Shown here in pieces: positions 1 through 64,000 of a DNA stretch of 64,000 nt (its first letter is position 1; every line of letters starts with the position of its first letter). The notes beneath the pieces were generated by a model, which was not told the DNA's origin, did not search any database, and worked only from the letters and a program-made list of their open reading frames with translations. A program made the translations under genes and the position numbers. The DNA is from Peptoniphilus phoceensis (lineage in GTDB: Bacteria > Bacillota > Clostridia > Tissierellales > Peptoniphilaceae): assembly GCF_001517665.2 (NCBI RefSeq), contig NZ_LN999807.1, forward strand, positions 147,788-211,787. The letters are read 5' to 3'.

Positions 1-104
1 CAGCAATCCTCGGTGTATCAGTTACATCAGGAATACCTGAAGCAATCTTATCTGTTATAATAACTACAGCAGTTATAAAAGCTTTAAAATCAAGAAGGGG
101 TTAA
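1..104 (+). CDS. C-terminal end of a membrane protein (possible ECF transporter S component)
   Basis: An open frame enters from the left edge and stops with TAA one base before the next ATG. The 33 visible residues include a hydrophobic stretch with a glycine-proline turn (SGIPEAILSVIIT), then a short basic tail ending KSRRG. This looks like the last membrane helix and cytoplasmic tail of an integral membrane protein. ECF transporter S components often end this way, and a vitamin transporter beside a CoaX-like gene would make sense, but the fragment is too short to assign a family. It probably forms an operon with the next gene. Confidence 0.45.
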   Translation, partial: AILGVSVTSGIPEAILSVIITTAVIKALKSRRG

Positions 105-105
105 T

Positions 106-888
106 ATGTTACTTGCAATTGATATAGATAATAGGTCAACAGACTTTGGAGTCTATGATAAAGATGAACTAATAGATAAATTTTCCATTACAACTGACAA
201 AAACAGGTCTGTTGTGGAAATTAAACTGACAATTAAATTAATTTTAAAAGATAAAAATATAAATCTCAGTGAAATTGATGAAATTATAATTTCCAATGTA
301 GTTCCCGAACTTTCATCTTCTTATGAAATGATTTCAAGAGAACTAATTGGCAAAAAACCAATAGTTATATCTGCTGGAGTTAAAACTGGTCTAAATATAA
401 AATGTGAAAGTCCAAGAGAAGTTGGCAGCGACAGAATAATAAAAGCTGTGGCAGCCACTCACAAATACAAGAGCAATATAATAATTGTGTCTGCATCATC
501 AATTACGACAATTGACTATATCAATGCAAAAAAAGAATTCCTGGGAGGACTGATCCTTCCGGGAATCAACTTACTTCAAGATTCACTTGTAAGAGGAAGT
601 GCAAAACTCCCTCATGTGGAAATAAAAAGACCTGATGATATTATTGGAAAAAATACAGAAAAAGCAATCCAAAGGGGTCTTTACTTTGGCTACAAAAAAG
701 CAGTCCTTGGGATAATTGATGAAATAATAGAATCCTATTCACTGAAAAAAGATAATACAAGTATTTTAATAACTGGTGCCTATGCCTATCTTCTTAAATT
801 TTGTAAATACGAAATGATAAGAGAAGATGAACTGGGCATAAGTGGTTTAAAATATATTTACGACTTAAATAAAAACAAGGCTTCATAA
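106..888 (+). CDS. coaX: Type III pantothenate kinase-like protein (CoaX family) with altered motifs
   Basis: The 260-residue length and overall layout match CoaX, the ASKHA-fold enzyme that phosphorylates pantothenate in the first step of coenzyme A synthesis. The GSDR motif (107-110) with its presumed catalytic Asp109 and the FLGGLILPGI segment (145-154) are intact. The N-terminal phosphate loop, normally DxGNT, reads DIDNRS (residues 6-11), and the second motif, normally DFGTATT, reads SASSITT (129-135). Several nucleotide- and metal-contacting positions are therefore changed. The frame is undamaged, so this is a divergent or catalytically altered paralogue rather than a plain pseudogene. 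It starts one base after the upstream stop, so the two genes are probably co-transcribed. Family assignment is firm; enzymatic activity is uncertain. Confidence 0.8.
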   Translation: MLLAIDIDNRSTDFGVYDKDELIDKFSITTDKNRSVVEIKLTIKLILKDKNINLSEIDEIIISNVVPELSSSYEMISRELIGKKPIVISAGVKTGLNIKCESPREVGSDRIIKAVAATHKYKSNIIIVSASSITTIDYINAKKEFLGGLILPGINLLQDSLVRGSAKLPHVEIKRPDDIIGKNTEKAIQRGLYFGYKKAVLGIIDEIIESYSLKKDNTSILITGAYAYLLKFCKYEMIREDELGISGLKYIYDLNKNKAS

Positions 889-907
889 AAATAAGCCTTG
901 TTTTTTT
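871..907. terminator. Bidirectional rho-independent terminator
   Basis: An inverted repeat with arms AACAAGGCTT and AAGCCTTGTT and a short A-rich loop has T-rich flanks on both strands. It lies between the convergent coaX-like and murI genes and can end both transcripts. Confidence 0.85.
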
Positions 908-1736
908 ATCTATATTTTATTAAATCCTTTGTATCAACCTTGTGGAAGTTGACATCAAATCCACTTAAATCCACAATCTTTTCCATAGTGTATCTAAACT
1001 GATCTATATCTCCTGTAATATAAAAATCAATTTTTCTATTTGGAATTTCTTCGTGATTTTCTTTTATATTTAAAATATTCATGGCATCAAGGACAGTTTT
1101 GTAAGCTGGATCCACCATTAAAACTTTTTTACCTTGTGAATTTAAAACTCTTTTAAAAGAATCTTCGACAAGAGGATAATGAGTGCAGCCCAAAATCATA
1201 GTGTCAAAATCATAGTCGCCAAATTCATCTAAGTACTCTTTTACAATTGCATCCATATAATCCTTTTCAAACTCTCCCCTTTCAATAGCAAGGGTGAGTT
1301 TTGGACAATAAACAGATTTTAATTCAATAGATGGGTCCATAGACTTTAGGACTTTTTCATAAACTTTACTGTTTACACAAGATTTAGTTGCAACTAAAGC
1401 AATTTTCTTTGTATTTGTCCTCTCAAGTGCGTTGATGCTACCTGGTTCGACAACTCCAATTATAGGATACTTATATTTTTCATTTGACTCTTTTAAACCA
1501 TGACTTGTAGCTGTATTACAGGCAATGATAGAAAGATCTACATCTAAATCTTTGAAATATCCCATGACTTCCATTGTATAATTTTTTATCTCTTCATCAG
1601 TTCTTGCGCCATAAGGCATTCTAAGAGTATCCCCAAAAAAGACAAAATTTTTATTTTTTATTTTATTTAAAGCGACTTTTAGAACTGAAAGCCCACCGAC
1701 TCCACTGTCATAAAAGCCAATCATATTTTTTCCCAT
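906..1736 (-). CDS. murI: Glutamate racemase
   Basis: This cytoplasmic enzyme interconverts L- and D-glutamate and supplies D-Glu for peptidoglycan stem peptides. The family signature is complete: the N-terminal IGFYDSGVGGLS with catalytic Asp10, the first catalytic cysteine in ACNTATS (Cys73) and the second in LGCTHYPL (Cys184). The 276-residue length is normal for the family. Met5 is an alternative start. It is a single gene convergent with the coaX-like gene and downstream of a tRNA-Lys on the same strand, separated from it by a terminator. Confidence 0.95.
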   Translation of the reverse strand: MGKNMIGFYDSGVGGLSVLKVALNKIKNKNFVFFGDTLRMPYGARTDEEIKNYTMEVMGYFKDLDVDLSIIACNTATSHGLKESNEKYKYPIIGVVEPGSINALERTNTKKIALVATKSCVNSKVYEKVLKSMDPSIELKSVYCPKLTLAIERGEFEKDYMDAIVKEYLDEFGDYDFDTMILGCTHYPLVEDSFKRVLNSQGKKVLMVDPAYKTVLDAMNILNIKENHEEIPNRKIDFYITGDIDQFRYTMEKIVDLSGFDVNFHKVDTKDLIKYR

Positions 1737-1873
1737 TAAATCACCAACTCTTTTATTATAATACTATATAAGATGAAAAACAAAAAGAATAATAAACATT
1801 TATAGCATAATATGTAAAATTTCATAAAAATATTTACTAAAATTTTTCACATTTTAATTTTATAATATCATAG

Positions 1874-1906
1874 AAAAAAACCTGCCAACTAAGTCAGCAG
1901 GTTTTA
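1874..1906 (-). terminator. Terminator after tRNA-Lys
   Basis: Read on the minus strand, CCTGCTGAC pairs with GTTGGCAGG around a TTA loop (9 bp including wobble pairs) and is followed by seven T residues. It begins just downstream of the tRNA 3' end. Confidence 0.85.
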
Positions 1907-1908
1907 AG

Positions 1909-1984
1909 TGGTGCACCTTTACGGACTCGAACCGTAGGCCCACTGATTAAGAGTCAGTTGCTCTACCAACTGAGCTAAAGGTGC
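1909..1984 (-). tRNA. tRNA-Lys (anticodon CTT)
   Basis: On the minus strand the acceptor stem GCACCTT pairs with AAGGTGC, the D-arm reads AGCTCAGTTGGTAGAGC, and the anticodon stem ACTGA/TCAGT holds the loop CTCTTAA, giving anticodon CTT that reads AAG. The T-arm carries GGTTCGAGTCC. A discriminator A and an encoded CCA end the 76-nt gene. Confidence 0.97.
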
Positions 1985-2039
1985 ATATAATAATTTTACT
2001 TTTGAGCTGTACCATCAGTACAACAAAAATAATTATAAA

Positions 2040-2072
2040 TAAAAAAAACACTCCTGTCAAGTGTTTTTTTAT
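2040..2072 (-). terminator. Terminator of the GntR gene
   Basis: The arms AAACACT and AGTGTTT lie immediately downstream of the GntR stop codon and are followed on the minus strand by a run of T residues. Confidence 0.75.
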
Positions 2073-2076
2073 TTTT

Positions 2077-2754
2077 TTATTTCCTAAACATTCTATAATC
2101 AGCCTGCTCTTCAAACATCTCATAAATAGCATCAATAGTTCTTTCACTGGCTTCTCTAGCTTCTTCAGGATTTTTTTCTTCTATTAAATTATAAATTCTT
2201 TGTAAATTTTTGTAGTGTTTGCCATAATTTGCCTTGTTCTTAAAAATAAAATTCCCAAACCTGTAAAGTCTTTTATTTACCATAGTCATAACTTCATATA
2301 GAATTTCATTGTTTAGTGATTTTACAAGTGCTAAATTCCACTCTATTATAAGATTTTGTGCCAACTCTTCTTCCTCATTGTCTATGGCTATTCCAAGTTC
2401 TTTGTTTATTTCTTGAAAATATTTGGTATTTTTTCCCAATCCTTTTTCTGCCAAGAGTTCGACACAAAGAGGCTCTAAAGATTTTCTCACTATATATAGA
2501 TTTTTGGCTTCCTTGACAGAAATTTTAGAAACAATATATGATTTTCTTGGAAAACTTGTTACTAAACCATCATTTTCTAATTTTTTTAGAGCTTCCCTCA
2601 CTGGAGTTCTAGAAACATCTAATTCAGAAGCGATTTCCATCTCTATAAGCTTATCTCCAGGTAGTAATTTGTTTTTTAAAATTTTTTCTTTTAAATCTCT
2701 ATATACCATATTACTAAGAGATTTTTTATTAGTCTTTAATTCCAAAAATCTCAC
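2077..2754 (-). CDS. GntR-family transcriptional regulator (FCD/FadR subgroup)
   Basis: The 225-residue protein has an N-terminal winged helix typical of GntR regulators (about residues 15-75: LLPGDKLIEMEIASELDVSRTPVREALKKLENDGLV) and an all-helical C-terminal half that fits the FCD effector-binding domain. FCD regulators usually sense small organic acids and control neighbouring catabolic genes, but no clear target gene is adjacent. A strong AGGGAGGTGAG ribosome binding site precedes the start. It is divergent from the lipoprotein gene at 2956, and the shared intergenic region holds phased direct repeats. Confidence 0.88.
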   Translation of the reverse strand: MRFLELKTNKKSLSNMVYRDLKEKILKNKLLPGDKLIEMEIASELDVSRTPVREALKKLENDGLVTSFPRKSYIVSKISVKEAKNLYIVRKSLEPLCVELLAEKGLGKNTKYFQEINKELGIAIDNEEEELAQNLIIEWNLALVKSLNNEILYEVMTMVNKRLYRFGNFIFKNKANYGKHYKNLQRIYNLIEEKNPEEAREASERTIDAIYEMFEEQADYRMFRK

Positions 2755-2827
2755 CTCCCTATTTTAAAAAATGTTTTCCTTTAGTGCATTAAATTCTTTT
2801 TTTCATTATAACATATTGAGGGTAGTT

Positions 2828-2886
2828 TTCTACTATTATTTACTATTTATTTACTTATTTTTACTAAAAATACAAAAATCTATAAA
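2828..2886 (+). promoter_or_regulatory. Phased TTTACT-type repeats upstream of a lipoprotein gene
   Basis: Four TACT cores, three of them within TTTACT, start at 2831, 2841, 2852 and 2862, so they recur every 10-11 bp, about one helical turn. A possible -10 box TATAAA lies at 2881-2886. Direct repeats of this spacing upstream of a -10 box resemble binding sites for OmpR/PhoP-type activators. The regulator is unknown. Confidence 0.4.
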
Positions 2887-2955
2887 AAATATGAATAGAT
2901 AAAGCTCTTCTGGGTAGAAAAATATAGAGAGAATTGTTAAATTTTAGGAGGAATT

Positions 2956-3612
2956 ATGAATAAGAAAATTTTAATGACAACTGTTGGACTTGGATTAGCA
3001 CTTACTCTTTCAGCATGTGGTCCAAAAAACCAAGCTCTAAATACAAAAAATGAAAAGACAAATAATACAGCAACAACTGCTAATGCTAATACAAATGCAG
3101 CTGCAAAAGAAAATGCTAATAAAAATGCAAATAAGAGTATGAATGATGCTCAAACAAAAGAAGAAACTGCAGTAAATAAGGGTGCTGTTGCAAACTTAGA
3201 TCCAGGAATTGCTTTTGACGGTTTCAAAAAACTTCACGCTGACGCAAAGATTGAATCTTTCGGACTTGATGTTGAAAATGGAAAAGCCTACTACACAGTT
3301 GATGGCTACGATGCAAAAAATGAATACGAAGTTAAAGTTGATGCAGTTACTGGTGATATTGTAAAAGATGAAGTCGAAGCAGAAAACACTTCAAATAAAG
3401 TTGCTGACGTTCAAATACACATGGTTGAAGCTGTTGACAAGTTCATGGATGAAGCTTTAAAAGACGCTGGTCAAGGCTATGAAGCTGGCGAATACGAAGT
3501 AGAATACGATGACGGAAAGTATGTAGTAAGTGTTGAAGTTGTAAACGGAAATAAAGACATCACTTATGAATATGATCTTGAAACAGGAAAATTAATAGAA
3601 AAAGATATGTAA
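2956..3612 (+). CDS. Secreted lipoprotein with two PepSY-like domains
   Basis: A signal peptide ends in the lipobox LSAC (Cys21), so the protein should be lipid-anchored outside the membrane. An Asn/Ala/Lys-rich linker (about 25-75) leads to two related segments of about 60 residues, each ending in a TGD/TGK-type turn (AVTGDIVKDE and LETGKLIEKD). This is the usual shape of PepSY repeats, which are thought to bind or inhibit peptidases in the cell envelope. AGGAGG lies just before the start, and a strong terminator follows. Whether it acts as a protease inhibitor or in envelope sensing is inference. Confidence 0.8.
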   Translation: MNKKILMTTVGLGLALTLSACGPKNQALNTKNEKTNNTATTANANTNAAAKENANKNANKSMNDAQTKEETAVNKGAVANLDPGIAFDGFKKLHADAKIESFGLDVENGKAYYTVDGYDAKNEYEVKVDAVTGDIVKDEVEAENTSNKVADVQIHMVEAVDKFMDEALKDAGQGYEAGEYEVEYDDGKYVVSVEVVNGNKDITYEYDLETGKLIEKDM

Positions 3613-3621
3613 TTTAAAGAA

Positions 3622-3646
3622 AAAGAGGCTTTGACCTCTTTTTTTC
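3622..3646 (+). terminator. Terminator of the lipoprotein gene
   Basis: AAAGAGG and CCTCTTT arms around a short loop are followed by a T-run just after the stop codon. Confidence 0.8.
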
Positions 3647-3663
3647 TTGTTTAAAATTAAAGT

Positions 3664-3708
3664 AAAAAAGCTTTCATCTCCACATCAAGAGATAAAAGCT
3701 TTTTTTTA
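3664..3708 (-). terminator. Terminator of the epimerase/DUF819/hydrolase cluster
   Basis: AAAAGCTTT and AAAGCTTTT arms flank a 19-nt loop directly downstream of the last minus-strand gene of the cluster, with A/T-rich runs on both sides. Confidence 0.65.
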
Positions 3709-4008
3709 TTTTAAATTTTTATATCTCTGCAGGGCATCTTTATAGGCAGAAATTATTGCCTTAGTAGATGAAGCATTGTATCTTCTTTGGACTTCTTCAA
3801 CAATAAGGTCGTGGTCATTTATATTTTTTCCAATAAAAATTCCCTTTATAAACTTTCTAGTAAGTTCAAGAGTTGCATTGGTATCCGCATCGATAATCAT
3901 GCCATCTTCTTCAACTTCAAAGGCTAAATAGAAAACTCCGTAAATCTTTGTTATTGCATTATCAGAACTAGTCCTTGCTTCTCCCGTGAGATATAAAGTA
4001 TTTTTCAT
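3706..4008 (-). CDS. DUF3870-like protein
   Basis: A small soluble protein of about 100 residues. The sequence YLTGEARTSSDNAITKIYG, the ATLELTRKFIKGIFIGK block and the YNASSTKAIISAYKDAL block match my memory of the uncharacterised DUF3870 family. The ATG at 4008 is preferred over the longer frame starting at 4029, because a GGAG site lies just upstream and it starts one base after the upstream stop. Its position as last gene of the epimerase/DUF819/serine-hydrolase cluster suggests a linked role in peptide or amino-acid use, but no biochemical function is known to me. Confidence 0.7.
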   Translation of the reverse strand: MKNTLYLTGEARTSSDNAITKIYGVFYLAFEVEEDGMIIDADTNATLELTRKFIKGIFIGKNINDHDLIVEEVQRRYNASSTKAIISAYKDALQRYKNLK

Positions 4009-4009
4009 C

Positions 4010-4798
4010 CTATTCTCCAATTTCCTCATAAATTTTGAGAGAGATTTTGCCTATGATTTCTTTTGCAAGTACATTTGACTGGGCTTCATTTACTAAAACC
4101 ACTAGAATATAGTTTTTCTTATTAGTAAAAAATATTCCGCCATCATTTTCTAAATTATCTAAATTGCCACTTTTGCTTGCAATCTTTATATCTTCTGATA
4201 AAAATCTTTGAAGTCTACTTCTTTCCTGCTGCCTCAACAATATATCAAGAGCAAGATCAGATAAATCTTCTCTCAAAAAAGTTTTTTCATAAATCATTTT
4301 TAAGATTTTTAATATATCTTGAGACGATGTATAATTGTCAAATCCCTTTTCTTTGGCATCTAAGTCCATCATTTTTCTTTGAAGACTTGTATTTAATAGC
4401 CCAAGTTTTTCCCCAAGGTCATTTACCTCATCCATGCCAAGGATTTCTATTAAAATATTTGTGGCAAAATTGTCACTTACAATTATCATAAGAGTCAAAA
4501 GCTCTCTAATAGAAAATGTGTGATCCCATGAAAGTTCTTTTAATATTCCAGATCCATCAACTTTTTTATAATCTTGAATTTTTATTTTTTCTTCAAGATC
4601 CAATTCTTTTCTTTCAACTTTTTCTAAAACCTTTAGCATAATTAATAATTTTATCATGCTTGCTGAAGGAACTTTTTTATCTCCATTTATAGCAAAGTTT
4701 TCATCTTCATCTAAATCATAAAAACTAATAGAAATATTTGCAGAACTGTCTTTCACCATATCTTCTATTTCTTTTTTCAATTTATTATAGTTTATCAT
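4010..4798 (-). CDS. Serine hydrolase of the class A beta-lactamase fold, no signal peptide
   Basis: All three active-site boxes of the penicillin-recognising serine hydrolase fold are present in 262 residues: SMIK (Ser47-Lys50), SDN (108-110) and KSG near residue 212. There is no signal peptide or lipobox, so the protein should be cytoplasmic, unlike a resistance beta-lactamase. The region where class A enzymes carry the deacylating Glu166 reads MMDLDAKEKG, with no obvious equivalent glutamate. Together with an Ala-Glu epimerase and a DUF819 transporter, it may process imported muropeptides or other peptides (inference). It ends one base before the DUF3870-like ATG, so the two are translationally close. 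Confidence 0.82.
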   Translation of the reverse strand: MINYNKLKKEIEDMVKDSSANISISFYDLDEDENFAINGDKKVPSASMIKLLIMLKVLEKVERKELDLEEKIKIQDYKKVDGSGILKELSWDHTFSIRELLTLMIIVSDNFATNILIEILGMDEVNDLGEKLGLLNTSLQRKMMDLDAKEKGFDNYTSSQDILKILKMIYEKTFLREDLSDLALDILLRQQERSRLQRFLSEDIKIASKSGNLDNLENDGGIFFTNKKNYILVVLVNEAQSNVLAKEIIGKISLKIYEEIGE

Positions 4799-4822
4799 AG
4801 GAAGCCTTTCTTTTCTATCAAA

Positions 4823-6004
4823 CTAGCTAAGTAATTTTAAAATTTGTCCCATGCCAATTCCCAAGAAGTTACCAACAGCAGCACCTAGTACTCCCATTAG
4901 AACTCCTATACCTGCATAAGATGCGTCATAGGCAGATGCTACTATTGGAGCTGATGCTGATCCACCAATGTTAGCAAGAGATGCTGTTGAAACCATACAA
5001 AGATCCCAGTGAAAAACTTTTGAAAGTAGATACATAAGTACTACGTGAATTGCTAGTATGAAGATTCCATAAACTACCCACATTGGTGCAGATATTAAGT
5101 CTACTACTGATGCTGTTGATGCAAGTAAGGAAACTACGGCGTATAGATATACGTTTGATAATTCTTCTACTGCTGGAAGTTTTCCTATTGGAGATAGGGC
5201 ACATATAAGTCCTAGTATTGTTACGAATAAAGTTGTTATTGTTCCTTTATCGAACATAGCAAGACCTGCGTTTGTAAGTCCTTCAGATAGTTTTGCTCCA
5301 ACTAGTTGTGAAAGTGCTGAAACTATTAGTGATAATCCAATTAAGAAAATCCAATCTGCTGAATCTGCATTTTTCTTTCCCTTTGCTACTTCTTCTGCTG
5401 CTGCATCTGCTACTGCTTGTAGTTTTGATGTGTCAGCTTTTGTTGATTTGTTCCATTTTGGTGCGTATCTTACTGCTAATAATAGTAGGGCAATCCAAAG
5501 TGAATAGCAAACTGTGTCAAGTGCAAGGGCACAAGAGTAAGCTCCTGCATCTACTGGAAGTGCTGCTTGCATAGCTGCCATGTTTGCTGATCCTCCAACC
5601 CAAGATGCAAATAGTGCTGCTACTGCTGCCCAAGTGTCTGTTCCCAAAGTGTGTTTAAAAATTGGGTATCCAATTAAAAATCCTACAAATAGGGTTGCTG
5701 AACATCCCAAGAATATTGCTACCATTCTGCCGCCTAGTTTTGCAAGTTTTTTAAAGTCACAACGTAATAACATTACAAAAATCATTGCATACAAGAGGTT
5801 ATTTTTTAGGGCTGAATATGTATCTGAACATGCGTCTGATGCGTATAGGCCCATTGTGCAGAATATCATGTTTAATACGTAGATAAATACAAGTGGTGGA
5901 ACTACATTAAAAATTTTCCATTTTGTGTATTTTTCAAGTGCTAAGAGGGCTCCTGCCACGAACATTAAAAATGCGATGTAAGTAAATCCATTAGTAATAA
6001 CCAT
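4823..6004 (-). CDS. DUF819-family integral membrane protein (probable transporter)
   Basis: A 393-residue, strongly hydrophobic protein with about ten predicted membrane helices and a cytoplasmic charged loop near residues 190-215. The glycine-rich segments ASWVGGSANMAA and SLANIGGSASAPIVA are typical of the DUF819/YjcL family, whose members are often encoded next to dipeptide epimerases. Substrate is unproven; the neighbours suggest dipeptides or muropeptide fragments. It lies 25 bp upstream of the serine hydrolase and 90 bp downstream of the epimerase on the same strand, so a single operon is likely. Confidence 0.85.
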   Translation of the reverse strand: MVITNGFTYIAFLMFVAGALLALEKYTKWKIFNVVPPLVFIYVLNMIFCTMGLYASDACSDTYSALKNNLLYAMIFVMLLRCDFKKLAKLGGRMVAIFLGCSATLFVGFLIGYPIFKHTLGTDTWAAVAALFASWVGGSANMAAMQAALPVDAGAYSCALALDTVCYSLWIALLLLAVRYAPKWNKSTKADTSKLQAVADAAAEEVAKGKKNADSADWIFLIGLSLIVSALSQLVGAKLSEGLTNAGLAMFDKGTITTLFVTILGLICALSPIGKLPAVEELSNVYLYAVVSLLASTASVVDLISAPMWVVYGIFILAIHVVLMYLLSKVFHWDLCMVSTASLANIGGSASAPIVASAYDASYAGIGVLMGVLGAAVGNFLGIGMGQILKLLS

Positions 6005-6093
6005 AATTATCTCCTTTCATTTTTTATTTTTATTTAAGTTAGTTTTAACTTTCTATTTTTTAATTTTGTTTTTAAATTTTATGATTTCAATTT

Positions 6094-7188
6094 TTAAAGA
6101 TCTAGGTATTTTATTCCCTTAACTGACTTTATTCCAAGTCCAAAGTCATCTGTGACTGTAACTTCTTTTTCATCAAATACTGCTCCACCTTCTATTGGAT
6201 CTTCTGAGCAAAGTACTGGTCCGTCTAAATCAATTTTTGTTATTATTTGTTTTGCACAAGCTAAGTGAACTGCTGCGTTTACAGATATTTTTGCTTCTAA
6301 CATGCAGCCAATCATACATTCAACTCCACAAAGTTCTGCCATGCTTGTGATTTTAAGGGCATTGTAAAGTCCTCCGCACTTCATAAGTTTTATGTTAATT
6401 AAGTCTGCTGCCTTCATGTTTAAAATTGTCATAGCATCTTCTGGAGAAAATACACTCTCGTCTGCAAGAACTGGCACTATGGAATGGTCTGTTACGTATT
6501 TTAATCCTTCGTAGTCGTGAGCTTTTACCGGTTGTTCTACGAGTTCTATGTCCAAAAGTTTTTCTTGCATTGAGTCTAAAATCCTAACTGCTTCTTTAGG
6601 TTTCCATGCTTGATTTGCATCTATTCTTATTCTCACATCTGGACCAACAGCTTTTCTTATGGCTTCAAGTCTTTTTACGTCAAGGCTAGGATCAATTCCC
6701 ACTTTAACTTTTAGGGTATCATATTTTCTTTTAACTGCGTCTATGGCATCTCTTGCCATTTCTTCTGGGTCATTTACAGAAATTGTTATGTCCGTAATTA
6801 TTTTCTTTCTTGATCCACCCATTAATTTGTGAACAGGAATTTTATGTAGCTGACCATAAAGATCCCAAAGAGCCATGTCACAAGCTGCCTTTGCACTTGT
6901 ATTTTTTACTATGCAAGAATTTAAATCCTTCATTAGATTTTCAAAATCGTCAACATCTCTTCCCACTATTGTTTTTATTATGTGGTCTTTGAAGGCTCCT
7001 ATAATTGAATATTGTGTCTCTCCTGTCACTGCTCCTGTTGGTGGTGCTTCTCCATATCCTATTTGTCCTGTGTCTGTGTGTATTTCAACTATTATGTCTT
7101 CAACACTATTAACTGATCTTAGGGCTGTCTTAAAAGGAACCCTTAATGGAACTGATAAGATTCCTAATTTTACTTCTGTAATTTTCAT
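6094..7188 (-). CDS. Dipeptide (L-Ala-D/L-Glu type) epimerase, enolase superfamily
   Basis: The capping domain (about residues 1-125) is followed by the enolase-superfamily barrel with its catalytic set: the KVK lysine motif (160-162), metal ligands in RIDANQAW (Asp190), ELVEQP (Glu218) and LADES (Asp243), and a C-terminal lysine in INIKLMKCGG (267-273). These are the residues of dipeptide epimerases that invert the second residue, for example L-Ala-D-Glu released from peptidoglycan. First gene of a cluster with a transporter and a hydrolase, which supports a peptide-salvage role. The transcript leader contains a terminator-like hairpin. The exact dipeptide specificity cannot be read from sequence alone. 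Confidence 0.88.
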   Translation of the reverse strand: MKITEVKLGILSVPLRVPFKTALRSVNSVEDIIVEIHTDTGQIGYGEAPPTGAVTGETQYSIIGAFKDHIIKTIVGRDVDDFENLMKDLNSCIVKNTSAKAACDMALWDLYGQLHKIPVHKLMGGSRKKIITDITISVNDPEEMARDAIDAVKRKYDTLKVKVGIDPSLDVKRLEAIRKAVGPDVRIRIDANQAWKPKEAVRILDSMQEKLLDIELVEQPVKAHDYEGLKYVTDHSIVPVLADESVFSPEDAMTILNMKAADLINIKLMKCGGLYNALKITSMAELCGVECMIGCMLEAKISVNAAVHLACAKQIITKIDLDGPVLCSEDPIEGGAVFDEKEVTVTDDFGLGIKSVKGIKYLDL

Positions 7189-7247
7189 ATTTACCTCCTT
7201 TAAATAAATATATAATTTAACTTCGAGCTATTATTTATAAATTCATA

Positions 7248-7288
7248 TAAAAAAACCCAGCAAAATAAAAGATGTTTATTTACTGGGT
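7248..7288 (-). terminator. Terminator-like hairpin in the leader of the epimerase operon (possible attenuator)
   Basis: On the minus strand ACCCAG pairs with CTGGGT and is followed by seven T residues, about 60 bp before the epimerase ATG and downstream of its promoter. Two complementary 9-mers, GAGCTATTA and TAATAGCTC, at 7313-7321 and 7225-7233, bracket the hairpin and could form an enclosing helix. Confidence 0.5.
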
Positions 7289-7358
7289 CTCATAATGTTT
7301 TTTGATCTACTGTAATAGCTCATGCAAAATGAAGCAGTTAATATTTATTTGTGAAAAC

Positions 7359-7387
7359 ATTTTACTATTTTTTAGCCGATTTGTCAA
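7359..7387 (-). promoter_or_regulatory. Sigma-A promoter of the epimerase operon
   Basis: Minus-strand TTGACA (7387-7382) and TAAAAT (7364-7359) are separated by exactly 17 bp. The transcript would have a leader of roughly 160 nt before the epimerase start. Confidence 0.75.
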
Positions 7388-7413
7388 TATGTTATCAAGC
7401 TAAAGTGTATGAC

Positions 7414-7446
7414 ACAAAAAAAAACTCTGGCATTGCTACCAGAGTT
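7414..7446 (-). terminator. Terminator of secA
   Basis: AACTCTGG and CCAGAGTT arms with an 8-nt loop, followed on the minus strand by nine or more T residues, just after the secA stop. Confidence 0.88.
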
Positions 7447-7464
7447 AATTTCTATTTATAAATC

Positions 7465-10203
7465 TTATTCAAATTTTCCGTGACAGTTTTTATATTTTTT
7501 TCCACTTCCACATGGACATGGATCATTTCTTCCTACTTTTTCTTTTTTTCTAACGTAGGGTTTTTTCTTTCCGTCATCTGGATTTACAGTTTCAACTTCT
7601 TTTGCCACTCTAACTCTTTTTACTCTTTCAGGGTTAACAACGTGGTAAAGCATCTTAACTGTATCTTCTTTTATTGACTCGTTCATTGCTTCGAACATGT
7701 CAAAACCTTCTTCCGCATAAGCTCTTACTGGGTCAGTTTGTCCTACTGCACGAAGTCCAATTCCCTTTCTTAGTTGATCCATTGCATCGATGTGGTCCAT
7801 CCATTTTTGGTCAACATTTTGAAGTAAGGCAACTCTTTCGATTTCTCTGAATTTTTCTTCGCCGAATTCTTCTTCTTTTTCAAGATATTTTTCATCAGCA
7901 AGTTTCTTCATATAATCTTTTATAGAGTCTACAGTTGGATTTTCAAGTTTCTTTAAGAAGTCTTCTTCAAAATCAAAAGTAGCTACGCCAAAGTTTCTAA
8001 TTGATTCAAAATCAAGATAATTTTTGTTGTTGTCATCAAGCTTATTGTAGAAATCAACAGTCTTGTCGATAACATCATTTCTCATTGCTATAATGTCATC
8101 TTTTAGGTTTTCACCTTCAAGTACTCTTCTTCTTTCTGCATAAATAACTTCTCTTTGTTTATTCATAACGTCGTCATATTTTAGGACATTTTTACGAATA
8201 CTAAAGTTATTTCCTTCTACTTTTCTTTGAGCTGATTCAATTAATCTTGTCAAGATTTTGTGTTCAATTGGTTCATCTTCTTCTGGATCAAGTTTTAGCA
8301 TTGTTTCTTTAAATCTATCTCCAGCAAATAGTCTAATTAAATCATCATCTGCTGAAATATAAAATCTTGAAGAACCTGGGTCTCCTTGACGACCTGAACG
8401 TCCACGAAGTTGGTTATCAATACGTCTTGATTCGTGTCTTTCAGTACCAATAATTCTAAGTCCACCAACTGCTTTAACTTCTTCAGCTTCTTTATCAGTA
8501 TCCACTTTGAATTTTTTTACAAGAGCTTGATAATCTTCTCTTGCTTTTATAATTTCTGGGTCTTCTGTCTTGAAGTATGAATCTGCATATTCAAGCATTT
8601 CATCTTCCATACCTTGCTTTTTAAGTTCTTTCTTTGCAAGATATTCTGGGTTACCACCAAGTACAATGTCGGTACCACGACCAGCCATGTTTGTAGCAAT
8701 AGTAACTTGTCCAAAACGACCAGCTTGTGCAACTATTTCAGATTCTTGTTCGTGCTTTTTAGCATTCAAAACATTGTGCTTAATGCCTGCACGTTTTAAA
8801 TATTTTGAAAGAGCTTCAGACTTGTCAATTGAAACTGTACCAACTAGAACTGGTTGTCCCTTTTCATGCGCTTCAGCAATTTCTCTTGTAACCGCTTTGA
8901 ATTTTGCATCTTCATTTAGATAAATGTGATCATTGTCATCTTCCCTTTGTACTGGTTTATTTGTAGGAATTTCAACAACGTCAATATTATAAATATCTCT
9001 GAATTCGCCTTCTTCTGTCATGGCAGTACCTGTCATACCAGAAAGCTTGTCATACATTCTAAAGTAGTTTTGGAAAGTAATAGTTGCAAGAGTTTTTGAT
9101 TCAGCTCTTACTTCTAGACCTTCTTTAGCTTCAATAGCTTGGTGTAATCCTTCAGAGTATCTTCTACCATACATTAGACGACCAGTAAATTCATCAACTA
9201 TAATAACTTCGCCATCCTTAACAACATAGTCAATGTCTTTTTTCATTGTTCCTGCTGCCTTTAGAGCTTGATTAATATGGTGAGAAAGTTCCATGTGTTC
9301 TGCATCTGCTAAGTTATCTATGCCAAAATATTTTTCAGCCTTAGCAATACCCTTATCAGTAAGAGTTGCAGTCTTGTCTTTTTCATCTATTACATAATCA
9401 ACAGTTTCTTCTTCGAATTCTCTGTTAAATCTTTCAAGATCAATTTCATCTTGGCTCTTAATTCTGTGGCTAAGTGTATTTACAAAATCTCTTGCCCTTA
9501 CATATAAGTCAACAGATTCGTCGCCTTGACCTGAAATAATAAGAGGTGTTCTCGCTTCGTCAATTAAAATTGAGTCAACTTCGTCGACGATACAGAAGTG
9601 TAGTCCTCTTTGAACCATTTCTTCTTTATAAATAACCATGTTATCTCTTAGGTAGTCGAAACCAAATTCATTGTTAGTACCATAAGTGATATCTGCATTG
9701 TAAGCAGCCTTTCTGTCATCTTGATCCATATCGTGGATAATACATCCAACAGTAAGACCCAAGAATTCATAAACCTTAGCCATCCAGTCCCTATCACGAC
9801 TAGCCAAATAATCATTTACAGTTACAACATGAGTACCCTTACCTTCAAGAGCATTTAAGTAAGCTGGCAGTGTAGCAACAAGTGTCTTACCTTCACCAGT
9901 TTTCATTTCAGCAATTCTACCTTGATGAAGAATAATACCACCAATAACTTGAACTCTAAAGTGCTTCATTCCAAGCACTCTCCAAGCAGCTTCCCTTACA
10001 ACAGCAAAAGCTTCTGGAAGTAAATCATCAGTAGTTTCACCATTTTTAATTCTATTTTTAAATTCTTCAGTTTTATCTTTAAGCTCATTATCAGAAAGTT
10101 TTTCCATCTCGCCTTCGAGACTCATAACTTTATTCACAAGGGGCTCGATTTTTTTTAGTTCCCTTTCGCTATAGGTACCAAAAATCTTTTCCATTAAACC
10201 CAT
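7465..10203 (-). CDS. secA: Preprotein translocase ATPase SecA
   Basis: SecA is the motor ATPase that pushes secreted proteins through SecYEG at the membrane. The 912-residue protein has the Walker A motif MKTGEGKT (about 100-107), the DEAD-box-like [20 protein letters not shown] segment, the preprotein cross-linking domain, the second motor domain with [10 protein letters not shown] and [15 protein letters not shown], the helical wing and scaffold, and a C-terminal zinc-binding tail [14 protein letters not shown] (SEC-C). Length and domain order are normal. It is transcribed alone from its own promoter and has its own terminator. Confidence 0.98.
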
Positions 10204-10230
10204 TTTACCACTCCTTTTACCTGACGTATT

Positions 10231-10259
10231 ATTTTATCATTAAATGGCATATTTTACAA
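10231..10259 (-). promoter_or_regulatory. secA promoter
   Basis: Minus-strand TTGTAA (10259-10254) and TAAAAT (10236-10231) with a 17-bp spacer lie about 30 bp before the secA start. An AAAGGAG ribosome binding site follows. Confidence 0.65.
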
Positions 10260-10419
10260 TAAAATTCACTTTTCATATATCTCTATAAATTATATTGTTA
10301 CTAATATTTAATGTCAATATAAATAAGATAATTACTTAATTTAAATCCTATCTTCTAAGCTATTGCTATACAAATGAAAAATTTTATTATAAAATGTATT
10401 AAATAAAGAGGAGGTTAAT

Positions 10420-11940
10420 ATGATACTAGTAGTTGACTTTGGCGGCCAATACAATCAGTTAATAGCAAGAAGAATAAGAGATCTAAATATTTACTGTGAA
10501 GTTGTCCCATACAACAAGGCCTTAAAAGAATTAGAAAATAGAAAAAACGTAGAAGGAATAATATTTACAGGTGGACCTAACTCAGTTTACGAAGAAGGAG
10601 CACCACAAATAGAAAAAGAAATCTTCGACAAAAACATTCCAATCCTTGGACTTTGCTATGGAATGCAAATCATGGCCCACACATTAGGTGGAAAAGTAAT
10701 AAAATCACCTAAAGAAAGAGAATTTGGAAAAACAAAAATAGAAACAAAAAAATCAGAAATCTTCGAAAACCTATCTCAAGAAGAAACAGTTTGGATGAGC
10801 CATGTAGATAGAGTTGAAAAAGCTCCAGAAGGATTCGAAACAATAGCAAACAGTGCTAACTGCCCAATAGCAGCAATGGCAAATGTAGACAAAAAACTCT
10901 ATGCCCTACAATTCCATCCAGAAGTAAACCATTCAGTCCATGGAAAAGAAATGTTAGAAAACTTTGCAGTAAAAATCTGTGGAGCAAAAAAAGATTGGAC
11001 AATGGAAAACTACGCCAAAAAATCAATCCAAGAAATAAAAGAAAAAGTCGCTGACGGTAAAGTACTCCTTGCCCTATCAGGTGGAGTTGACTCATCAGTA
11101 ACAGCTGCCCTACTATCAAAAGCAGTTGGCGAAAACCTAACTTGTATCTTTGTAGACCACGGTCTAATGAGAAAAAATGAAGGTGACGAAGTAGAAGAAG
11201 CCTTTAAAAATTCAGGCATGCACTTCATAAGAGTAGACGCAGAAAAAAGATTTTTAGATAAACTATCTGGCGTGACAGACCCAGAAAAGAAAAGAAAAAT
11301 CATTGGCGAAGAATTTATAAGAGTCTTTGAAGAAGAAGGCCAAAAAATAAAATCCGTAGACTTCTTAGCACAAGGAACAATATATCCAGACGTAATAGAA
11401 TCAGGACTAGGCGATTCCGCAGTAATAAAATCCCACCACAATGTTGGAGGATTACCTGACTTCGTTGACTTTAAAGAAATAATAGAACCACTTCGCATGC
11501 TATTTAAAGACGAAGTACGTGACTTAGGACGAGAACTTGGACTAGCAGACTATCTAGTAGATAGACAACCCTTCCCTGGACCAGGACTTGCCATAAGAGT
11601 AATGGGCGAAATAACAAAAGAAAAATTAGACATACTTCGCGATGCAGATAAAATCTTTAGAGACGAATTAGAAAAAGTAAAACTAGAAGACATCAACCAA
11701 TACTTCGCAGTCCTAACAAACAACAGAACAGTAGGAGTAATGGGCGACTTTAGAACCTACGACTATACACTTGCCCTTCGTGCAGTATCAACAACAGACT
11801 TTATGACAGCAGACTTTGCAAGAATACCTTGGGAAATCTTGGATAAAGTATCAAATAGAATAGTAAATGAAGTAGACCACATAAATAGAATAGTGTATGA
11901 CATAACATCAAAACCCCCAGCAACAATTGAATGGGAATAG
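10420..11940 (+). CDS. guaA: GMP synthase (glutamine-hydrolysing)
   Basis: GuaA converts XMP to GMP with ATP and glutamine in purine synthesis. The class I amidotransferase domain (about 1-190) carries GLCYGMQ with nucleophile Cys79 and the FHPEV histidine. The ATP pyrophosphatase domain has the P-loop LSGGVDSS (about 219-226), and the dimerisation domain ends with the usual [18 protein letters not shown]. Full length at 506 residues. The ribosome binding site GAGGAGG precedes the ATG. The last codons double as the left copy of a direct repeat that bounds a genomic island, and the gene remains intact after that insertion. Confidence 0.98.
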
Positions 11941-11948
11941 TAGCAAAA
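11929..11948 (+). repeat. Left attachment repeat (attL) of the guaA island
   Basis: GAATGGGAATAGTAGCAAAA covers the last four codons of guaA, including its stop. The same 20-mer with one change (G to A) recurs at 16676-16695. The 3' end of guaA is a well-known integration site for bacterial islands. Confidence 0.75.
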
Positions 11949-12078
11949 AAACAAAAAACTTTGTAAAATCAATGGTTACAGAAGATTAAAAACTGTAACT
12001 GGGATTAAAATGGGAACATTTGTCAAAAAGAATAAATTGAATAATAGTTCCAAGTGGTTTACATTCGGACAAAAAATC

Positions 12079-12106
12079 AGACCGTAGTTTCAAGCTGCGG
12101 TCTTTT
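12079..12106 (+). terminator. Rho-independent terminator inside the island, downstream of guaA
   Basis: AGACCGTAG pairs with CTGCGGTCT (one G-T wobble) around a 7-nt loop and is followed by TTTT. It can end the guaA transcript after the insertion. Confidence 0.8.
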
Positions 12107-12139
12107 ATATTATAAAAACATCTCGTTATTATTAATAAA

Positions 12140-12465
12140 AAAAAATCAACTTAAAATATATTTAACAGATGAAGAAAAAGAAGTTTTTGAAAAGAAGATG
12201 AAACTTGCTAATTGCAAAACTATGTCCCATTTTTTAAGAAAATGTGTATTAGAAAAAGAAATATATATTGTAAACCTAGAACCAATTAGAGATCTCCAAT
12301 GGCTACTTTCAAATGTAACAAATAATATAAAACCAGATCGCAACAGAAACTAATACAACTGGAGTCATTTATAAGAAAAATATTGATTATATGAGAGAAA
12401 AAATAGAAAAATTGGCAAAAGAGATATGGGATATATATTCCTTGTTTTTAAGAAAAACTAAATAG
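12140..12465 (+). pseudogene. Broken mobC-like relaxosome gene
   Basis: The first intact stretch (LTDEEKEVFEKKMKLANCKT and onward) is almost identical to the intact MobC-like protein encoded at 58590-58946. The start codon region is lost and the frame is broken near 12333, where one extra A in AATATAAAACC shifts the frame. Reading past it restores the same protein (TNTTGVIYK, then EKIEKLAKEIWDIYSLF) to a stop at 12463-12465. The copy shows the island once carried a mobilization module related to the element at 49-60 kb. No relaxase remains beside it. Confidence 0.85.
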
Positions 12466-12568
12466 AATTCAGCTGAAATAAATCTTAGACCTGTAAGAAG
12501 TTTTTAAAATAAGATATAATATATTCAAATGAAATGCCGATTTTTAAAATGACAAGAGAGAGAAATCT

Positions 12569-12784
12569 ATGCAAAACTTTGGCAAAATTATTTTTAGAAT
12601 AGACCAAGTTTTAGAAGAAAAAAGTATAAGCAAAAATAAATTAGATAAAGAAGCAAACCTTCAAAGGACGCAACTTAATTCTTATTGTAATAATAAAGTT
12701 AAAAGAATTGATTTAGAAACTATAGCAAAGATTTGTTATGTTCTTGAGTGTAAGGTTGAGGATATTATAGATTATGTCAGGTAA
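12569..12784 (+). CDS. Small XRE-family DNA-binding protein
   Basis: A 71-residue protein consisting of a single Cro/CI-type helix-turn-helix: KSISKNKLDKEANLQRTQLNSYCNNKVKRIDLETIAKICYVLECKVEDIIDYVR. This compact form is common as a regulator in mobile elements and phages. A GAGAGAG stretch before the ATG may be the ribosome binding site. The frame is intact although most neighbours are broken. Its target is unknown. Confidence 0.75.
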   Translation: MQNFGKIIFRIDQVLEEKSISKNKLDKEANLQRTQLNSYCNNKVKRIDLETIAKICYVLECKVEDIIDYVR

Positions 12785-12822
12785 TTAAATGAATAAATAC
12801 GAAACAATAAAAAATAGGTAAC

Positions 12823-13032
12823 ATGCATCAGATTGGTAACACTGAATCAGGAAAGTTTAATTATGTTAAAGCACTTAAAACAGTTGGAAAAAATATAAAA
12901 GATTACCAAAAAGGAGACACAGATACAAACCATCAATACTTAGGCATAAGATTTAAAAATGATAGATTAGTTATATTAGTAGAAACAAAAAATAAAAATA
13001 AGGATTTAATGATTTTTACAGTAAATTTGTAA
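12823..13032 (+). CDS. Hypothetical protein fragment
   Basis: A 69-residue frame with a hydrophobic core RLVILVETKN that could be the central strand of a nuclease- or methylase-like N-terminal domain. No ribosome binding site is convincing: the frame begins inside another short reading frame (ATG at 12789) that stops after ten codons. In a region full of pseudogenes it is most likely a remnant. I do not recognise a family. Confidence 0.3.
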   Translation: MHQIGNTESGKFNYVKALKTVGKNIKDYQKGDTDTNHQYLGIRFKNDRLVILVETKNKNKDLMIFTVNL

Positions 13033-13084
13033 AATAATTTAGAAAGAAGAAAATATTACAATAAAAAATAAGGGAGGGATAAAT

Positions 13085-13629
13085 ATGAAATACATACCAG
13101 TAAGTTTTGAAATGAAAAATGGTAGGATTTGCTAAATTAGAGAAATTCAAGTAAAAGATGCCGCAGAAACTATTGAATATTTGGAAAACCGTTATGGGAG
13201 AATCTAACTTTTTATACTATTATCCAGAAGAAATAACTCTGAATGTTGAACAGGAAAAGAAAACGATAAAAGAATTTAATGAATCTGAAGATATTCTTAT
13301 GAATATAGCAGAAATTGATGGAAGATTGATTGCAAGTGCTCAGATTTCAAGATCAAAAAAATGAAAATGCATCATCGAGGAAATGTTGCTGTTACAGTTC
13401 TGAAAGAATTTTGGAATTTAGAAATAGGAAAGAAGATGCTTCTTTGTCTTGAAGACTATACTAAGGAATGGGGCCTTACCCAAATTGAACTGGACTATTT
13501 CTTAGGTAATATAAGAGATCAGATACTTTATGAGAAACTAGGATTCGTCAAAGTGGGGGAATTCCAGAAGCATTTATTTTGAAGAATGGAACACGATACA
13601 ATAATATAAAAATGGTAAAAAGTATCTAA
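13085..13629 (+). pseudogene. Broken GNAT-family acetyltransferase
   Basis: Joined across frames, the translation follows a GNAT N-acetyltransferase: an N-terminal block IREIQVKDAAETIEYL, a central [14 protein letters not shown] strand, [32 protein letters not shown] for the acetyl-CoA-binding region, then [12 protein letters not shown] and the tail [19 protein letters not shown]. It carries one in-frame TAA near 13133 and at least three frameshifts, near 13190, 13365 and 13560. The original would have been about 180 residues. A good AGGGAGG site precedes the first ATG. It is dead in this genome. Confidence 0.85.
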
Positions 13630-13905
13630 ATAAATTTCCGATGTATAAATTTTTCAGTTGATGCGATTAATAATCCGCCTTAATAGATCGAAAAGATAGT
13701 GTCTGCAATCATTAATAATACTATAGGATGTTTTTGAGTGTTTCGTGTCATCATACAGATGGAGACAAATAGTTATGTAAACATAAGGAGCTCAAGACTT
13801 CTACCAAAGTTTAAAAATCGAAAAATTAACAGTTGGTGTGTTGCTTAGAGTAATGATTATATAATGACTATTGTAAGGAGTACACTAGTATAAGGAGGTA
13901 GTAAA

Positions 13906-14422
13906 TTGTCAAAAATAAATAAATAGCAAATTTCTGCTAAAGGATTTTCAATTCAAGTTTATACTGAAGATTTTAAAAATGATTACAAAAGACTTAAGAC
14001 TTAAAGAAGATGAAAACTTAAAATTATCATTATCTTGGAATCTGCATAGAGAAATATCAAAGATTAATTATAAAATCCATACCGATGCAATAAAAGAATA
14101 CCTTCTTAAAGATTTAACCAATGAACAATTATCATTCAAGTATGCTAGTGAATCGGATATGCTAAATGTAGTATTATTTAATAAAACTGCTAAAGAGTAG
14201 CGTGAAAAAAATCAGGATTTAAAAGGTAATATGAGAGACTATGCAAGTTTAAATGAGTTATTGGTCCCTGCAAATATGGAAAGCTATAATGCGGTTCTTA
14301 TCGATAAAAGGATGGATCAAAAAGAAAGAATGACAGAACTTAGAAAACTTGCTAGAAGACAATTGGTGTCAATTGAAAAGCTTGGTGATAGTGGTATCAG
14401 GAGATTAGAAAGAAACAAGTAG
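13906..14422 (+). pseudogene. Broken KilA-N domain protein (phage-type)
   Basis: A TTG start with AAGGAGG upstream opens a KilA-N-like N-terminus (QISAKGFSIQVYTEDFKNDY) but hits TAG after six codons. The rest is in another frame from about 13979: IHTDAIKEYLLKDLTNEQL, then ASESDMLNVVLFNKTAKE, a TAG where the family usually has Trp, then REKNQDLKGNMRDYASLNELL and a C-terminal helical region. KilA-N proteins bind nucleic acid and come from phages. Most of the middle of the KilA-N domain is missing. Recognised from the family's C-terminal layout. Confidence 0.75.
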
Positions 14423-14678
14423 TTTTAACCGAATATAGAAAAATATTGTAAAACGTTGGTTTACCTTATTGAATGTGTAATTCTTAAAATGAGAGCAAAA
14501 CCACTAGGAAATGATGATTTCTATATAATTAAAATTCTACAAATAATACCTCGGATTTTTCTTGTGGATCTAGCGGTATAATTATTAAAAGGGAAGATAG
14601 TGGCGATGAATACTTGGTTTCAAGCCTTCTACTAAGGAAATAAAAATATAGATTTTAAAAATATAAGGAGGAAAGTAC

Positions 14679-16538
14679 ATGATAAAATATCTTACTTTAC
14701 TTAAAGTTCTAGAAGCGTTGAGAAAAGAAGCTCCAGAAGATTATAGAATTTATCATCCAAATAAGGATGATTTAGATAAAGTAAATCGTGCAAATTCTAG
14801 AGCTTATATTCATTTGCTTTTAAAAGCTAAATTTAATTTGTTGGATTTTGAGAAACGAGAAAAATTTGTTACAGATGATTCTCAAGATGGAGGAATTGAC
14901 GCCTACTATATTGATCATGAAAATAAAAAAATATATTTTATTCAATCAAAGTTTAGAACGAATAATGATAACTTCATGAATAAATCTATCGAATTAGAAG
15001 AAATAAATAAAATGGATATAGATAGGATAAGTAGAGGTGAAACAATAGATAAAAATGGAATAAAATACAACGACAAAATCCAAAGATTAATACAAAATCT
15101 TTCAGAAATTGAGCAAATAAGTAGGTACGATTTTAATGTTATTATACTTGCAAACGTAAGTAGTGTACTTGCAGATGCAATGGGTAAGTTATTAAATTTT
15201 CCATTTGAAGTTTACAACTATGAAAGAGCATATGAAGAATTGGTTTTTCCTATAGTTAGGGGAACTGTTCATCAAGCAACAAATATTTCTGTTAATTTAA
15301 ATTTAGGTTCGAAAAATAATTATACAATGGATTATTGGGTTGAAGACGAAGAATTTACCACATCTGTACAATTGTTTTTTGTTCCGATATTAGAAATTGC
15401 AAAATTAATGAGTTCATTTAAGAACTCTATATTGAAGTTTAATCCAAGAAGCTATTTAGGAGCGTCAGTCAATGAAGTAAACTCTTCAATAAAAGATTCT
15501 GTAATCAATCGTTCAGGTAATGTATTTGCATTGTTTAACAATGGAATTACATTGCTATCTGATAAAACATCATATACCTCAAGGACTGGCAGAGAAGGTA
15601 TAGGTGAATTATCATTGTTAAATCCACAAATAATTAATGGAGGACAAACAGCTTACACTTTATCAACTGTTTTAGAAGATGATGACATAGATAATAAAGT
15701 ATTTGATAATAAAGAAGTACTACTAAAGGTAATTACTTTTGATCAAGGGATGAATGATGAAGTAAGCAAACAAAGATTAATTGATGAGCTTTCATTAACA
15801 ACAAATAATCAAAGTAAAGTAACAGTTGCAGATAGGAAATCAAATTCAAATGTACAAATTGATTTTCAAAAGTATATATACAATAACTACGGATACTTTT
15901 ATCATAGAAAAACAGGTGAATTCACTGAAGGTATCGAAAAAGGCTATATTTCTAAAGATCAAATTATTAGTAGAAATACAATTATTAGAATTATCTATGC
16001 TATGAATGGTAGAGTAAATGCTGCCAGGCGAAATGGTGAAGATGCTTTATATAATATGAATGATTATGAGAAATTTTTCAATATAGATATAGGACCTGAA
16101 GGATATGATCGTATATATTTCTTATACATTGCATTTAAATATTTAGAAAAAAAAGAAAAAAAAGAAAATAGTAGATCCGATTATGGTGAAGGATTAAGAT
16201 ATGGGAAATATGCAATAATAAATGTTATTTCTAAATTTTTAACAGATGAATATTTTGATAGGACTGAAGATTCATTAAATTTGATCGTAGATGAAATTTT
16301 AGATCAATGGAAAGAATTTGAACGTATACAATCAAATAAAAAATCTAATATTGATTATTTCTATGAAAAAGAAGAAATTCTCAAGCAGGAGAATAAAAAT
16401 GGTAAAGAAAAAATGGAAAATCTAGTTATTGCTACACGAGTTGAAGATTTTGATAATTATTATAAAGGCTCAACAATTAATAATGACTTAAATGATTACG
16501 AATTTAAAATAACTAAGATCGAAGAAACACAATCATGA
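14679..16538 (+). CDS. AIPR-family protein (abortive-infection phage resistance type)
   Basis: A 619-residue soluble protein with the AIPR core: FALFNNGITLLSD near residue 285 and LLNPQIINGGQTAYTLS near residue 315. The N-terminus contains a PD-(D/E)XK-like nuclease signature: GGID (Asp74) followed by YFIQSK (Gln89-x-Lys91), the QxK variant seen in Mrr-like nucleases. AIPR proteins are linked to phage exclusion in lactococci and other Firmicutes. RBS AAGGAGG lies 8 bp upstream. It is the only long intact gene in the guaA island, which suggests selection for defence (inference). Whether it cleaves DNA or RNA is unknown. Confidence 0.82.
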   Translation: MIKYLTLLKVLEALRKEAPEDYRIYHPNKDDLDKVNRANSRAYIHLLLKAKFNLLDFEKREKFVTDDSQDGGIDAYYIDHENKKIYFIQSKFRTNNDNFMNKSIELEEINKMDIDRISRGETIDKNGIKYNDKIQRLIQNLSEIEQISRYDFNVIILANVSSVLADAMGKLLNFPFEVYNYERAYEELVFPIVRGTVHQATNISVNLNLGSKNNYTMDYWVEDEEFTTSVQLFFVPILEIAKLMSSFKNSILKFNPRSYLGASVNEVNSSIKDSVINRSGNVFALFNNGITLLSDKTSYTSRTGREGIGELSLLNPQIINGGQTAYTLSTVLEDDDIDNKVFDNKEVLLKVITFDQGMNDEVSKQRLIDELSLTTNNQSKVTVADRKSNSNVQIDFQKYIYNNYGYFYHRKTGEFTEGIEKGYISKDQIISRNTIIRIIYAMNGRVNAARRNGEDALYNMNDYEKFFNIDIGPEGYDRIYFLYIAFKYLEKKEKKENSRSDYGEGLRYGKYAIINVISKFLTDEYFDRTEDSLNLIVDEILDQWKEFERIQSNKKSNIDYFYEKEEILKQENKNGKEKMENLVIATRVEDFDNYYKGSTINNDLNDYEFKITKIEETQS

Positions 16539-16675
16539 CTAATCTTCCGGTACTGGGACTGGGATTGGACTAAAAATTTGAAAACGTCCTATAATTAGGT
16601 GGATTTGGTGATACTCTAAAAAAAGGAATCTTGTATTTTGAAAGGTTTGGGATATATCGGACGTTTGGAAAAGAA
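16539..16675 (+). other. Non-coding end of the guaA island
   Basis: No gene is evident. AAACGTCC (about 16581) and GGACGTTT (about 16660) form a spaced inverted repeat close to the right attachment repeat, and may be recombinase arm sites. Nothing else is recognisable. Confidence 0.3.
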
Positions 16676-16695
16676 GAATGGGAATAATAGCAAAA
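16676..16695 (+). repeat. Right attachment repeat (attR) of the guaA island
   Basis: GAATGGGAATAATAGCAAAA matches the 3' end of guaA (11929-11948) at 19 of 20 positions. It preserves the codons for EWE and a stop, as expected when an integrase targets a gene end. Confidence 0.75.
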
Positions 16696-16711
16696 TTTTA
16701 TAAAAGTTTAC

Positions 16712-16742
16712 AAGACCTTAGTTAATACTAGGGTCTTATTTA
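16712..16742 (+). terminator. Terminator, probably the original guaA terminator displaced by the island
   Basis: AAGACCTTAG pairs with CTAGGGTCTT (one wobble pair) around a 6-nt loop, 16 bp after attR, followed by a T-rich tail. No gene on the plus strand now ends here except the island's AIPR gene. The 238 bp from 16743 to the next start show only A/T-rich sequence. Confidence 0.7.
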
Positions 16743-16980
16743 TTTGTCATGATACGAAATCATAGCTATAAGAATTTTCTAAAGTGTGTTATTATATCTA
16801 GAAAATATAAAACATTTTTAAAATTAAATTTTAAATGTTAAATCTTGAAATAATTAAGCTGGATTAGCTTACTTAATAATTTTTTGAAGAGTTAATTTTT
16901 CAAAAACAATTTTAATGTTCTCAACTTAATTTTATATCTTGAAAATTTAATCTATCAAATCAATAATAAGGAGTGAAAAA

Positions 16981-18114
16981 ATGTCAAATGACAACTTTGA
17001 AGTATTAAATGAATCAGCAATTCGTGGAAAAATTATTGTAAGGACTAGTATTATTGGAATAATCACAAATGTTTTATTAGCGGTCTTCAAGGCAATACTT
17101 GGTTTTTTGGTCAATTCCATTGCCTTAACCCTTGACGCTCTTAATAACTTGTCTGATGCTCTTTCCTCTCTTGTAACTATTATAGGAGAAAAACTCGCAA
17201 GCAAAGCACCAGATAAGAAGCATCCTATGGGTTATGGAAGGATTGAATATATTTCTTCTATGGTTATAGCTGCCCTTGTTCTCTATGCTGGAATCACTTC
17301 TCTAGTGGAATGTGTTAAAAAAATTATTAACCCAAGCCCTGCTTCCTACACCAAGCTTTCAATATTTGTAATTGGTCTTGCTGTTGTAGTGAAGTTTTTC
17401 TTAGGCAAATATGTCAAAGGACAAGGAAAAAAAGTAAACTCAGGCGCTTTGATTGTATCTGGGTCAGATGCCCTATTTGATTCAATTCTCTCACTTTCAG
17501 TTTTTATTTCTGCTATTATTTTTATGGTTTTTGGACTCTCTCTCGAATCTTATGTAGGTCTTGTCATCTCTGCCTTTATGATTAAGGCTGGTATAGAAAT
17601 GATTCTTTCTACTATTGATGATTTAATTGGTCATAGATCTGATCCAGAAATGATTAAAAAGATTAAAGACTTAGTAAAAGAAGAAGAACCTGTAATTGGA
17701 GTATATGACCTTGCACTTTTTAATTATGGACCTAACAAATATTATTGCTCTCTTCATGTTGAGCTTCCAGACAATATGGATGTTGATGAGGTAGATAAAC
17801 TTACAAGAAAATTACAATATAAAGTCTATAAAAAAACTGGTATTATATTGATTGCTCTGGGTGTTTATTCCTACAACACAAGGGACAAGGAAGCTGGAGA
17901 AATTAGGAGGACAATTGAAAGAAAGATAATGTCCCACGCTTGGGCCCTCCAAGTTCATGGATTTTATGTTGACACAAAAAATAAAAGTATTAGATTTGAT
18001 GTTGTCTTGAGTTTTGATGTAGAAAGAGATGAGGCTTTAAAAGTTATTGAAGAAGAAATTTCTACACTTTATCCTGATTACAAAATTCAAATTGTTCCAG
18101 ATATTGATTTATAA
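16981..18114 (+). CDS. Cation diffusion facilitator (CDF) family metal exporter
   Basis: A 377-residue transporter with six predicted membrane helices followed by a long cytoplasmic C-terminal domain. Helix 2 carries DALNNLSD (a DxxxN site) and helix 5 carries SDALFDS (a DxxxD site), the two halves of the CDF metal-binding centre. An Asn in this centre is more usual for Mn-type than Zn-type members, so manganese export is a reasonable guess, not a proof. The HPMGYGRIEY motif after helix 2 is a family hallmark. The C-terminal part is longer than in FieF. Stand-alone gene with AAGGAG site and its own terminator. Confidence 0.88.
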   Translation: MSNDNFEVLNESAIRGKIIVRTSIIGIITNVLLAVFKAILGFLVNSIALTLDALNNLSDALSSLVTIIGEKLASKAPDKKHPMGYGRIEYISSMVIAALVLYAGITSLVECVKKIINPSPASYTKLSIFVIGLAVVVKFFLGKYVKGQGKKVNSGALIVSGSDALFDSILSLSVFISAIIFMVFGLSLESYVGLVISAFMIKAGIEMILSTIDDLIGHRSDPEMIKKIKDLVKEEEPVIGVYDLALFNYGPNKYYCSLHVELPDNMDVDEVDKLTRKLQYKVYKKTGIILIALGVYSYNTRDKEAGEIRRTIERKIMSHAWALQVHGFYVDTKNKSIRFDVVLSFDVERDEALKVIEEEISTLYPDYKIQIVPDIDL

Positions 18115-18121
18115 TTTTAAC

Positions 18122-18142
18122 GGCCCACTAAGGGCCTTTTTT
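18122..18142 (+). terminator. Terminator of the CDF gene
   Basis: GGCCC and GGGCC arms with a 5-nt loop are followed by TTTTTT just after the stop codon. Confidence 0.85.
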
Positions 18143-18463
18143 ATTTTCACATTTTAAAATTTTATCTTGACTATCCCCTTTCTCATTTGTCATAACTTAT
18201 CTTTCCTTTCTTTATTATAGACCCCTAGCAATTGACAACTTTAGTAAATAATTGTATAATCGAAAAAATTACTTTTAACATTCTACCTATATTAATGGTT
18301 CTTTTGTGAGATTTTTTTAGTTTTCTTCCCTATTTTAGGGATTAAAAAATTTTTATCTATTTTTATTTATATGGTATTCTATTTTTATTTTTTATTTTCA
18401 CAAATTTATGTTAAAGAATTTTATTAGCTTACTTATTTTAGATTACTTAAAAAGGAGAAAAAG
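18143..18463 (+). other. Upstream region and U-rich leader of the threonine operon
   Basis: Apart from the promoter at 18232-18260, the region is a pyrimidine- and A-rich leader of about 195 nt. The only local structure I see is a small hairpin, TCCCTA/TAGGGA near 18327-18341. There is no T-box sequence, no lysine-riboswitch core and no Thr/Ile-rich leader peptide. Confidence 0.4.
18232..18260 (+). promoter_or_regulatory. Consensus sigma-A promoter of the threonine operon
   Basis: TTGACA (18232-18237) and TATAAT (18255-18260), both perfect, with a 17-bp spacer. Transcription would start near 18267, leaving a leader of about 197 nt before lysC. Confidence 0.85.
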
Positions 18464-19774
18464 ATGAAAGTCGCAAAATTTGGTGGCAGTTCACTTGCCG
18501 ATGCTCGTCAGCTGAAAAAAGTTAAGGATATTATTCTGGAAGATGACGCAAGAAAGTATATCGTGGTTTCTGCGCCTGGAAAAGGTGTTAACAACAATCA
18601 CAAGGTCACTGACCTTTTAGCAATGTGCCATGAGCTAAGTGCGCACGAATTGAATTTTAATGAAGTTTACAAGATCATCGAAAATGTTTTTAAAAATATT
18701 GTTGATGATCTTGTTTTGGATATTGACATAAATAGTATTTTATCTAATGTTAAAGATGAAATTACTAAGGGTTCAAGTTATGATTTTGTCATAAGTCGTG
18801 GCGAATTTATCAGTGCTCAAGTTCTAGCTTCTTATTTGGGATATGATTTTGTTGATGCTAAAGATCTTATTGTTTTCACAAATGGAGTTTTAGATTTAGA
18901 AAAGTCAGAAGAAAATATTAAAAATGTTTTGACTAAACACGACAGGGCTGTAATACCTGGTTTTTATGGTGTAAAAGAAGACGGAAAGGTAAAGACTTTT
19001 TCTCGTGGTGGGTCTGACGTGACTGGTTCTGTAATTGCTTCTGCCCTTGATGCCGAAATGTATGAAAACTTTACAGATGTCTCTGGATTTTTAGTTGCAG
19101 ATCCAAAAATAGTAAAAAATCCTGCACCAATGGGAACTATTACTTATAAAGAACTTAGAGAACTTTCTTACATGGGTGCAAAAGTTTTACACGAAGAGGC
19201 AATCTTTCCACTTAGGGACAAAAATATTCCTATTAATATAAAAAATACCAATGCCCCACATGAAGAAGGTACTTTGATTTTATCCAAGTGCGATGTGAAA
19301 AATAAAAATATTTTAACTGGTATTTCTGGCAAAAAAGATTTTACTGTTATAAATCTTGAAAAAGTAAACATGAATACTGAAAAGGACTTTTTCAGAAAAT
19401 TAACTACAGTTTTTGAATCTAATGACATTTCTATTGAACACATGCCATCGAGCATTGATTCTGTTTCTGTGCTTGTTGCAGATTCTTTTATAACACCAAA
19501 GTTAAATAAGGTTCTTGAAGAATTAAAAATTTATCTAAATGTTGACAATCTTTCTTGGGAAAGAGATATTTCCCTTATTGCTGTTGTTGGTCGTGGCATG
19601 ATAAATGAAAAAGGTGTTTCTTCTAGGACATTCACTGCTCTTGCCAGAGAGGGCATTAATATAAAGATGATAAGTCAAGGTTCCAGCGAAATTAATATTA
19701 TTATTGGAGTTGAAACTAAGGATTTTGAAAAGGCAATTCGTGCTATTTACAAAGAATTTTACAAGGAGGACTAA
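18464..19774 (+). CDS. lysC: Aspartate kinase
   Basis: Phosphorylates L-aspartate, the entry step to Thr, Met and Lys. The N-terminal amino-acid kinase domain starts with VAKFGGSSLAD, has SRGEFISAQVLASYLG and the nucleotide-site FSRGGSDVTGSVIAS, and the C-terminal half (about 300-436) holds two ACT domains for feedback control. Full length at 436 residues. AAGGAG lies before the ATG. First gene of a tight operon with asd, hom and thrC-thrB, so its flux is mostly directed to homoserine and threonine. The inhibiting amino acid cannot be told from sequence. Confidence 0.95.
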   Translation: MKVAKFGGSSLADARQLKKVKDIILEDDARKYIVVSAPGKGVNNNHKVTDLLAMCHELSAHELNFNEVYKIIENVFKNIVDDLVLDIDINSILSNVKDEITKGSSYDFVISRGEFISAQVLASYLGYDFVDAKDLIVFTNGVLDLEKSEENIKNVLTKHDRAVIPGFYGVKEDGKVKTFSRGGSDVTGSVIASALDAEMYENFTDVSGFLVADPKIVKNPAPMGTITYKELRELSYMGAKVLHEEAIFPLRDKNIPINIKNTNAPHEEGTLILSKCDVKNKNILTGISGKKDFTVINLEKVNMNTEKDFFRKLTTVFESNDISIEHMPSSIDSVSVLVADSFITPKLNKVLEELKIYLNVDNLSWERDISLIAVVGRGMINEKGVSSRTFTALAREGINIKMISQGSSEINIIIGVETKDFEKAIRAIYKEFYKED

Positions 19775-19776
19775 AG

Positions 19777-20757
19777 ATGAAGAAAGTAAATGTAGCTGTT
19801 GTAGGTGCAACTGGTTTAGTTGGAAGTATGATGTTAAAGGTTCTAAGTGAAGAAAATTTTCCTATAGATAATTTATATTTATTTAGTTCGAAAAAATCTG
19901 CAGGTAAAAAAATTGAATACTGTGGAAAAGAATATACTGTTGAAGAATTAAAGGAAGATTCTTTTGAAGGAAGAGATATTAAAATTGCTCTTTTCTCTGC
20001 AGGTGGTTCTGTAAGTGAAAAGTTTGCTCCCCTTGCTGCAAAAGCTGGTGCAACAGTTGTAGATAACTCTTCAGCTTTTAGAATGGACCCAGAAGTTCCC
20101 CTAGTTGTTCCTGAAATAAATCCTGAAGATATAAAAAATAATAAGGGCATAATTGCAAATCCAAATTGTTCTACAATTCAATCTGTTTTGCCACTTAAAC
20201 CAATCCACGACAAATACAAGATAAAGAGAGTTATTTATTCTACTTACCAATCTGTTTCAGGATCTGGCATTAAAGGTATATCAGACTTGGAAAAGGGTAC
20301 TAATCTTGCCTACAAGTATCCAATTAAAAACAACTGCATACCACAAATTGATGTATTTTTAGATAATGGTTACTCAAAGGAAGAGATGAAAATGATAAAT
20401 GAAACTAAAAAGATTTTTCATGACGACTCCCTTCTTGTCACTGCAACAACTGTGAGAGTCCCTGTTAGAAATTCTCACTCCATATCAATAAATGTTGAAG
20501 TGGAAAAAGCTTTTGAAGTTTCCGACGTGAAAAAAATTATCTCAGAATATCCTGGCATGGTCTTAGAAGACGATCTTGCAAATGAAGTTTACCCAATGCC
20601 ACTTATGGCAGCTGACAAAAACGAAGTCTTTGTTGGAAGAATTAGACGTGACTTTACTGTAGAAAATGGTCTAAATCTTTGGTCTTGTGCCGACAATATA
20701 AGAAAGGGTGCAGCGACAAACGCAGTGCAAATTGCTAAAAAAGTCTTGGAGGTTTAA
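19777..20757 (+). CDS. asd: Aspartate-semialdehyde dehydrogenase
   Basis: Reduces aspartyl phosphate to aspartate semialdehyde with NADPH. The N-terminal Rossmann loop GATGLVGSMM, the catalytic cysteine in NPNCSTIQ and the substrate-binding FVGRIRRD near the C-terminus are all present in 326 residues. It starts 2 bp after lysC, with an AAGGAGG site inside the end of lysC. Confidence 0.96.
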   Translation: MKKVNVAVVGATGLVGSMMLKVLSEENFPIDNLYLFSSKKSAGKKIEYCGKEYTVEELKEDSFEGRDIKIALFSAGGSVSEKFAPLAAKAGATVVDNSSAFRMDPEVPLVVPEINPEDIKNNKGIIANPNCSTIQSVLPLKPIHDKYKIKRVIYSTYQSVSGSGIKGISDLEKGTNLAYKYPIKNNCIPQIDVFLDNGYSKEEMKMINETKKIFHDDSLLVTATTVRVPVRNSHSISINVEVEKAFEVSDVKKIISEYPGMVLEDDLANEVYPMPLMAADKNEVFVGRIRRDFTVENGLNLWSCADNIRKGAATNAVQIAKKVLEV

Positions 20758-20758
20758 T

Positions 20759-21940
20759 TTGAAAATTGCAATAATGGGCTTCGGCACAGTGGGAACTGGC
20801 GTCGAAGAAATCTTATTCAAAAAAAGAGATGCCCTCTTAAAAAATAATTTTGATATAGAAATAGAAAAAGTTTTAATAAAAAATAAAAATAAAGAGAGAT
20901 TTCCTCACAATAAGGACTTAGTCTTTACAGATGATTTTGATGAAATTTTAAATTCTGATGTAGACACAGTTATTGATGTCACTTCAAATTTAGAAGAAAC
21001 TCATGATAGAATTGTAAAATTAATGAAATCTGGTAAAAATATTGTAACTGCCAATAAGGCCATGGTTTCAAAATATTTTGAAGAATTAAATGAACTTGCA
21101 AGAGAAAATGAAGTTTATTTTTCCTATGAAGCTTCAGTTGCCGGTGCAATTCCTATAATTCATCCAATAATGGAAGAAGCTTTTTTTAGCGACATGAATA
21201 AAATTTATGGGATTTTAAATGGAACATCAAATTATATTCTCTCAAAAATGGAGCTTGAAGGTTCATCTTATGATGATGTTTTAAAAGAAGCACAAGAACT
21301 TGGCTATGCAGAAGCAGATCCAAGTGCTGATGTTTTAGGTTTTGATGCCATGAGAAAGATAAGAATTCTTTCTTCACTAATTTATAAGGCAAAGATAGAA
21401 GAAGATGAGATTTTTACTTTTGGAATTTCAAATATAAAAAAATCTGATTTTGACTTTGCAAAAGATAAGGGCTATGCTATTAGGCTTCTTGCCAAATCAA
21501 AACTTTCAGATGGAAAAATAAATATTTCAGTAATACCAACTTTTTTAAAAGACAACTTTTTTGCAAAAACTTTTGATGGAATAAATGCAATAAAAGTTTG
21601 GGGCGAAAACTTTTCTTCTTATGAATTAAAAGGACCTGGTGCAGGTAAACTTGAAACTGCCGATGCAATTATGCGTGACCTTTTGAGGATTCTTGCAAAA
21701 AGAGAAATAAAAACTTTTTATGATGCATCAAATTCCTATAAAGTCACAAATAATTTGAAAAATAAATTTTATATTAGGACTTCAAAAATCTCTAGCCAAT
21801 TAAAAAATTTAGTAGAAGAAGAAAAGTGCATTGGAGATGACCATCACATAATAACCAAAGAAATAAGTCTTGATGAATTAAGAAATTCTATAAAAGATCT
21901 TGATGATATATTTATAGCAGAAATCGAGGAGGAAATATGA
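20759..21940 (+). CDS. hom: Homoserine dehydrogenase
   Basis: Reduces aspartate semialdehyde to homoserine. The protein starts at a TTG one base after the asd stop, behind GGAGG, giving the Rossmann motif KIAIMGFGTVGTGV. An ATG-less frame open further upstream overlaps asd and is not used. The catalytic region AGAIPIIHPIMEE...NGTSNYIL and the GPGAGKLETADAIMRD motif are intact. The C-terminal portion after about residue 325 is shorter than a full ACT domain, so feedback control by threonine may be reduced (inference). It overlaps thrC by 4 bp (ATGA). Confidence 0.94.
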   Translation: MKIAIMGFGTVGTGVEEILFKKRDALLKNNFDIEIEKVLIKNKNKERFPHNKDLVFTDDFDEILNSDVDTVIDVTSNLEETHDRIVKLMKSGKNIVTANKAMVSKYFEELNELARENEVYFSYEASVAGAIPIIHPIMEEAFFSDMNKIYGILNGTSNYILSKMELEGSSYDDVLKEAQELGYAEADPSADVLGFDAMRKIRILSSLIYKAKIEEDEIFTFGISNIKKSDFDFAKDKGYAIRLLAKSKLSDGKINISVIPTFLKDNFFAKTFDGINAIKVWGENFSSYELKGPGAGKLETADAIMRDLLRILAKREIKTFYDASNSYKVTNNLKNKFYIRTSKISSQLKNLVEEEKCIGDDHHIITKEISLDELRNSIKDLDDIFIAEIEEEI

Positions 21941-24231
21941 AATTTTTATCAACAAGAAATTCTAATTTAAAAATTTCTGGCAGAGAAGCCATTGTAAAGG
22001 GAATTTCTGAAGACGGTGGGCTTTTTGTTCCAGAATCCTTCCCTTCCTTTGACATAATGGAAAATTTAGATCTTTCCTACGCAGATCTTGCTCACAAAAT
22101 TTTGTCCCTTTATCTTACAGATTTTGACAGCCAAGATTTGTTAAAAATTATAGAAAAATCCTACGCATCTTTTGAAGATGAAATTGCAAAAGTAACTTGC
22201 AAAAAAGATTTTTATCTTGAACTTTATCATGGCAGGACTTCTGCCTTTAAAGACTTTGCCCTTTGCCTACTTCCAAATCTTTTAGCTTATGCAAAAAAAT
22301 CTCTTGGCATAAAAGATAAGACTTTAATTTTAACTGCCACATCAGGCGACACTGGAAAGGCTGCACTTGAAGGATTTTACAACACAGAAGACATTGACAT
22401 CTTGGTCTTATACCCAACAGAAGGCGTAAGCTCCATCCAAAAGGCACAAATGGACACAACAGATTCTCTTAACTCCAAGGTCATTTCCATTGATGGAAAC
22501 TTTGACGATGCTCAAACTGCTGTCAAAAAAATATTTAATGATAAAAAAATTAAGGAAGAATTAAAAAAAGAAAATATTTATCTATCTTCAGCCAACTCCA
22601 TTAACATTGGTAGACTTCTTCCCCAAATAGTTTATTATTTTTATTCTTATGCAGACTTAGTTAAGAAAGGAAAAATTTCTGAAGGAGAAAAAATTTCTTT
22701 TTGTGTCCCAACAGGAAACTTTGGAGACATCTTGGCAGGATATTATGCAAAAGAAATGGGTCTTCCAGTAGAAAAACTTGTAATAGCATCAAATGACAAC
22801 AATGTCTTGACAGATTTCTTCACAAGTGGAACTTACGATGCAAATAGAGAGCTTGTAAAGACAATCTCCCCTTCTATGGATATCTTAGTTTCATCAAATC
22901 TTGAGAGATTAATTTTCCACAAGTCATCTGATGAAATTGTAAAAGAAAAAATGAAGGACTTAAATGATTCTCACATCTTCACTTTTGAAGGCGACTTTGA
23001 TGAATTTTTGTGTGGCTATGCCAGCGAAGAAGAAACAAAAAATACAATAGCAAAAACTTTTAAAGAAGAAGGATATTTGATGGATCCTCACACAGGCGTT
23101 GCAAAAAATATTGTGGATAAGCTTGAACTTAAAAAAACTGTAATCTTATCAACTGCAAGCCCTTACAAATTTTCATCATCAGTCCTAGATGCTCTTGGCG
23201 AAAATATTTCCAAGGATGAATTTGAAAATATAAATATTCTCCATGAAAAAACAGGAGTTAAAATTCCTAATGAAATTAAAAAATTAAGAAATAAAAAAAT
23301 TATTCACAATACAAAAATTTCAAAAGATGAAATTGAAGAAGAAGTTTTAAAATTTGCATCTCGTGGCAAGAGAATTTCAGTGCCTGCAAGTTCAGCAAAC
23401 CTTGGACCTGGCTTTGATGCCCTGGGACTAGCCCTCGGACTTTATAACACTTGTGAATTTAAAAAAACATCTGATAAAGATCTTTTTGAAAAAAATCTTA
23501 AAGATAATTTAATATATAAGGCTTACAAATATGCCTTTGATTTTTACGAAAAAGAAATAATTCCTGTGGAATTTGATGTAAATACAAATATTTTCTTATC
23601 AAGAGGTCTTGGTTCATCAGCAGCTTGTATAGTGATGGGAATAATGGCTGCCTTTTCTGTCATGGATAAAGAATTTGATAAAAAAGAAATTTTAAAAATT
23701 TCAACAGAGATGGAGGGACACCCAGACAATGTTTCACCTGCTATCTTTGGCAATGCAAGTGCAGCAATTTTAAAAAACCAAGAAGTTTTTGTAGAAAAAT
23801 TTGAAATCTCAAATAATTTTAAATTCTTGGCAATCATTCCTGACTTTAAACTTCCAACAAAATTAGCAAGAGAAGCCCTTCCACAAACTTACACAAAAGA
23901 AGATACTGTCTTTAATATCTCTAGAGTTTCTATGCTTATTTTATCTTTAATATCAGGAAATGAAGAAAATCTAAAAACTGCCCTTGAAGATAAAATTCAC
24001 GAACCCTACAGATTAAAACTAATTCCAGAAATTGATGAAATCGAAAAAATAATTGCTGACTCCCCTGCCATTGGTCACTACCTAAGCGGTGCTGGTTCAA
24101 CTATAATGGTGATTTTAAAATCTAGTGATAGAAAGTCAGAAAAACTCATAAAAAATAAATTGGAAAAACTATCAACTAGTTACAAAGTTATGCCAGTAGA
24201 AATTGATAAAAGAGGAGCCTTCTTAATTTAA
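21937..24231 (+). CDS. thrC-thrB: Fused threonine synthase and homoserine kinase
   Basis: One uninterrupted 764-residue frame encodes two enzymes. Residues 1 to about 465 are threonine synthase of fold-type II, with the PLP lysine in the GRTSAFKDFA motif (Lys105) and the phosphate-binding SGDTGKAAL. Residues from about 473 to the end are a complete homoserine kinase of the GHMP family, with the N-terminal ISVPASSANLGPGFDALG and the ATP loop SRGLGSSAA near residue 558. The fusion places consecutive steps, homoserine to phosphohomoserine to threonine, on one chain. These are usually separate genes, so the fusion is notable. The junction has no stop or frameshift and both active-site sets are intact. 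Last gene of the operon. Confidence 0.93.
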   Translation: MKFLSTRNSNLKISGREAIVKGISEDGGLFVPESFPSFDIMENLDLSYADLAHKILSLYLTDFDSQDLLKIIEKSYASFEDEIAKVTCKKDFYLELYHGRTSAFKDFALCLLPNLLAYAKKSLGIKDKTLILTATSGDTGKAALEGFYNTEDIDILVLYPTEGVSSIQKAQMDTTDSLNSKVISIDGNFDDAQTAVKKIFNDKKIKEELKKENIYLSSANSINIGRLLPQIVYYFYSYADLVKKGKISEGEKISFCVPTGNFGDILAGYYAKEMGLPVEKLVIASNDNNVLTDFFTSGTYDANRELVKTISPSMDILVSSNLERLIFHKSSDEIVKEKMKDLNDSHIFTFEGDFDEFLCGYASEEETKNTIAKTFKEEGYLMDPHTGVAKNIVDKLELKKTVILSTASPYKFSSSVLDALGENISKDEFENINILHEKTGVKIPNEIKKLRNKKIIHNTKISKDEIEEEVLKFASRGKRISVPASSANLGPGFDALGLALGLYNTCEFKKTSDKDLFEKNLKDNLIYKAYKYAFDFYEKEIIPVEFDVNTNIFLSRGLGSSAACIVMGIMAAFSVMDKEFDKKEILKISTEMEGHPDNVSPAIFGNASAAILKNQEVFVEKFEISNNFKFLAIIPDFKLPTKLAREALPQTYTKEDTVFNISRVSMLILSLISGNEENLKTALEDKIHEPYRLKLIPEIDEIEKIIADSPAIGHYLSGAGSTIMVILKSSDRKSEKLIKNKLEKLSTSYKVMPVEIDKRGAFLI

Positions 24232-24246
24232 AAAATTTAAAAAAAC

Positions 24247-24279
24247 AAAGGTCGCATTGTCGACCTTTTTCTTTTTTTA
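24247..24279 (+). terminator. Terminator of the threonine operon
   Basis: AAAGGTCG and CGACCTTT arms around a 6-nt loop, followed by a T-rich run 16 bp after the stop. Confidence 0.88.
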
Positions 24280-24331
24280 TAGGACAATTTCTGGTATTAT
24301 TAATTTAAAATAAAATGTGAAAGGAGTAAGC

Positions 24332-24835
24332 ATGAAAAATTTTAAGGTTAAGGACCTTGTCATAACATCACTTTTTATTGCACTTGTCTATGTATTCACT
24401 TGGATAGTAAAAATCCAACTTCCCTTTTCCCCAAATGGAGGTTTGATTCACTTGGGCAATGTCCCCTTTTTCCTTGCAGCAATATTTTTTGACAAGCGAG
24501 TTGGAATGACAGCAGGTGCTCTTGGAATGGGTCTATTTGATCTCACAAGTGGTTGGGTTCTTTGGTCACCCATGACAGTAATTTCGGCACTTATTATGGG
24601 CTACATTTTAAACAAAATGAATTACAAAAAATTAAATATTAAAAATTTAATTTTGTCCTTTGTGCTTGTGGCTATAGTGAAAGTTCTAGTTTATTACATA
24701 GGAGAAATTTTCATCTTGTCATCATTTATTGCACCTCTTGCCTCAATCCCAGGCAACTTAATTCAAATTGCAGTTTCATCTGTAATTGTCCTAATTGTTT
24801 TAAAACCAATGGAAAAAGTTTTTAAAAATTTTTAA
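24332..24835 (+). CDS. ECF transporter S component
   Basis: A small membrane protein of about 167 residues with five or six helices, in the pattern of substrate-specific S components of energy-coupling factor vitamin importers: FIALVYVFTWIVKIQLP, then GLIHLGNVPFFLAAIFFDKRVGMTAGALGMGLFDL. The ATG at 24332 follows AAAGGAG and is preferred over the in-frame GTG at 24317. No ATPase or T component is adjacent, so it must use a shared module. Substrate unknown. Confidence 0.85.
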   Translation: MKNFKVKDLVITSLFIALVYVFTWIVKIQLPFSPNGGLIHLGNVPFFLAAIFFDKRVGMTAGALGMGLFDLTSGWVLWSPMTVISALIMGYILNKMNYKKLNIKNLILSFVLVAIVKVLVYYIGEIFILSSFIAPLASIPGNLIQIAVSSVIVLIVLKPMEKVFKNF

Positions 24836-24851
24836 TTAAAAAATTACAAAA

Positions 24852-24914
24852 AAAGATAGCTAATTGAGTAAAACCATTTTTTGTTCTAACTCCAAAAGCT
24901 ATCTTTCTTTTTTT
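24852..24914. terminator. Bidirectional terminator between the ECF gene and hslO
   Basis: AAAGATAGCT and AGCTATCTTT arms with a 35-nt loop lie between convergent genes, with A-runs and T-runs on the outer sides. Confidence 0.75.
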
Positions 24915-24922
24915 ATAAAATT

Positions 24923-25843
24923 TTAAAAATTATCTTGGATAATTACGTCCCTATTTTTATTTATGTCTTCAGCTTTTTTTAACATTCTTTCTAAATCTTC
25001 TTCATCAAAATCATAGACCTTGTCGCAGAAGTAGCAATTTACTTCAGCTTTTTTGTCTTCTTCTAAAATTTTACCAATTTCCTTTGGACCAACAGATACA
25101 ATTGCATCTTCAACTTTTTCACGTGAACAGTTGCACTTGTATTCTATTTCTCTTTTTTCAAGAACTTTGTAGTTCATGTCTCCCATTAAAATTTCAATTA
25201 ACTTTTCTGCATCGTGATACTCGTCAATTACTGAAGTCACATTGTTAAGTTTTTTCAAATTTTCTTCAAGTTTTGCAATTTCTTCTTCTCTGCAATCTGG
25301 CATAAGTTGAACTATAAAGCCGCCTGCCGCCTTAATTGAATAATCAACATCAACTAAAACACCAAGACCTACTGCAGATGGAACTTGATCAGATTGTAAA
25401 AAATAAACTGCTAGATCTTCTGCAATTTCGCCACTTGTAAGATTTACTGTTCCAGTGTAAGGTTTTTTCATTCCTGTGTCCATAACAAGAGTTAAATTTC
25501 CTTGACCAACTGCACCAGCAACATCAATTTTGCCATCAGATTCTCTTATAGGAAGATCTGCTGATGGATTTGTCACATAGCCTTTCACAAAGCCGTCATT
25601 TTTGCAAGTTGCAACAACAGACCCAGCTGGACCATTTCCGTTAATGGAAAGAGTTATTGAGTCCTTTTCATTTTTTTGCCAAGAACCAATAATTGCTGTG
25701 GCAGTAAGAACTCTTCCTAGGGCTGCCGAAGTTGTCTTTGATAATTTATGAATCTTTGCCGCCTCTTCCACAACATCAGTTGTTATAGCAGCAGAAATTT
25801 TTATAGTTTCTGTATCATCTATTGCTCTTAAAATATATCCCAT
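24923..25843 (-). CDS. hslO: Hsp33 redox-regulated chaperone
   Basis: Hsp33 is a cytoplasmic holdase activated by oxidation. The 306-residue protein has the N-terminal Hsp33 fold, with SAALGRVLTATAIIGS and the GNGPAGSVVATC region, and the C-terminal zinc-binding switch with CNC and CYFC (four cysteines near residues 233-268). All four redox cysteines are present. Stand-alone gene, convergent with the ECF S component. Confidence 0.94.
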   Translation of the reverse strand: MGYILRAIDDTETIKISAAITTDVVEEAAKIHKLSKTTSAALGRVLTATAIIGSWQKNEKDSITLSINGNGPAGSVVATCKNDGFVKGYVTNPSADLPIRESDGKIDVAGAVGQGNLTLVMDTGMKKPYTGTVNLTSGEIAEDLAVYFLQSDQVPSAVGLGVLVDVDYSIKAAGGFIVQLMPDCREEEIAKLEENLKKLNNVTSVIDEYHDAEKLIEILMGDMNYKVLEKREIEYKCNCSREKVEDAIVSVGPKEIGKILEEDKKAEVNCYFCDKVYDFDEEDLERMLKKAEDINKNRDVIIQDNF

Positions 25844-26039
25844 TTAAATCACCGCCTACTATTATAACAGTTTTTAAGTAAAAATGGTGTATTTTAAAGC
25901 TTTTGAGGAATTTTAATTATTCTTCTAATTAGTAAAATTTTTAAATTTTTATAGAAACGTTGTCTTTATATATTTTATTTAATATAATATATTCAATATA
26001 TAAGCAGCTTGACTGCCAAAATAGTTAGGAGGAATTTAA

Positions 26040-26813
26040 TTGAATAAGAAGTTTGAAAAATTGATTTTAGTTTTTTGCTTATTTTTTAGCCTAATGCCTT
26101 TAAATGCATTTGCTAATAATGAAATCAACTTGTGGATTGACGGCAATTATGTAGAATCAGATGTCGCACCCTTTATAGAAGATAGTAGAACTCTTGTACC
26201 ACTTAGAGTTATATCTGAAAATTTGGGTCTTGAAGTCGAATGGAATGCTAAAGATAAAGAGGTAATTATCTCTCAAGGTGAAGATTATTTTGTTTTTTTA
26301 ATAGGTGAAAACTTTTATAGCAAGGGCGACGTAAAGATGGAAATGGATGTTGCACCAAAAATAGTTTCTGACAGAACTTTTGTGCCTATCAGAGTTATCG
26401 CAGAACTTTTCAACAAAGAAGTCAATTGGGACAATGCAAATAGAACTGTTGTAATTGGAAGTGGATATAATTTTACCTTACAAAATAAAGAGGTTACTCC
26501 TAAAAAAGAGGAAATTAAAAAAACTGAAAAAACTCTTGAAACCAATACAAGTGAAAAAAGTGCTGAAACTAATAAAACTGCAAATGTGAATACCTTAGTT
26601 GGTAATCCTATTGGCAATGGAAATGGAAATAATTTTAATACTTATAATATTCCAACAAATGCAAAATATGTTGGGAATTCTAGTAAGAAAAAATTACACT
26701 TAGGAAGTTGCGGATCCGCGAAAAAAATAGCACCAAATAACAGAGTTATTTTTAACACACGTGAAGAAGCAATAAATTCCGGTTACCAAGCTTGTAAAAG
26801 GTGTCATCCATAA
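26040..26813 (+). CDS. Secreted protein with copper-amine-oxidase N-terminal domain and a cysteine zinc motif
   Basis: The TTG start lies behind AGGAGG. A signal peptide (about 1-26) precedes a two-part copper-amine-oxidase-like N-terminal domain (about 30-140) with the repeated RTLVPLRVISENLG and RTFVPIRVIAELF blocks. A Lys/Thr/Asn-rich linker leads to a C-terminal module VGNSSKKKLHLGSCGSAKKI...GYQACKRCHP, a small Cys-His zinc motif like those at the ends of Ada or secreted nucleases. No nuclease domain is present. Proteins of this type are common on the surface of Tissierellia. Role unknown, probably in cell-wall attachment or envelope stress. Confidence 0.85.
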   Translation: MNKKFEKLILVFCLFFSLMPLNAFANNEINLWIDGNYVESDVAPFIEDSRTLVPLRVISENLGLEVEWNAKDKEVIISQGEDYFVFLIGENFYSKGDVKMEMDVAPKIVSDRTFVPIRVIAELFNKEVNWDNANRTVVIGSGYNFTLQNKEVTPKKEEIKKTEKTLETNTSEKSAETNKTANVNTLVGNPIGNGNGNNFNTYNIPTNAKYVGNSSKKKLHLGSCGSAKKIAPNNRVIFNTREEAINSGYQACKRCHP

Positions 26814-26884
26814 AAATAGGTATTCTGTTATCCTTAAAGGTTCTCTCTTAATAAGAGAAAATAAAAATTTTAATTTATCTACTA

Positions 26885-26914
26885 AAAATGGCCTCCCTAT
26901 GGAAGCCATTTTTT
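26885..26914. terminator. Bidirectional terminator
   Basis: AAAATGGC and GCCATTTT arms with a 12-nt loop lie between the secreted protein and the convergent methyltransferase gene. Confidence 0.78.
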
Positions 26915-26922
26915 AATGTATT

Positions 26923-27648
26923 TTATTTTTGTGCGACTATTGTATATCTCGAAGTTTTATCACTTACTTCTTTAAATTCATAATCATCATAAACTTCTAT
27001 TTCTTTACAGCCAATTTCTTCTAAAAATTTTTTTACATAGGAAAGGTCGTATGCCCTCTCAAGGTGTTCTTCATAAAATCTCTTATAATTGTTGTCATCA
27101 GTATTTCTGAAAAAATTAACTCCATAAGTGTTTAATTTCTTTTCTTCATCAAAAATATTTTCCCAAATATAAAAGACGTCTTCAACTTCATCGACAGTTA
27201 CTGGATCAATATTTTTAAACTTGTACTCAGTATTTAGGTCGAATATAAAAATTCCACCTTCTCTTAAATGCTCGAAAGCTGATTTTAGAGCTGACTCAAA
27301 ATCTTCTTTTTCTGTTAGATAATTTAAGCTGTCGCCTACAGAAACAATTGCATCATAAGTTGATGGAGCAGAAAAATCTGCCATATTTTGTTTAAATAGT
27401 TTTAAATTTCTACTTCTAATTTTATTTTCACAAACACTTAACATATCTTCTGACAAATCAAAGGCGTGGACTTTGTAGTCCTTGACCAACTTTTCTGTCA
27501 GTCCTCCTGTCCCACAAGCCATTTCCAAAATTAAGTTAGCTTCTAGAGATTTTTCCCCTAGAAGCTCTCTTATAAATTTATAAATTTTTTCATAATCAAG
27601 ATCATACATGAGCTTGTCGTAAAAATAAGCAAAATCTCCGTACATCAT
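26923..27648 (-). CDS. Class I SAM-dependent methyltransferase
   Basis: A 241-residue cytoplasmic protein with the Rossmann-fold SAM motif LILEMACGTGGLTEKL, the acidic strand HAFDLSEDML that binds the SAM ribose, and post-motifs YDAIVSVGDSLNYL and GIFIFDLNTEYKF. The substrate is unknown; similar proteins are often paired with housekeeping genes in Clostridia. It overlaps the sirtuin gene by 4 bp, so the two are co-translated. Confidence 0.9.
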   Translation of the reverse strand: MMYGDFAYFYDKLMYDLDYEKIYKFIRELLGEKSLEANLILEMACGTGGLTEKLVKDYKVHAFDLSEDMLSVCENKIRSRNLKLFKQNMADFSAPSTYDAIVSVGDSLNYLTEKEDFESALKSAFEHLREGGIFIFDLNTEYKFKNIDPVTVDEVEDVFYIWENIFDEEKKLNTYGVNFFRNTDDNNYKRFYEEHLERAYDLSYVKKFLEEIGCKEIEVYDDYEFKEVSDKTSRYTIVAQK

Positions 27649-28382
27649 GATCTAATTTCAATCTCCTTTAAAATTTCTTGAAGAACTTTTGACGAATTTT
27701 CATGGAAAACAAAATCTGCTCGCCTGTCCATTGGTGTAGGATCATTGTTTATTATAATTAAATGATCAACATAATTTGGCAAGAAATTTACTGGAGAAAC
27801 TGTAAGAGATGAGCCCACAACAATTAAGGTATCAGTTGAATCAAGTTCTCTTGCTCCTCTTTCAAAATCATCTGGCATCATATCGCCAAACATCACAACA
27901 TTTGGTCTTATTACTCCGCCACATGAGTCACATTTAGGTGGGATTTCTCCACTTTCAACTTTTTCACGCATTAGGGCAAAGGGATATTCTTTTCCACAAT
28001 TCATACAATGAGTGCCACGAGTTTCTCCGTGAACTTCATAAATATTTTTTGAACCTGCCTTTGCGTGAAGGTTATCTATATTTTGTGTAATAATTCCAGA
28101 TAAATATCCAAGCTCTTCCATCTTTGCAAGGGCCTTGTGGCCATCATTGGGTTCTTGGTCATTTAAGTCTTCTAAAATTTTATAGCCTTCTTTATAAAAA
28201 ATTTCTGGATGATTTATTAGTCTGTCCTTTGAAAGGGCAAGTATTGGATCCATCTTGGAATAATATCCAGTAGATGATCTAAAATCAGGAATGCCTGAAT
28301 CTGTAGAAATTCCTGCACCTGTTAGGGCAAAAACTTTTTTTGATTTTAAAATTAATTCTGCTGCTTCTTTTATTTTATCCAT
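27645..28382 (-). CDS. cobB: NAD-dependent protein deacylase (sirtuin)
   Basis: The sirtuin core is complete in 245 residues: the NAD-binding GAGISTDSGIPDFRS, TQNIDNLH, the catalytic histidine in VHGE, the structural zinc site CMNC...CDSC, and VVVGSSLTVSPVNFLP. It removes acyl groups from lysines using NAD and makes nicotinamide. It lies between a CPBP-type membrane protein and a methyltransferase on the same strand. Confidence 0.95.
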   Translation of the reverse strand: MDKIKEAAELILKSKKVFALTGAGISTDSGIPDFRSSTGYYSKMDPILALSKDRLINHPEIFYKEGYKILEDLNDQEPNDGHKALAKMEELGYLSGIITQNIDNLHAKAGSKNIYEVHGETRGTHCMNCGKEYPFALMREKVESGEIPPKCDSCGGVIRPNVVMFGDMMPDDFERGARELDSTDTLIVVGSSLTVSPVNFLPNYVDHLIIINNDPTPMDRRADFVFHENSSKVLQEILKEIEIRS

Positions 28383-28394
28383 AATCCCATCTCC

Positions 28395-29309
28395 TTAAAA
28401 AACAATGTAGTGATAGATGAAATACAAAATCACAAGGGCAATTAGGGGAACAAAGTTAAATAAATCTATCCCCTCAACATCTCTATATCTGATTTTTACT
28501 TCCTTGCATTTATTATTTTCTTCCTTTAAACTTTTTAAAATCAACCTACTAAGTATAAATGAAAAAATTGAAAGAAGAACTAAAATAATAATAATTGAAA
28601 GTTCAAGAGATCCAATTTCGCGTGTAAATTTTGTCTGTCTCAAAAAGTCAAAAAGTCTTTCATTTAAGTATCTAGCTGTCAAAACTGCAATGACATTGTT
28701 AATAAAATGTGCAACAATTGCAGGGATAATTGAACCCGTGTATTCAATTAAACTTGCAAACAAAAGTCCCAACAAAAAAGGTGCAATAAAGTTTTGTATG
28801 TCGAAGTGGAATAAAGCAAATACAAGTGCCGAAACTACTATGGCAAATCTTTCTCCATAGACATTATAGGCATTTGTAAGTGTCCCTCTAAAGAAAACTT
28901 CTTCACAAATTGCTGGCACAAGGCACATAAAAATCAAATAATTTAAAATAGGAACATTTTGTAGCATTATTTCCATGGGGAAATTTTTATATTCAATAAA
29001 ATTTGAAAGTAGGGATAAAAATACTCCATTTAATAAGAGAATCACTGGGTAAATTAAAACAACTAAAATAATTGTCTTCCCCAAACTCTTAAAAGAAACT
29101 TTCTTTATTTTTAAAACCTCTTTTACATCTCCAGTTGAAGAAATGAGAAGGGCTGGTAGCAAAACTATTAAAGTTTCTGTTATAAAAGTTCCCCAAAAGC
29201 TAAAACGCTCCTGAATATTAAAACCAATTGTCAAAAAAATAATTGCAAGCACAAGTGTCAAAGAGTTGACACTCATGACATTTAAATTTTTCTTTTTATA
29301 AGTTCTCAT
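28395..29309 (-). CDS. CPBP-family intramembrane metalloprotease
   Basis: A polytopic membrane protein with the CPBP/Abi motifs EEVFFRG, FALFHFD and HFINN, which hold the glutamate and histidines of the active site. Members cleave prenylated or small peptide substrates, or act in bacteriocin self-immunity. The open frame reaches back to 29360, well inside hpt, so an internal start is more likely: ATG 29309 overlaps hpt by 14 bp, and ATG 29276 is the next option. The true start is uncertain. Confidence 0.85.
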   Translation of the reverse strand: MRTYKKKNLNVMSVNSLTLVLAIIFLTIGFNIQERFSFWGTFITETLIVLLPALLISSTGDVKEVLKIKKVSFKSLGKTIILVVLIYPVILLLNGVFLSLLSNFIEYKNFPMEIMLQNVPILNYLIFMCLVPAICEEVFFRGTLTNAYNVYGERFAIVVSALVFALFHFDIQNFIAPFLLGLLFASLIEYTGSIIPAIVAHFINNVIAVLTARYLNERLFDFLRQTKFTREIGSLELSIIIILVLLSIFSFILSRLILKSLKEENNKCKEVKIRYRDVEGIDLFNFVPLIALVILYFIYHYIVF

Positions 29310-29823
29310 TTTTTTCTTTATATGTGTAAATGTAAGGGACATTTCTGTAGTGGTCGCCATAATTTAGTCCATAACCAACTATAAAAATATCATCAATTTC
29401 AAATCCAACATAGTCAGCACTTACATCTGCCTCTCTCCTTGAAGGTTTATCAAGCAAGACACAAGTCTTTAAAGATTTTGGATTTTTTTCCTTTAATTTT
29501 TCTTTCACTGCATAAAGTGTGTTTCCAGTATCTAAAATGTCATCGACTACAAGCACATTTCTACCTTCAATATCTGTTCTAAGGTCAGTCAAAAATCTAA
29601 CTTCACCGCTAGAACTTTCGCTGTGTCCATAACTTGATGTTGTAAGAAAATCTATCTCTACTAATTTATCTATCTCTCTAACTAAGTCTGCGGCAAAAAT
29701 AAAACTTCCTCTCAAGAGGGAAATAACTACGAAATCATCTTCAAAGTCCTTTTCAATTCTCTTGCCCAAACTTTCTACTTTTTCTTTAATCTCTTCACGA
29801 GAAAATAATATTTCCTTTTCCAT
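29296..29823 (-). CDS. hpt: Hypoxanthine phosphoribosyltransferase
   Basis: Purine salvage enzyme that makes IMP or GMP from the base and PRPP. The PRPP-binding motif VLVVDDILDTGNTL and the flexible-loop and substrate segments (DFLTTSSYGHSESSSGEV, YVGFEIDDIFIVGYGLNY) are standard. The 175-residue length is normal. First gene of the run with the CPBP protease, sirtuin and methyltransferase. Confidence 0.94.
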   Translation of the reverse strand: MEKEILFSREEIKEKVESLGKRIEKDFEDDFVVISLLRGSFIFAADLVREIDKLVEIDFLTTSSYGHSESSSGEVRFLTDLRTDIEGRNVLVVDDILDTGNTLYAVKEKLKEKNPKSLKTCVLLDKPSRREADVSADYVGFEIDDIFIVGYGLNYGDHYRNVPYIYTYKEKNENL

Positions 29824-29920
29824 AATTCCTCCAAATACATTATATCAAAAAATGCCAAAAATTCATCTTTAATTGCCATTATAAGCCTGGCTTTGGTATA
29901 ATTACTTGGAAGGTGATCTT

Positions 29921-30448
29921 ATGAAAAAAAGTTCTTTTGAACTTGCATTAAATAAATTATTAATTTTATATGTGATAGATAATTTCAACCACAGATTGAA
30001 AGAAAATGACCTTAGCTATTTTGTACTTAACATTGAACTCTTTAATTATTTTTACTTTAAACAATATTTAAAAGAGTTAGAATCAACAGGACTTGTCCTT
30101 TTTGATAGTGAGAAAAAATATTATTTGTCAGAAGATGGACAAAACACACTAAATATTTTCTACGAACAAATCCCTGAAGACAATATAAAATTTTTAGACG
30201 AGAAAATGGAAAACTATCGTCACGAACTTCTCTTAAAAAATTCTATTTTGACAAAAGTTTTTGACAAAGATGGAACTTCTTATGTGAACTTAAAAATAAA
30301 AGACGACGAAATTGATGTCCTTGATCTTAAAATTGAAGCATCAGATTCCACAATGGCAAAAAAAATCTCTTCAAACTTTAAAAAAAATCCAGAAGAAATT
30401 TATTCCAAAATATTAAAAATTTTAACAGAGGACACATCAGAAGAATAA
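29921..30448 (+). CDS. DUF4364-family protein (probable winged-helix regulator)
   Basis: The ATG at 29921 follows GGAAGGTGATCTT and gives a 175-residue protein. The N-terminal LALNKLLILYVIDN...YFYFKQYLKELESTGLVLFDSEKKYYLSEDGQNTL is a winged-helix-like block of the DUF4364 family, found as stand-alone putative regulators in Clostridia. The C-terminal half is acidic and lysine-rich. An IS element begins exactly at its stop codon. Targets unknown. Confidence 0.78.
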   Translation: MKKSSFELALNKLLILYVIDNFNHRLKENDLSYFVLNIELFNYFYFKQYLKELESTGLVLFDSEKKYYLSEDGQNTLNIFYEQIPEDNIKFLDEKMENYRHELLLKNSILTKVFDKDGTSYVNLKIKDDEIDVLDLKIEASDSTMAKKISSNFKKNPEEIYSKILKILTEDTSEE

Positions 30449-31145
30449 ATAAAAATCCACCGGCGTAGCCGGTGGTTTTGCTTTTGCGGTCCAAAGGACC
30501 TTTTTTGCTAGCTGCGTCTCAAGGACGCTTGTGGTTTACCACTTGCAATTACTACTAGCTAACCCCTAAAGGGGTCTGTGTTGTCCATTGTTATCTGACC
30601 ACTTAATTCATCCTCTTTAAGTTGGTTATGAATATACTCTTTTATTGCTTTTGTATTTTTTCCTGCTGTATCTACATAGTATCCTCGGCACCAAAATTGC
30701 CTTCCTCTGTATTTGTATTTTAAGCTACCCCACTTATCGTATATCATAATACTGCTTTTGCCTTTTAAAAATCCCATAAAACTAGATATACTCAATTTTG
30801 GTGGTATTTCTAACAACATGTGCACGTGATCTGGACAAACTTCTGCTTCTATTATGTTAACTCCTTTCCAGTTGCAAAGCTCTCTTAATATTGCACCTAT
30901 TTCTAATCTTTTGCTTCCGTAAAATACTTTTCTTCTATATTTCGGAGCGAACACTACATGATATTTACAATTCCATTTTGTATGTGATAGACTATGTGTA
31001 TGATTTAAATTCATAAAAAACCTCCTGTTATTTTTGTGTTCTGGTAAACCACAATTTATTTTAACATGGAGGTCTTTTTTTATTAGTTTTTCATCGCTAA
31101 AGCTAAATTGAACCCCTGGTCTAACCAGGGGTATTCTAATTACAA
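30448..31145 (-). mobile_element. IS200/IS605-family insertion sequence, copy 1
   Basis: The 698 bp shared with the copy at 44099-44796 show no differences that I can see. There are no terminal inverted repeats. Instead each end has hairpins: CCACCGGC/GCCGGTGG at the 3' side of the transposase and CCCCTGG/CCAGGGG at the 5' side, as in single-strand transposing IS200/IS605 elements. It carries tnpA but no tnpB. The left end abuts the DUF4364 stop codon; the right end abuts the T-tract of the sensor-kinase terminator. Confidence 0.93.
30559..31014 (-). CDS. tnpA: IS200/IS605 transposase TnpA (Y1 HUH)
   Basis: A 151-residue HUH endonuclease: the histidine pair sits in DHVHMLLEIP and the catalytic tyrosine in RGYYVDTAGKN near the C-terminus. 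It cuts and joins single-stranded DNA at the element's hairpins. The ATG at 31014 has a strong AGGAGG upstream; the longer open frame to 31161 runs outside the element and is not used. Same sequence as the copy at 44210. Likely active. Confidence 0.95.
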   Translation of the reverse strand: MNLNHTHSLSHTKWNCKYHVVFAPKYRRKVFYGSKRLEIGAILRELCNWKGVNIIEAEVCPDHVHMLLEIPPKLSISSFMGFLKGKSSIMIYDKWGSLKYKYRGRQFWCRGYYVDTAGKNTKAIKEYIHNQLKEDELSGQITMDNTDPFRG

Positions 31146-31168
31146 CAAAAAAGGACCACATGGGTCCT
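31146..31168 (-). terminator. Terminator of the pst/two-component operon
   Basis: On the minus strand AGGACC and GGTCCT arms are followed by six T residues. Insertion-sequence copy 1 starts right after this T-tract. Confidence 0.75.
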
Positions 31169-31202
31169 ATTTTTGTGAGAATTTATAAATTAGAAGTGTA
31201 TC

Positions 31203-32873
31203 TTATTTTAACTTTTTTAAAAGAATTTCAAAACTTGTTCCTTCTCCTAATTCTGAAGAAATTTTTATTTTTCCACCAATATTTTGTATAACGTGTTTTA
31301 CAATGGAAAGACCAAGTCCAGTTCCTCCAACTTTTCTTGACCTAGACTTATCAACTCTATAAAATCTTTCAAAAATCCTTGCTAGGTCTTCTTGCGGAAT
31401 CCCTATGCCAGTATCTTTAATTATTATTTTACAAGTATTCGCATCTTCAGAAATTTTTATATCAAGTCTTCCACTATCCTTATTGTACTTAATTCCATTA
31501 TTTATTAAATTAGAGAAAAGTTCCCAAATCATAGTTCTATTTTCAAAAACTGATCCTGAACCTTCTAGATTTACATAGATATTTTTTTCTTCTATTAAAC
31601 TTTTATATCCCTTTAGAATTTCTGCAATTAATTCTTTTAGGTCAATCTCTTCTTTATCAAAATCCCCAGCATGTTCAAGTCCAGAAATTTTCATAATGTC
31701 TTCCACAAGACTTAAAAGTCTTTTAGAATCATCATAAATTAATTTGTAAAAACCTTCCTTGTCCTTGTCTTCAACAAGATCATTCAAAAGAAGTTCTGAA
31801 AATCCAGAAATAGATGTAAGTGGAGTTTTTAACTCATGACTCACATTTGAAGAAAATTCTTCACGAAGTCTTGTGGCTTTAATTTCTTCTGTTTCATCTA
31901 TAAAAAGAATCAAAAGTCCTCTAACTTTTTTATCTTCAAATACTGGATTGACATAGCATTTGTATTCTCTATCGCCAATCTTTGTTATAGCTTCGCAGCT
32001 TTTTCCCTTTAAGGCTTCATCTGCCATATTTAAAATATTTTCATCTCTTATAAGATTTATAATATTTTCACCGAGAATATCCCTTTTAGAATTAAATATT
32101 TCTCTAGCAGAATCATTTACTGTCAAAAGATTTTTATTTTCATCCACAATAACAAGAGATTCTTTCATATTTTTTAGGATTGTATTTATTGTGTCCCTTT
32201 CTCTTGCAATTTCCTTGTAACTTTCCTCAATAGTCATATTTTGTTTCTTTATTTTATTAATAAATGGGGAAATTTCCGGAAGCTTATTTGTGTCAACATT
32301 AAGTAAATCTTCTTCCAAATTATTTAGAGGATCAAAAGTCTTTTTAGTAAGTTTTTGTGAAACAACAGTTGCAATTAAAAACACTAAAAGAGACATTAGA
32401 ATATCAAAAGGAAGAACCTTTGTAAAAGCTCCAATTAGGTTATCCATCTCTCTTGAAATCCTAATCATGTTGCCATCATCTAATCTAAGGCTCACATAAT
32501 AAAGATCCTTTGATAAGGTGTTAGAATACCTTTCCACTTGTGCATAGCCAAGCTTTTTTGCCTTAATAACTTCAGGTCTATCCTTGTGAGATGGTAAAAA
32601 TCTAACATCTTTTTTAGAATCGTAGAGAACTTCTCCGTCATCTTTTATCAAAGTAATTCTAAAATCCATTCTCTTTTTTGCAAGAGATTCTAAATAATTT
32701 TTGTCATCTTCAACTTTATTTAAAGTTTCTCCCATAGTTATTACAATATTCCTTAGATCTTCATTTGACCTTTTTGCATAAACAGAATAATAAATGAACA
32801 TGGAAGCAATTGTTGATAGAAATAAAGTTAAGAGAGATATTCCAAGGAGATACCTGAAAAATCTTTTTTTCAT
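31203..32873 (-). CDS. Membrane sensor histidine kinase of the phosphate operon (PhoR/PnpS type)
   Basis: A 556-residue kinase: membrane helices near residues 7-29 and 148-168 bracket an extracytoplasmic sensor region; a PAS domain follows (about 230-330); then the dimerisation helix FSSNVSHELKTPLTSISGF with the phospho-accepting histidine, and the ATPase domain with NLINNGIKYNKDSGRLD, DTGIGIP and GGTGLGLSIV. It ends the pstSCAB-phoU-regulator operon, 2 bp after the response regulator, and should sense phosphate status together with Pst and PhoU. It resembles WalK and PhoR, which share this architecture; the operon favours PhoR. Confidence 0.93.
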   Translation of the reverse strand: MKKRFFRYLLGISLLTLFLSTIASMFIYYSVYAKRSNEDLRNIVITMGETLNKVEDDKNYLESLAKKRMDFRITLIKDDGEVLYDSKKDVRFLPSHKDRPEVIKAKKLGYAQVERYSNTLSKDLYYVSLRLDDGNMIRISREMDNLIGAFTKVLPFDILMSLLVFLIATVVSQKLTKKTFDPLNNLEEDLLNVDTNKLPEISPFINKIKKQNMTIEESYKEIARERDTINTILKNMKESLVIVDENKNLLTVNDSAREIFNSKRDILGENIINLIRDENILNMADEALKGKSCEAITKIGDREYKCYVNPVFEDKKVRGLLILFIDETEEIKATRLREEFSSNVSHELKTPLTSISGFSELLLNDLVEDKDKEGFYKLIYDDSKRLLSLVEDIMKISGLEHAGDFDKEEIDLKELIAEILKGYKSLIEEKNIYVNLEGSGSVFENRTMIWELFSNLINNGIKYNKDSGRLDIKISEDANTCKIIIKDTGIGIPQEDLARIFERFYRVDKSRSRKVGGTGLGLSIVKHVIQNIGGKIKISSELGEGTSFEILLKKLK

Positions 32874-32874
32874 T

Positions 32875-33555
32875 TTATTCCTCCCTAGTCAGCATGTATC
32901 CAATACCTCTAACGGTCTTAATACATCTTCTCTTGTCGCCTAATTTATCTCTAATTAATTTTATATGCATATCAACTGTTCTAGTTTCTCCCTCATAGTC
33001 ATATCCCCAAATTTCTGTAAGAAGTTTTTCACGAGAGATAACTATATCCTTGTTTAAAATTAAATATTTTAAAACTTCATATTCCTTTAAACTAAAATCA
33101 ACTTGATTTCCATCAATTGTCACAGACCTATTCTTATCCTTTATGACAATACCATTAAAGTCTAAGACACTACCGTCAATTATTTCTTTTCCAGCACGTC
33201 TTTCCACTGCTCCAACTCTAGATAAAAGTTCCATAACAGAGAAAGGTTTTTTAATATAATCATCTGCTCCCTTATCAAGAGCAGAAATAACATCATATTC
33301 AGAAGTCTTGGCAGTGATCATAATAACCCAAACATTTTTTGTGTCTTCTCTCTCCCTAAGCCTCTTTAAAATTTCTAAACCGTCCATGTCTGGAAGCATG
33401 ATATCAAGTAAAACTAAGTCAGGCTTATCTTCTTCTAGGACCTTAAAAAAATCCTTTCCCCTTTCAAAAGCCCTGACCTCATATCCCTTTGTCTTTAGAG
33501 AATATTCTATTAACTTTAAAATCGATGTGTCATCTTCAACAAGATAAATTAACAT
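32875..33555 (-). CDS. OmpR-family response regulator of the phosphate operon (PhoB/PnpR type)
   Basis: The receiver domain starts IYLVEDD, with the phospho-acceptor Asp in LVLLDIMLPDMDG and a conserved Lys in KPFSV. The C-terminal winged helix has the RTVDMHIKLIRDKLGDKRRCIKTVRGIGYML signature. The ATG at 33555 follows AAGGA and gives 226 residues; an in-frame start 21 bp earlier is less likely. It is the expected binder of the Pho box upstream of pstS. Confidence 0.93.
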   Translation of the reverse strand: MLIYLVEDDTSILKLIEYSLKTKGYEVRAFERGKDFFKVLEEDKPDLVLLDIMLPDMDGLEILKRLREREDTKNVWVIMITAKTSEYDVISALDKGADDYIKKPFSVMELLSRVGAVERRAGKEIIDGSVLDFNGIVIKDKNRSVTIDGNQVDFSLKEYEVLKYLILNKDIVISREKLLTEIWGYDYEGETRTVDMHIKLIRDKLGDKRRCIKTVRGIGYMLTREE

Positions 33556-33590
33556 AAAATCATCCTTATTAATCAATTGAATTTATAAAA

Positions 33591-34220
33591 CTAGCCTTCA
33601 ATAGTGAAAATAACCCAGTGAGCGATGTTTACTCCATGATCGGAAATTCTCTCCAAATATTTTGCAATCATTATAAAATCAATTGCAGCAGCTGGGTCAA
33701 AATCTGACTTTATTATATCAATTAATTGGTCTCTTATCATTACAAAATAATTATCAACTATGTCATCTTCCTTGTCGATTTTTTTTGCAGCTTCAAGATC
33801 TAGATTTACAAAGGCATCAATGGATTTATTTAAAAGTTCCACTGTTGCATCAGCCATTTTCTTTATTAAAGGGAAACTAAGTGTGTCATAATTATTTGGA
33901 AGACTCATGCAGATTTCTGCAATATCTCTTGCATTATCGCCAATTCTCTCTAAGTCTGTAATCATTTTTAAAGCAGAAGAAACCCTCCTAAGGTCGCTAG
34001 CTGCTGGTTGTTGCTCTACAAAAATTTTAAGGCATTGTTTTTGAATTATATCCTCATATTCGTCAGTTCTCTCTTCGTCATGGACAACTTCTTCTGCAAT
34101 GCTTTCTTCTTTTTCATCTAAAAGTGAAATTGCTTTTTTTATGGCACTTTCATTTAAACCAGCCATTTCTATAAGCAAATCATTTAACTTTCTTAATTCA
34201 TCATCAAATCTTTTTCTCAT
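33591..34220 (-). CDS. phoU: Phosphate transport regulator PhoU
   Basis: A 209-residue all-helical protein made of two three-helix bundles, with the repeated metal-binding motifs ERIGDNARDIAE and ERISDHGVNIAH. PhoU links the Pst transporter to the histidine kinase and represses the Pho response when phosphate is plentiful. It overlaps pstB by 1 bp. Confidence 0.95.
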   Translation of the reverse strand: MRKRFDDELRKLNDLLIEMAGLNESAIKKAISLLDEKEESIAEEVVHDEERTDEYEDIIQKQCLKIFVEQQPAASDLRRVSSALKMITDLERIGDNARDIAEICMSLPNNYDTLSFPLIKKMADATVELLNKSIDAFVNLDLEAAKKIDKEDDIVDNYFVMIRDQLIDIIKSDFDPAAAIDFIMIAKYLERISDHGVNIAHWVIFTIEG

Positions 34221-34975
34221 TAACCGAACCTTCCTGTTACATATAGTTCTGTCTTTTCTTCCTTTGGATTTGTAAAAATATCAACTGTATTTCCCTTTTC
34301 CACAATTACACCATTTAAGAAGAAGGCTGTTTCATCAGAAATTCTTGATGCTTGTTGCATATTGTGAGTTACCATAACAATTGTGTATTGATCCTTTAAT
34401 TCCTGTGCTAAGTCTTCGATTTTCCCTGTTGAAATTGGGTCAAGAGCAGAAGTTGGTTCGTCCATTAAGATAACTTCTGGATTTACTGCAAGAGCTCTCG
34501 CTATGCAAAGTCTTTGTTGTTGTCCACCAGATATTGAAAGGGCAGATTTTTTTAAATCATCTTTTACTTCTTCCCAAATAGCAGCTTGTTTAAGTGAAGA
34601 CTCAACAATTTCGTCAAGCTCAGCCTTATTTTTTATGCCATGTGTCTTTGGACCATAGGCAATATTTTCATAAATGCTCATTGGGAAAGGATTTGGTTGT
34701 TGAAATACCATTCCAACTCTTTTTCTCAAACTATTTACATCATAATTTTTGGCGTAGATGTCCTCGCCATCAAGTCTAATATCTCCCTCTATCTTGCAAC
34801 CCACTACAAGGTCGTTCATTCTATTTAAACACTTTAATAGAGTGGACTTACCGCAACCAGAAGGTCCAATAAAGGAAAGAATTTCTCTTTCTTTTATGTC
34901 TAAGTTTATATTGTGAAGAGCCTGAAAATCTCCATAATAAAGATCTAGGTCTTTTACGCTCATTTTTGTATTCAT
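34220..34975 (-). CDS. pstB: Phosphate ABC transporter ATPase PstB
   Basis: ABC ATPase of 251 residues with the Walker [11 protein letters not shown]-loop [18 protein letters not shown] typical of PstB, signature [17 protein letters not shown], Walker [15 protein letters not shown] and the H-loop VTHNMQQA. It powers phosphate import through PstA and PstC. Confidence 0.97.
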
Positions 34976-35856
34976 TATTCAACCTCTCTTAGTTTGTCTG
35001 CAAGTTTTGTTGAAAACCAATTTATAATTAAGACAAGAATCAAAAGAATCATACCTGTTGCATAAGCTTCTCCAACGTGTTTTCCTTCAGATGAAAGCAC
35101 ATACATGTGTAGAGCCAAAGTTCTTGATGATGCCTTTAATGTAGTTGGAAGTGATGTCGCTGTTCCCAAAGTGTACATTAGTGCAGCTGTTTCTCCAACT
35201 ACACGACCAACAGATAAAATTATTCCTGATAAAATCCCTGGAATTGCTATGGGAAGCACTACCTTAAAAATTGTTCTAAGCTTTCCTGCACCAAGAGCAA
35301 GAGATCCTTGTCTTACTGATGGATGAACGGATTTTAGTGCTTCTTCAGTTGATCTTATTATAATTGGTAAAATCATTATAGAAACTGTTAGAACTCCAGA
35401 AATTACTGAAAATCCCATCTTTAGTTTTAATCCAAAAAATAACATACCAAATAATCCATAGACTATAGATGGAATACCTGCAAGAGTTTCAGTTGCAAGT
35501 CTTATTGCTCTTACTAGTTTATTTTCTACACGAGTGTATTCAACTAGGAAAATAGCAGTGAAAATTCCAATAGGTGATGCAAGTAAAATTGAAAGGACAA
35601 CTGTTAGTAATGTAGTTATAATAGCAGGACCCATGGATAAATTTTCTGTTGTGTAATTTAGAGATAGCATCTTTGGACTAAAAGACATGGCTCCCTTTAA
35701 GACAACAAAGACAACTATAAAAACTAAAATTGCAAGAGTCATTGCAGAAAAAAGTCTAGTTGTTATTCTATAAAAAGATACTTTTCCAATAAAGTGTAGA
35801 CCTAGGATAGACAAAATTAAAACTGCTATAAGTCCAAGACCAATATATTTAATCAT
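34975..35856 (-). CDS. pstA: Phosphate ABC transporter permease PstA
   Basis: A 293-residue permease with six membrane helices and the EAA-type coupling motif [24 protein letters not shown]. The conserved [16 protein letters not shown] lies in the middle. GGAGAG precedes the ATG. It overlaps pstC by 8 bp and pstB by 1 bp. Confidence 0.95.
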
Positions 35857-36757
35857 TTTTTTCTCTCCTATTCTTAACTATAAAAAAGCTTGTATTTATT
35901 ATTAAAATAAATACAAATAGGACTCCAGCTGTGGCTATTAGAGCTTGTCTGTGGTCGCCTGCAGCATAAGCCATTTCAAGTACAATATTTGTAGTCATAG
36001 TTCTAATTCCTTTTAAAGGGTTTAGAGTAAGTCTTGTTTGGTTTCCTGCAACAAGGATTACTGCCATAGTTTCGCCAATAGCACGGCCAATTCCAAGAAT
36101 AATTCCTGCAAAAATCCCTGATCTTGCAGCTGGTATCATAACTCTTGTTATAGTCTCATCATGAGTTGCACCAAGAGAAAGTGATCCTTGATAAAAAGAT
36201 TTTGGCACTGTTCTAAGTGACGCTTCTGCCATAGAAATTATTGTAGGAAGAATCATTATTAAAAGTAAGACTGATGCACTTAAAATATTCATCCCAGTTC
36301 CACCAAAAAGACTTTTATTAATAGGAACAATAATTGTCAAGGCAAAGAAACCGTAGACAATTGAAGGTATACCTGTCATTAAATTAAGTCCTGGTTTTAA
36401 AATTCTATAAAATTTCTTTGGACAATCAAATGCCAAGTAAGCAGCAACCATTATAGAAACTGGCACAGCAGCTATACATGATAGAGCTGTAATAATAACT
36501 GAGCCAAGTATCATTGATAAGATTCCATAAGTTGGCGGTTGATTCATAGGTGCCCAAGAATCATTAAATAAAAATTCCTTTACTCCTACCTTGCCAAAGA
36601 AGGCAAGAGAATCTTTAAAGATAAAGACACAAATTAAGAGTAAGAAGAATATTGAAAGAACAGAACAAATTAGGAAGAAATACTTAGATATTTCTTCCCA
36701 TGAAAATGTCCTGGTCCTCTTGTCTTCTCGAGGGGCCTTTATATTAATATTTTCCAT
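35849..36757 (-). CDS. pstC: Phosphate ABC transporter permease PstC
   Basis: Permease of about 302 residues with the PstC signature [19 protein letters not shown] and the coupling loop KSFYQGSLSLGATHDETITRVMIP. The ATG at 36757 is chosen because AAAGGAAATG lies just upstream and it falls after the pstS stop; the open frame to 36796 would overlap pstS. It partners with PstA. Confidence 0.94.
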   Translation of the reverse strand: MENINIKAPREDKRTRTFSWEEISKYFFLICSVLSIFFLLLICVFIFKDSLAFFGKVGVKEFLFNDSWAPMNQPPTYGILSMILGSVIITALSCIAAVPVSIMVAAYLAFDCPKKFYRILKPGLNLMTGIPSIVYGFFALTIIVPINKSLFGGTGMNILSASVLLLIMILPTIISMAEASLRTVPKSFYQGSLSLGATHDETITRVMIPAARSGIFAGIILGIGRAIGETMAVILVAGNQTRLTLNPLKGIRTMTTNIVLEMAYAAGDHRQALIATAGVLFVFILIINTSFFIVKNRREKND

Positions 36758-36774
36758 TTCATTTCCTTTGCATT

Positions 36775-37686
36775 TTATTTTGCAAGATTTGCCCAATCTG
36801 TCAATTCTCCTGTAAAGATTTTTTGAAGATCGTCCATGGTTACATCTTCAACTTTGTTTTCCTTGTTTACAATAACTGCAATACCATCTCTTGCTATAAC
36901 TGTAAAATCAAGAGCTTCTTTTTCTTCATCTTTAAGTTCTCTTGAAGCCATACCAAGTTGTGCAGTTCCTTCCATTGCAGCAGTCATACCAGCAGATGAA
37001 CCATTGGATTGGATATCAATTACAACATCTGGGTTCTTAGCCTTATATGCTTCAACAAGTTTTTCCATAAGAGGAGTAACAGAAGTTGAACCAGCAATAG
37101 TTAATTTTGCATCATTATTAATTGCTTCGTAAGTTTCGCCCTTAGCATCTCCTACATAACCTTCTTCTTCACAAATCTTTTGTCCTTCATCTGACATAAT
37201 AAACTTAATTAAGTCCATTGCTTTTTCGTCAACATCTTTCTTATAAGCAACATTAAATGGTCTTGCAAGTTTATATGTGTTTGACTTAATGTTTTCAGGA
37301 GTGGCTTCAACACCTTCAACTTTAAGAGCCTTAACATCATCATTTAAAGATCCAAGAGAAATATAACCAATAGAAGATGCATCATTTTGAACTGTAGTAA
37401 GAACTGCATCAGTAGAAGATTGAACAGCTGCTTCAGAATAAGTGTTGTCAACTTCTTTGTCGCCATCTTTTACAAGAACTCCTGTTAGTTCAGTAAAAGC
37501 AGATCTTGTACCTGAACCTTGTTCTCTTGTAATAACATTAATCGAACTAAGTTCTTCTGTCTTTTCTCCACCTGCATTTGCAGTAGTTTCTTCTTTCTTG
37601 TTTCCTCCACATGCTACAAGACTAGCTCCTAATGCTAAAACTAAAGCAACTTTTCCAAAACTTTTTAACTTCATTATTTTTTTCAT
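36775..37686 (-). CDS. pstS: Phosphate-binding lipoprotein PstS
   Basis: A signal peptide ends in the lipobox SLVAC, so the protein is anchored outside the membrane to hand phosphate to PstCA. The type II binding-protein fold includes INVITREQGSGTRSAF, near the N-terminus, and a second half beginning LTIAGSTSVTPLMEKL, with the phosphate-contacting SNGSSAGM. At 303 residues its length is normal. First gene of the operon, directly downstream of a Pho-box promoter. Confidence 0.95.
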   Translation of the reverse strand: MKKIMKLKSFGKVALVLALGASLVACGGNKKEETTANAGGEKTEELSSINVITREQGSGTRSAFTELTGVLVKDGDKEVDNTYSEAAVQSSTDAVLTTVQNDASSIGYISLGSLNDDVKALKVEGVEATPENIKSNTYKLARPFNVAYKKDVDEKAMDLIKFIMSDEGQKICEEEGYVGDAKGETYEAINNDAKLTIAGSTSVTPLMEKLVEAYKAKNPDVVIDIQSNGSSAGMTAAMEGTAQLGMASRELKDEEKEALDFTVIARDGIAVIVNKENKVEDVTMDDLQKIFTGELTDWANLAK

Positions 37687-37723
37687 CCTTTCAAAATTTA
37701 ATTTTATTTTTTATTTCATGGTC

Positions 37724-37777
37724 ATTATAGATTTAATTTGTAAATTGCCAAGAAGTCTTTTGTAAATTTTATGTAAA
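37724..37777 (-). promoter_or_regulatory. Pho-box promoter of the pst operon
   Basis: On the minus strand three TTTACA hexamers lie at 37777-37772, 37766-37761 and 37744-37739, that is, at helical spacings of 11 and 22 bp. A TATAAT -10 box (37729-37724) follows 9 bp later. Direct TT(T/A)ACA repeats at 11 bp are the PhoP-binding pattern of Gram-positive bacteria. The response regulator at 32875 is the likely activator. Confidence 0.8.
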
Positions 37778-37837
37778 TTATTTTGAATACCGTGAAAGAA
37801 TAGTGAAATTGTGTAAAGTTTTTTTTAATAAAATACC

Positions 37838-37868
37838 CTCCTTACTATTTGTCAGTAAAGAGGGTAAA
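37838..37868 (-). terminator. Terminator of the surface-protein gene
   Basis: TACCCTC and GAGGGTA arms around a 19-nt loop with its own short pairing are followed on the minus strand by a T-rich tail. Confidence 0.75.
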
Positions 37869-37906
37869 TCTCATAGCTAAATTTTTAATTTTTCTTTTAT
37901 TAAATT

Positions 37907-39064
37907 TTAGTATCTTTCAAAATAATAACTAGAGCCAATTCTTCCCCAGGATAATCTTGTATATGAGTTTTCAAGATAATATGTTCCTGCCACAAGATAA
38001 GGATTTACTCCGACAAAAAATCCAGTTTCGCCATAAGTTGTGTGTGATTTTTCTACTACTAAGGCATTTTTGTCCTTATCATAGTATCCATACTGTTCTG
38101 CAAAATATTCAGAATTATTGTCTGAACTTAGTATAGTTCTAGTCGTAAGCTTATATCTTCCATTTCCTAGACTCGTTATATAAGTGTATACATCTGTGGC
38201 TAGACTTGTATCATTAAATTTATGTCCACCAGGTCCATACCAAGATCCTACAAAAATATCATCTGTTGATATTACATAATATTTATCTTTAAGTTGTTTT
38301 TCTTCTGCTACATTTGATTTTGGAATTTTAACATACTTTACTTCTTCTTTTGGCTGAGTTACAGGTTGAGTTACTGGTTGAGTATAAGTAGTTGTATTAG
38401 TTTTATAAGTTGTAACACCATATTTAGAGACTCCGCTAACTCTATATTCATAGAAATCTTCATAAACTACGTTAACAAGTTCGCTTATTGTTTCAAATCT
38501 TGTAACATTTCCATTTACATTCATCTTGTAAGTTGCAATATTAATTGTGTATTCAGAAATTACTGTTTCTCTCTTTTCATAATAATATACAACTTTATAG
38601 AATGCATTGTACTTAGGATTGTCTCCTATATAGACAGCCTTATAATCCTTAGAGTAATCTACTTTTTCTCCAAAAGCTTCTGCAATTGCTCTAAGTGGTA
38701 CGAAAGTTCTATCGTCTCTTATTTCTGCTGGAGCATCTAAGTGAACTGCCTTGCCATTTACCATCATCTTATTTGATCCTATAGTAAGTTCAACTGTAGT
38801 ACCGTCATTTGTCATTGTTACTTTTTTGTTTGCTCCGTCCCACTTAACATCATAGCCAAGTTCTTCAGCTATAAATCTTATAGGTACATAGGTCCTAGAA
38901 TTTTTAATGTAAGGATATACATCACTATAAACAATGTGGTCGTTGACAATAATTCCATTCAACGGAATATCTCTTTTTTCATGCCTTACAGCAAAAACGT
39001 TTACTGTTGAGAGTAGCATTACAAGAGATAAAAATAAAATAAAATATCGTTTCGTCTTTTTCAT
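37907..39064 (-). CDS. Secreted protein with copper-amine-oxidase N-terminal domain
   Basis: After a signal peptide (about 1-25, ending near NVFA) comes a copper-amine-oxidase-like N-terminal domain in two halves (RTYVPIRFIAEELG and RTFVPLRAIAEAFG, about residues 40-145). A Thr/Tyr-rich stretch follows with a short tandem repeat of PVTQ near residue 230, then an aromatic beta-rich C-terminal region that I do not recognise. No catalytic oxidase domain is present. It is likely exported and cell-wall-associated. A separate protein at 26040 shares the N-terminal domain. Confidence 0.85.
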   Translation of the reverse strand: MKKTKRYFILFLSLVMLLSTVNVFAVRHEKRDIPLNGIIVNDHIVYSDVYPYIKNSRTYVPIRFIAEELGYDVKWDGANKKVTMTNDGTTVELTIGSNKMMVNGKAVHLDAPAEIRDDRTFVPLRAIAEAFGEKVDYSKDYKAVYIGDNPKYNAFYKVVYYYEKRETVISEYTINIATYKMNVNGNVTRFETISELVNVVYEDFYEYRVSGVSKYGVTTYKTNTTTYTQPVTQPVTQPKEEVKYVKIPKSNVAEEKQLKDKYYVISTDDIFVGSWYGPGGHKFNDTSLATDVYTYITSLGNGRYKLTTRTILSSDNNSEYFAEQYGYYDKDKNALVVEKSHTTYGETGFFVGVNPYLVAGTYYLENSYTRLSWGRIGSSYYFERY

Positions 39065-39193
39065 AACTTCTCCTTTCTTTCTTTGAAATAAGTTAACGTT
39101 TACATCTAAGTCAATTGTATAGAAATTATAACTTTATGTCAATACACTACTATGCTAAATTTACAATAAAAAAAGAGCTAGTCTCCTAACTCT

Positions 39194-39703
39194 TTAGTCT
39201 TCTATTAAAAATCCCATTTCCCCCAAGACAACTTCTATCTCTTCCATGACTTCTTCATTTTCTGCTACAACTGTGTGATAATGAACTCCACCTGTTAGCA
39301 CGTCAAGGGGTTTGGATTTTTCTTCATTCATCTTCTCTAAAAAAATTTTTACATCTCTTCTTGATGAACAATTTAAATCTTTTTTTATTTCACCATAAAC
39401 CTTGTGGTGGACAATGACGTCCTTAACAAGTCCTCCCAGGTCAACAATGGCTTCTAGTTCTTTTTTTATGTCCTTGTCACTATGCTTGACCTTAAAAACT
39501 TTTTGGGTCCTGGCTTCGTTCAAGTAGTAGCCCCTATTAGTTGATACAATATCCTTGCCGCTAGCCCTGAGTATTGCCATGTCCTGGACTATCACCTGTC
39601 TTGTTACATCAAACTTTTTTGCCAGATTTTCTCCCGACATAGGCTTTTGACTTTCGTATAAAATTTTTAACACGTCTTCTCTTCTTGATTTTGGATCTAA
39701 CAT
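39194..39703 (-). CDS. niaR: NiaR (YrxA) niacin-responsive repressor
   Basis: The 169-residue protein has an N-terminal HTH (SGENLAKKFDVTRQVIVQDMAILRASG) and a C-terminal 3H domain with the metal-binding histidines in VIVHHKVYGEI and GVHYHTVVAE. NiaR represses NAD synthesis genes when niacin is available. It is the last gene of nadA-nadB-nadC-niaR, so it regulates its own operon. A palindrome upstream of nadA is the candidate operator. Confidence 0.93.
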   Translation of the reverse strand: MLDPKSRREDVLKILYESQKPMSGENLAKKFDVTRQVIVQDMAILRASGKDIVSTNRGYYLNEARTQKVFKVKHSDKDIKKELEAIVDLGGLVKDVIVHHKVYGEIKKDLNCSSRRDVKIFLEKMNEEKSKPLDVLTGGVHYHTVVAENEEVMEEIEVVLGEMGFLIED

Positions 39704-39710
39704 ATCTCCC

Positions 39711-40556
39711 TCAATAGATTTTTAAATTTTTCATGGATAGGTCCAAGACTCCTGCCCCATAAGTGATTGCACCTGATGATATATAATCAATATCTAGGTT
39801 CCTATAAGAATTTATATTTTCAAGACTTATGTTACCTGAGCACTCAATGATGGCCCTCTTATTAATTATCTTGCAGGCTTCTTTTATCTCTTCTATATCC
39901 ATGTTGTCTAACATTATTATATCAGCTTTTGCCTCCAAGGCCTCCCTAACTTGGTCAAAATTTTCTACTTCAACTTCAATTTTCTTTACAAAGGGATTGA
40001 GCCTTCTCACTTTTTCCACTGCCTCTCTTATTCCACCAGCTGCATCTATGTGGTTGTCCTTTAGCATAATTCCATCAGATAAATTGTACCTGTGGTTGTA
40101 GCCTCCACCAAGTGTCACTGCATACTTTTCAAAAAGCCTCATATTAGGTGTAGTCTTTCTTGTGTCGAGAATTTTTATATAGTCGCTGTCAAGGGCATCA
40201 ACCATTTTCTTGGTGTAAGTTGCAATCCCACTCATCCTTTGCAAGAAGTTTAAGGCTGTCCTTTCTCCCTCAAGGATTGCCTTGGCTCTTCCACTTATTT
40301 TTCCTATTAGGTCCTTATTTCTAACTTGGTCTCCATCTGAAAAATAAAATTCAAAGGTCACATCTTCATCCAAGATTTCAAAGACCCTCTTAAAGACATC
40401 AAGACCTGCAAGTATTCCAGAGTCCTTGGCTCTTAAATCTACCTCTGCCCTCTCATCCTTTAAGATGGCATCTGTTGATATGTCTCCACTTGTAATGTCC
40501 TCCCTTAGGGCTGCGATTATATACTTGTCAATTAAGATTGGCTTTAGATCTCTCAT
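39711..40556 (-). CDS. nadC: Quinolinate phosphoribosyltransferase
   Basis: Forms nicotinate mononucleotide from quinolinate and PRPP. Conserved motifs include ERTALNFLQRMSGIAT, KILDTRKTTPNMRLFEKYAV, GGGYNHRYNLSDGIMLKDNH and the C-terminal IDYISSGAITYG. At 281 residues it is full length. It overlaps nadB by 29 bp. Confidence 0.96.
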   Translation of the reverse strand: MRDLKPILIDKYIIAALREDITSGDISTDAILKDERAEVDLRAKDSGILAGLDVFKRVFEILDEDVTFEFYFSDGDQVRNKDLIGKISGRAKAILEGERTALNFLQRMSGIATYTKKMVDALDSDYIKILDTRKTTPNMRLFEKYAVTLGGGYNHRYNLSDGIMLKDNHIDAAGGIREAVEKVRRLNPFVKKIEVEVENFDQVREALEAKADIIMLDNMDIEEIKEACKIINKRAIIECSGNISLENINSYRNLDIDYISSGAITYGAGVLDLSMKNLKIY

Positions 40557-41790
40557 CTTCTCTTATCCTTTCAAAAATAATTTTTTTCTTATCTTCTCCA
40601 TCAAGGTCTTTTGTGTCAATTGTAAAGTCTATTTCTTTTTCTTCAAGTTTATTTTCATTTAAGTAGTCTGCCAAAATTCTTCCAAAAACTAGGCACTCTA
40701 AAAGTGAATTGCAGGCAAGTCTATTAGAACCATGAATTCCAACATTACCAGCTTCACCAACTGCAAAGAGTCCCTCTAGGTTAGTCCTTCCTTCGATATC
40801 ACACTCTATTCCTCCCATGGTATAGTGTTGGCAGGGAACTATTGGAATGTTTTCGTATCTTGGGTCTATCCCCCTGCCCCTTAACTCATCAAAAATCATT
40901 GGAAATCTCTTGGGAATTCTTTCTTCTCCAAGGGGCTTCATAGACAAGTATTCAAAGTCCATTCCTTCTTTTTCCATTTCATTTTTTATGGCACCTGCTA
41001 CTATGTCTCTTGGCTTCATTTCATCTGTGAATCTCTGGTCCTTATGATTAAGTAGGACTGCCCCTTCTCCCCTTGCAGATTCGGAAATTAAAAATTGCCT
41101 TTCTACTCCTTCTTCATAAAGAGAAGTTGGATGAAATTGAATGTAAGATATGTCCTTTATCTTGACCCCGTTTTTTATTGCCATGGCAAGTCCATCTCCT
41201 GAGATATGAGGAAAGTTTGTTGACTTGTCAAAGAGTCCACCTAGTCCACCAGTTGCAAGAACCACATTTGTAGAAATAAAAACCTCATCGTGAGACCTTG
41301 CTCCGTAACACTTGCCATCTCTTACAATAAGATCAAGTATAGGCGTGTCTTCAAATATTTCTATGTTTGACCTTTCCCTTAATCTTTTATAGAGGACATC
41401 GAGGATTCCCTTTCCTATTTCATCGTCAATGTGAAGGCCCCTTGATGCTGAGTGTCCGCCCTCTCTTGAATAATCAATCTGGCCATCCTTCTTTGTGAAC
41501 TCAACTCCAAGATCCATTAAAAACTTAATTGCATCTTTTGACTTGTCCACCATGGTCTCAACTGACTTCAAATTATTTTTGTAGTGGCCTGCCCTCATTG
41601 TGTCTTCAATAAAAACTTCCCTATCTTCTTCATCTCTTAAGACATTTATCCCACCTTGGGCAAGATAAGAATTTGAATCTTCTAACTTTTTCTTTGTGAC
41701 AAGACCAATCCTATAATCCTTACTCAACTCTAGGGCAGTACTGACTCCAGCAAGGCCTGAACCCACAATTAAAATGTCAAATTTTTTCAT
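40528..41790 (-). CDS. nadB: L-aspartate oxidase
   Basis: FAD enzyme that oxidises aspartate to iminoaspartate for NadA. It has the dinucleotide motif ILIVGSGLAGVSTALEL, the FAD/substrate segments SYLAQGGINV, GGHSASRGLHIDDE and QFHPTSLY, and HYTMGGIECD near the C-terminal third. The ATG at 41790 follows the nadA stop by one base; the GTG 9 bp earlier is less likely. At 420 residues it is shorter than the E. coli enzyme, because the C-terminal helical domain is reduced. Confidence 0.95.
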   Translation of the reverse strand: MKKFDILIVGSGLAGVSTALELSKDYRIGLVTKKKLEDSNSYLAQGGINVLRDEEDREVFIEDTMRAGHYKNNLKSVETMVDKSKDAIKFLMDLGVEFTKKDGQIDYSREGGHSASRGLHIDDEIGKGILDVLYKRLRERSNIEIFEDTPILDLIVRDGKCYGARSHDEVFISTNVVLATGGLGGLFDKSTNFPHISGDGLAMAIKNGVKIKDISYIQFHPTSLYEEGVERQFLISESARGEGAVLLNHKDQRFTDEMKPRDIVAGAIKNEMEKEGMDFEYLSMKPLGEERIPKRFPMIFDELRGRGIDPRYENIPIVPCQHYTMGGIECDIEGRTNLEGLFAVGEAGNVGIHGSNRLACNSLLECLVFGRILADYLNENKLEEKEIDFTIDTKDLDGEDKKKIIFERIREDERSKANLN

Positions 41791-41791
41791 C

Positions 41792-42715
41792 CTATGCACC
41801 TAACTCCAACATTTTTTCAAGAGGTTTTAAGGCTCTTTCTCTAATTTCTCTTGGAACTTCAACTTGATTTTTGTTTTCTTCTAGGACTTCAATAATTTTA
41901 TTTAAGGTCAATTTTTTCATGTCCAGGCAAATCGGTCCCTTGGCAAGCTTTCTAAAGTTGACCTTTGGATATTTTTTCTTAAGCTCAGTAAAAATTCCTT
42001 CTTCAGTGACAACTAAAACATCATCATACTTGCCTGCTTCATTAATAATTGCCTTTGTAGATCCAATGAAGTCAGCAAGTTCTAGGACTTCTTTCCTACA
42101 TTCTGGATGAGCCAAAATTTTTACCTTACCCTTGTAGGCTCTTACATCTTCAAGATCTATCTCATCGTGAACAGGACAGTAGCCATCATTTAAAATAACA
42201 TTTTTATCTGGCAAAGACTTCTTTATGTAGTCGCCAAGGTTTTTATCTGGTACAAAAAAAATATTTTTTTCTTTTAATTTATTAACAATTTTTGCAGCGT
42301 TTGAAGATGTTACGCAAATATCTGAGTAGGCCTTGATCTCTGCAGTAGAATTTATGTAAGTCACAACTGCTAGGTCATCGTAAGCCTCTCTCATCTCCTT
42401 AATTTTTTCAATGCTCACCATGTGGGCCATGGGACAATCTGCTCCAAGATCAGGCATCAAAACATTCTTACTTGGATTCAAAATCTTAACACTTTCTCCC
42501 ATGAAATAGACTCCTGCCATGACTATAGTGTCTTCCTTGAGTTCTGTAGCCTTTTGAGCTAAGAAAAAAGAATCTCCTATGTAGTCAGCCACAGCTTGGA
42601 TCTCTTCATCAACATAGTAGTGGGCAAGTATAACAGCATCTCTCTCTTCCTTTAATTTTTTTAATATTTCAATTTTTTCTTTTAAAGTTAAATTTTCTAA
42701 ATTTTTCAATTTCAC
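41792..42715 (-). CDS. nadA: Quinolinate synthase
   Basis: Condenses iminoaspartate with dihydroxyacetone phosphate, using a [4Fe-4S] cluster. The expected cysteines lie in GADCPMAHM, in HPECR and in GPICLDMKKLT, and the substrate motifs ILAHYYVDEEIQAVADYIGDSF and CVTSSNA are present. The best start is GTG 42715 just behind AGGAG; TTG codons at 42718 and 42703 are alternatives. First gene of the NAD operon. Confidence 0.95.
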   Translation of the reverse strand: MKLKNLENLTLKEKIEILKKLKEERDAVILAHYYVDEEIQAVADYIGDSFFLAQKATELKEDTIVMAGVYFMGESVKILNPSKNVLMPDLGADCPMAHMVSIEKIKEMREAYDDLAVVTYINSTAEIKAYSDICVTSSNAAKIVNKLKEKNIFFVPDKNLGDYIKKSLPDKNVILNDGYCPVHDEIDLEDVRAYKGKVKILAHPECRKEVLELADFIGSTKAIINEAGKYDDVLVVTEEGIFTELKKKYPKVNFRKLAKGPICLDMKKLTLNKIIEVLEENKNQVEVPREIRERALKPLEKMLELGA

Positions 42716-42741
42716 CAATCTCCTAATAAATTTTACTTAAA

Positions 42742-42788
42742 ATTATATTACAAAGAAGCATGCCGGACAAGTCAAGTGTATATACACT
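42742..42788 (-). promoter_or_regulatory. nadA promoter with palindromic candidate NiaR operator
   Basis: Minus-strand TTGTCC (42770-42765) and TATAAT (42747-42742) are spaced by 17 bp. The perfect 14-bp palindrome AGTGTATATACACT lies at 42775-42788, ending 4 bp upstream of the -35 box. A repressor encoded by the last gene of the operon makes this the most likely operator, though I cannot verify it against a known consensus. Confidence 0.6.
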
Positions 42789-43006
42789 AGCTTATCTTAG
42801 AATGAAGAGTTTATTTTTTTGACTAAGCTTTATTTATAAAATAATTTAACTTTAATGGCTAAGTTTCTTTTTTTGTCCTTAAAATTTTTTAGCTAAGAAA
42901 ATAAAAATTAAAATCACTGGACTTTCAGGCTTTGTTACTTAAAAACTTTCTTGGGTATCATATTAATATAGGATGTCGTTTTAAAGTGATAAAGGAAAGT
43001 GATCTT

Positions 43007-44017
43007 ATGAAAAATGATGAATTGAGAAGAAAAGAACACGAGGCTGTGAGAAATTCAGTTGGATATTATGACTTTACCCACCAAGTTTTAGATGTCTTTG
43101 GAAAAGATGCAGAAGACTTCTTGGATAAAATTTTTGTAAATGACATTAAAAATATGAAAAATACTCATGCTCTTTACACAACAATGCTAAATGAAGATGG
43201 AAAAATCATTGACGATGTAATTATCTTTAGATTAGAAAAAGAAAAATATCTAATTTCCACTCTTTATATCGACAAGATGATTAAGTGGTTTGACAAATTT
43301 AAAGAAGGATTTGATGTAGATTACAAGGACATCACAGATGATCTTACAATGTTTGCAGTACAAGGACCAAAGTCCAAGGACCTTGTAAATAAAATTGTAG
43401 ACAAGGACATTTCAGATTTAAAATTCTTCACAATTGAAGATAACTCCCTTGGCGACATAGCACTTATGGTCGCAAGAGCAGGCTTCACTGGCGAACTTGG
43501 CTACGAACTATATGTACAATCAGATAAAAAAGATATCTTAGAAGAAAAAATCAAAGAAGCAGGAAAAGAGTTCGACCTTGTGAACATCACTACAGATGTT
43601 ATAATTGGAAGCTTACCTGGCGAAAAAGGCTACGTTCTTATGAGTGATTTAGAAGGAGCAAATCCTCTTGAAGTTGGCTACGGCTGGACAGTAGCTTGGG
43701 ATAGCGACTTTATAGGAAAAGACGCCCTTCTTAAAGCAAAAGAAAATGTAAATCGTGACCTCTTTGGATATGAATTATTAGAAGATGGAGAAGTCGAAGC
43801 AGGAGATATAGTTTTACTTGATGGCAAAGAAATAGGTGAAGTGACAAAATTCATTTACGGCTACACAGTAGAAAAATATATTGGCTACTGCATGATAGAA
43901 AAAGATAAAGCAGTAGAAGGCAAAAAAGTAGAAATAAAAACAAAAGCAGGAAGCCTAGAAGCAAAATTGTGCGACAGGGTTTTTTATGACAAAGATAATG
44001 AAAGAGTAAAAGGATAA
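43007..44017 (+). CDS. GcvT-family aminomethyltransferase-like protein
   Basis: The ATG at 43007 lies behind AAAGGAAAGTGAT and yields 336 residues; the frame open from 42932 lacks a ribosome binding site. The folate-binding GcvT fold is recognised by the YDFTHQVLDVFGKDAEDFLDKIFVNDI start, the MFAVQGPKS segment, ARAGFTGELGYELYV and the C-terminal barrel. No gcvH or gcvP is near, so it may be a stand-alone folate-dependent enzyme for a different methylamine-type substrate, rather than part of glycine cleavage. Confidence 0.82.
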   Translation: MKNDELRRKEHEAVRNSVGYYDFTHQVLDVFGKDAEDFLDKIFVNDIKNMKNTHALYTTMLNEDGKIIDDVIIFRLEKEKYLISTLYIDKMIKWFDKFKEGFDVDYKDITDDLTMFAVQGPKSKDLVNKIVDKDISDLKFFTIEDNSLGDIALMVARAGFTGELGYELYVQSDKKDILEEKIKEAGKEFDLVNITTDVIIGSLPGEKGYVLMSDLEGANPLEVGYGWTVAWDSDFIGKDALLKAKENVNRDLFGYELLEDGEVEAGDIVLLDGKEIGEVTKFIYGYTVEKYIGYCMIEKDKAVEGKKVEIKTKAGSLEAKLCDRVFYDKDNERVKG

Positions 44018-44098
44018 AAATAAAAAATTTCAAAAGTTATAAGAAGTCATTGAATTAGTGAATTTAGAAATATAATTTGATGAATCTTTAGTGGAAAT

Positions 44099-44796
44099 AA
44101 TAAAAATCCACCGGCGTAGCCGGTGGTTTTGCTTTTGCGGTCCAAAGGACCTTTTTTGCTAGCTGCGTCTCAAGGACGCTTGTGGTTTACCACTTGCAAT
44201 TACTACTAGCTAACCCCTAAAGGGGTCTGTGTTGTCCATTGTTATCTGACCACTTAATTCATCCTCTTTAAGTTGGTTATGAATATACTCTTTTATTGCT
44301 TTTGTATTTTTTCCTGCTGTATCTACATAGTATCCTCGGCACCAAAATTGCCTTCCTCTGTATTTGTATTTTAAGCTACCCCACTTATCGTATATCATAA
44401 TACTGCTTTTGCCTTTTAAAAATCCCATAAAACTAGATATACTCAATTTTGGTGGTATTTCTAACAACATGTGCACGTGATCTGGACAAACTTCTGCTTC
44501 TATTATGTTAACTCCTTTCCAGTTGCAAAGCTCTCTTAATATTGCACCTATTTCTAATCTTTTGCTTCCGTAAAATACTTTTCTTCTATATTTCGGAGCG
44601 AACACTACATGATATTTACAATTCCATTTTGTATGTGATAGACTATGTGTATGATTTAAATTCATAAAAAACCTCCTGTTATTTTTGTGTTCTGGTAAAC
44701 CACAATTTATTTTAACATGGAGGTCTTTTTTTATTAGTTTTTCATCGCTAAAGCTAAATTGAACCCCTGGTCTAACCAGGGGTATTCTAATTACAA
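44099..44796 (-). mobile_element. IS200/IS605-family insertion sequence, copy 2
   Basis: The sequence appears identical to copy 1 over 698 bp, with the same terminal hairpins and orientation. It lies downstream of the GcvT-like gene and directly against the T-tract of another terminator (44797-44831). The identity suggests recent transposition. Confidence 0.93.
44210..44665 (-). CDS. tnpA: IS200/IS605 transposase TnpA (Y1 HUH), second copy
   Basis: This 151-residue protein is the same as the product of the copy at 30559, with the HUH motif in DHVHMLL and the catalytic tyrosine in GYYVDTAGKN. The AGGAGG site is intact. No tnpB or accessory gene is present. Confidence 0.95.
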   Translation of the reverse strand: MNLNHTHSLSHTKWNCKYHVVFAPKYRRKVFYGSKRLEIGAILRELCNWKGVNIIEAEVCPDHVHMLLEIPPKLSISSFMGFLKGKSSIMIYDKWGSLKYKYRGRQFWCRGYYVDTAGKNTKAIKEYIHNQLKEDELSGQITMDNTDPFRG

Positions 44797-44831
44797 AAAG
44801 GGCTATGAGTATAAATTCTCATAGCCTTTAA
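44797..44831 (-). terminator. Terminator adjoining insertion-sequence copy 2
   Basis: GGCTATGAG and CTCATAGCC arms with an 8-nt loop, followed on the minus strand by TTTTT that runs into the insertion sequence. It terminates the small broken gene upstream. Confidence 0.78.
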
Positions 44832-44851
44832 GTTTAAAAAAACAAGTTTGT

Positions 44852-45040
44852 TTAAAATAATTCGAGCTCCTCTGTTTCATAAGTTACCACATCTACAGGA
44901 TCTCCATCAACGTCCCAGATCTAGACTTCGCAATAGTCAGAATTAGGGTAAAAACTTACGATAATACCAATAGTGGATGGTGGATATCCATCTTTTTCAA
45001 CTAAAGTTTTGACTTTATCACATTCTTTAAATTTCATCAT
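44852..45040 (-). pseudogene. Small DUF4926-like protein with an in-frame TAG
   Basis: Read on the minus strand, a frame of about 62 codons gives MKFKECDKVKTL, a TIGIIVSFYPNSDYCEV block, a TAG at 44923-44921, then IWDVDGDPVDVVTYETEELELF. The whole is reminiscent of small SH3-like DUF4926 proteins that accompany toxin or restriction genes. The stop divides it at codon 39. No ribosome binding site is convincing. Confidence 0.5.
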
Positions 45041-45090
45041 CTATTCTAATTTTGATTATAATTATTTGATTCTAAAATTCTTCTTAAACC

Positions 45091-46232
45091 TCATATTTTA
45101 TCTCCGTAAGGAAGGGAATTAATATAGTTTTCCATGAAATTCCAATCAGGTACAAACTCTCCATTAACGTTTATAGCAGGGAGATTTATTTTTGTCTTCT
45201 TTATTAAATCCATTTTAAAAGCTCTTCCATAACTATATTTATACCTTTCTTTTTCAATCAAACTTTTAATAAATAGTGCTGTATATTTATTTATCCATTT
45301 TGCTCTGCATACGACAATGTGATCACCTGTAATAAAATCATTTTCTTGATAATATATCGTTGATGTAGTATCCCCAATTATAATTGCATTTCCTTTTTCT
45401 TTTACTGAAATATCCACTAAAGGAACATAACAATCACACCCATTATTTTTATCTGTTCTGCTGATAAATGAAATTCTATCTATGTTATTTGAATCAAAAG
45501 TAGTTAAATCACTTTTAACATAAGCTTCCGATTTATAAATTTCCTCAAAAATATCTTCTAATAAAAATTCTTTCCAATAATTTATATTTAAATCCAGGAT
45601 TTCGTCAGCCCTATTATCAGTTCTTAATGCATCCTTAATAGAGCCTTGACTCTCTCTCTAGTTTCAAGCCTTTCTATGAACTCTTCCATATACTTCCAAT
45701 CTGGAATATATCCTTCATCTGAGAAAGTTTTTTTAGGATCAATAATACATTGTCCATAATTATCAGTCAAAACAGGTAAATTAATTGTGGATTTAACCAT
45801 TCTAACTGGTCTCCATTTTCTTCCGTATTGCCATCTATATCTATCTTTCATAATAACAGTAGCAATAAATAATCCTGTTTTATGATTAAATGGAATTCCA
45901 TCTTTTCTATATAAGGGGTTTACATCATGACTACAAGTAAATTCTTTAGGTTGGTAGTATGCATATCCGACAGAACCATTATTAGTAACACATACTGCAT
46001 TAGCAGGAAATATTTTATCTGAAATAGGAGAATTGTTATCGTCTCCTGTTTTAGATGCATTATTTATATTTTCTATTGTATGATAACTAGTTACACCATT
46101 ATTGCTATCAGTTGCTCCTAAAAACGGAATTTCACCATTTTCAGAAGAATCTGGTTTTTTATTATAAAACCCCTTTCTAATGATAAATATTCTATTATAT
46201 ATAAATGATTTCCACTTTTTAGTATTTAACAT
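45091..46232 (-). pseudogene. Broken specificity subunit of a restriction-modification system
   Basis: Two target-recognition-domain halves in different frames join across a frameshift near 45640. The first half runs KWKSFIYNRIFIIRKGFYNKK to IPDWKYMEEFIERLETRERVK. The continuation, GSIKDALRTDNRADEILDL then WKEFLLEDIFEEIY, leads into a second TRD that ends PDWNFMENYINSLPYGD. A complete gene would encode about 380 residues. It follows the methylase remnant directly, so this was a type I- or BcgI-like methylase/specificity pair. It is inactive as read. Confidence 0.8.
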
Positions 46233-46234
46233 TT

Positions 46235-47190
46235 TTAAAATCCTCCATCCTTTATTAGATAAGAGTAATAACTTCTAATAGTTTTTTCAAAATCTGCCTC
46301 TGTTAGAGTAGAATAATCTGTTTTCATGTAGGCTTCGGCTAGCCATTCGTCTTTATGCGTTACAGGGGCTGTCGCACTTAATCCATCTATAACTTTTTTA
46401 TTTCTATATAAATCTAACCACTTTTCTTCAATATCTTTCCATAATGAATGGTCTTCTTTACTAAATTGTTCTACTCTTCCAAGATATTTTCTTTTAATAA
46501 AACCGTCATCTTTATAATAGCCAAAAAAAGTGTCCTTAATACTTCCGTCAGATGCTTTGTGTGGTCTTCCTAATGTGAAAACCATACAATAAGATGCTCC
46601 TGGATAAAACACTTCATTTGGAAAAGTAAATACAGCTTCAAGAGTATTTTCTTCAAGCATTTTTTCTTTTGCGGCTGTAAGTAAAGAGTTTGAACCTATA
46701 GCTCCTGCAACAGGAAGTAGGATAGCCAGCTTTATTTCTTTTTTAGATTCTCCATTTTCTATTCTAATATCATTAATGTTCTTCAAGCAATCTGAAATAA
46801 ATTCTGCAAAAACAAATTCCTTCGTCGGCTCTTCCTTACCATCTTTTTGAGATTTAGTCCACTACTTTTGGTATTTTTTTGGTATAGATCTAGGTTTTGC
46901 GTTATATGGAGGGTTCATAAGAATAATATCGGGGTTAGCTTCTACAAAAAAATCTTCCATATCAAAAAGAGAGCCTAATTTAATATTAGAATTTCCATCC
47001 CCATGTATAAGCATATTTGTTGTAGATAAGCCAAAAGCAACTTCCTCTATCTCTACACCATATATATTATTTTTTTGATATTTTCTCTTTTGATTCTCTT
47101 TTCTGAATCAGTGATTTTAGCTTTATCACAGTCAGCTAGTTCTTTAACCATAGCTTGTACTAAGAAAGAACCCGAACCCTCTCATGTCAA
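46235..47190 (-). pseudogene. Broken N6-adenine DNA methylase (type I/IIG-like)
   Basis: The catalytic motif DIILMNPPYNAKPRS (motif IV, NPPY) and the downstream ILLPVAGAIGSN and FYPGASYCMVFTLGR blocks are clear. The frame is broken by a TAG at 46864-46862, two residues after KKYQ, and by a frameshift near 47080. The N-terminal SAM-binding part is cut off near 47190, where GFGSFLVQAMVKELAD can still be read. The C-terminal 183 codons remain open. The gene cannot make a functional enzyme. Confidence 0.82.
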
Positions 47191-47220
47191 GCTTATGACA
47201 AAATTCTGATGCTATGTAAA

Positions 47221-47248
47221 TAAAAAAGAGTAGTCTTAACTACTCTCA
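47221..47248 (-). terminator. Terminator of the kinase gene
   Basis: GAGTAG and CTACTC arms with a 6-nt loop, followed by TTTTTT on the minus strand, lie 28 bp after the kinase stop. Confidence 0.8.
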
Positions 47249-47275
47249 GAATGTTTTTAGAAAATCTTATTTGTT

Positions 47276-48784
47276 TTAATGTTCTATTAAAATTTCTTCT
47301 AACATAGGCTCTATGCCTCTTTTTATTAAAGATTCTACTAACCTCTGTGCATAAAATCTATTAATATAAAATGCAATATGATTCAATAACTCAGCCGCTT
47401 TTTCTCTTACTTCAAATGCAGATAAATTGTTTTCAAGAATGTAATTAGCAATATCTGCAAAATTATCTGCATCTTCAAATTTATTGCATTGAGAATCCAT
47501 ATCTAATTCAATAAACTTAATTACCTCTAAAATAGACTCTGGATACTCATTAAAATAATAATATAATGAATATTTAAAGTTACATGTGTTAATTATATTG
47601 TTGCACAAATCCTTTGATGATAGAGAAGATATATACATTAATATTCTGTCATCATATTTCTTAGATTCTATTAAACTTAGAATTTCTTCTTTGTTCTCAT
47701 TATCATCTATGAATTTTTTTATTTTGATAAAATTTTCATACATATTAATTGCATCTTTATAGTGAGAATTAATATCTAGACTTGTAGCTTTTTCAACTAA
47801 TAATTTATACTTATGATTTTTATCATTAGGGCTTTTTGTTAGAATAAAATTAATTAATCTTCCCAAGGAATATACATCACTATATTTTCCTGTGCTTCCA
47901 AGCATCATTAATTGCTCTGGTGGGCAGTATTGTACCTGTCCCAATTGTGCTGTGCTTTTTGTTTGATGTGAAAAAACTAAATCAAAATTTTTTCCTAAAC
48001 CAAAATCTGCTATTTTAATATCATTTCCTTTCAAAAATATATTATTAGAAGATATATCTCTATGGATAATATTTTTGTTATGCACTTTTGCCATTATATA
48101 AAGAATTTTTATTATAATAGATTCTTTAACTTCAACAGATAAAGGATTAGAAATCAAAAAATCATATAAAGTTGAATCACACTTTTCCATAACATAAAAA
48201 TATTCAGATTCATTAAAATCATATACTTTAATAATCCCTTCTATGTCAGATAAACTCTTAGTAATTTCAAATTCTCTTTTGAATCTATGCTTGCTATTTT
48301 CTTCAAGAAGATTTTCTCTTTTTAATTTTTTTATAACTAGACCAGTAGATTTTTGAAGGTATACATTAGCAAATCCACCTTCACCAATTAATTCAAGATC
48401 TTCGTCAAGTTTTGTTAACTCAAATGAATCTCCTATTTGTATTAATTGATATTTAAAAGGTCTTAATCGCCTATTCCAATTTTCCTTTAATTTTTCGATA
48501 AATGGGACTATTTCAACAGGCGTTTTTTGTTTTTCCTGAATATTAAACTCTATAGACATAATATAAGAAAAGAATTTGTTTATTTTCCCATTATTGTATA
48601 AATCTTTGATTCTTTCACTAGCGTAAACCCATCTAGTTGGAAATCCACTATAGTATTGATCATTGTATCCAAAATTAGAATTAAAAAACCTTACCAATGT
48701 AGAACCAGTTTTATATTCATATAGACTATCTTCAAAATCTCCACAAAACTCTTTTGAAATTATCTCAAAAAATGAACCATTCAT
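47276..48784 (-). CDS. Ser/Thr protein kinase with an unrecognised N-terminal domain
   Basis: The ATG at 48784 follows AGAGGTG and yields 502 residues. Residues about 133-400 form a Hanks-type kinase: glycine loop GEGGFANVY (134-142), catalytic loop HRDISSNN (241-248), DFG (260-262) and an APE-like CPPEQ. There is no membrane helix and no PASTA repeats, unlike the housekeeping PrkC. The first 115 residues, with the motif GFPTRW (47-52), and the C-terminal 100 residues are outside the kinase fold and I do not recognise them. Soluble kinases in accessory regions beside restriction genes often act in phage defence, but here this is inference from position only. Confidence 0.82.
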   Translation of the reverse strand: MNGSFFEIISKEFCGDFEDSLYEYKTGSTLVRFFNSNFGYNDQYYSGFPTRWVYASERIKDLYNNGKINKFFSYIMSIEFNIQEKQKTPVEIVPFIEKLKENWNRRLRPFKYQLIQIGDSFELTKLDEDLELIGEGGFANVYLQKSTGLVIKKLKRENLLEENSKHRFKREFEITKSLSDIEGIIKVYDFNESEYFYVMEKCDSTLYDFLISNPLSVEVKESIIIKILYIMAKVHNKNIIHRDISSNNIFLKGNDIKIADFGLGKNFDLVFSHQTKSTAQLGQVQYCPPEQLMMLGSTGKYSDVYSLGRLINFILTKSPNDKNHKYKLLVEKATSLDINSHYKDAINMYENFIKIKKFIDDNENKEEILSLIESKKYDDRILMYISSLSSKDLCNNIINTCNFKYSLYYYFNEYPESILEVIKFIELDMDSQCNKFEDADNFADIANYILENNLSAFEVREKAAELLNHIAFYINRFYAQRLVESLIKRGIEPMLEEILIEH

Positions 48785-48855
48785 TACAGCACCTCTGCTG
48801 TAATTATACATCATCTCTTAGTTATAATAAAATTGCTATAATAATTATATTAATT

Positions 48856-48880
48856 TAAAAGAGAGTGATTGCTCACTCCC
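48856..48880 (-). terminator. Terminator of the recombinase operon
   Basis: GAGTGA and TCACTC arms with a 4-nt loop and a short T-run on the minus strand, 5 bp downstream of the last recombinase gene. Confidence 0.7.
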
Positions 48881-48884
48881 TTTG

Positions 48885-50378
48885 CTACTTCCATATTATG
48901 TTCAACACTTCGTTTCCTTCGCAGAATACTGAGTCTATATATTTTTCCATCAATTCTCTGGTAAGTTTAGTGTTGTCTATTACTTCTTTTTCTTCTTTTG
49001 CTTTTAGTATTTTTTCTTTTATTGCTCGTATTTCTTCATCTATCAAATTTTTAGAGTCAATGAATTTTTGTCTATTCATCTTGCCTAATTTATACTTCTC
49101 AAAATTCTGCATTTTCTTAGCTTCAAGATCTTCGATAGATTTTTCCATAGGTTTAACTTTTACTTTTTCATCCTTGATTGGATCTTCTAAACCATATTTT
49201 TCTTTTATTGCTTCAAATACTTGCTCTTCAAGGCTTCCTGCTCTTGAGTTCTTATGTTTTACATTATTACATTTACATATCCTACATGTAAAATATGTGT
49301 GGACTCTTATAGTTCCATCTTGTCGTTTTCTTTTAGATTGAACACATCCTAAAATGTGATTGCAAGTTGGACATTTCGCAAAACCTTGTAGTGGAGATTT
49401 TTTTCTCCATTCATAATCGGTATTTTTACCTTTCATAAATAGATTCTTCTCTTTTATCTTTTGAACTTTTTCAAAGTCTTTTCTAGAAATAATAGCTTCA
49501 TGGTTATTCTCAACTCTTCCCCATTCTTCTTTTGGTTTGAATTTAAAAGAAGATGGATTTAATACTGACTTATCTTGCATATTGAAAGTGTAAGTTCCAG
49601 TGTAATTTTCATTTGCTAATACATCTATTACATTACCATTAGTCCAAGTTGGTCTAGGCTTTTTAGCAGTTCTGATTATTGAATATTCAAAATCAAGATT
49701 TGTTAATTCACTCTTTCTTTTTGATGGTGTTGGTATTTTTTCTTCATTTAATATCTTAGCTATATTTCTTGAAGATATACCTTCAAGTGCAAGTTTGAAA
49801 ATCTTCTTTACTATCCAAGCAGTTTCTTCGTCAACTATGATTTTGTGCCTATCATTAGGATTTTTCATATATCCTAAAGGTGGACTCCAGGCTAAAAACT
49901 TTCCTTGTTTTTTAAGTGTAGCCATAGATGACTTTACCTTTTCAGAAATATCTTTTGTGTAGAAATCATATAATAGTCCCTTGAATTGAATATCTAAATC
50001 TGTTCCATTTCCTTTTTCTTTGTTGCTATCATAGCCATCATTTATGGCGATAAATCTTACTCCTAGGAATGGAAATATATTTTCAAGATAATCTCCAAGT
50101 GTTATATAATCTCTCATAAATCTGGACAAGTCTTTTACAATTATCGTCTGAATATTATTTTTCTTTACATCTTCGAGCATTCTTTGAAAGGCTGGTCTAT
50201 TTTCATTTGTTCCAGAATATCCATCATCAACATATTCTTCTCTTGTGAAGTTTTTAAATTCTTCATTCTTGTCGAGATAATCGTTTAGATATGCTCTTTG
50301 GTTTATGATACTTTCACTCTCATCAGTCTTTATCATATCTTCAACGGATAATCTAATATAAAGAGCAATCTTACTCAT
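48885..50378 (-). CDS. Large serine recombinase, third in the tandem
   Basis: A 497-residue recombinase. The resolvase-type catalytic domain begins ALYIRLS with the nucleophile Ser11 and has the SIINQRAYL and DDGYSGTNENRPAFQRML motifs and VKDLSRFMRDYITLGDYLE. A recombinase domain, a zinc ribbon (CPTCNHILGC...CRICKC) and a C-terminal coiled coil follow. Full length. It overlaps the end of the preceding broken recombinase by 8 bp and ends the operon. It should integrate or excise the surrounding element. Confidence 0.94.
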   Translation of the reverse strand: MSKIALYIRLSVEDMIKTDESESIINQRAYLNDYLDKNEEFKNFTREEYVDDGYSGTNENRPAFQRMLEDVKKNNIQTIIVKDLSRFMRDYITLGDYLENIFPFLGVRFIAINDGYDSNKEKGNGTDLDIQFKGLLYDFYTKDISEKVKSSMATLKKQGKFLAWSPPLGYMKNPNDRHKIIVDEETAWIVKKIFKLALEGISSRNIAKILNEEKIPTPSKRKSELTNLDFEYSIIRTAKKPRPTWTNGNVIDVLANENYTGTYTFNMQDKSVLNPSSFKFKPKEEWGRVENNHEAIISRKDFEKVQKIKEKNLFMKGKNTDYEWRKKSPLQGFAKCPTCNHILGCVQSKRKRQDGTIRVHTYFTCRICKCNNVKHKNSRAGSLEEQVFEAIKEKYGLEDPIKDEKVKVKPMEKSIEDLEAKKMQNFEKYKLGKMNRQKFIDSKNLIDEEIRAIKEKILKAKEEKEVIDNTKLTRELMEKYIDSVFCEGNEVLNIIWK

Positions 50379-52037
50379 CGTCTGTTCCTCCTACTAAATT
50401 ATATATATTGAATTTAAAGACTATTTCAAATTCGTGTTTGTCATAAACTATTATTTTTTCAATTAAGCTATGGATTAAATCACCAGGTAGCTTTTCCAAA
50501 TTCTTTGAAGCATATAAATCATTTATCCATTTTGTTGATTTTAATCTTTCTTTTTTAAGCTTTGAGATATTAACTTCAATTGCTGAAATCTCGTTATCAA
50601 ATGTAGACATATGACTTTGAGCAATCTCTCTTTTTAATAGATACTCATCTCTATCAATCTTACCTAGACTATATTCTTCATAGGCTTTTTAAATGATATT
50701 TTCTTCATTTATATTTTTTCTTTTAAGATTTTCAATGTCTTTCTTAAAAGTATCTATCGCCTTATTAAATCTAGCTTTAATTCGGTTAACAAATTTTGTC
50801 TTGCTAGTTGTCTTCATAATAAACTCAGAAATCTTATCACTAATAGCCTGATCCAAATCTCTTTCCATAATGAATACTGATTTTTCGGGTTTTATACTTC
50901 CACTAAATCTCTCATTCTGAAATGAATAGTAAAGTCTATCTTTATTTTTACCATAGATACGAGTTCTTCTATTAAGTTCTTTGCCAGTATTATTATTGAT
51001 TACAAGACCTTTAAATCTGTTCTCATAGTCCCTATTTTCAAAATTATGCATTGGCGAACTGAAAACATGATTTTTCTTTCTTGTCTTTCTCGTAAGATTC
51101 TTTCGTGAACTTCCTTAGAAATGATTGCTTCATGTGCATTCTCACAAATTATATACTGACTTTCGTCTACAAAATGTTGCTTAATTACTTTTGCAAGATT
51201 TTGTTGCTTAACTCCTTGTACTAAAGTCCCCGTATAAGCTTGGTTTGTAAGCATTTTTGAAATTGTCCCTTTATTCCATTCAGGATCATCATCTTGTCTA
51301 TAAACTCTCCCAGTTTTATAGTAAATCATTCCAGGAGCATAGCCTTTTTCATTAAAATGCTTTGCGACTTCATATTGGCTTTTGCCTTGAAGAGTTAAAT
51401 CAAACATCTCTTCTACTATAAATCTAACATTTTCATCAATTACAAGCTTTTGACCTTCTTTAGATTTTTTAATCTTGTACCCGTAAGGTGGAACAGAACC
51501 AATAAAGTATCCGTTTCTTGCCCTATTGTGTTTTGAGGTTTTTATCTTAACTGAAATATCCTTAGCATACATATCGTTGATAATATTTTTAAGAGTAACC
51601 TCAAAAGATTTCTTTGAATCTGTTTCTTTGACTGTGTCTAATTTATCATTAACTGAAATAAATCTAACACCTAAAAATGGAAAAACTTTATCAATCAATC
51701 TTCCCATTTCAAGATATTCTCTTCCAAGTCTTGATAAATCTCTGATAATAATACAATTGATTCTTCTATCTCTAATATCTTGCATCATATTCTGAAATGA
51801 TGGTCTTTCAAAGTTTGTCCCACTATATTCATAGTCGGTGTAAACTTCTAAAACATCTATATTTTCTTTTAATGCATATTCTTTACAAGATAGGATTTGA
51901 GTTTCTATTGAGTATGATTTTTCTCTCCACTCTTCTGTTCTTTCGTTAGATAGTCTTGTATAAATTCCGGCTTTAAAGACTTTTCTTTCTGTCTTTTCAT
52001 TTTTCTTTTCAATATATCTTTTGGAAGTTCTTGCCAT
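50371..52037 (-). pseudogene. Large serine recombinase, second in the tandem, broken
   Basis: The N-terminal 340 residues are intact (catalytic GIYTRLS with Ser30, SIETQILSC, VYTDYEYSGTNFERPSF and the recombinase domain). A missing A in an A-run near 51073 then shifts the frame. The continuation HNFENRDYENRFKGLV and onward is open until TAA at 50691-50689, after which the same frame resumes KAYEEYSLGKIDRDEYLL to the end at 50371. Reconstructed, it is a full recombinase of about 550 residues with the zinc-ribbon region replaced by a long coiled coil. Both lesions would need to be real and not sequencing error. Confidence 0.88.
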
Positions 52038-53707
52038 TATAAAACACCTCCAGCTAATTGCATTGGAGTCTTATTTTCAAGAGCATTTCCAAATACCTTA
52101 TTTATTGAAATTAAATTCTTCTTTACTTCGGACTTGCTTTCACTTTCTTCTTTTATAAGGGTCTTCAGTAAGTTAACTGTTTCCAAATTATTAAAGACAA
52201 AATTAATCTCATTATTTTCTCCGATTTCAATTCTATCTATAAAAGATACAATTGTTAGTCTATTTAGACTGCTTAAATCAGTGGGAACAATTTCGGAAAC
52301 CAAACTGTCCTTGTTTTTCATCTTTTCTTGCAAATTGGCAAGTATATTTTTCTTTGTAGCAATTTGTTTCTCTATTTTCCTGATTTTAATAAGATAATTT
52401 TTTCTGAACCTTTCAAATTCTTCAGAAGTTATAAGTTCATCTTCTAAGTCCATATATAAAGTTTGTCTAAGTCTTTCATACTTTCTCTTTTCTGAGTTTA
52501 AGCTTTCAAAGTCAATATTAAATGTAACTTTTGATACATCTAACTTATTAACTTGACTTAGTAATTCATTGTATTTTTTTAAATAATCTTTAAGTGCAAA
52601 AAGAGTCATATCCAGTAGATAGTCTTCTTTTATACTATGTCTTGTGCAATCTCCTTTGTTATTATAGTGAGAACAAATATAAAAAATATTATATCCATTC
52701 TTGGACTTAACCTTTCTTCTAACCATTGAAGATCCACAATCTTTGCAATAAAGCATTCCTGATAAAATATGTGGTATATCTGCTGATTGTTTTACATCTC
52801 GAAGCATCATCTTATTAGCCAAAGCATAAATGCTTTTTGAAATAATAGGCTTATGAGAGTCGTTTATTACAATCCAATCTTCTTCATTTACTTCTACTTC
52901 TCTCTTAGACTTGTAATTTAGTTTTCTAGTTTTCCCTTGTTCAAGCACTCCTATATAGACCTTGTTTGTAATAATCCTATTGACCATTTTTGCATCCCAT
53001 TTAGAGTCTTTAACAATAAAACCAGTAGTATGATTATCGCCAGAATTTTCTTTATGCTTAGATGGTGTTACACAACCTATGCTATTTAAAAAATCTGCAA
53101 TAGCCTTAGACGAATAACCGTCTATCTTCATATTGAATATTCTTTCAATTATGTGTGAAACTTCTGTATCAACGACTAACTTATGTTTGTTTTTGCTATC
53201 CTTCTTATAACCAAAAGGAGCAAATGCACCAATAAATTCACCATTTTTTCTTTTAATTTCCTTTGAAGATTTAACTTTCATAGAAATATCTCTACAATAA
53301 GAATCATTAATAAAGTTTCTTATTGGAAGAATTAAATGTGTATCGCTTACATCTGCATTTTCACTGTCATAGTTATCGTTTACGGATATAAACCTTATAC
53401 CTTTTTCTGGAAATATCTTTTGTAGATATTTTCCTGATTCGATATAATCCCTCCCAAAACGGGATAAGTCCTTCACAATAATTGTTTTGAACTTCTTTTC
53501 TTCAAGATCTTGAATCATCTTCTTAAATTTTGGTCTGTCAAAATTAGATCCTGAAAAACCATCGTCTACATATTCAGCAACAACTTTAAAATCATTGCCC
53601 CTTGCATATGATTTGATAATCTGTCTTTGATTTGAAATAGAATTACTTTCTGTGCTATCTCCATCCTCTCTCGATAAACGAAGATACATACAAGCAAATT
53701 TCTCCAT
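52037..53707 (-). CDS. Large serine recombinase, first in the tandem
   Basis: Complete at 556 residues, with catalytic Ser12 in MYLRLS, SNQRQIIKSYA, DDGFSGSNFDRPKFKKM and VKDLSRFGRDYIESGKYL. A zinc ribbon (LYCKDCGSS...CSHYNNKGDC) and a coiled-coil C-terminal half follow. The ATG at 53707 lies behind AAGGAGG, which is half of a hairpin. Its stop overlaps the start of the next recombinase (TAATG), so the three genes are translationally coupled. Large tandem serine recombinases move integrative elements in Firmicutes. Confidence 0.95.
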   Translation of the reverse strand: MEKFACMYLRLSREDGDSTESNSISNQRQIIKSYARGNDFKVVAEYVDDGFSGSNFDRPKFKKMIQDLEEKKFKTIIVKDLSRFGRDYIESGKYLQKIFPEKGIRFISVNDNYDSENADVSDTHLILPIRNFINDSYCRDISMKVKSSKEIKRKNGEFIGAFAPFGYKKDSKNKHKLVVDTEVSHIIERIFNMKIDGYSSKAIADFLNSIGCVTPSKHKENSGDNHTTGFIVKDSKWDAKMVNRIITNKVYIGVLEQGKTRKLNYKSKREVEVNEEDWIVINDSHKPIISKSIYALANKMMLRDVKQSADIPHILSGMLYCKDCGSSMVRRKVKSKNGYNIFYICSHYNNKGDCTRHSIKEDYLLDMTLFALKDYLKKYNELLSQVNKLDVSKVTFNIDFESLNSEKRKYERLRQTLYMDLEDELITSEEFERFRKNYLIKIRKIEKQIATKKNILANLQEKMKNKDSLVSEIVPTDLSSLNRLTIVSFIDRIEIGENNEINFVFNNLETVNLLKTLIKEESESKSEVKKNLISINKVFGNALENKTPMQLAGGVL

Positions 53708-53715
53708 CACAAAAC

Positions 53716-53753
53716 CTCCTTAATTTGTATTTGGGCAAATAGTCATTAAGGAG
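53716..53753 (-). promoter_or_regulatory. Hairpin that covers the ribosome binding site of the first recombinase
   Basis: CTCCTTAAT (minus 53753-53745 side) is complementary to ATTAAGGAG (53724-53716), giving 9 perfect pairs with a 20-nt loop. The second arm contains the Shine-Dalgarno sequence of the recombinase gene at 53707. Folded mRNA would block translation. Confidence 0.6.
53720..53746 (-). CDS. Possible 8-residue leader peptide of the recombinase operon
   Basis: An ATG in the first arm of the hairpin opens the frame MTICPNTN and stops at a TAA that overlaps the recombinase Shine-Dalgarno (TAAGGAGG). Translation of this peptide would open the hairpin. No strong ribosome binding site of its own is visible, so this is tentative. 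Confidence 0.35.
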   Translation of the reverse strand: MTICPNTN

Positions 53754-53769
53754 TTCTTCTACCACTTAT

Positions 53770-53798
53770 ATTTTACCGCACCCAAGTTTTTAAGTCAG
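53770..53798 (-). promoter_or_regulatory. Candidate promoter of the recombinase operon
   Basis: Minus-strand CTGACT (53798-53793) and TAAAAT (53775-53770) are separated by 17 bp. Transcription would begin near 53763, just ahead of the leader hairpin. Confidence 0.5.
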
Positions 53799-53807
53799 CA
53801 CCCCAGC

Positions 53808-54029
53808 TTATAGTCTTATACAAGCTCTACATAAATAAAGTTCTACAATATCTAGTAAGTCGAGGGACTCTTTATCACTTTGAGTGTAAGTAATTTTTTT
53901 AGAATAATCTTCTTTTGATATTTGCTCTTTAGGTTTACATTTCTTCTTTTCTTTTGTATTCATAGGTTTTACCTCACAATATAAAATTAAAGTTTTTTGA
54001 CATTGACAAGTGCTTTGGATTAGCAACAT
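53808..54029 (-). CDS. Small cysteine-rich protein of the mobilizable element
   Basis: A 73-residue protein behind a near-perfect GGAGGTGA site seven bases before the ATG. The N-terminal part contains STCQCQK and a cysteine at about residue 18, the middle is Lys-rich, and the C-terminus reads QSDKESLDLLDIVELYLCRACIRL with a CxxC pair. Five cysteines in two groups suggest metal binding. An internal ATG at 53963 with GAGGT upstream may be a second start. I do not recognise a family. It lies between the sigma-like regulator and the recombinases on the same strand. Confidence 0.6.
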   Translation of the reverse strand: MLLIQSTCQCQKTLILYCEVKPMNTKEKKKCKPKEQISKEDYSKKITYTQSDKESLDLLDIVELYLCRACIRL

Positions 54030-54440
54030 AGGAATCTCACCTCCGCCTCTGTTCAGGATGAGCCGGCTTCAACCTTAGAAGTATCATTATCCTCATTTTC
54101 TTCATAGCGAATAGGGTATCCCTCCCTATATTCAAACTCTTACTTATCGCTCCCTTTCTTCTTCCCTTGCTTTTAGCTTAGCAGTACTTGTTTTGCCGAA
54201 TTATTCAGCAGAAAGATCTTGGCGGATAGGTTATTACGCTCCAAAAATGATTAACGTCTTGTCTTGGTCTATTCAGTTGTTAAGGTTCAAAATTTATCGA
54301 GAGTTATTAATCTTTTTAAAATTTGACCATCAGAAAATACTTATCTTGATGAAACAAAATTGTTTAAAATTACCCTCTTATAATTAAGAGTGAAAAGAAG
54401 TCTTTCTTGGTAACCAATTTTCAAAAATAAATTTGGTTAA
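54030..54440 (-). other. Long non-coding stretch, possibly a structured leader RNA
   Basis: No credible gene lies on either strand. The plus-strand frame at 54193-54387 lacks a ribosome binding site. Read on the minus strand, the region follows the sigma-like gene's terminator and contains TGAACCTTAACAACTGAATAG, which resembles sequence before rRNA genes. It also has a short imperfect palindrome CTGCTGAATAATTCGGCA and a GGGAGGGATACCC hairpin, and leads into the Cys-rich gene. Confidence 0.35.
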
Positions 54441-54488
54441 ATAAAAAGGTCCAATTCCCACTGTATAGGTAACAGTGAAAATTAGACC
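54441..54488 (-). terminator. Strong terminator of the sigma-like gene
   Basis: On the minus strand GGTCTAATT-CACTGT pairs with ACAGTG-AATTGGACC around a 7-nt loop, with a TTTTTATTT tail. It lies 18 bp after the stop. Confidence 0.85.
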
Positions 54489-54505
54489 CTCTTGGCAACT
54501 GTCAT

Positions 54506-54916
54506 CTAAAAGTTTTCCAACATTTCCTTTAGTTTTTCTAAGACTTTATTACGCCTTTTAATAACGGCTGGATGAGAAATATTCAGTTTTGCAGCTACTT
54601 CTCTAATTGTTTCTTCTTTATAAAAAAGACTTTCTATCAAATCTCTTTCAACAGGGTTGAGTTTAGAAATAGCTCTTCTTACTTCTTCAATCATTTCCTT
54701 TGTTTCGATAATTTTTTCAACATCAAATTCCAGATCTTCTAAATTTTCTTCAAAATTACCATCATGATTATAGGAACAAAAAAAGAAACAGTTATTTAAC
54801 CTGTCTCTTCTAATTTGATATTTCTCTTTATTCAATTCACTATGATAGGCAAGATATACTTCCTTGCTAACAACTATTTTCTTTCCTTCTACAAATAAAT
54901 AATATTCTTTGTCCAT
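54506..54916 (-). CDS. Sigma-region-4-like regulator of the mobile element
   Basis: From the ATG at 54916, behind AAGGAGG, the 136-residue protein has an N-terminal EYYLFVEGKKIVVSKEVYLAYH block common to conjugative-element regulators, and a C-terminal sigma-70 region 4 HTH (ISKLNPVERDLIESLFYKEETIREVAAKLNISHPAVIKRRNKVLEKLKEML). No region 2 is present, so it is not a complete sigma factor. It probably controls excision or transfer genes. Its ribosome binding site is hidden in a hairpin and its start overlaps the stop of a leader frame (54916-54996). Confidence 0.82.
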   Translation of the reverse strand: MDKEYYLFVEGKKIVVSKEVYLAYHSELNKEKYQIRRDRLNNCFFFCSYNHDGNFEENLEDLEFDVEKIIETKEMIEEVRRAISKLNPVERDLIESLFYKEETIREVAAKLNISHPAVIKRRNKVLEKLKEMLENF

Positions 54917-54996
54917 TAATTTTTCCTCCTTGTTGACATGAATTTCTTTAGTTTGAAAATAAAATTCACACAAGGAGGGCTTCTAATTCTATGCAT
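54916..54996 (-). CDS. 26-residue leader peptide coupled to the sigma-like gene
   Basis: ATG 54996 lies five bases behind AGGAG. The frame begins MHRIRSPPCVNF, is Lys/Phe-rich, ends STRRKN, and its TAA overlaps the ATG of the sigma-like gene (TAATG). Translation runs straight through the hairpin that hides the downstream Shine-Dalgarno. Ribosomes reading the leader should therefore expose that site. Confidence 0.6.
   Translation of the reverse strand: MHRIRSPPCVNFIFKLKKFMSTRRKN
54925..54978 (-). promoter_or_regulatory. Hairpin that covers the ribosome binding site of the sigma-like gene
   Basis: CCTCCTTGT pairs with ACAAGGAGG, and TGAATTT pairs with AAATTCA, separated by a small internal bulge: 16 pairs in all, with a 16-nt loop. 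The AAGGAGG in one arm is the Shine-Dalgarno sequence of the gene at 54916. Confidence 0.7.
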
Positions 54997-55009
54997 ATAT
55001 TCTCCTGGG

Positions 55010-55048
55010 CATAAAAAAAGACCGAAAGAAAATAAATTCTTTCAGCCA
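55010..55048 (-). terminator. Terminator after the ArpU-like gene
   Basis: CTGAAAG and CTTTCGG arms with a 10-nt loop, followed by TTTTTTT on the minus strand. Confidence 0.7.
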
Positions 55049-55185
55049 ATAAATGCCAATATTAAATTTAGGTGCAAATCACCCAGCATGGATATTATAT
55101 ATGCACTTAAGTACACATAAAATTCGTATATGGTACTTTTTTCATTCGGAAATAGTACGCAATAAGTTCGTCATAAATTAATTTC

Positions 55186-55746
55186 TTAGATGTTCATTAT
55201 TTCTTCAATGCTGCGACCGTCTTTAAGTTGGCTAATAGCAGTCGGTAAAGTATATCCTCAAATTATTACACCAACCAATGCAATTGCTTCTTTTTTTCTT
55301 TGATAATAAACAGTTCTCTCTAAAGATACACTTCTCATACAAGCTTCATCAGTAATCTTTTTTTCAGCAATGTAGTAGTTATAAATAATCTTATGATAGA
55401 TTTCTCCATATTCTGGATAAACTTTTAACCTAACACAGGCATCATAAATTATTAAAAGCATAAGCTTACTATCCATTACATTGGAAACTCTATTATTAAA
55501 CTTTTCTTCAACTCTTTCTGGAGCAAATGTTGAAAGATACAAGTAAGCAGATTCTGAAGTTAATCCATAGTTTTCTTTACTCTCAAACATCATAAAATTT
55601 GCCCTGTTATCTACTGCCCAAGTAACTTGTCTATATAAACTTAAAATAAGTTTTGCAGCTGAACTGATTTTTTCAAATTTCAAGTTGCTATCTGCATACA
55701 AGTTCATTATATTCTTTAAAGTTTTACTTATTCTCAATCTAATCAC
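55186..55746 (-). CDS. ArpU-like regulatory protein with an in-frame TGA
   Basis: The first 162 residues are open: an N-terminal helical region, then YDACVRLKVYPEYGEIYHKIIYNYYIAEKKITDEACMRSVSLERTVYYQRKKEAIALVGVII, a C-terminal HTH-like part seen in ArpU-like and other phage or element regulators. TGA at 55260-55258 interrupts. The same frame then continues for 23 more codons (GYTLPTAISQLKDGRSIEEIMNI) to a TAA at 55186. Related proteins carry a Trp-Gly pair here, so TGG to TGA is likely. The first 162 residues alone may still work. The start is GTG 55746, with TTG 55737 as an alternative. Confidence 0.6.
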
Positions 55747-55760
55747 CCCAATACAATTTA

Positions 55761-55789
55761 TTTACAATCCTGAATGTTTGTGCTATAAT
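55761..55789 (+). promoter_or_regulatory. Promoter of the ImmR/ImmA-type operon
   Basis: TTTACA (55761-55766) and TATAAT (55784-55789) with a 17-bp spacer. It faces the XRE gene at 55896, with a leader of about 100 nt. The region between this and the divergent ArpU-like gene probably holds repressor sites, but no palindrome is clear to me. Confidence 0.7.
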
Positions 55790-55895
55790 ATGAATATAAG
55801 TTCAGTTTGTATTATATATCAAATTAAAAAACAATTCAAGCACTATTGTTCGTATTAAAAGTTATAAATGCACATTAGTACAGGAGGTTAAAATT

Positions 55896-56297
55896 ATGGC
55901 TTTTGCGGATAGATTAAAGGATTTTCGTGAAAAAGAAAAGTTAAGTCAAGCAGATTTTGCAAAGATGATAGGAATAAGTACAAGAACTCTTGTACATTAT
56001 GAAGACGGAGAAAGATACCCAAGAGATGTCGAGGTTTACAAAAAAATAGCTGAAGTTATGGACTGTGATTACAATTACCTTCTAGAAGAAAGTGACGAGT
56101 TTTTAAATAGAGTTTATAACATGGGTGGCAAAAGAGAATTAGAAAAAGCTAGAGCATTAACTGAAGGTCTAAGTTCTTTATTTGCAGGTGGAGAAATATC
56201 TGATGAAGATAAAGATGCCGCTTTTGAAGCTATTACTCGTGCTTATTGGGAGGCTAAAAGAGAAAACAAGAAATACGGTCGTAAGAAAAAAGATTAG
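55896..56297 (+). CDS. XRE-family repressor (ImmR type)
   Basis: A 133-residue protein with an N-terminal HTH (LKDFREKEKLSQADFAKMIGISTRTLVHYEDGERYPRD) and a charged helical C-terminus. It has AGGAGG upstream and is followed 8 bp later by an ImmA-type peptidase gene. In ICEBs1-like elements the same pair forms the repressor and its anti-repressor protease, released by DNA damage or cell-cell signals. The analogous role here is inference from gene order. Confidence 0.88.
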   Translation: MAFADRLKDFREKEKLSQADFAKMIGISTRTLVHYEDGERYPRDVEVYKKIAEVMDCDYNYLLEESDEFLNRVYNMGGKRELEKARALTEGLSSLFAGGEISDEDKDAAFEAITRAYWEAKRENKKYGRKKKD

Positions 56298-56305
56298 GTG
56301 ATTTT

Positions 56306-56854
56306 ATGAGCATGAATCGCTATATATATGATAAGGTTAATCGACTTATAAAAAAATACAAGACACGAGATCCTATCGAATTAATAGAAGTTTTGAATAT
56401 TAACCTGGTATATCTACCTGAAACAAAAATACTTTTAGGAATGTACCATTATATTCAAAGGAACAGATTTATTTTTATCAGTAGTAACACAAATTTTAAT
56501 AGAAAGACGATATTAGCACATGAATTAGGTCACGATCAACTTCACAGAGATTATTGTATGAGTGGCGGAGCTTTTCATGACCAAACAGTGCTAAACCCTA
56601 CAAATAAATTTGAAACTGAAGCTAATATTTTTGCAGCTCATTTATTAATTAGTGATGAAGATGTCCTAGATAATATCAATGATCAAGTTTGTGATTATGA
56701 AATCGCTGGACAATTAGGTGTAGATATAAATTTACTAAATCTAAAAATTTCTGAGTTAGCAAAAATGGGAAAGTTTAATAAACCAGTTAATGTTAATATA
56801 CCTCAGGGAGATTTTCTTAAAAACTATCGCCCTGAACATGATGATTATTATTAG
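56306..56854 (+). CDS. ImmA/IrrE-family metallopeptidase
   Basis: A 182-residue soluble protease with the zinc site AHELGHDQLH (His72, Glu73, His76) and the downstream FETEANIFAAHLLI that supplies the third ligand. ImmA cleaves its partner ImmR to derepress an integrative element. The immediately preceding XRE gene supports that pairing. Confidence 0.92.
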   Translation: MSMNRYIYDKVNRLIKKYKTRDPIELIEVLNINLVYLPETKILLGMYHYIQRNRFIFISSNTNFNRKTILAHELGHDQLHRDYCMSGGAFHDQTVLNPTNKFETEANIFAAHLLISDEDVLDNINDQVCDYEIAGQLGVDINLLNLKISELAKMGKFNKPVNVNIPQGDFLKNYRPEHDDYY

Positions 56855-56862
56855 GAGACTCT

Positions 56863-57345
56863 ATGGGAATTTTTATTACAGGATATTTTTTATTAATCCT
56901 TTCTGGAATAGTTTTCTACTATCTCATCACTACCTACTCTGTAAAAATCTCAGCATTTTTGATTGATTTTATAGTTGTAGGTTTAGGATTTTATATATCC
57001 ATAAAAGATAAACTAGATAACAAATTGGCTATTCCCCTCTCAATTACAGTAGTAATAGTTTATGGAATATTGCTAGTTTTAATAAATCAAAAGCTACCAA
57101 AAGTTAGCAAGTTTTTAAACTATATAATTGCTTTTATAGGATCAGCAGTTGCCTTATGGTTGGCACTAGATTTTATAACAAACACTCTAGCCGCTTTTAA
57201 AATAATAGGTCAAACTTATCATCAATTACCAATAACAAACAGTATGATGATAAATTCCTTTATACATTATGTAATTGTATTCTTGATTAGTATTCCAGTG
57301 TTTAAAGGTAGAATGAAATTTATATTTGGAGGAAATTATGAGTAA
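56863..57345 (+). CDS. Small membrane protein of the mobile element
   Basis: A 160-residue protein with five predicted membrane helices and short loops. It lies 8 bp after immA and overlaps the RhuM gene by 8 bp, so it belongs to the operon. I do not recognise a family. A role in exclusion or immunity against a second copy of the element is possible, but nothing in the sequence shows it. Confidence 0.7.
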   Translation: MGIFITGYFLLILSGIVFYYLITTYSVKISAFLIDFIVVGLGFYISIKDKLDNKLAIPLSITVVIVYGILLVLINQKLPKVSKFLNYIIAFIGSAVALWLALDFITNTLAAFKIIGQTYHQLPITNSMMINSFIHYVIVFLISIPVFKGRMKFIFGGNYE

Positions 57346-58420
57346 AGAAATGGATAAAAATAAAGACGAAAATCAGAAAAAAAAAGAACTTCAAATTAGG
57401 TCATCTGCTGCTGAATACTTGACCTTTATTGCAGCAAATGGTGATGATCAAGAAGCTATCGAAATTAGATATGAAGATGAGAATATTTGGCTAACTCAAA
57501 AGATGATGGCAGCTCTTTATGATGTTAGTGTCGCCACAATAAATGAACATCTTAAAAAAATCTATGCCGATAGTGAATTACAAGAAGAAGCAACTATTAG
57601 GAATTTCCTAATAGTTCAAAAAGAAGGTTCTAGAAATGTTTCAAGGGAAACAAAACACTATAATCTGCAAGCAATTATTGCAGTAGGCTTTAAAGTAAAT
57701 AACGAACGTGCAGTCCAATTTAGAAAGTGGGCAAACCAAATTGTAAAAGATTTTACAATTAAAGGTTGGGCAATGGATGATGAAAGATTAAAAAATTCTG
57801 GCACAAAACTTACCAAGGATTATTTCGAAAAATTACTTGTAAAAATTCGTGAGATTCGATTATCTGAAAGAAGATTCTATCAAAAAATCACAGATATTTA
57901 TGCCACATCTTTAGACTATGACCCATCTGCAAAAGCAACAAGAAGGTTTTTTGCAGCTATTCAAAACAAATTACACTATGCCATTCATGGAAAAACTGCA
58001 GCCGAATTAATTGTAGATAGAGCCAATCACAAAACTAAAAATATGGGACTGACAACTTGGGAAGGCTCTCCAGATTCAAAAATTCATAAATATGATGTAG
58101 TCGTTGCAAAAAATTATCTAAACGAAGAAGAATTAAATCAAATGCAAAGAATTGTTTCATCTTATTTGGACATGGCAGAACTACAAGCAGAAAGACATAT
58201 CCCTATGACTATGGAAGATTGGGAAAAAAGATTAAATGGATTTTTACAATTATGGGATAAAGAAATTCTAAACGATGCAGGAAAAGTATCTGCAGCCCTT
58301 GCTAAAAAACACGCAGAGAGTGAGTTTGAAAAATATAGAATTATACAAGATAGACTCTACAAGAGTGATTTTGATAAATTCTTGGAACTAGAAGATGATG
58401 CTAAAAAATTAGAAGAATAA
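57338..58420 (+). CDS. RhuM-family protein
   Basis: The ATG at 57338 follows TTTGGAGG. The 360-residue protein has the RhuM core: IEIRYEDENIWLTQKMMAALYDVSVATINEHLKKIY near residue 40, then TKHYNLQAIIAVGFKVNNERAVQFRKWANQIVKDFTIKGWAMDDERLKN, and a C-terminal helical region with the TAAELIVDRANH motif. RhuM was described as a Salmonella virulence protein and is frequent on mobile elements beside toxin or Fic genes. It contains a Bro-N-like nucleic-acid-binding fold. Function here is unknown; it lies between the ImmR/ImmA pair and the mobilization genes. Confidence 0.88.
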   Translation: MSKEMDKNKDENQKKKELQIRSSAAEYLTFIAANGDDQEAIEIRYEDENIWLTQKMMAALYDVSVATINEHLKKIYADSELQEEATIRNFLIVQKEGSRNVSRETKHYNLQAIIAVGFKVNNERAVQFRKWANQIVKDFTIKGWAMDDERLKNSGTKLTKDYFEKLLVKIREIRLSERRFYQKITDIYATSLDYDPSAKATRRFFAAIQNKLHYAIHGKTAAELIVDRANHKTKNMGLTTWEGSPDSKIHKYDVVVAKNYLNEEELNQMQRIVSSYLDMAELQAERHIPMTMEDWEKRLNGFLQLWDKEILNDAGKVSAALAKKHAESEFEKYRIIQDRLYKSDFDKFLELEDDAKKLEE

Positions 58421-58462
58421 CTTAATACACGCTTAACGCTTATAACTTTAATAGCAAGCACA

Positions 58463-58482
58463 GTAAGTGTACGGACACTTAC
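58463..58482 (+). repeat. Inverted repeat between rhuM and mobC
   Basis: GTAAGTGT, then ACGG, then ACACTTAC: a perfect 8-bp inverted repeat about 110 bp before mobC, probably part of the origin-of-transfer region. Confidence 0.5.
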
Positions 58483-58493
58483 GAAAAAATTAA

Positions 58494-58527
58494 TGGAGCA
58501 GACCTTTACGGAATGCTCCATTTTTTT
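58494..58527 (+). terminator. Terminator after rhuM
   Basis: TGGAGCA and TGCTCCA arms with a 13-nt loop, followed by TTTTTTT. Confidence 0.82.
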
Positions 58528-58534
58528 AATTTTT

Positions 58535-58566
58535 ACCTTGTTAGGGAGAACCCTAAGACCCCGAAA
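58535..58566 (+). other. Candidate origin of transfer (oriT)
   Basis: TTAGGG-AGAA-CCCTAA (58541-58556), an inverted repeat, is followed by GACCCCGA. It lies immediately upstream of mobC and the relaxase gene, the usual position of oriT in mobilizable elements. The nick site cannot be given from sequence alone. Confidence 0.5.
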
Positions 58567-58589
58567 TATATTTTATAAAGGAGAATAAA

Positions 58590-58946
58590 ATGGCAAATAG
58601 ATTTAGAAATGAAAGAATAGAAATAAAATTAACTAAGGAAGAAAAGGAAGTTTTTGAAAAGAAAATGAAACTTGCAAATTGCAAAACAATGTCCCACTTT
58701 CTTAGAAAATGTGTATTGGAAAAAGAGATATATGTTGTAGATTTAGAACCATTTAGAAACCTACAATGGCTGCTTTCAAATGCAACAAATAATATAAACC
58801 AGATTGCAAAAGCTACTAATACAACTGGTGTTATTTACAAAAATGAAATTGAATCTATGAATAATCAGATAGAAAAATTATCAAGAGAAATATGGCAGAT
58901 CCATTCCCTACTTCTTAATAAATCAAAAGAAAGTTCTGATGAATAA
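58590..58946 (+). CDS. mobC: MobC-like relaxosome protein
   Basis: A 118-residue basic protein with the ribbon-helix-helix and linker EIKLTKEEKEVFEKKMKLA, CKTMSHFLRKCVLEKEIY, then NLQWLLSNATNNINQIAKATNTTG and a C-terminal coiled coil. It binds oriT and helps the relaxase open the strands. AAAGGAG precedes the ATG. It abuts the relaxase gene at 58948. A broken near-copy lies at 12140-12465 in the guaA island. Confidence 0.92.
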   Translation: MANRFRNERIEIKLTKEEKEVFEKKMKLANCKTMSHFLRKCVLEKEIYVVDLEPFRNLQWLLSNATNNINQIAKATNTTGVIYKNEIESMNNQIEKLSREIWQIHSLLLNKSKESSDE

Positions 58947-58947
58947 T

Positions 58948-60279
58948 ATGGCAATTACAAAAATACATCCTATAAAATCAACTCTAAATTTGGCAATAGA
59001 TTATATAACTAAGAGTGAAAAAACTGATGAAAAAATCTTAGTATCTTCATTCAAATGTCATCCATCTACTGCTCATATTCAATTTATGAGAACACGAGAA
59101 GACAATGATACTAAAGGTACAGTTTTGGCTAGACATTTAATTCAATCTTTTCTACCAGGAGAGGTTGATCCTATAAAAGCTCACGAAATTGGAATGGAAT
59201 TATGCAAGAAAATTTTAAAAGAAGATTATGAATTTGTTCTTGCAACACATATAGATAGAGGGCATATCCACAACCATATTATTTTTAATAATGTCAATTA
59301 CAAGACTGGCAAATGCTATCAATCCAACAAAAAAACTTACCATAAAATTAGGTATCAAAGTGACGAATTATGTAATGAAAATAAGCTTTCAGTCATTGAT
59401 GAATATTATGAAGCTTACAAAAGAAAATATAAAACTGCAGGTAAATCTTGGTACGAATATGACCAAAATAAGAAAGGAAATTCTTGGAAATCTAAACTGC
59501 AATTTGATATAGATAGAATGATTAATAAGTCTAACTCGTGGGAAGAGTTTTTAGAAAATATGAAATCTCTTGATTATGAAATTAAGTTTGGTAAACACAT
59601 AGCTTTTCGCCATAAAGACAAACAAAGATTTACAAGAGCTAAGACTATCGGAGAAGATTATACCGAAGAAAAAATCAAAGAAAGAATAGATTTAGCTATT
59701 AAAAACAAAGCTAATCCTATTAAAAAACGAGTAGGAAATGTTATTGATATCTCTACTAATAAAAAAGCTCTATCCTCTAAAGGTTATGAAGTTTGGGCAA
59801 GGAAACATAATATAAAAACAATGGCAGATTCAATAATTAAACTTAGAGAGCAAGGAATTAATTCAATTACTCAACTCGATGACCTGATCAAAAAATCTGC
59901 TGATGATAGACAAGACTTGTTAGATAAAATAAAGAAATTTGAAACTGAAATGAAGAGTTTATCTCAAGATATGGAAAATATTAATACTATAAATAAGTAT
60001 CGTGAAATCTATAAATACCACAAGAAAAATCCTGAGGACAAGCAATTTGCAGAAGAATATTATAGTGAAATTTCCGTCTATAAAATAGCCGCTAAAGAAA
60101 TTTTAGTTAACTATAAAAAGCCTCCAAATACAAAAGAAATACTATCAAATCTCAATAAATTGCAAGAAAAAAAGAACACCCTTATGCAAGAGTATTCTTT
60201 GAATAAAGAGCAATTTTCCGACCTTGTTCAGTATAGGAAAAACTATGAAAATTATTATAAAGAAGAAATTGAAAGATAA
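58948..60279 (+). CDS. Relaxase (MobA/VirD2-type)
   Basis: The 443-residue protein has the HUH relaxase layout: an N-terminal region typical of this type (AITKIHPIKSTLNLAIDYI), and the histidine cluster FVLATHIDRGHIHNHIIFNNV that binds the metal. The catalytic tyrosine is not identified with confidence: Tyr17 of the N-terminal region is a candidate. A long coiled-coil C-terminal half follows. It nicks oriT and leads the strand out through a helper conjugation system, since no type IV secretion genes are in the window. An alternative ATG lies at 58939. Confidence 0.93.
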   Translation: MAITKIHPIKSTLNLAIDYITKSEKTDEKILVSSFKCHPSTAHIQFMRTREDNDTKGTVLARHLIQSFLPGEVDPIKAHEIGMELCKKILKEDYEFVLATHIDRGHIHNHIIFNNVNYKTGKCYQSNKKTYHKIRYQSDELCNENKLSVIDEYYEAYKRKYKTAGKSWYEYDQNKKGNSWKSKLQFDIDRMINKSNSWEEFLENMKSLDYEIKFGKHIAFRHKDKQRFTRAKTIGEDYTEEKIKERIDLAIKNKANPIKKRVGNVIDISTNKKALSSKGYEVWARKHNIKTMADSIIKLREQGINSITQLDDLIKKSADDRQDLLDKIKKFETEMKSLSQDMENINTINKYREIYKYHKKNPEDKQFAEEYYSEISVYKIAAKEILVNYKKPPNTKEILSNLNKLQEKKNTLMQEYSLNKEQFSDLVQYRKNYENYYKEEIER

Positions 60280-60519
60280 ATCATTATACTAAAATATATG
60301 TTTTATATTCCAATTGTCAAAACAATACTCCACAAATAAATTCAGAGTAATTTGGATAACATCTTATAATTAAATTTAAAAATAGCAATGTTATAGTAAT
60401 ATTAAAGATATCCTTTTATAGATATACTATCTTATTAAAGGTTTAGGTATCTATAATATCTGTTAAGATTTTTTCTCAAACAGATATTATAGGTAAAATT
60501 GCTAAATATGGTTCCCAAT
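60280..60519. other. Non-coding junction at the right end of the mobilizable element
   Basis: No gene is seen. It contains a perfect 14-bp inverted repeat, listed separately, and the 11-mer TAAAATTGCTA at 60494-60504. The same 11-mer occurs at 48828-48838, left of the recombinases. This pair is a weak candidate for element boundaries. Confidence 0.3.
60451..60492. repeat. Perfect 14-bp inverted repeat
   Basis: CTATAATATCTGTT (60451-60464) and AACAGATATTATAG (60479-60492) with a 14-nt loop. There is no T-run on either side, so it is not an obvious terminator. It may be a recombinase or replication-protein site near the element's end. Confidence 0.6.
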
Positions 60520-60722
60520 TCAATTTTGACGCAATCTCTCAATAATAGTTTTTTTGAGATCTATATTAAAAATAATTATAGGTACTGTTAAACATAATAT
60601 TAAAGTAATTATTCAAACTATCACTAGATGATACATTGGGTAGCTAAAAACTGAATAATATGCTATTTTCTTAAAACTCATATAGATAGGTATATATAGC
60701 CCTGTTCCAATTGTTCCAAAAT
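60520..60722 (-). pseudogene. C-terminal remnant of an FtsX-like ABC permease
   Basis: On the minus strand a frame of about 65 codons reads YFGTIGTGLYIPIYMSFKK, then AYYSVFSYPMYHLVIV, a TGA, then IITLILCLTVPIIIFNIDLKKTIIERLRQN. The ending, with a last membrane helix and ERLR tail, is typical of FtsX-like permeases of peptide exporters. The N-terminal part is missing and it has an in-frame stop. It was probably the export or immunity gene of the adjoining peptide locus. Confidence 0.5.
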
Positions 60723-60745
60723 AATATCAAGAATTATTATATTTA

Positions 60746-61351
60746 TTAAAATTTATTAGCATTGTATTTAAGGATTTTATAGTACAAGATGTTTAATATG
60801 ATTGATAAGACTATAATTAATAGCATTTTTGTATTAGAATATGAGAATACTATATTTCCTACATGTTCATAAAGATTTGGAGTTCTTGACACTATAATAA
60901 ATAAAATAGCTAGTATAACAAATAACATTTTTCTTATATTTTCAACATATACTTTTCTATTGTTGATTTCAGAAATGTCGAACATAAATTTGTAAAATGT
61001 ACTTATAGTATATATAATTAGCGAATAAAATATCAATTGTTGAGTAGAATATTCTTTTTTATACATACCTATGATGACCCACATTACTAGTATTATTAGA
61101 CTTGTTATATTGTTATTTATAATACAATATTTTGGATACAGGTCTTTTGAGGACGGAAATGTTTTAACCATATTTTTTATTTCATTAAAGTAATTATAGT
61201 CTGAAATTGATTTTCCAATTTTTATTATTATATATAATGCAGCTACCAAACCAGCCTCAAACTTATAAAATGATATAATTATAAATATTAATATCATAAT
61301 TAAGTTGAGTCTTTTATTAGCTTCCAAGGATGACTTAATTAAATGTAACAT
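60746..61351 (-). CDS. Membrane protein of the radical-SAM peptide locus
   Basis: A 201-residue, highly hydrophobic protein with about six membrane helices and small polar loops. No family is recognisable. It lies 7 bp after a radical-SAM maturase gene on the same strand, so it is probably in the same operon. Plausible roles are precursor export, leader removal or self-immunity (inference). The start has no strong ribosome binding site. Confidence 0.65.
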   Translation of the reverse strand: MLHLIKSSLEANKRLNLIMILIFIIISFYKFEAGLVAALYIIIKIGKSISDYNYFNEIKNMVKTFPSSKDLYPKYCIINNNITSLIILVMWVIIGMYKKEYSTQQLIFYSLIIYTISTFYKFMFDISEINNRKVYVENIRKMLFVILAILFIIVSRTPNLYEHVGNIVFSYSNTKMLLIIVLSIILNILYYKILKYNANKF

Positions 61352-61358
61352 AATATCT

Positions 61359-62570
61359 TTACTCCTTACTCATGCATTCATATTCTGTAGACCCTTGTAA
61401 TAAATTTGCTTTACAATTTATACACATTAATTTTTTACAACACGAAGAACATTTAGAGTCTTCATAATTGTTTATTTCCCATGTATCAAATATTTTGTCT
61501 GACATCAATGATTTATAGAGTGTTTCACTAACATTTCCTAATGACTCATCTAATTTCTGACATAATTTAATATCACCAACACTGTTTATAAAAATTGTAT
61601 TTCTTAAACATGGATTGAAATTTTTAAGAGACTCAAAGTTTAAATAGTTTACAGGTGTATTTTCTATACAATACTTTACAGAATTATCTATTATTACTGC
61701 ATATTCACTTGGTGGCAAATCACTTTTATATAAAATCTTATCTTTACAAGACGCTTCCGTAATTAAATCTTTATTCTCATGTAATGTCAATTTACTAAAT
61801 ACTGATATGATACTATAATTTATATTGTATTTATTAAACAGATGAATAACATTTTCAATTTGTTTTTTTATGCCACAAATCCCAGATATACCTTTCATCG
61901 AATCCTCATTCAACGATGGTACAAATAATTCAATTGAGCATTTATGCTTGCCAAGGAACTTAATATCATCTTCTTTCAACAAGGAGCCGTTAGTGCTAAT
62001 TATACAGCCTATTTCTAATCTTTTTAATATCTTCAATATCTCATTTATTGTATTTCTTTTTAAATAAGGCTCGCCACCAATAATGTTTATTTTTTCAACA
62101 CCTAAACGTTTTAGCTGAATAAATAAATATTCCCAGTTAATACTATTTTCTTCGCCATCTTTATTTTTAGCACAAGAACATGGTATGTAATTTTTACTTT
62201 GGCAGTATTCACAATTATAATTGCATTCTCCTGTTATTTGAATCATGCATCTTTTTATGTTTAATTTTTTAAGTCTTTCATATGCTTTTAAATCAAAAAA
62301 ATTCATTTTAAATGGTTCCACAGTGGACAATGCTTTTTGATTTTCCATATACTCATCTTTTATACCTAAACCATTGTTCTCAAAAAAAAGCATTACTTTT
62401 CTCTCAATAAAATTAAATTCATCTTCATTGATGCCATTAAATAGCTTTTCAACTATCTTTCTGTGTTCATCATCAAAATAATAAACTTTCCCATCATATA
62501 GCGAGTAGCAAATATCCTTTCTTAATCCCTTCTCATAATAGACATCTGGATTTAATAATAACCTAATCAT
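61359..62570 (-). CDS. Radical SAM/SPASM peptide maturase
   Basis: The ATG at 62570 follows GAGGAAGG and gives 403 residues. An N-terminal domain of about 90 residues (IRLLLNPDVYYEKG...YFDDEHRKIVEKLFNG) resembles precursor-recognition regions. The radical SAM core has CNYNCEYC (CX3CX2C, for the AdoMet-binding cluster), followed by extra cysteines in NYIPCSCAKN and the GGEP motif. The C-terminal SPASM-type domain has CSSCCKKLMCINCKANL and a final ECMSKE, enough cysteines for auxiliary iron-sulfur clusters. Such enzymes install thioether or similar links in ribosomal peptides. It lies 25 bp downstream of another maturase. Confidence 0.85.
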   Translation of the reverse strand: MIRLLLNPDVYYEKGLRKDICYSLYDGKVYYFDDEHRKIVEKLFNGINEDEFNFIERKVMLFFENNGLGIKDEYMENQKALSTVEPFKMNFFDLKAYERLKKLNIKRCMIQITGECNYNCEYCQSKNYIPCSCAKNKDGEENSINWEYLFIQLKRLGVEKINIIGGEPYLKRNTINEILKILKRLEIGCIISTNGSLLKEDDIKFLGKHKCSIELFVPSLNEDSMKGISGICGIKKQIENVIHLFNKYNINYSIISVFSKLTLHENKDLITEASCKDKILYKSDLPPSEYAVIIDNSVKYCIENTPVNYLNFESLKNFNPCLRNTIFINSVGDIKLCQKLDESLGNVSETLYKSLMSDKIFDTWEINNYEDSKCSSCCKKLMCINCKANLLQGSTEYECMSKE

Positions 62571-62595
62571 ATTCACACCTTCCTCATTTGAAAAT

Positions 62596-64000
62596 TTAAA
62601 CCTTACTTACCTGTCCATTTTCCAAAGCAGTATAATAAAGACTAAATAATTTAGTAATATTGTGTTTGTATTTATTGCAGTATTCCTCATTCATAAAAAA
62701 TTTGTCATCTCCGCAAGAACAATTTGCAAAACAAAGATTACATAAATTAGATATGTTACAACTCTTACAGTAAGATTTCTTTATACTGATAAAATCCTCT
62801 AAATACTTTTTCTGCAAATTCCAATTGATTCCCTCGTCAATATTTCCTATCGAAGATTGGTAATCTATTCTTTCACATATATACATATCCCCAGAATGAG
62901 TAACTGCTAATTTTTCACCTGGTATGCAGGTACCCCCGCTTGTATTATTTACAAGATTTACGTTATTGGCTTGAAAAAGTGTTAATTGATTGAATAAAAT
63001 AGTCTCTATATTAGTTCCATTTGAATTTCCGTCTATATACGAATTTACAATATCTAAAACATCTGCATATGCCTCCTTATCTCCTCTTTGACCATTATAA
63101 TAATTAGTATTCATAGATTTTACTTTATTTATCTTTCTAAATTTATTAAATATATCCGGCATTTCTAAAGCTGCTTTAATTGTATTTGAAAAAGATGTGT
63201 TATTATCGTAAGTCATTAAAAGTGTATATGGATATATGGTATTATTTTCCCTAGATAAGTCTCTATATATTCTATCTAATTCAATTATATTACGTATAAC
63301 TGAATCGTATGTTTTTTCTCTATTATGGAGAATTCTATTTCTGTTATGATCTTCTTTATTCCCGTCTAGGCTAACTGCTATTGAAAATCCATTATCAAGA
63401 AGATATTTAGACTTCTCACTATTTAAAAGATAACCATTTGTTGTTATTGTATAGAATACCTCTTTATAGTTACTTGCATAATTATCCTTAATATATTCCA
63501 CACTCTTGTATATTACATCCCAATTCAATAAAGGTTCTCCACCATAAAAGCCTATCGTTGGTTTAAAATTAGGATTATACGTTAGAACGTTTTTATTAAA
63601 ATTAAAATAATAGTCTATTGATTTTTTAGCAATACTCCAATCCATCATATTCTTACTATGATTCCTTGAGTACTCATATTCATCAGAATAAAAACAATAT
63701 TTACATCTAAAATTGCAAGCCTCGGTTATTATTAAAGTTAGCTGTCTTATTCCATTACTTGTGATAAAATCCTTACTTCCTTCAACCCAAATGTCCATTT
63801 CATTACTTATGTCAAAATCCTCGAACAATGGGTATTTTTTATATTTATTTTTTATTTGATGTATTTTACCTACTTCAATTACATTACCATTTTTATCTAG
63901 GTCATTTTCGCATAATTCAACGTCATTAATAGGCAAAACAAATCGAGTTTTATTGTCATAAATATACCAATTGTCATTCTTTGTCTTAAAAGCTATTGGT
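62596..64000 (-). CDS. Radical SAM/SPASM peptide maturase (5' end beyond the window)
   Basis: The frame is open through the right edge; the TTG at 63936 is not the true start, since upstream codons read WYIYDNKTRFVLPIND, a typical N-terminal block of peptide maturases. The radical SAM site is CNFRCKYC, followed by GFYGGEPLLNW, ITTNGYLL and the SLDG motif. The C-terminal SPASM region holds GGTCIPGEKLAVTHSGDMYICERID, then CKSCNISNLCNLCFANCSCG and a final EEYC. The pattern is that of the CXXX- or Cys-rich-peptide maturase families. With the gene at 61359 it forms a two-enzyme locus; the precursor gene is expected further right. Confidence 0.85.
   Translation of the reverse strand, partial: PIAFKTKNDNWYIYDNKTRFVLPINDVELCENDLDKNGNVIEVGKIHQIKNKYKKYPLFEDFDISNEMDIWVEGSKDFITSNGIRQLTLIITEACNFRCKYCFYSDEYEYSRNHSKNMMDWSIAKKSIDYYFNFNKNVLTYNPNFKPTIGFYGGEPLLNWDVIYKSVEYIKDNYASNYKEVFYTITTNGYLLNSEKSKYLLDNGFSIAVSLDGNKEDHNRNRILHNREKTYDSVIRNIIELDRIYRDLSRENNTIYPYTLLMTYDNNTSFSNTIKAALEMPDIFNKFRKINKVKSMNTNYYNGQRGDKEAYADVLDIVNSYIDGNSNGTNIETILFNQLTLFQANNVNLVNNTSGGTCIPGEKLAVTHSGDMYICERIDYQSSIGNIDEGINWNLQKKYLEDFISIKKSYCKSCNISNLCNLCFANCSCGDDKFFMNEEYCNKYKHNITKLFSLYYTALENGQVSKV

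Follow-up and report, generated by a model that had tools for sequence, protein, structure and literature searches.

A short RxPP leader as a candidate translational attenuator of a mobile-element sigma-factor gene in Peptoniphilus phoceensis and its relatives

Results

The leader, the sigma-factor gene, and their neighbors

We analyzed a stretch of 64,000 nucleotides from Peptoniphilus phoceensis (the window). On its minus strand, a gene for a small regulator is preceded by a short open reading frame (the leader) and followed by recombinase genes (Table 1). An original prediction, made from the DNA letters alone, had called the regulator sigma-like, and its match to the Pfam family Sigma70_r4 (E = 1.2e-07) agrees. 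The same prediction gave the leader its own start and Shine-Dalgarno (SD) site, with a stop that overlaps the regulator's ATG; these features are all present. The gene after the leader is a Sigma70_r4 gene rather than a localization or resistance gene, and its downstream neighbors are recombinases.

Table 1. Features of the leader and sigma-factor locus, in window coordinates
Feature	Position	Strand	Basis or remark
Leader ORF, 26 codons + TAA: MHRIRSPPCVNFIFKLKKFMSTRRKN	54996-54916	-	translation
Leader start ATG	54996-54994	-	sequence
Leader stop TAA	54918-54916	-	sequence
Conserved leader portion, M-x-x-x-R-S-P-P (residues 1-8)		-	comparison of relatives
RSPP codons AGA AGC CCT CCT	54984-54973	-	sequence
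Leader SD, AGGAG	55006-55002	-	sequence; 5 nt 5' of leader ATG
Regulator gene, 136 aa, sigma-70 region 4	54916-54506	-	Pfam PF04545, TIGR02937
Regulator start ATG	54916-54914	-	shares one base with leader TAA (TAATG)
Regulator SD, AAGGAGG	54931-54925	-	sequence; AGGAGG paired 6/6 in fold
SD-sequestering hairpin	54978-54925	-	minimum free energy (MFE), pairing probability, arm cross-pairing
Terminator-like hairpin, GGCTGAAAGAATTTATTTTCTTTCGGTC + T7	55047-55020	-	directly 5' of leader SD; possible attenuator
Terminator-like hairpin	54491-54445	-	3' of regulator gene
Three large serine recombinase genes	53710-52037, 52037-51000, 50378-48885	-	downstream of regulator

The leader in the window begins M-H-R-I-R-S-P-P. 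With only four residues ahead of RSPP, it has no N-terminal export or membrane signal. Both proline codons (54978-54973, minus strand) double as an anti-SD that pairs with the regulator's SD. The hairpin that the original prediction had proposed over this SD was confirmed, both in the MFE fold and by an SD pairing probability of 1.00. Its coordinates (54925-54978) had been given correctly; as to the 16 pairs that had been counted, the stem on the minus strand has 18 pairs, a 4-nt bulge, and 2 pairs near the loop. The MFE of 54900-55020 (minus strand) is -27.7 kcal/mol (z = -3.3), and just 1 of 200 dinucleotide shuffles was as good. In this genome, the pattern CCTCCTT-N20-45-AAGGAGG occurs at three places (the window, a copy on contig C8, and C10:355794), and the reversed control has one forward match. 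The genome carries the sigma gene and its leader once more at C8:155784-156191 (L006; sigma gene 98% identical). At Rfam's gathering score, the window has three matches and the leader region (54900-55060) has none.

The RxPP motif in related loci

A scan of genome contigs identified 24 related loci, mostly from Anaerococcus, Peptoniphilus, and similar genera (three are named Streptococcus and one Erysipelotrichaceae). Further close relatives came from viral contigs (4 loci) and from plasmids. Close relatives that have a leader keep M-[HQ]-[RK]-I-R-S-P-P (RNPP in L011), and their remaining leader residues vary. The leader SD is retained across the aligned close relatives with the exception of L029, in which the sigma gene is broken and the leader is lost. 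Distant sigma genes, which were 29-56% identical to the window's regulator in a sample of 15, were drawn from 249 genomes of the order (90 matched), 398 of the phylum (16 matched), and 73 of another order (20 matched); 80 upstream regions were picked by hand among the matches listed and then fetched.

Among 154 regions upstream of sigma genes, 140 encode RxPP, 8 encode Arg-Tyr-Pro-stop, and 6 encode neither (L066, L073, L083, L179, L187, and L192). These 154 entries correspond to 152 or 153 distinct loci, as L028 and L054 are the same locus and L025 does not differ from L035 in any of 730 nt. L083, where the leader is deleted, and L066, which has RSPL, look like losses of the motif. The 148 loci with either motif include 104 distinct leader-to-start sequences, and both the loci and their clusters (formed at a simple string ratio of 0.80) are related rather than independent. 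The 154 leave out this genome's own copies (L005 and L006); L036-L052, mostly already counted by coordinates; L029, for its broken gene; partial, split, or duplicate entries (L007, L030, L031, L053, L070, L077, L078, L079, L080, L082, L165, L182, L183, L188, and L189); L163/L164; and L180 and L181, whose anchoring had been wrong at that stage. RxPP is also present in the 10 left-out loci that were then checked (L006, L042, L043, L050, L053, L163, L164, L180, L181, and L183).

The 140 RxPP motifs are RSPP (130), RDPP (3), RAPP (2), RGPP (2), REPP (2), and RNPP (1), so that x is Ser, Ala, Gly, or Asp in 137 of them. Examples of leaders are MPKSRSPPFL, MPRCRSPPFF, VKYIREPPLC, VKKPRGPPAF, MTIIVRARAPPVLP, and VAFILCNNKTAVRCRSPPLVLHF. 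The spacing is similar across loci: in 146 of the 148 motif loci, the Arg codon precedes the start of the sigma gene by 53-69 nt. As a background, 53 of 231 SD-bearing open reading frames in the fetched DNA have RxPP codons at -95 to -45, and all of these 53 except L164 (RLPP) belong to the sigma family, as judged by N-terminus or inspection. They include one with the leader MRCRSPPLHLDF beside tet(O)/tet(40) and another with CRAPPFLLRF. In viral contigs, one leader pattern by itself gave three matches, each ahead of a sigma-family gene; scanning the viral contigs with the Arg-Tyr-Pro-stop and the Peptoniphilaceae leader-only patterns gave no matches.

Leaders of the Arg-Tyr-Pro-stop class (for instance MKKRWETYIARYP-stop; L072, L074, L076, L081, L157, L158, L160, and L162) also precede sigma-r4 genes and also adjoin an SD hairpin. 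They are possibly termination-arrest peptides.

We also inspected the genes downstream of 10 hand-chosen distant loci (8 with RxPP and 2 with Arg-Tyr-Pro-stop). In eight of them, a long open reading frame within about 3 kb downstream encodes a tyrosine or serine recombinase (integrase); the other two have a helicase and a transglutaminase-like protein. This proximity in distant relatives is compatible with a role in the excision or transfer of the element, which the original prediction had suggested for the switch.

Conservation of the peptide

In representatives of the 18 RxPP clusters, neither the Arg nor either Pro ever changes. The Arg is encoded by five codons from both codon families (AGA, AGG, CGA, CGC, and CGT), the first Pro by CCT or CCA, and the second by CCT, CCG, CCC, or CCA; x is Ser in 13, Asp in 2, and Ala, Gly, and Glu in 1 each. 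In the shifted frames, the Arg position has five and eight residue types. For the first Pro, the shifted frames vary almost as little (two residue types each), so this column by itself cannot separate peptide from RNA, and the evidence for Pro comes from seven clusters that keep Pro-Pro with codons outside the SD pairing (L067, L068, L075, L119, L144, L153, and L178). Their SD partners lie at +7 to +15. These comparisons suggest that RxPP is conserved at the level of the peptide and not only of the RNA, clearly so at the Arg.

A switch made of RNA only, with CCUCC kept as an anti-SD able to bind the SD of either the leader or the sigma gene, and the peptide motif as a by-product, strikes us as very improbable. 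It would suit the alternative pairings in loci of the L002, L055, L066, and L131 types (anti-SD with leader SD, or sigma SD with an upstream arm), but it does not account for an Arg that is invariant through five codons and not conserved in shifted frames, for the seven clusters whose Pro codons are not SD partners, or for the Arg-Tyr-Pro-stop class, which has no CCUCC at the motif. The narrower idea that Pro-Pro is a mere by-product of the anti-SD is disfavored by the seven clusters and by the codon and frame comparison.

Covariation of the hairpin arms and masking of the SD

Covariation of the two arms among related lineages, a check that the original prediction had named, is present. Across 22 cluster representatives, the arms of the same hairpin pair with a mean of -18.5 kcal/mol, versus -11.7 kcal/mol for mixed arms, and none of 5,000 permutations reached the observed total. 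Arm specificity is weak in three of the 22, where many mixed partners pair with the 5' arm equally well or better: L019 (13 of 21), L055 (15 of 21), and L133 (11 of 21). In L019, both arms are rewritten and a hairpin over the SD still folds.

We then considered where the SD's partners lie relative to a ribosome on the motif. When the RNA between the Arg codon and the start of the sigma gene is folded, every SD base, or every base except one, pairs within 0 to +15, counted from the first base of the predicted P-site codon, in all 22 representatives and in 146 of 148 loci. This corresponds roughly to the span under the ribosome's leading half. When 60 nt upstream are included, 18 of the 22 representatives keep the 0 to +15 pairing with probabilities of 0.83-1.00, L002 (0.50) and L131 (0.39) are mixed, and the value is 0.00 for both L055 and L133. 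Of the 148 loci, 85 keep it at a probability of at least 0.8, 7 are in between, and 56 are below 0.2. These 56 are L133 and the entire L055 cluster (55 loci); in them, the SD pairs with an arm 5' of the leader. Both kinds of partner combined hold the SD at 0.8 or above in 126 of 148 loci, so that most loci have a hidden SD. Because the SD of the L055 type is paired with the upstream arm, a simple arrest model needs an extra step there or is wrong there. In all 55 members of this cluster, the pre-leader arm competes with CCUCC for the sigma SD, which may be a three-way switch.

Leader starts and stops

Among the 140 RxPP leaders, an SD precedes an ATG, GTG, or TTG start in 101 and an ACG in 20; the remaining 19 show no obvious combination of start and SD. 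In the 20 ACG leaders (the L131 cluster, in the range L131-L151, and L156), ACG stands at the position of the ATG behind a good SD, which is possibly a conserved non-AUG start. Where a start and an SD are present (101 leaders), RxPP occupies residues 5-8 in 80. The ends of the leaders are more varied: the stop is upstream of the sigma start in 66, overlaps or abuts it in 30, and lies past it out of frame in 26, and another 18 leaders are fused to the sigma gene. Even close relatives include leaders with an early stop (L016, L021, and L026) and leaders fused in frame to sigma (L001, by a 2-nt deletion, and L019). The original prediction took the whole 26-codon frame and its overlapping stop to be the switch; this part was not supported, as frame and stop vary among relatives and it is RxPP that is kept, at a place where an arrested ribosome would lie over the anti-SD.

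These data also bear on plain translational coupling, in which any ribosome on the leader would melt the hairpin and re-initiate from the overlapping stop at the sigma ATG, with no arrest. The TAATG overlap and SD hairpin of the window and the 30 leaders that overlap or abut the sigma start are what such coupling would produce. Nevertheless, we judge it unlikely: the stop position and the downstream residues are variable, whereas RxPP is kept in one frame by different codons, and for the 18 fused leaders, re-initiation after a stop is meaningless. Putative arrest at RxPP is better supported as the opener of the hairpin than mere ribosome flow, on which the original prediction had relied.

Another open reading frame lies upstream of the terminator-like hairpin (it starts with an ATG near 55087 and runs as far as the terminator). 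We do not favor it as a second leader peptide because its fifth codon is TAG in 5 of 29 aligned relatives (L015, L020, L023, L024, and L026). Two others of the 29, L028 and L029, have unrelated DNA at this position.

The upstream terminator-like hairpin and drug-dependent stalling

The original prediction had named neither the terminator-like hairpin at 55047-55020 nor the RxPP motif. In the window, this hairpin and the leader SD leave no visible room for a promoter between them, which makes it probable that transcription continues through the hairpin; a second layer of control is therefore likely. Of the 22 representatives, 15 have a terminator-like hairpin no more than 150 nt ahead of the motif, versus 4 of 110 base-shuffled segments.

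The leaders might instead stall ribosomes in response to a drug or another ligand, as erm and msrD leaders do, with [KR]-x-R or the short nascent chain sensing the antibiotic and RxPP only strengthening the stall. The upstream hairpins would suit this. So would the Lys or Arg at -2 of the Arg in 104 of 140 leaders; the resulting [KR]-x-R before the Pro codons is the +X+ motif. The usual position of RxPP at residues 5-8 is similar to the length range of known drug-sensing leaders, and the neighbors at some loci include tet(O)/tet(40) and ABC transporter genes. On the other hand, +X+ is absent from 36 of 140 leaders and the invariant part is RxPP, and no resistance gene was recognized beside the sigma gene of the window. 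Overall, we consider drug-dependent stalling quite improbable.

A proposed mechanism

On balance, we favor the view that this is an ultrashort RxPP-type arrest leader that serves as a translational attenuator, opening the SD of the mobile element's sigma gene. In the predicted structure, the default is that the leader's CCUCCU pairs with the sigma gene's AAGGAGG and hides the SD. In many members, the predicted CCU CCU arrest codons and the anti-SD are the same six bases. Given this geometry, a ribosome arrested on the motif would cover the two Pro codons and sit on the anti-SD, so the 3' arm would be released and the sigma gene translated. If the ribosome did not arrest, it would pass or leave and the hairpin would re-form. 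The sigma-like protein, to judge by adjacency, probably promotes the element's recombination genes.

We infer the arrest, its relief, and the signal that is sensed. With about seven residues in the tunnel, relief of the SecM type, in which the chain is pulled from outside, would not be expected. The likely variables are factors or drugs with a site of action at the peptidyl-transferase center or in the upper tunnel, namely EF-P, ABC-F proteins, and antibiotics that target the ribosome. A broader proposal, which we put forward tentatively and would not yet bet on, is that RxPP and Arg-Tyr-Pro-stop leaders together form a family-wide switch of Bacillota mobile elements that senses the state of translation, switches on the sigma-like regulator of the element, and so couples excision or transfer to ribosome stress.

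If these proposals are true, then RxPP arrest is common in mobile elements of Bacillota and can occur from a nascent chain of about seven residues. Furthermore, the mobility of the elements, one of which lies beside tetracycline-resistance genes, would be tied to the state of the ribosome, which would suggest why translation stress might mobilize them.

Comparison to known arrest systems

Our best reading is that the kind of control is known (attenuation by an arrest peptide) and that an ultrashort RxPP leader on a mobile-element sigma gene is new. The titles and abstract openings listed from a literature collection that leaves most subscription journals outside its coverage describe no RxPP arrest leader before a mobile-element sigma gene. 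An EMBO J survey of predicted proteins reports that upstream ORFs (uORFs) with RAPP or RGPP are absent from many Gram-positives, including Bacillota (PMC12992588); leaders as short as these easily escape protein prediction. RxPP is known from experiments as a motif that arrests ribosomes, and such motifs are described as depleted from bacterial proteomes, notably in Bacillota (PMC12992588).

The closest motifs are those of ApdA, ApdP, and ApcA, which use R-A/G/S/D-P-P (PMC10951233, PMC12992588). As described there, RAPP arrests with R-A-P in the P site and Pro or Gly in the A site. These motifs are C-terminal, in longer proteins of localization pathways that precede localization genes, whereas the motif here is close to the N-terminus and its arrest is predicted. 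Work with random libraries picked out RxPP in which x was Ser, Ala, Gly, or Pro (PMC7897499), and among published mutants, Ala or Gly at x gave robust arrest and Ser or Asp was partly permissive (PMC12992588). In ApdA and ApdP, RAPP alone is reported as insufficient for stable arrest, and RSPP variants are weaker (PMC7897499). That RSPP, the commonest form in our leaders, is only partly permissive in ApdA/ApdP counts against the arrest reading.

Stalling on SecM, whose frame lies upstream of secA, disrupts a stem-loop that otherwise conceals the secA SD; its arrest motif, RAGP, likewise contains an Arg (PMC10987492, PMC7897499). The layout of the window fits SecM's logic in miniature. The differences are that SecM has 170 codons, an export signal, and relief by secretion, while the leader here is short and without a signal, has its motif at residues 5-8, and precedes a mobile-element sigma gene.

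Two other cases involve uORFs. CruR, a DUF2946 uORF of Bordetella pertussis, controls downstream genes in a RAPP-dependent manner, but it has 145 residues, is predicted to be exported, senses copper, and acts by Rho-dependent termination rather than by SD masking (PMC9426467). In S. lividans, SLIV_33595 and SLIV_33605 are uORFs with RAPP or RGPP that encode RAPP-like arrest peptides ahead of ECF sigma-factor genes (PMC12992588), but these are predicted four-transmembrane proteins of an actinomycete, not short leaders of mobile elements. In the erm and msrD systems, a ribosome stalled by a drug on a short leader acts through a stem-loop or terminator (PMC5118997, PMC10314930). The window's leader is like erm's in being short and followed by a hairpin that hides the next gene's SD; the erm and msrD leaders differ in being drug-dependent and ahead of resistance genes, and they are not known to carry RxPP.

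The orf7 region of a Tn916-like element (in pCF10) resembles the window in having a terminator-like hairpin, a short ORF, an SD hairpin, and a sigma-70-like gene near xis/int. We rejected it as a member because there is no RxPP in the 180 nt before the sigma-like gene of pCF10. The short ORF there (L197:4856-5060, minus strand) encodes MQQIPLSHWD and lies with an SD hairpin before orf7, downstream of the terminator-like hairpin.

Other features of the window

A phage origin was considered and rejected: the 641-nt region has no DNA match in phages, although distant relatives of the sigma gene do occur there. The gene upstream of the leader (55258-55746, minus strand) has a weak, sub-cutoff match to phage regulators of the ArpU type (TIGR01637). 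A match to the Rfam pemK RNA (RF02913, 55.6 bits; 54026-54090, minus strand) lies downstream of the sigma gene and ahead of the serine recombinases. By eye, the Anaerococcus plasmid pAPRE01 (L004) has DNA that resembles this pemK region; of the sigma gene region, only the end matches there. At 61359-63936 (minus strand), two proteins with CxxxCxxC-type clusters resemble, again by eye, radical-SAM peptide maturases. Finally, 11968-12098 (plus strand) matches SpR18, an Rfam small RNA described from Streptococcus, at 150 bits.
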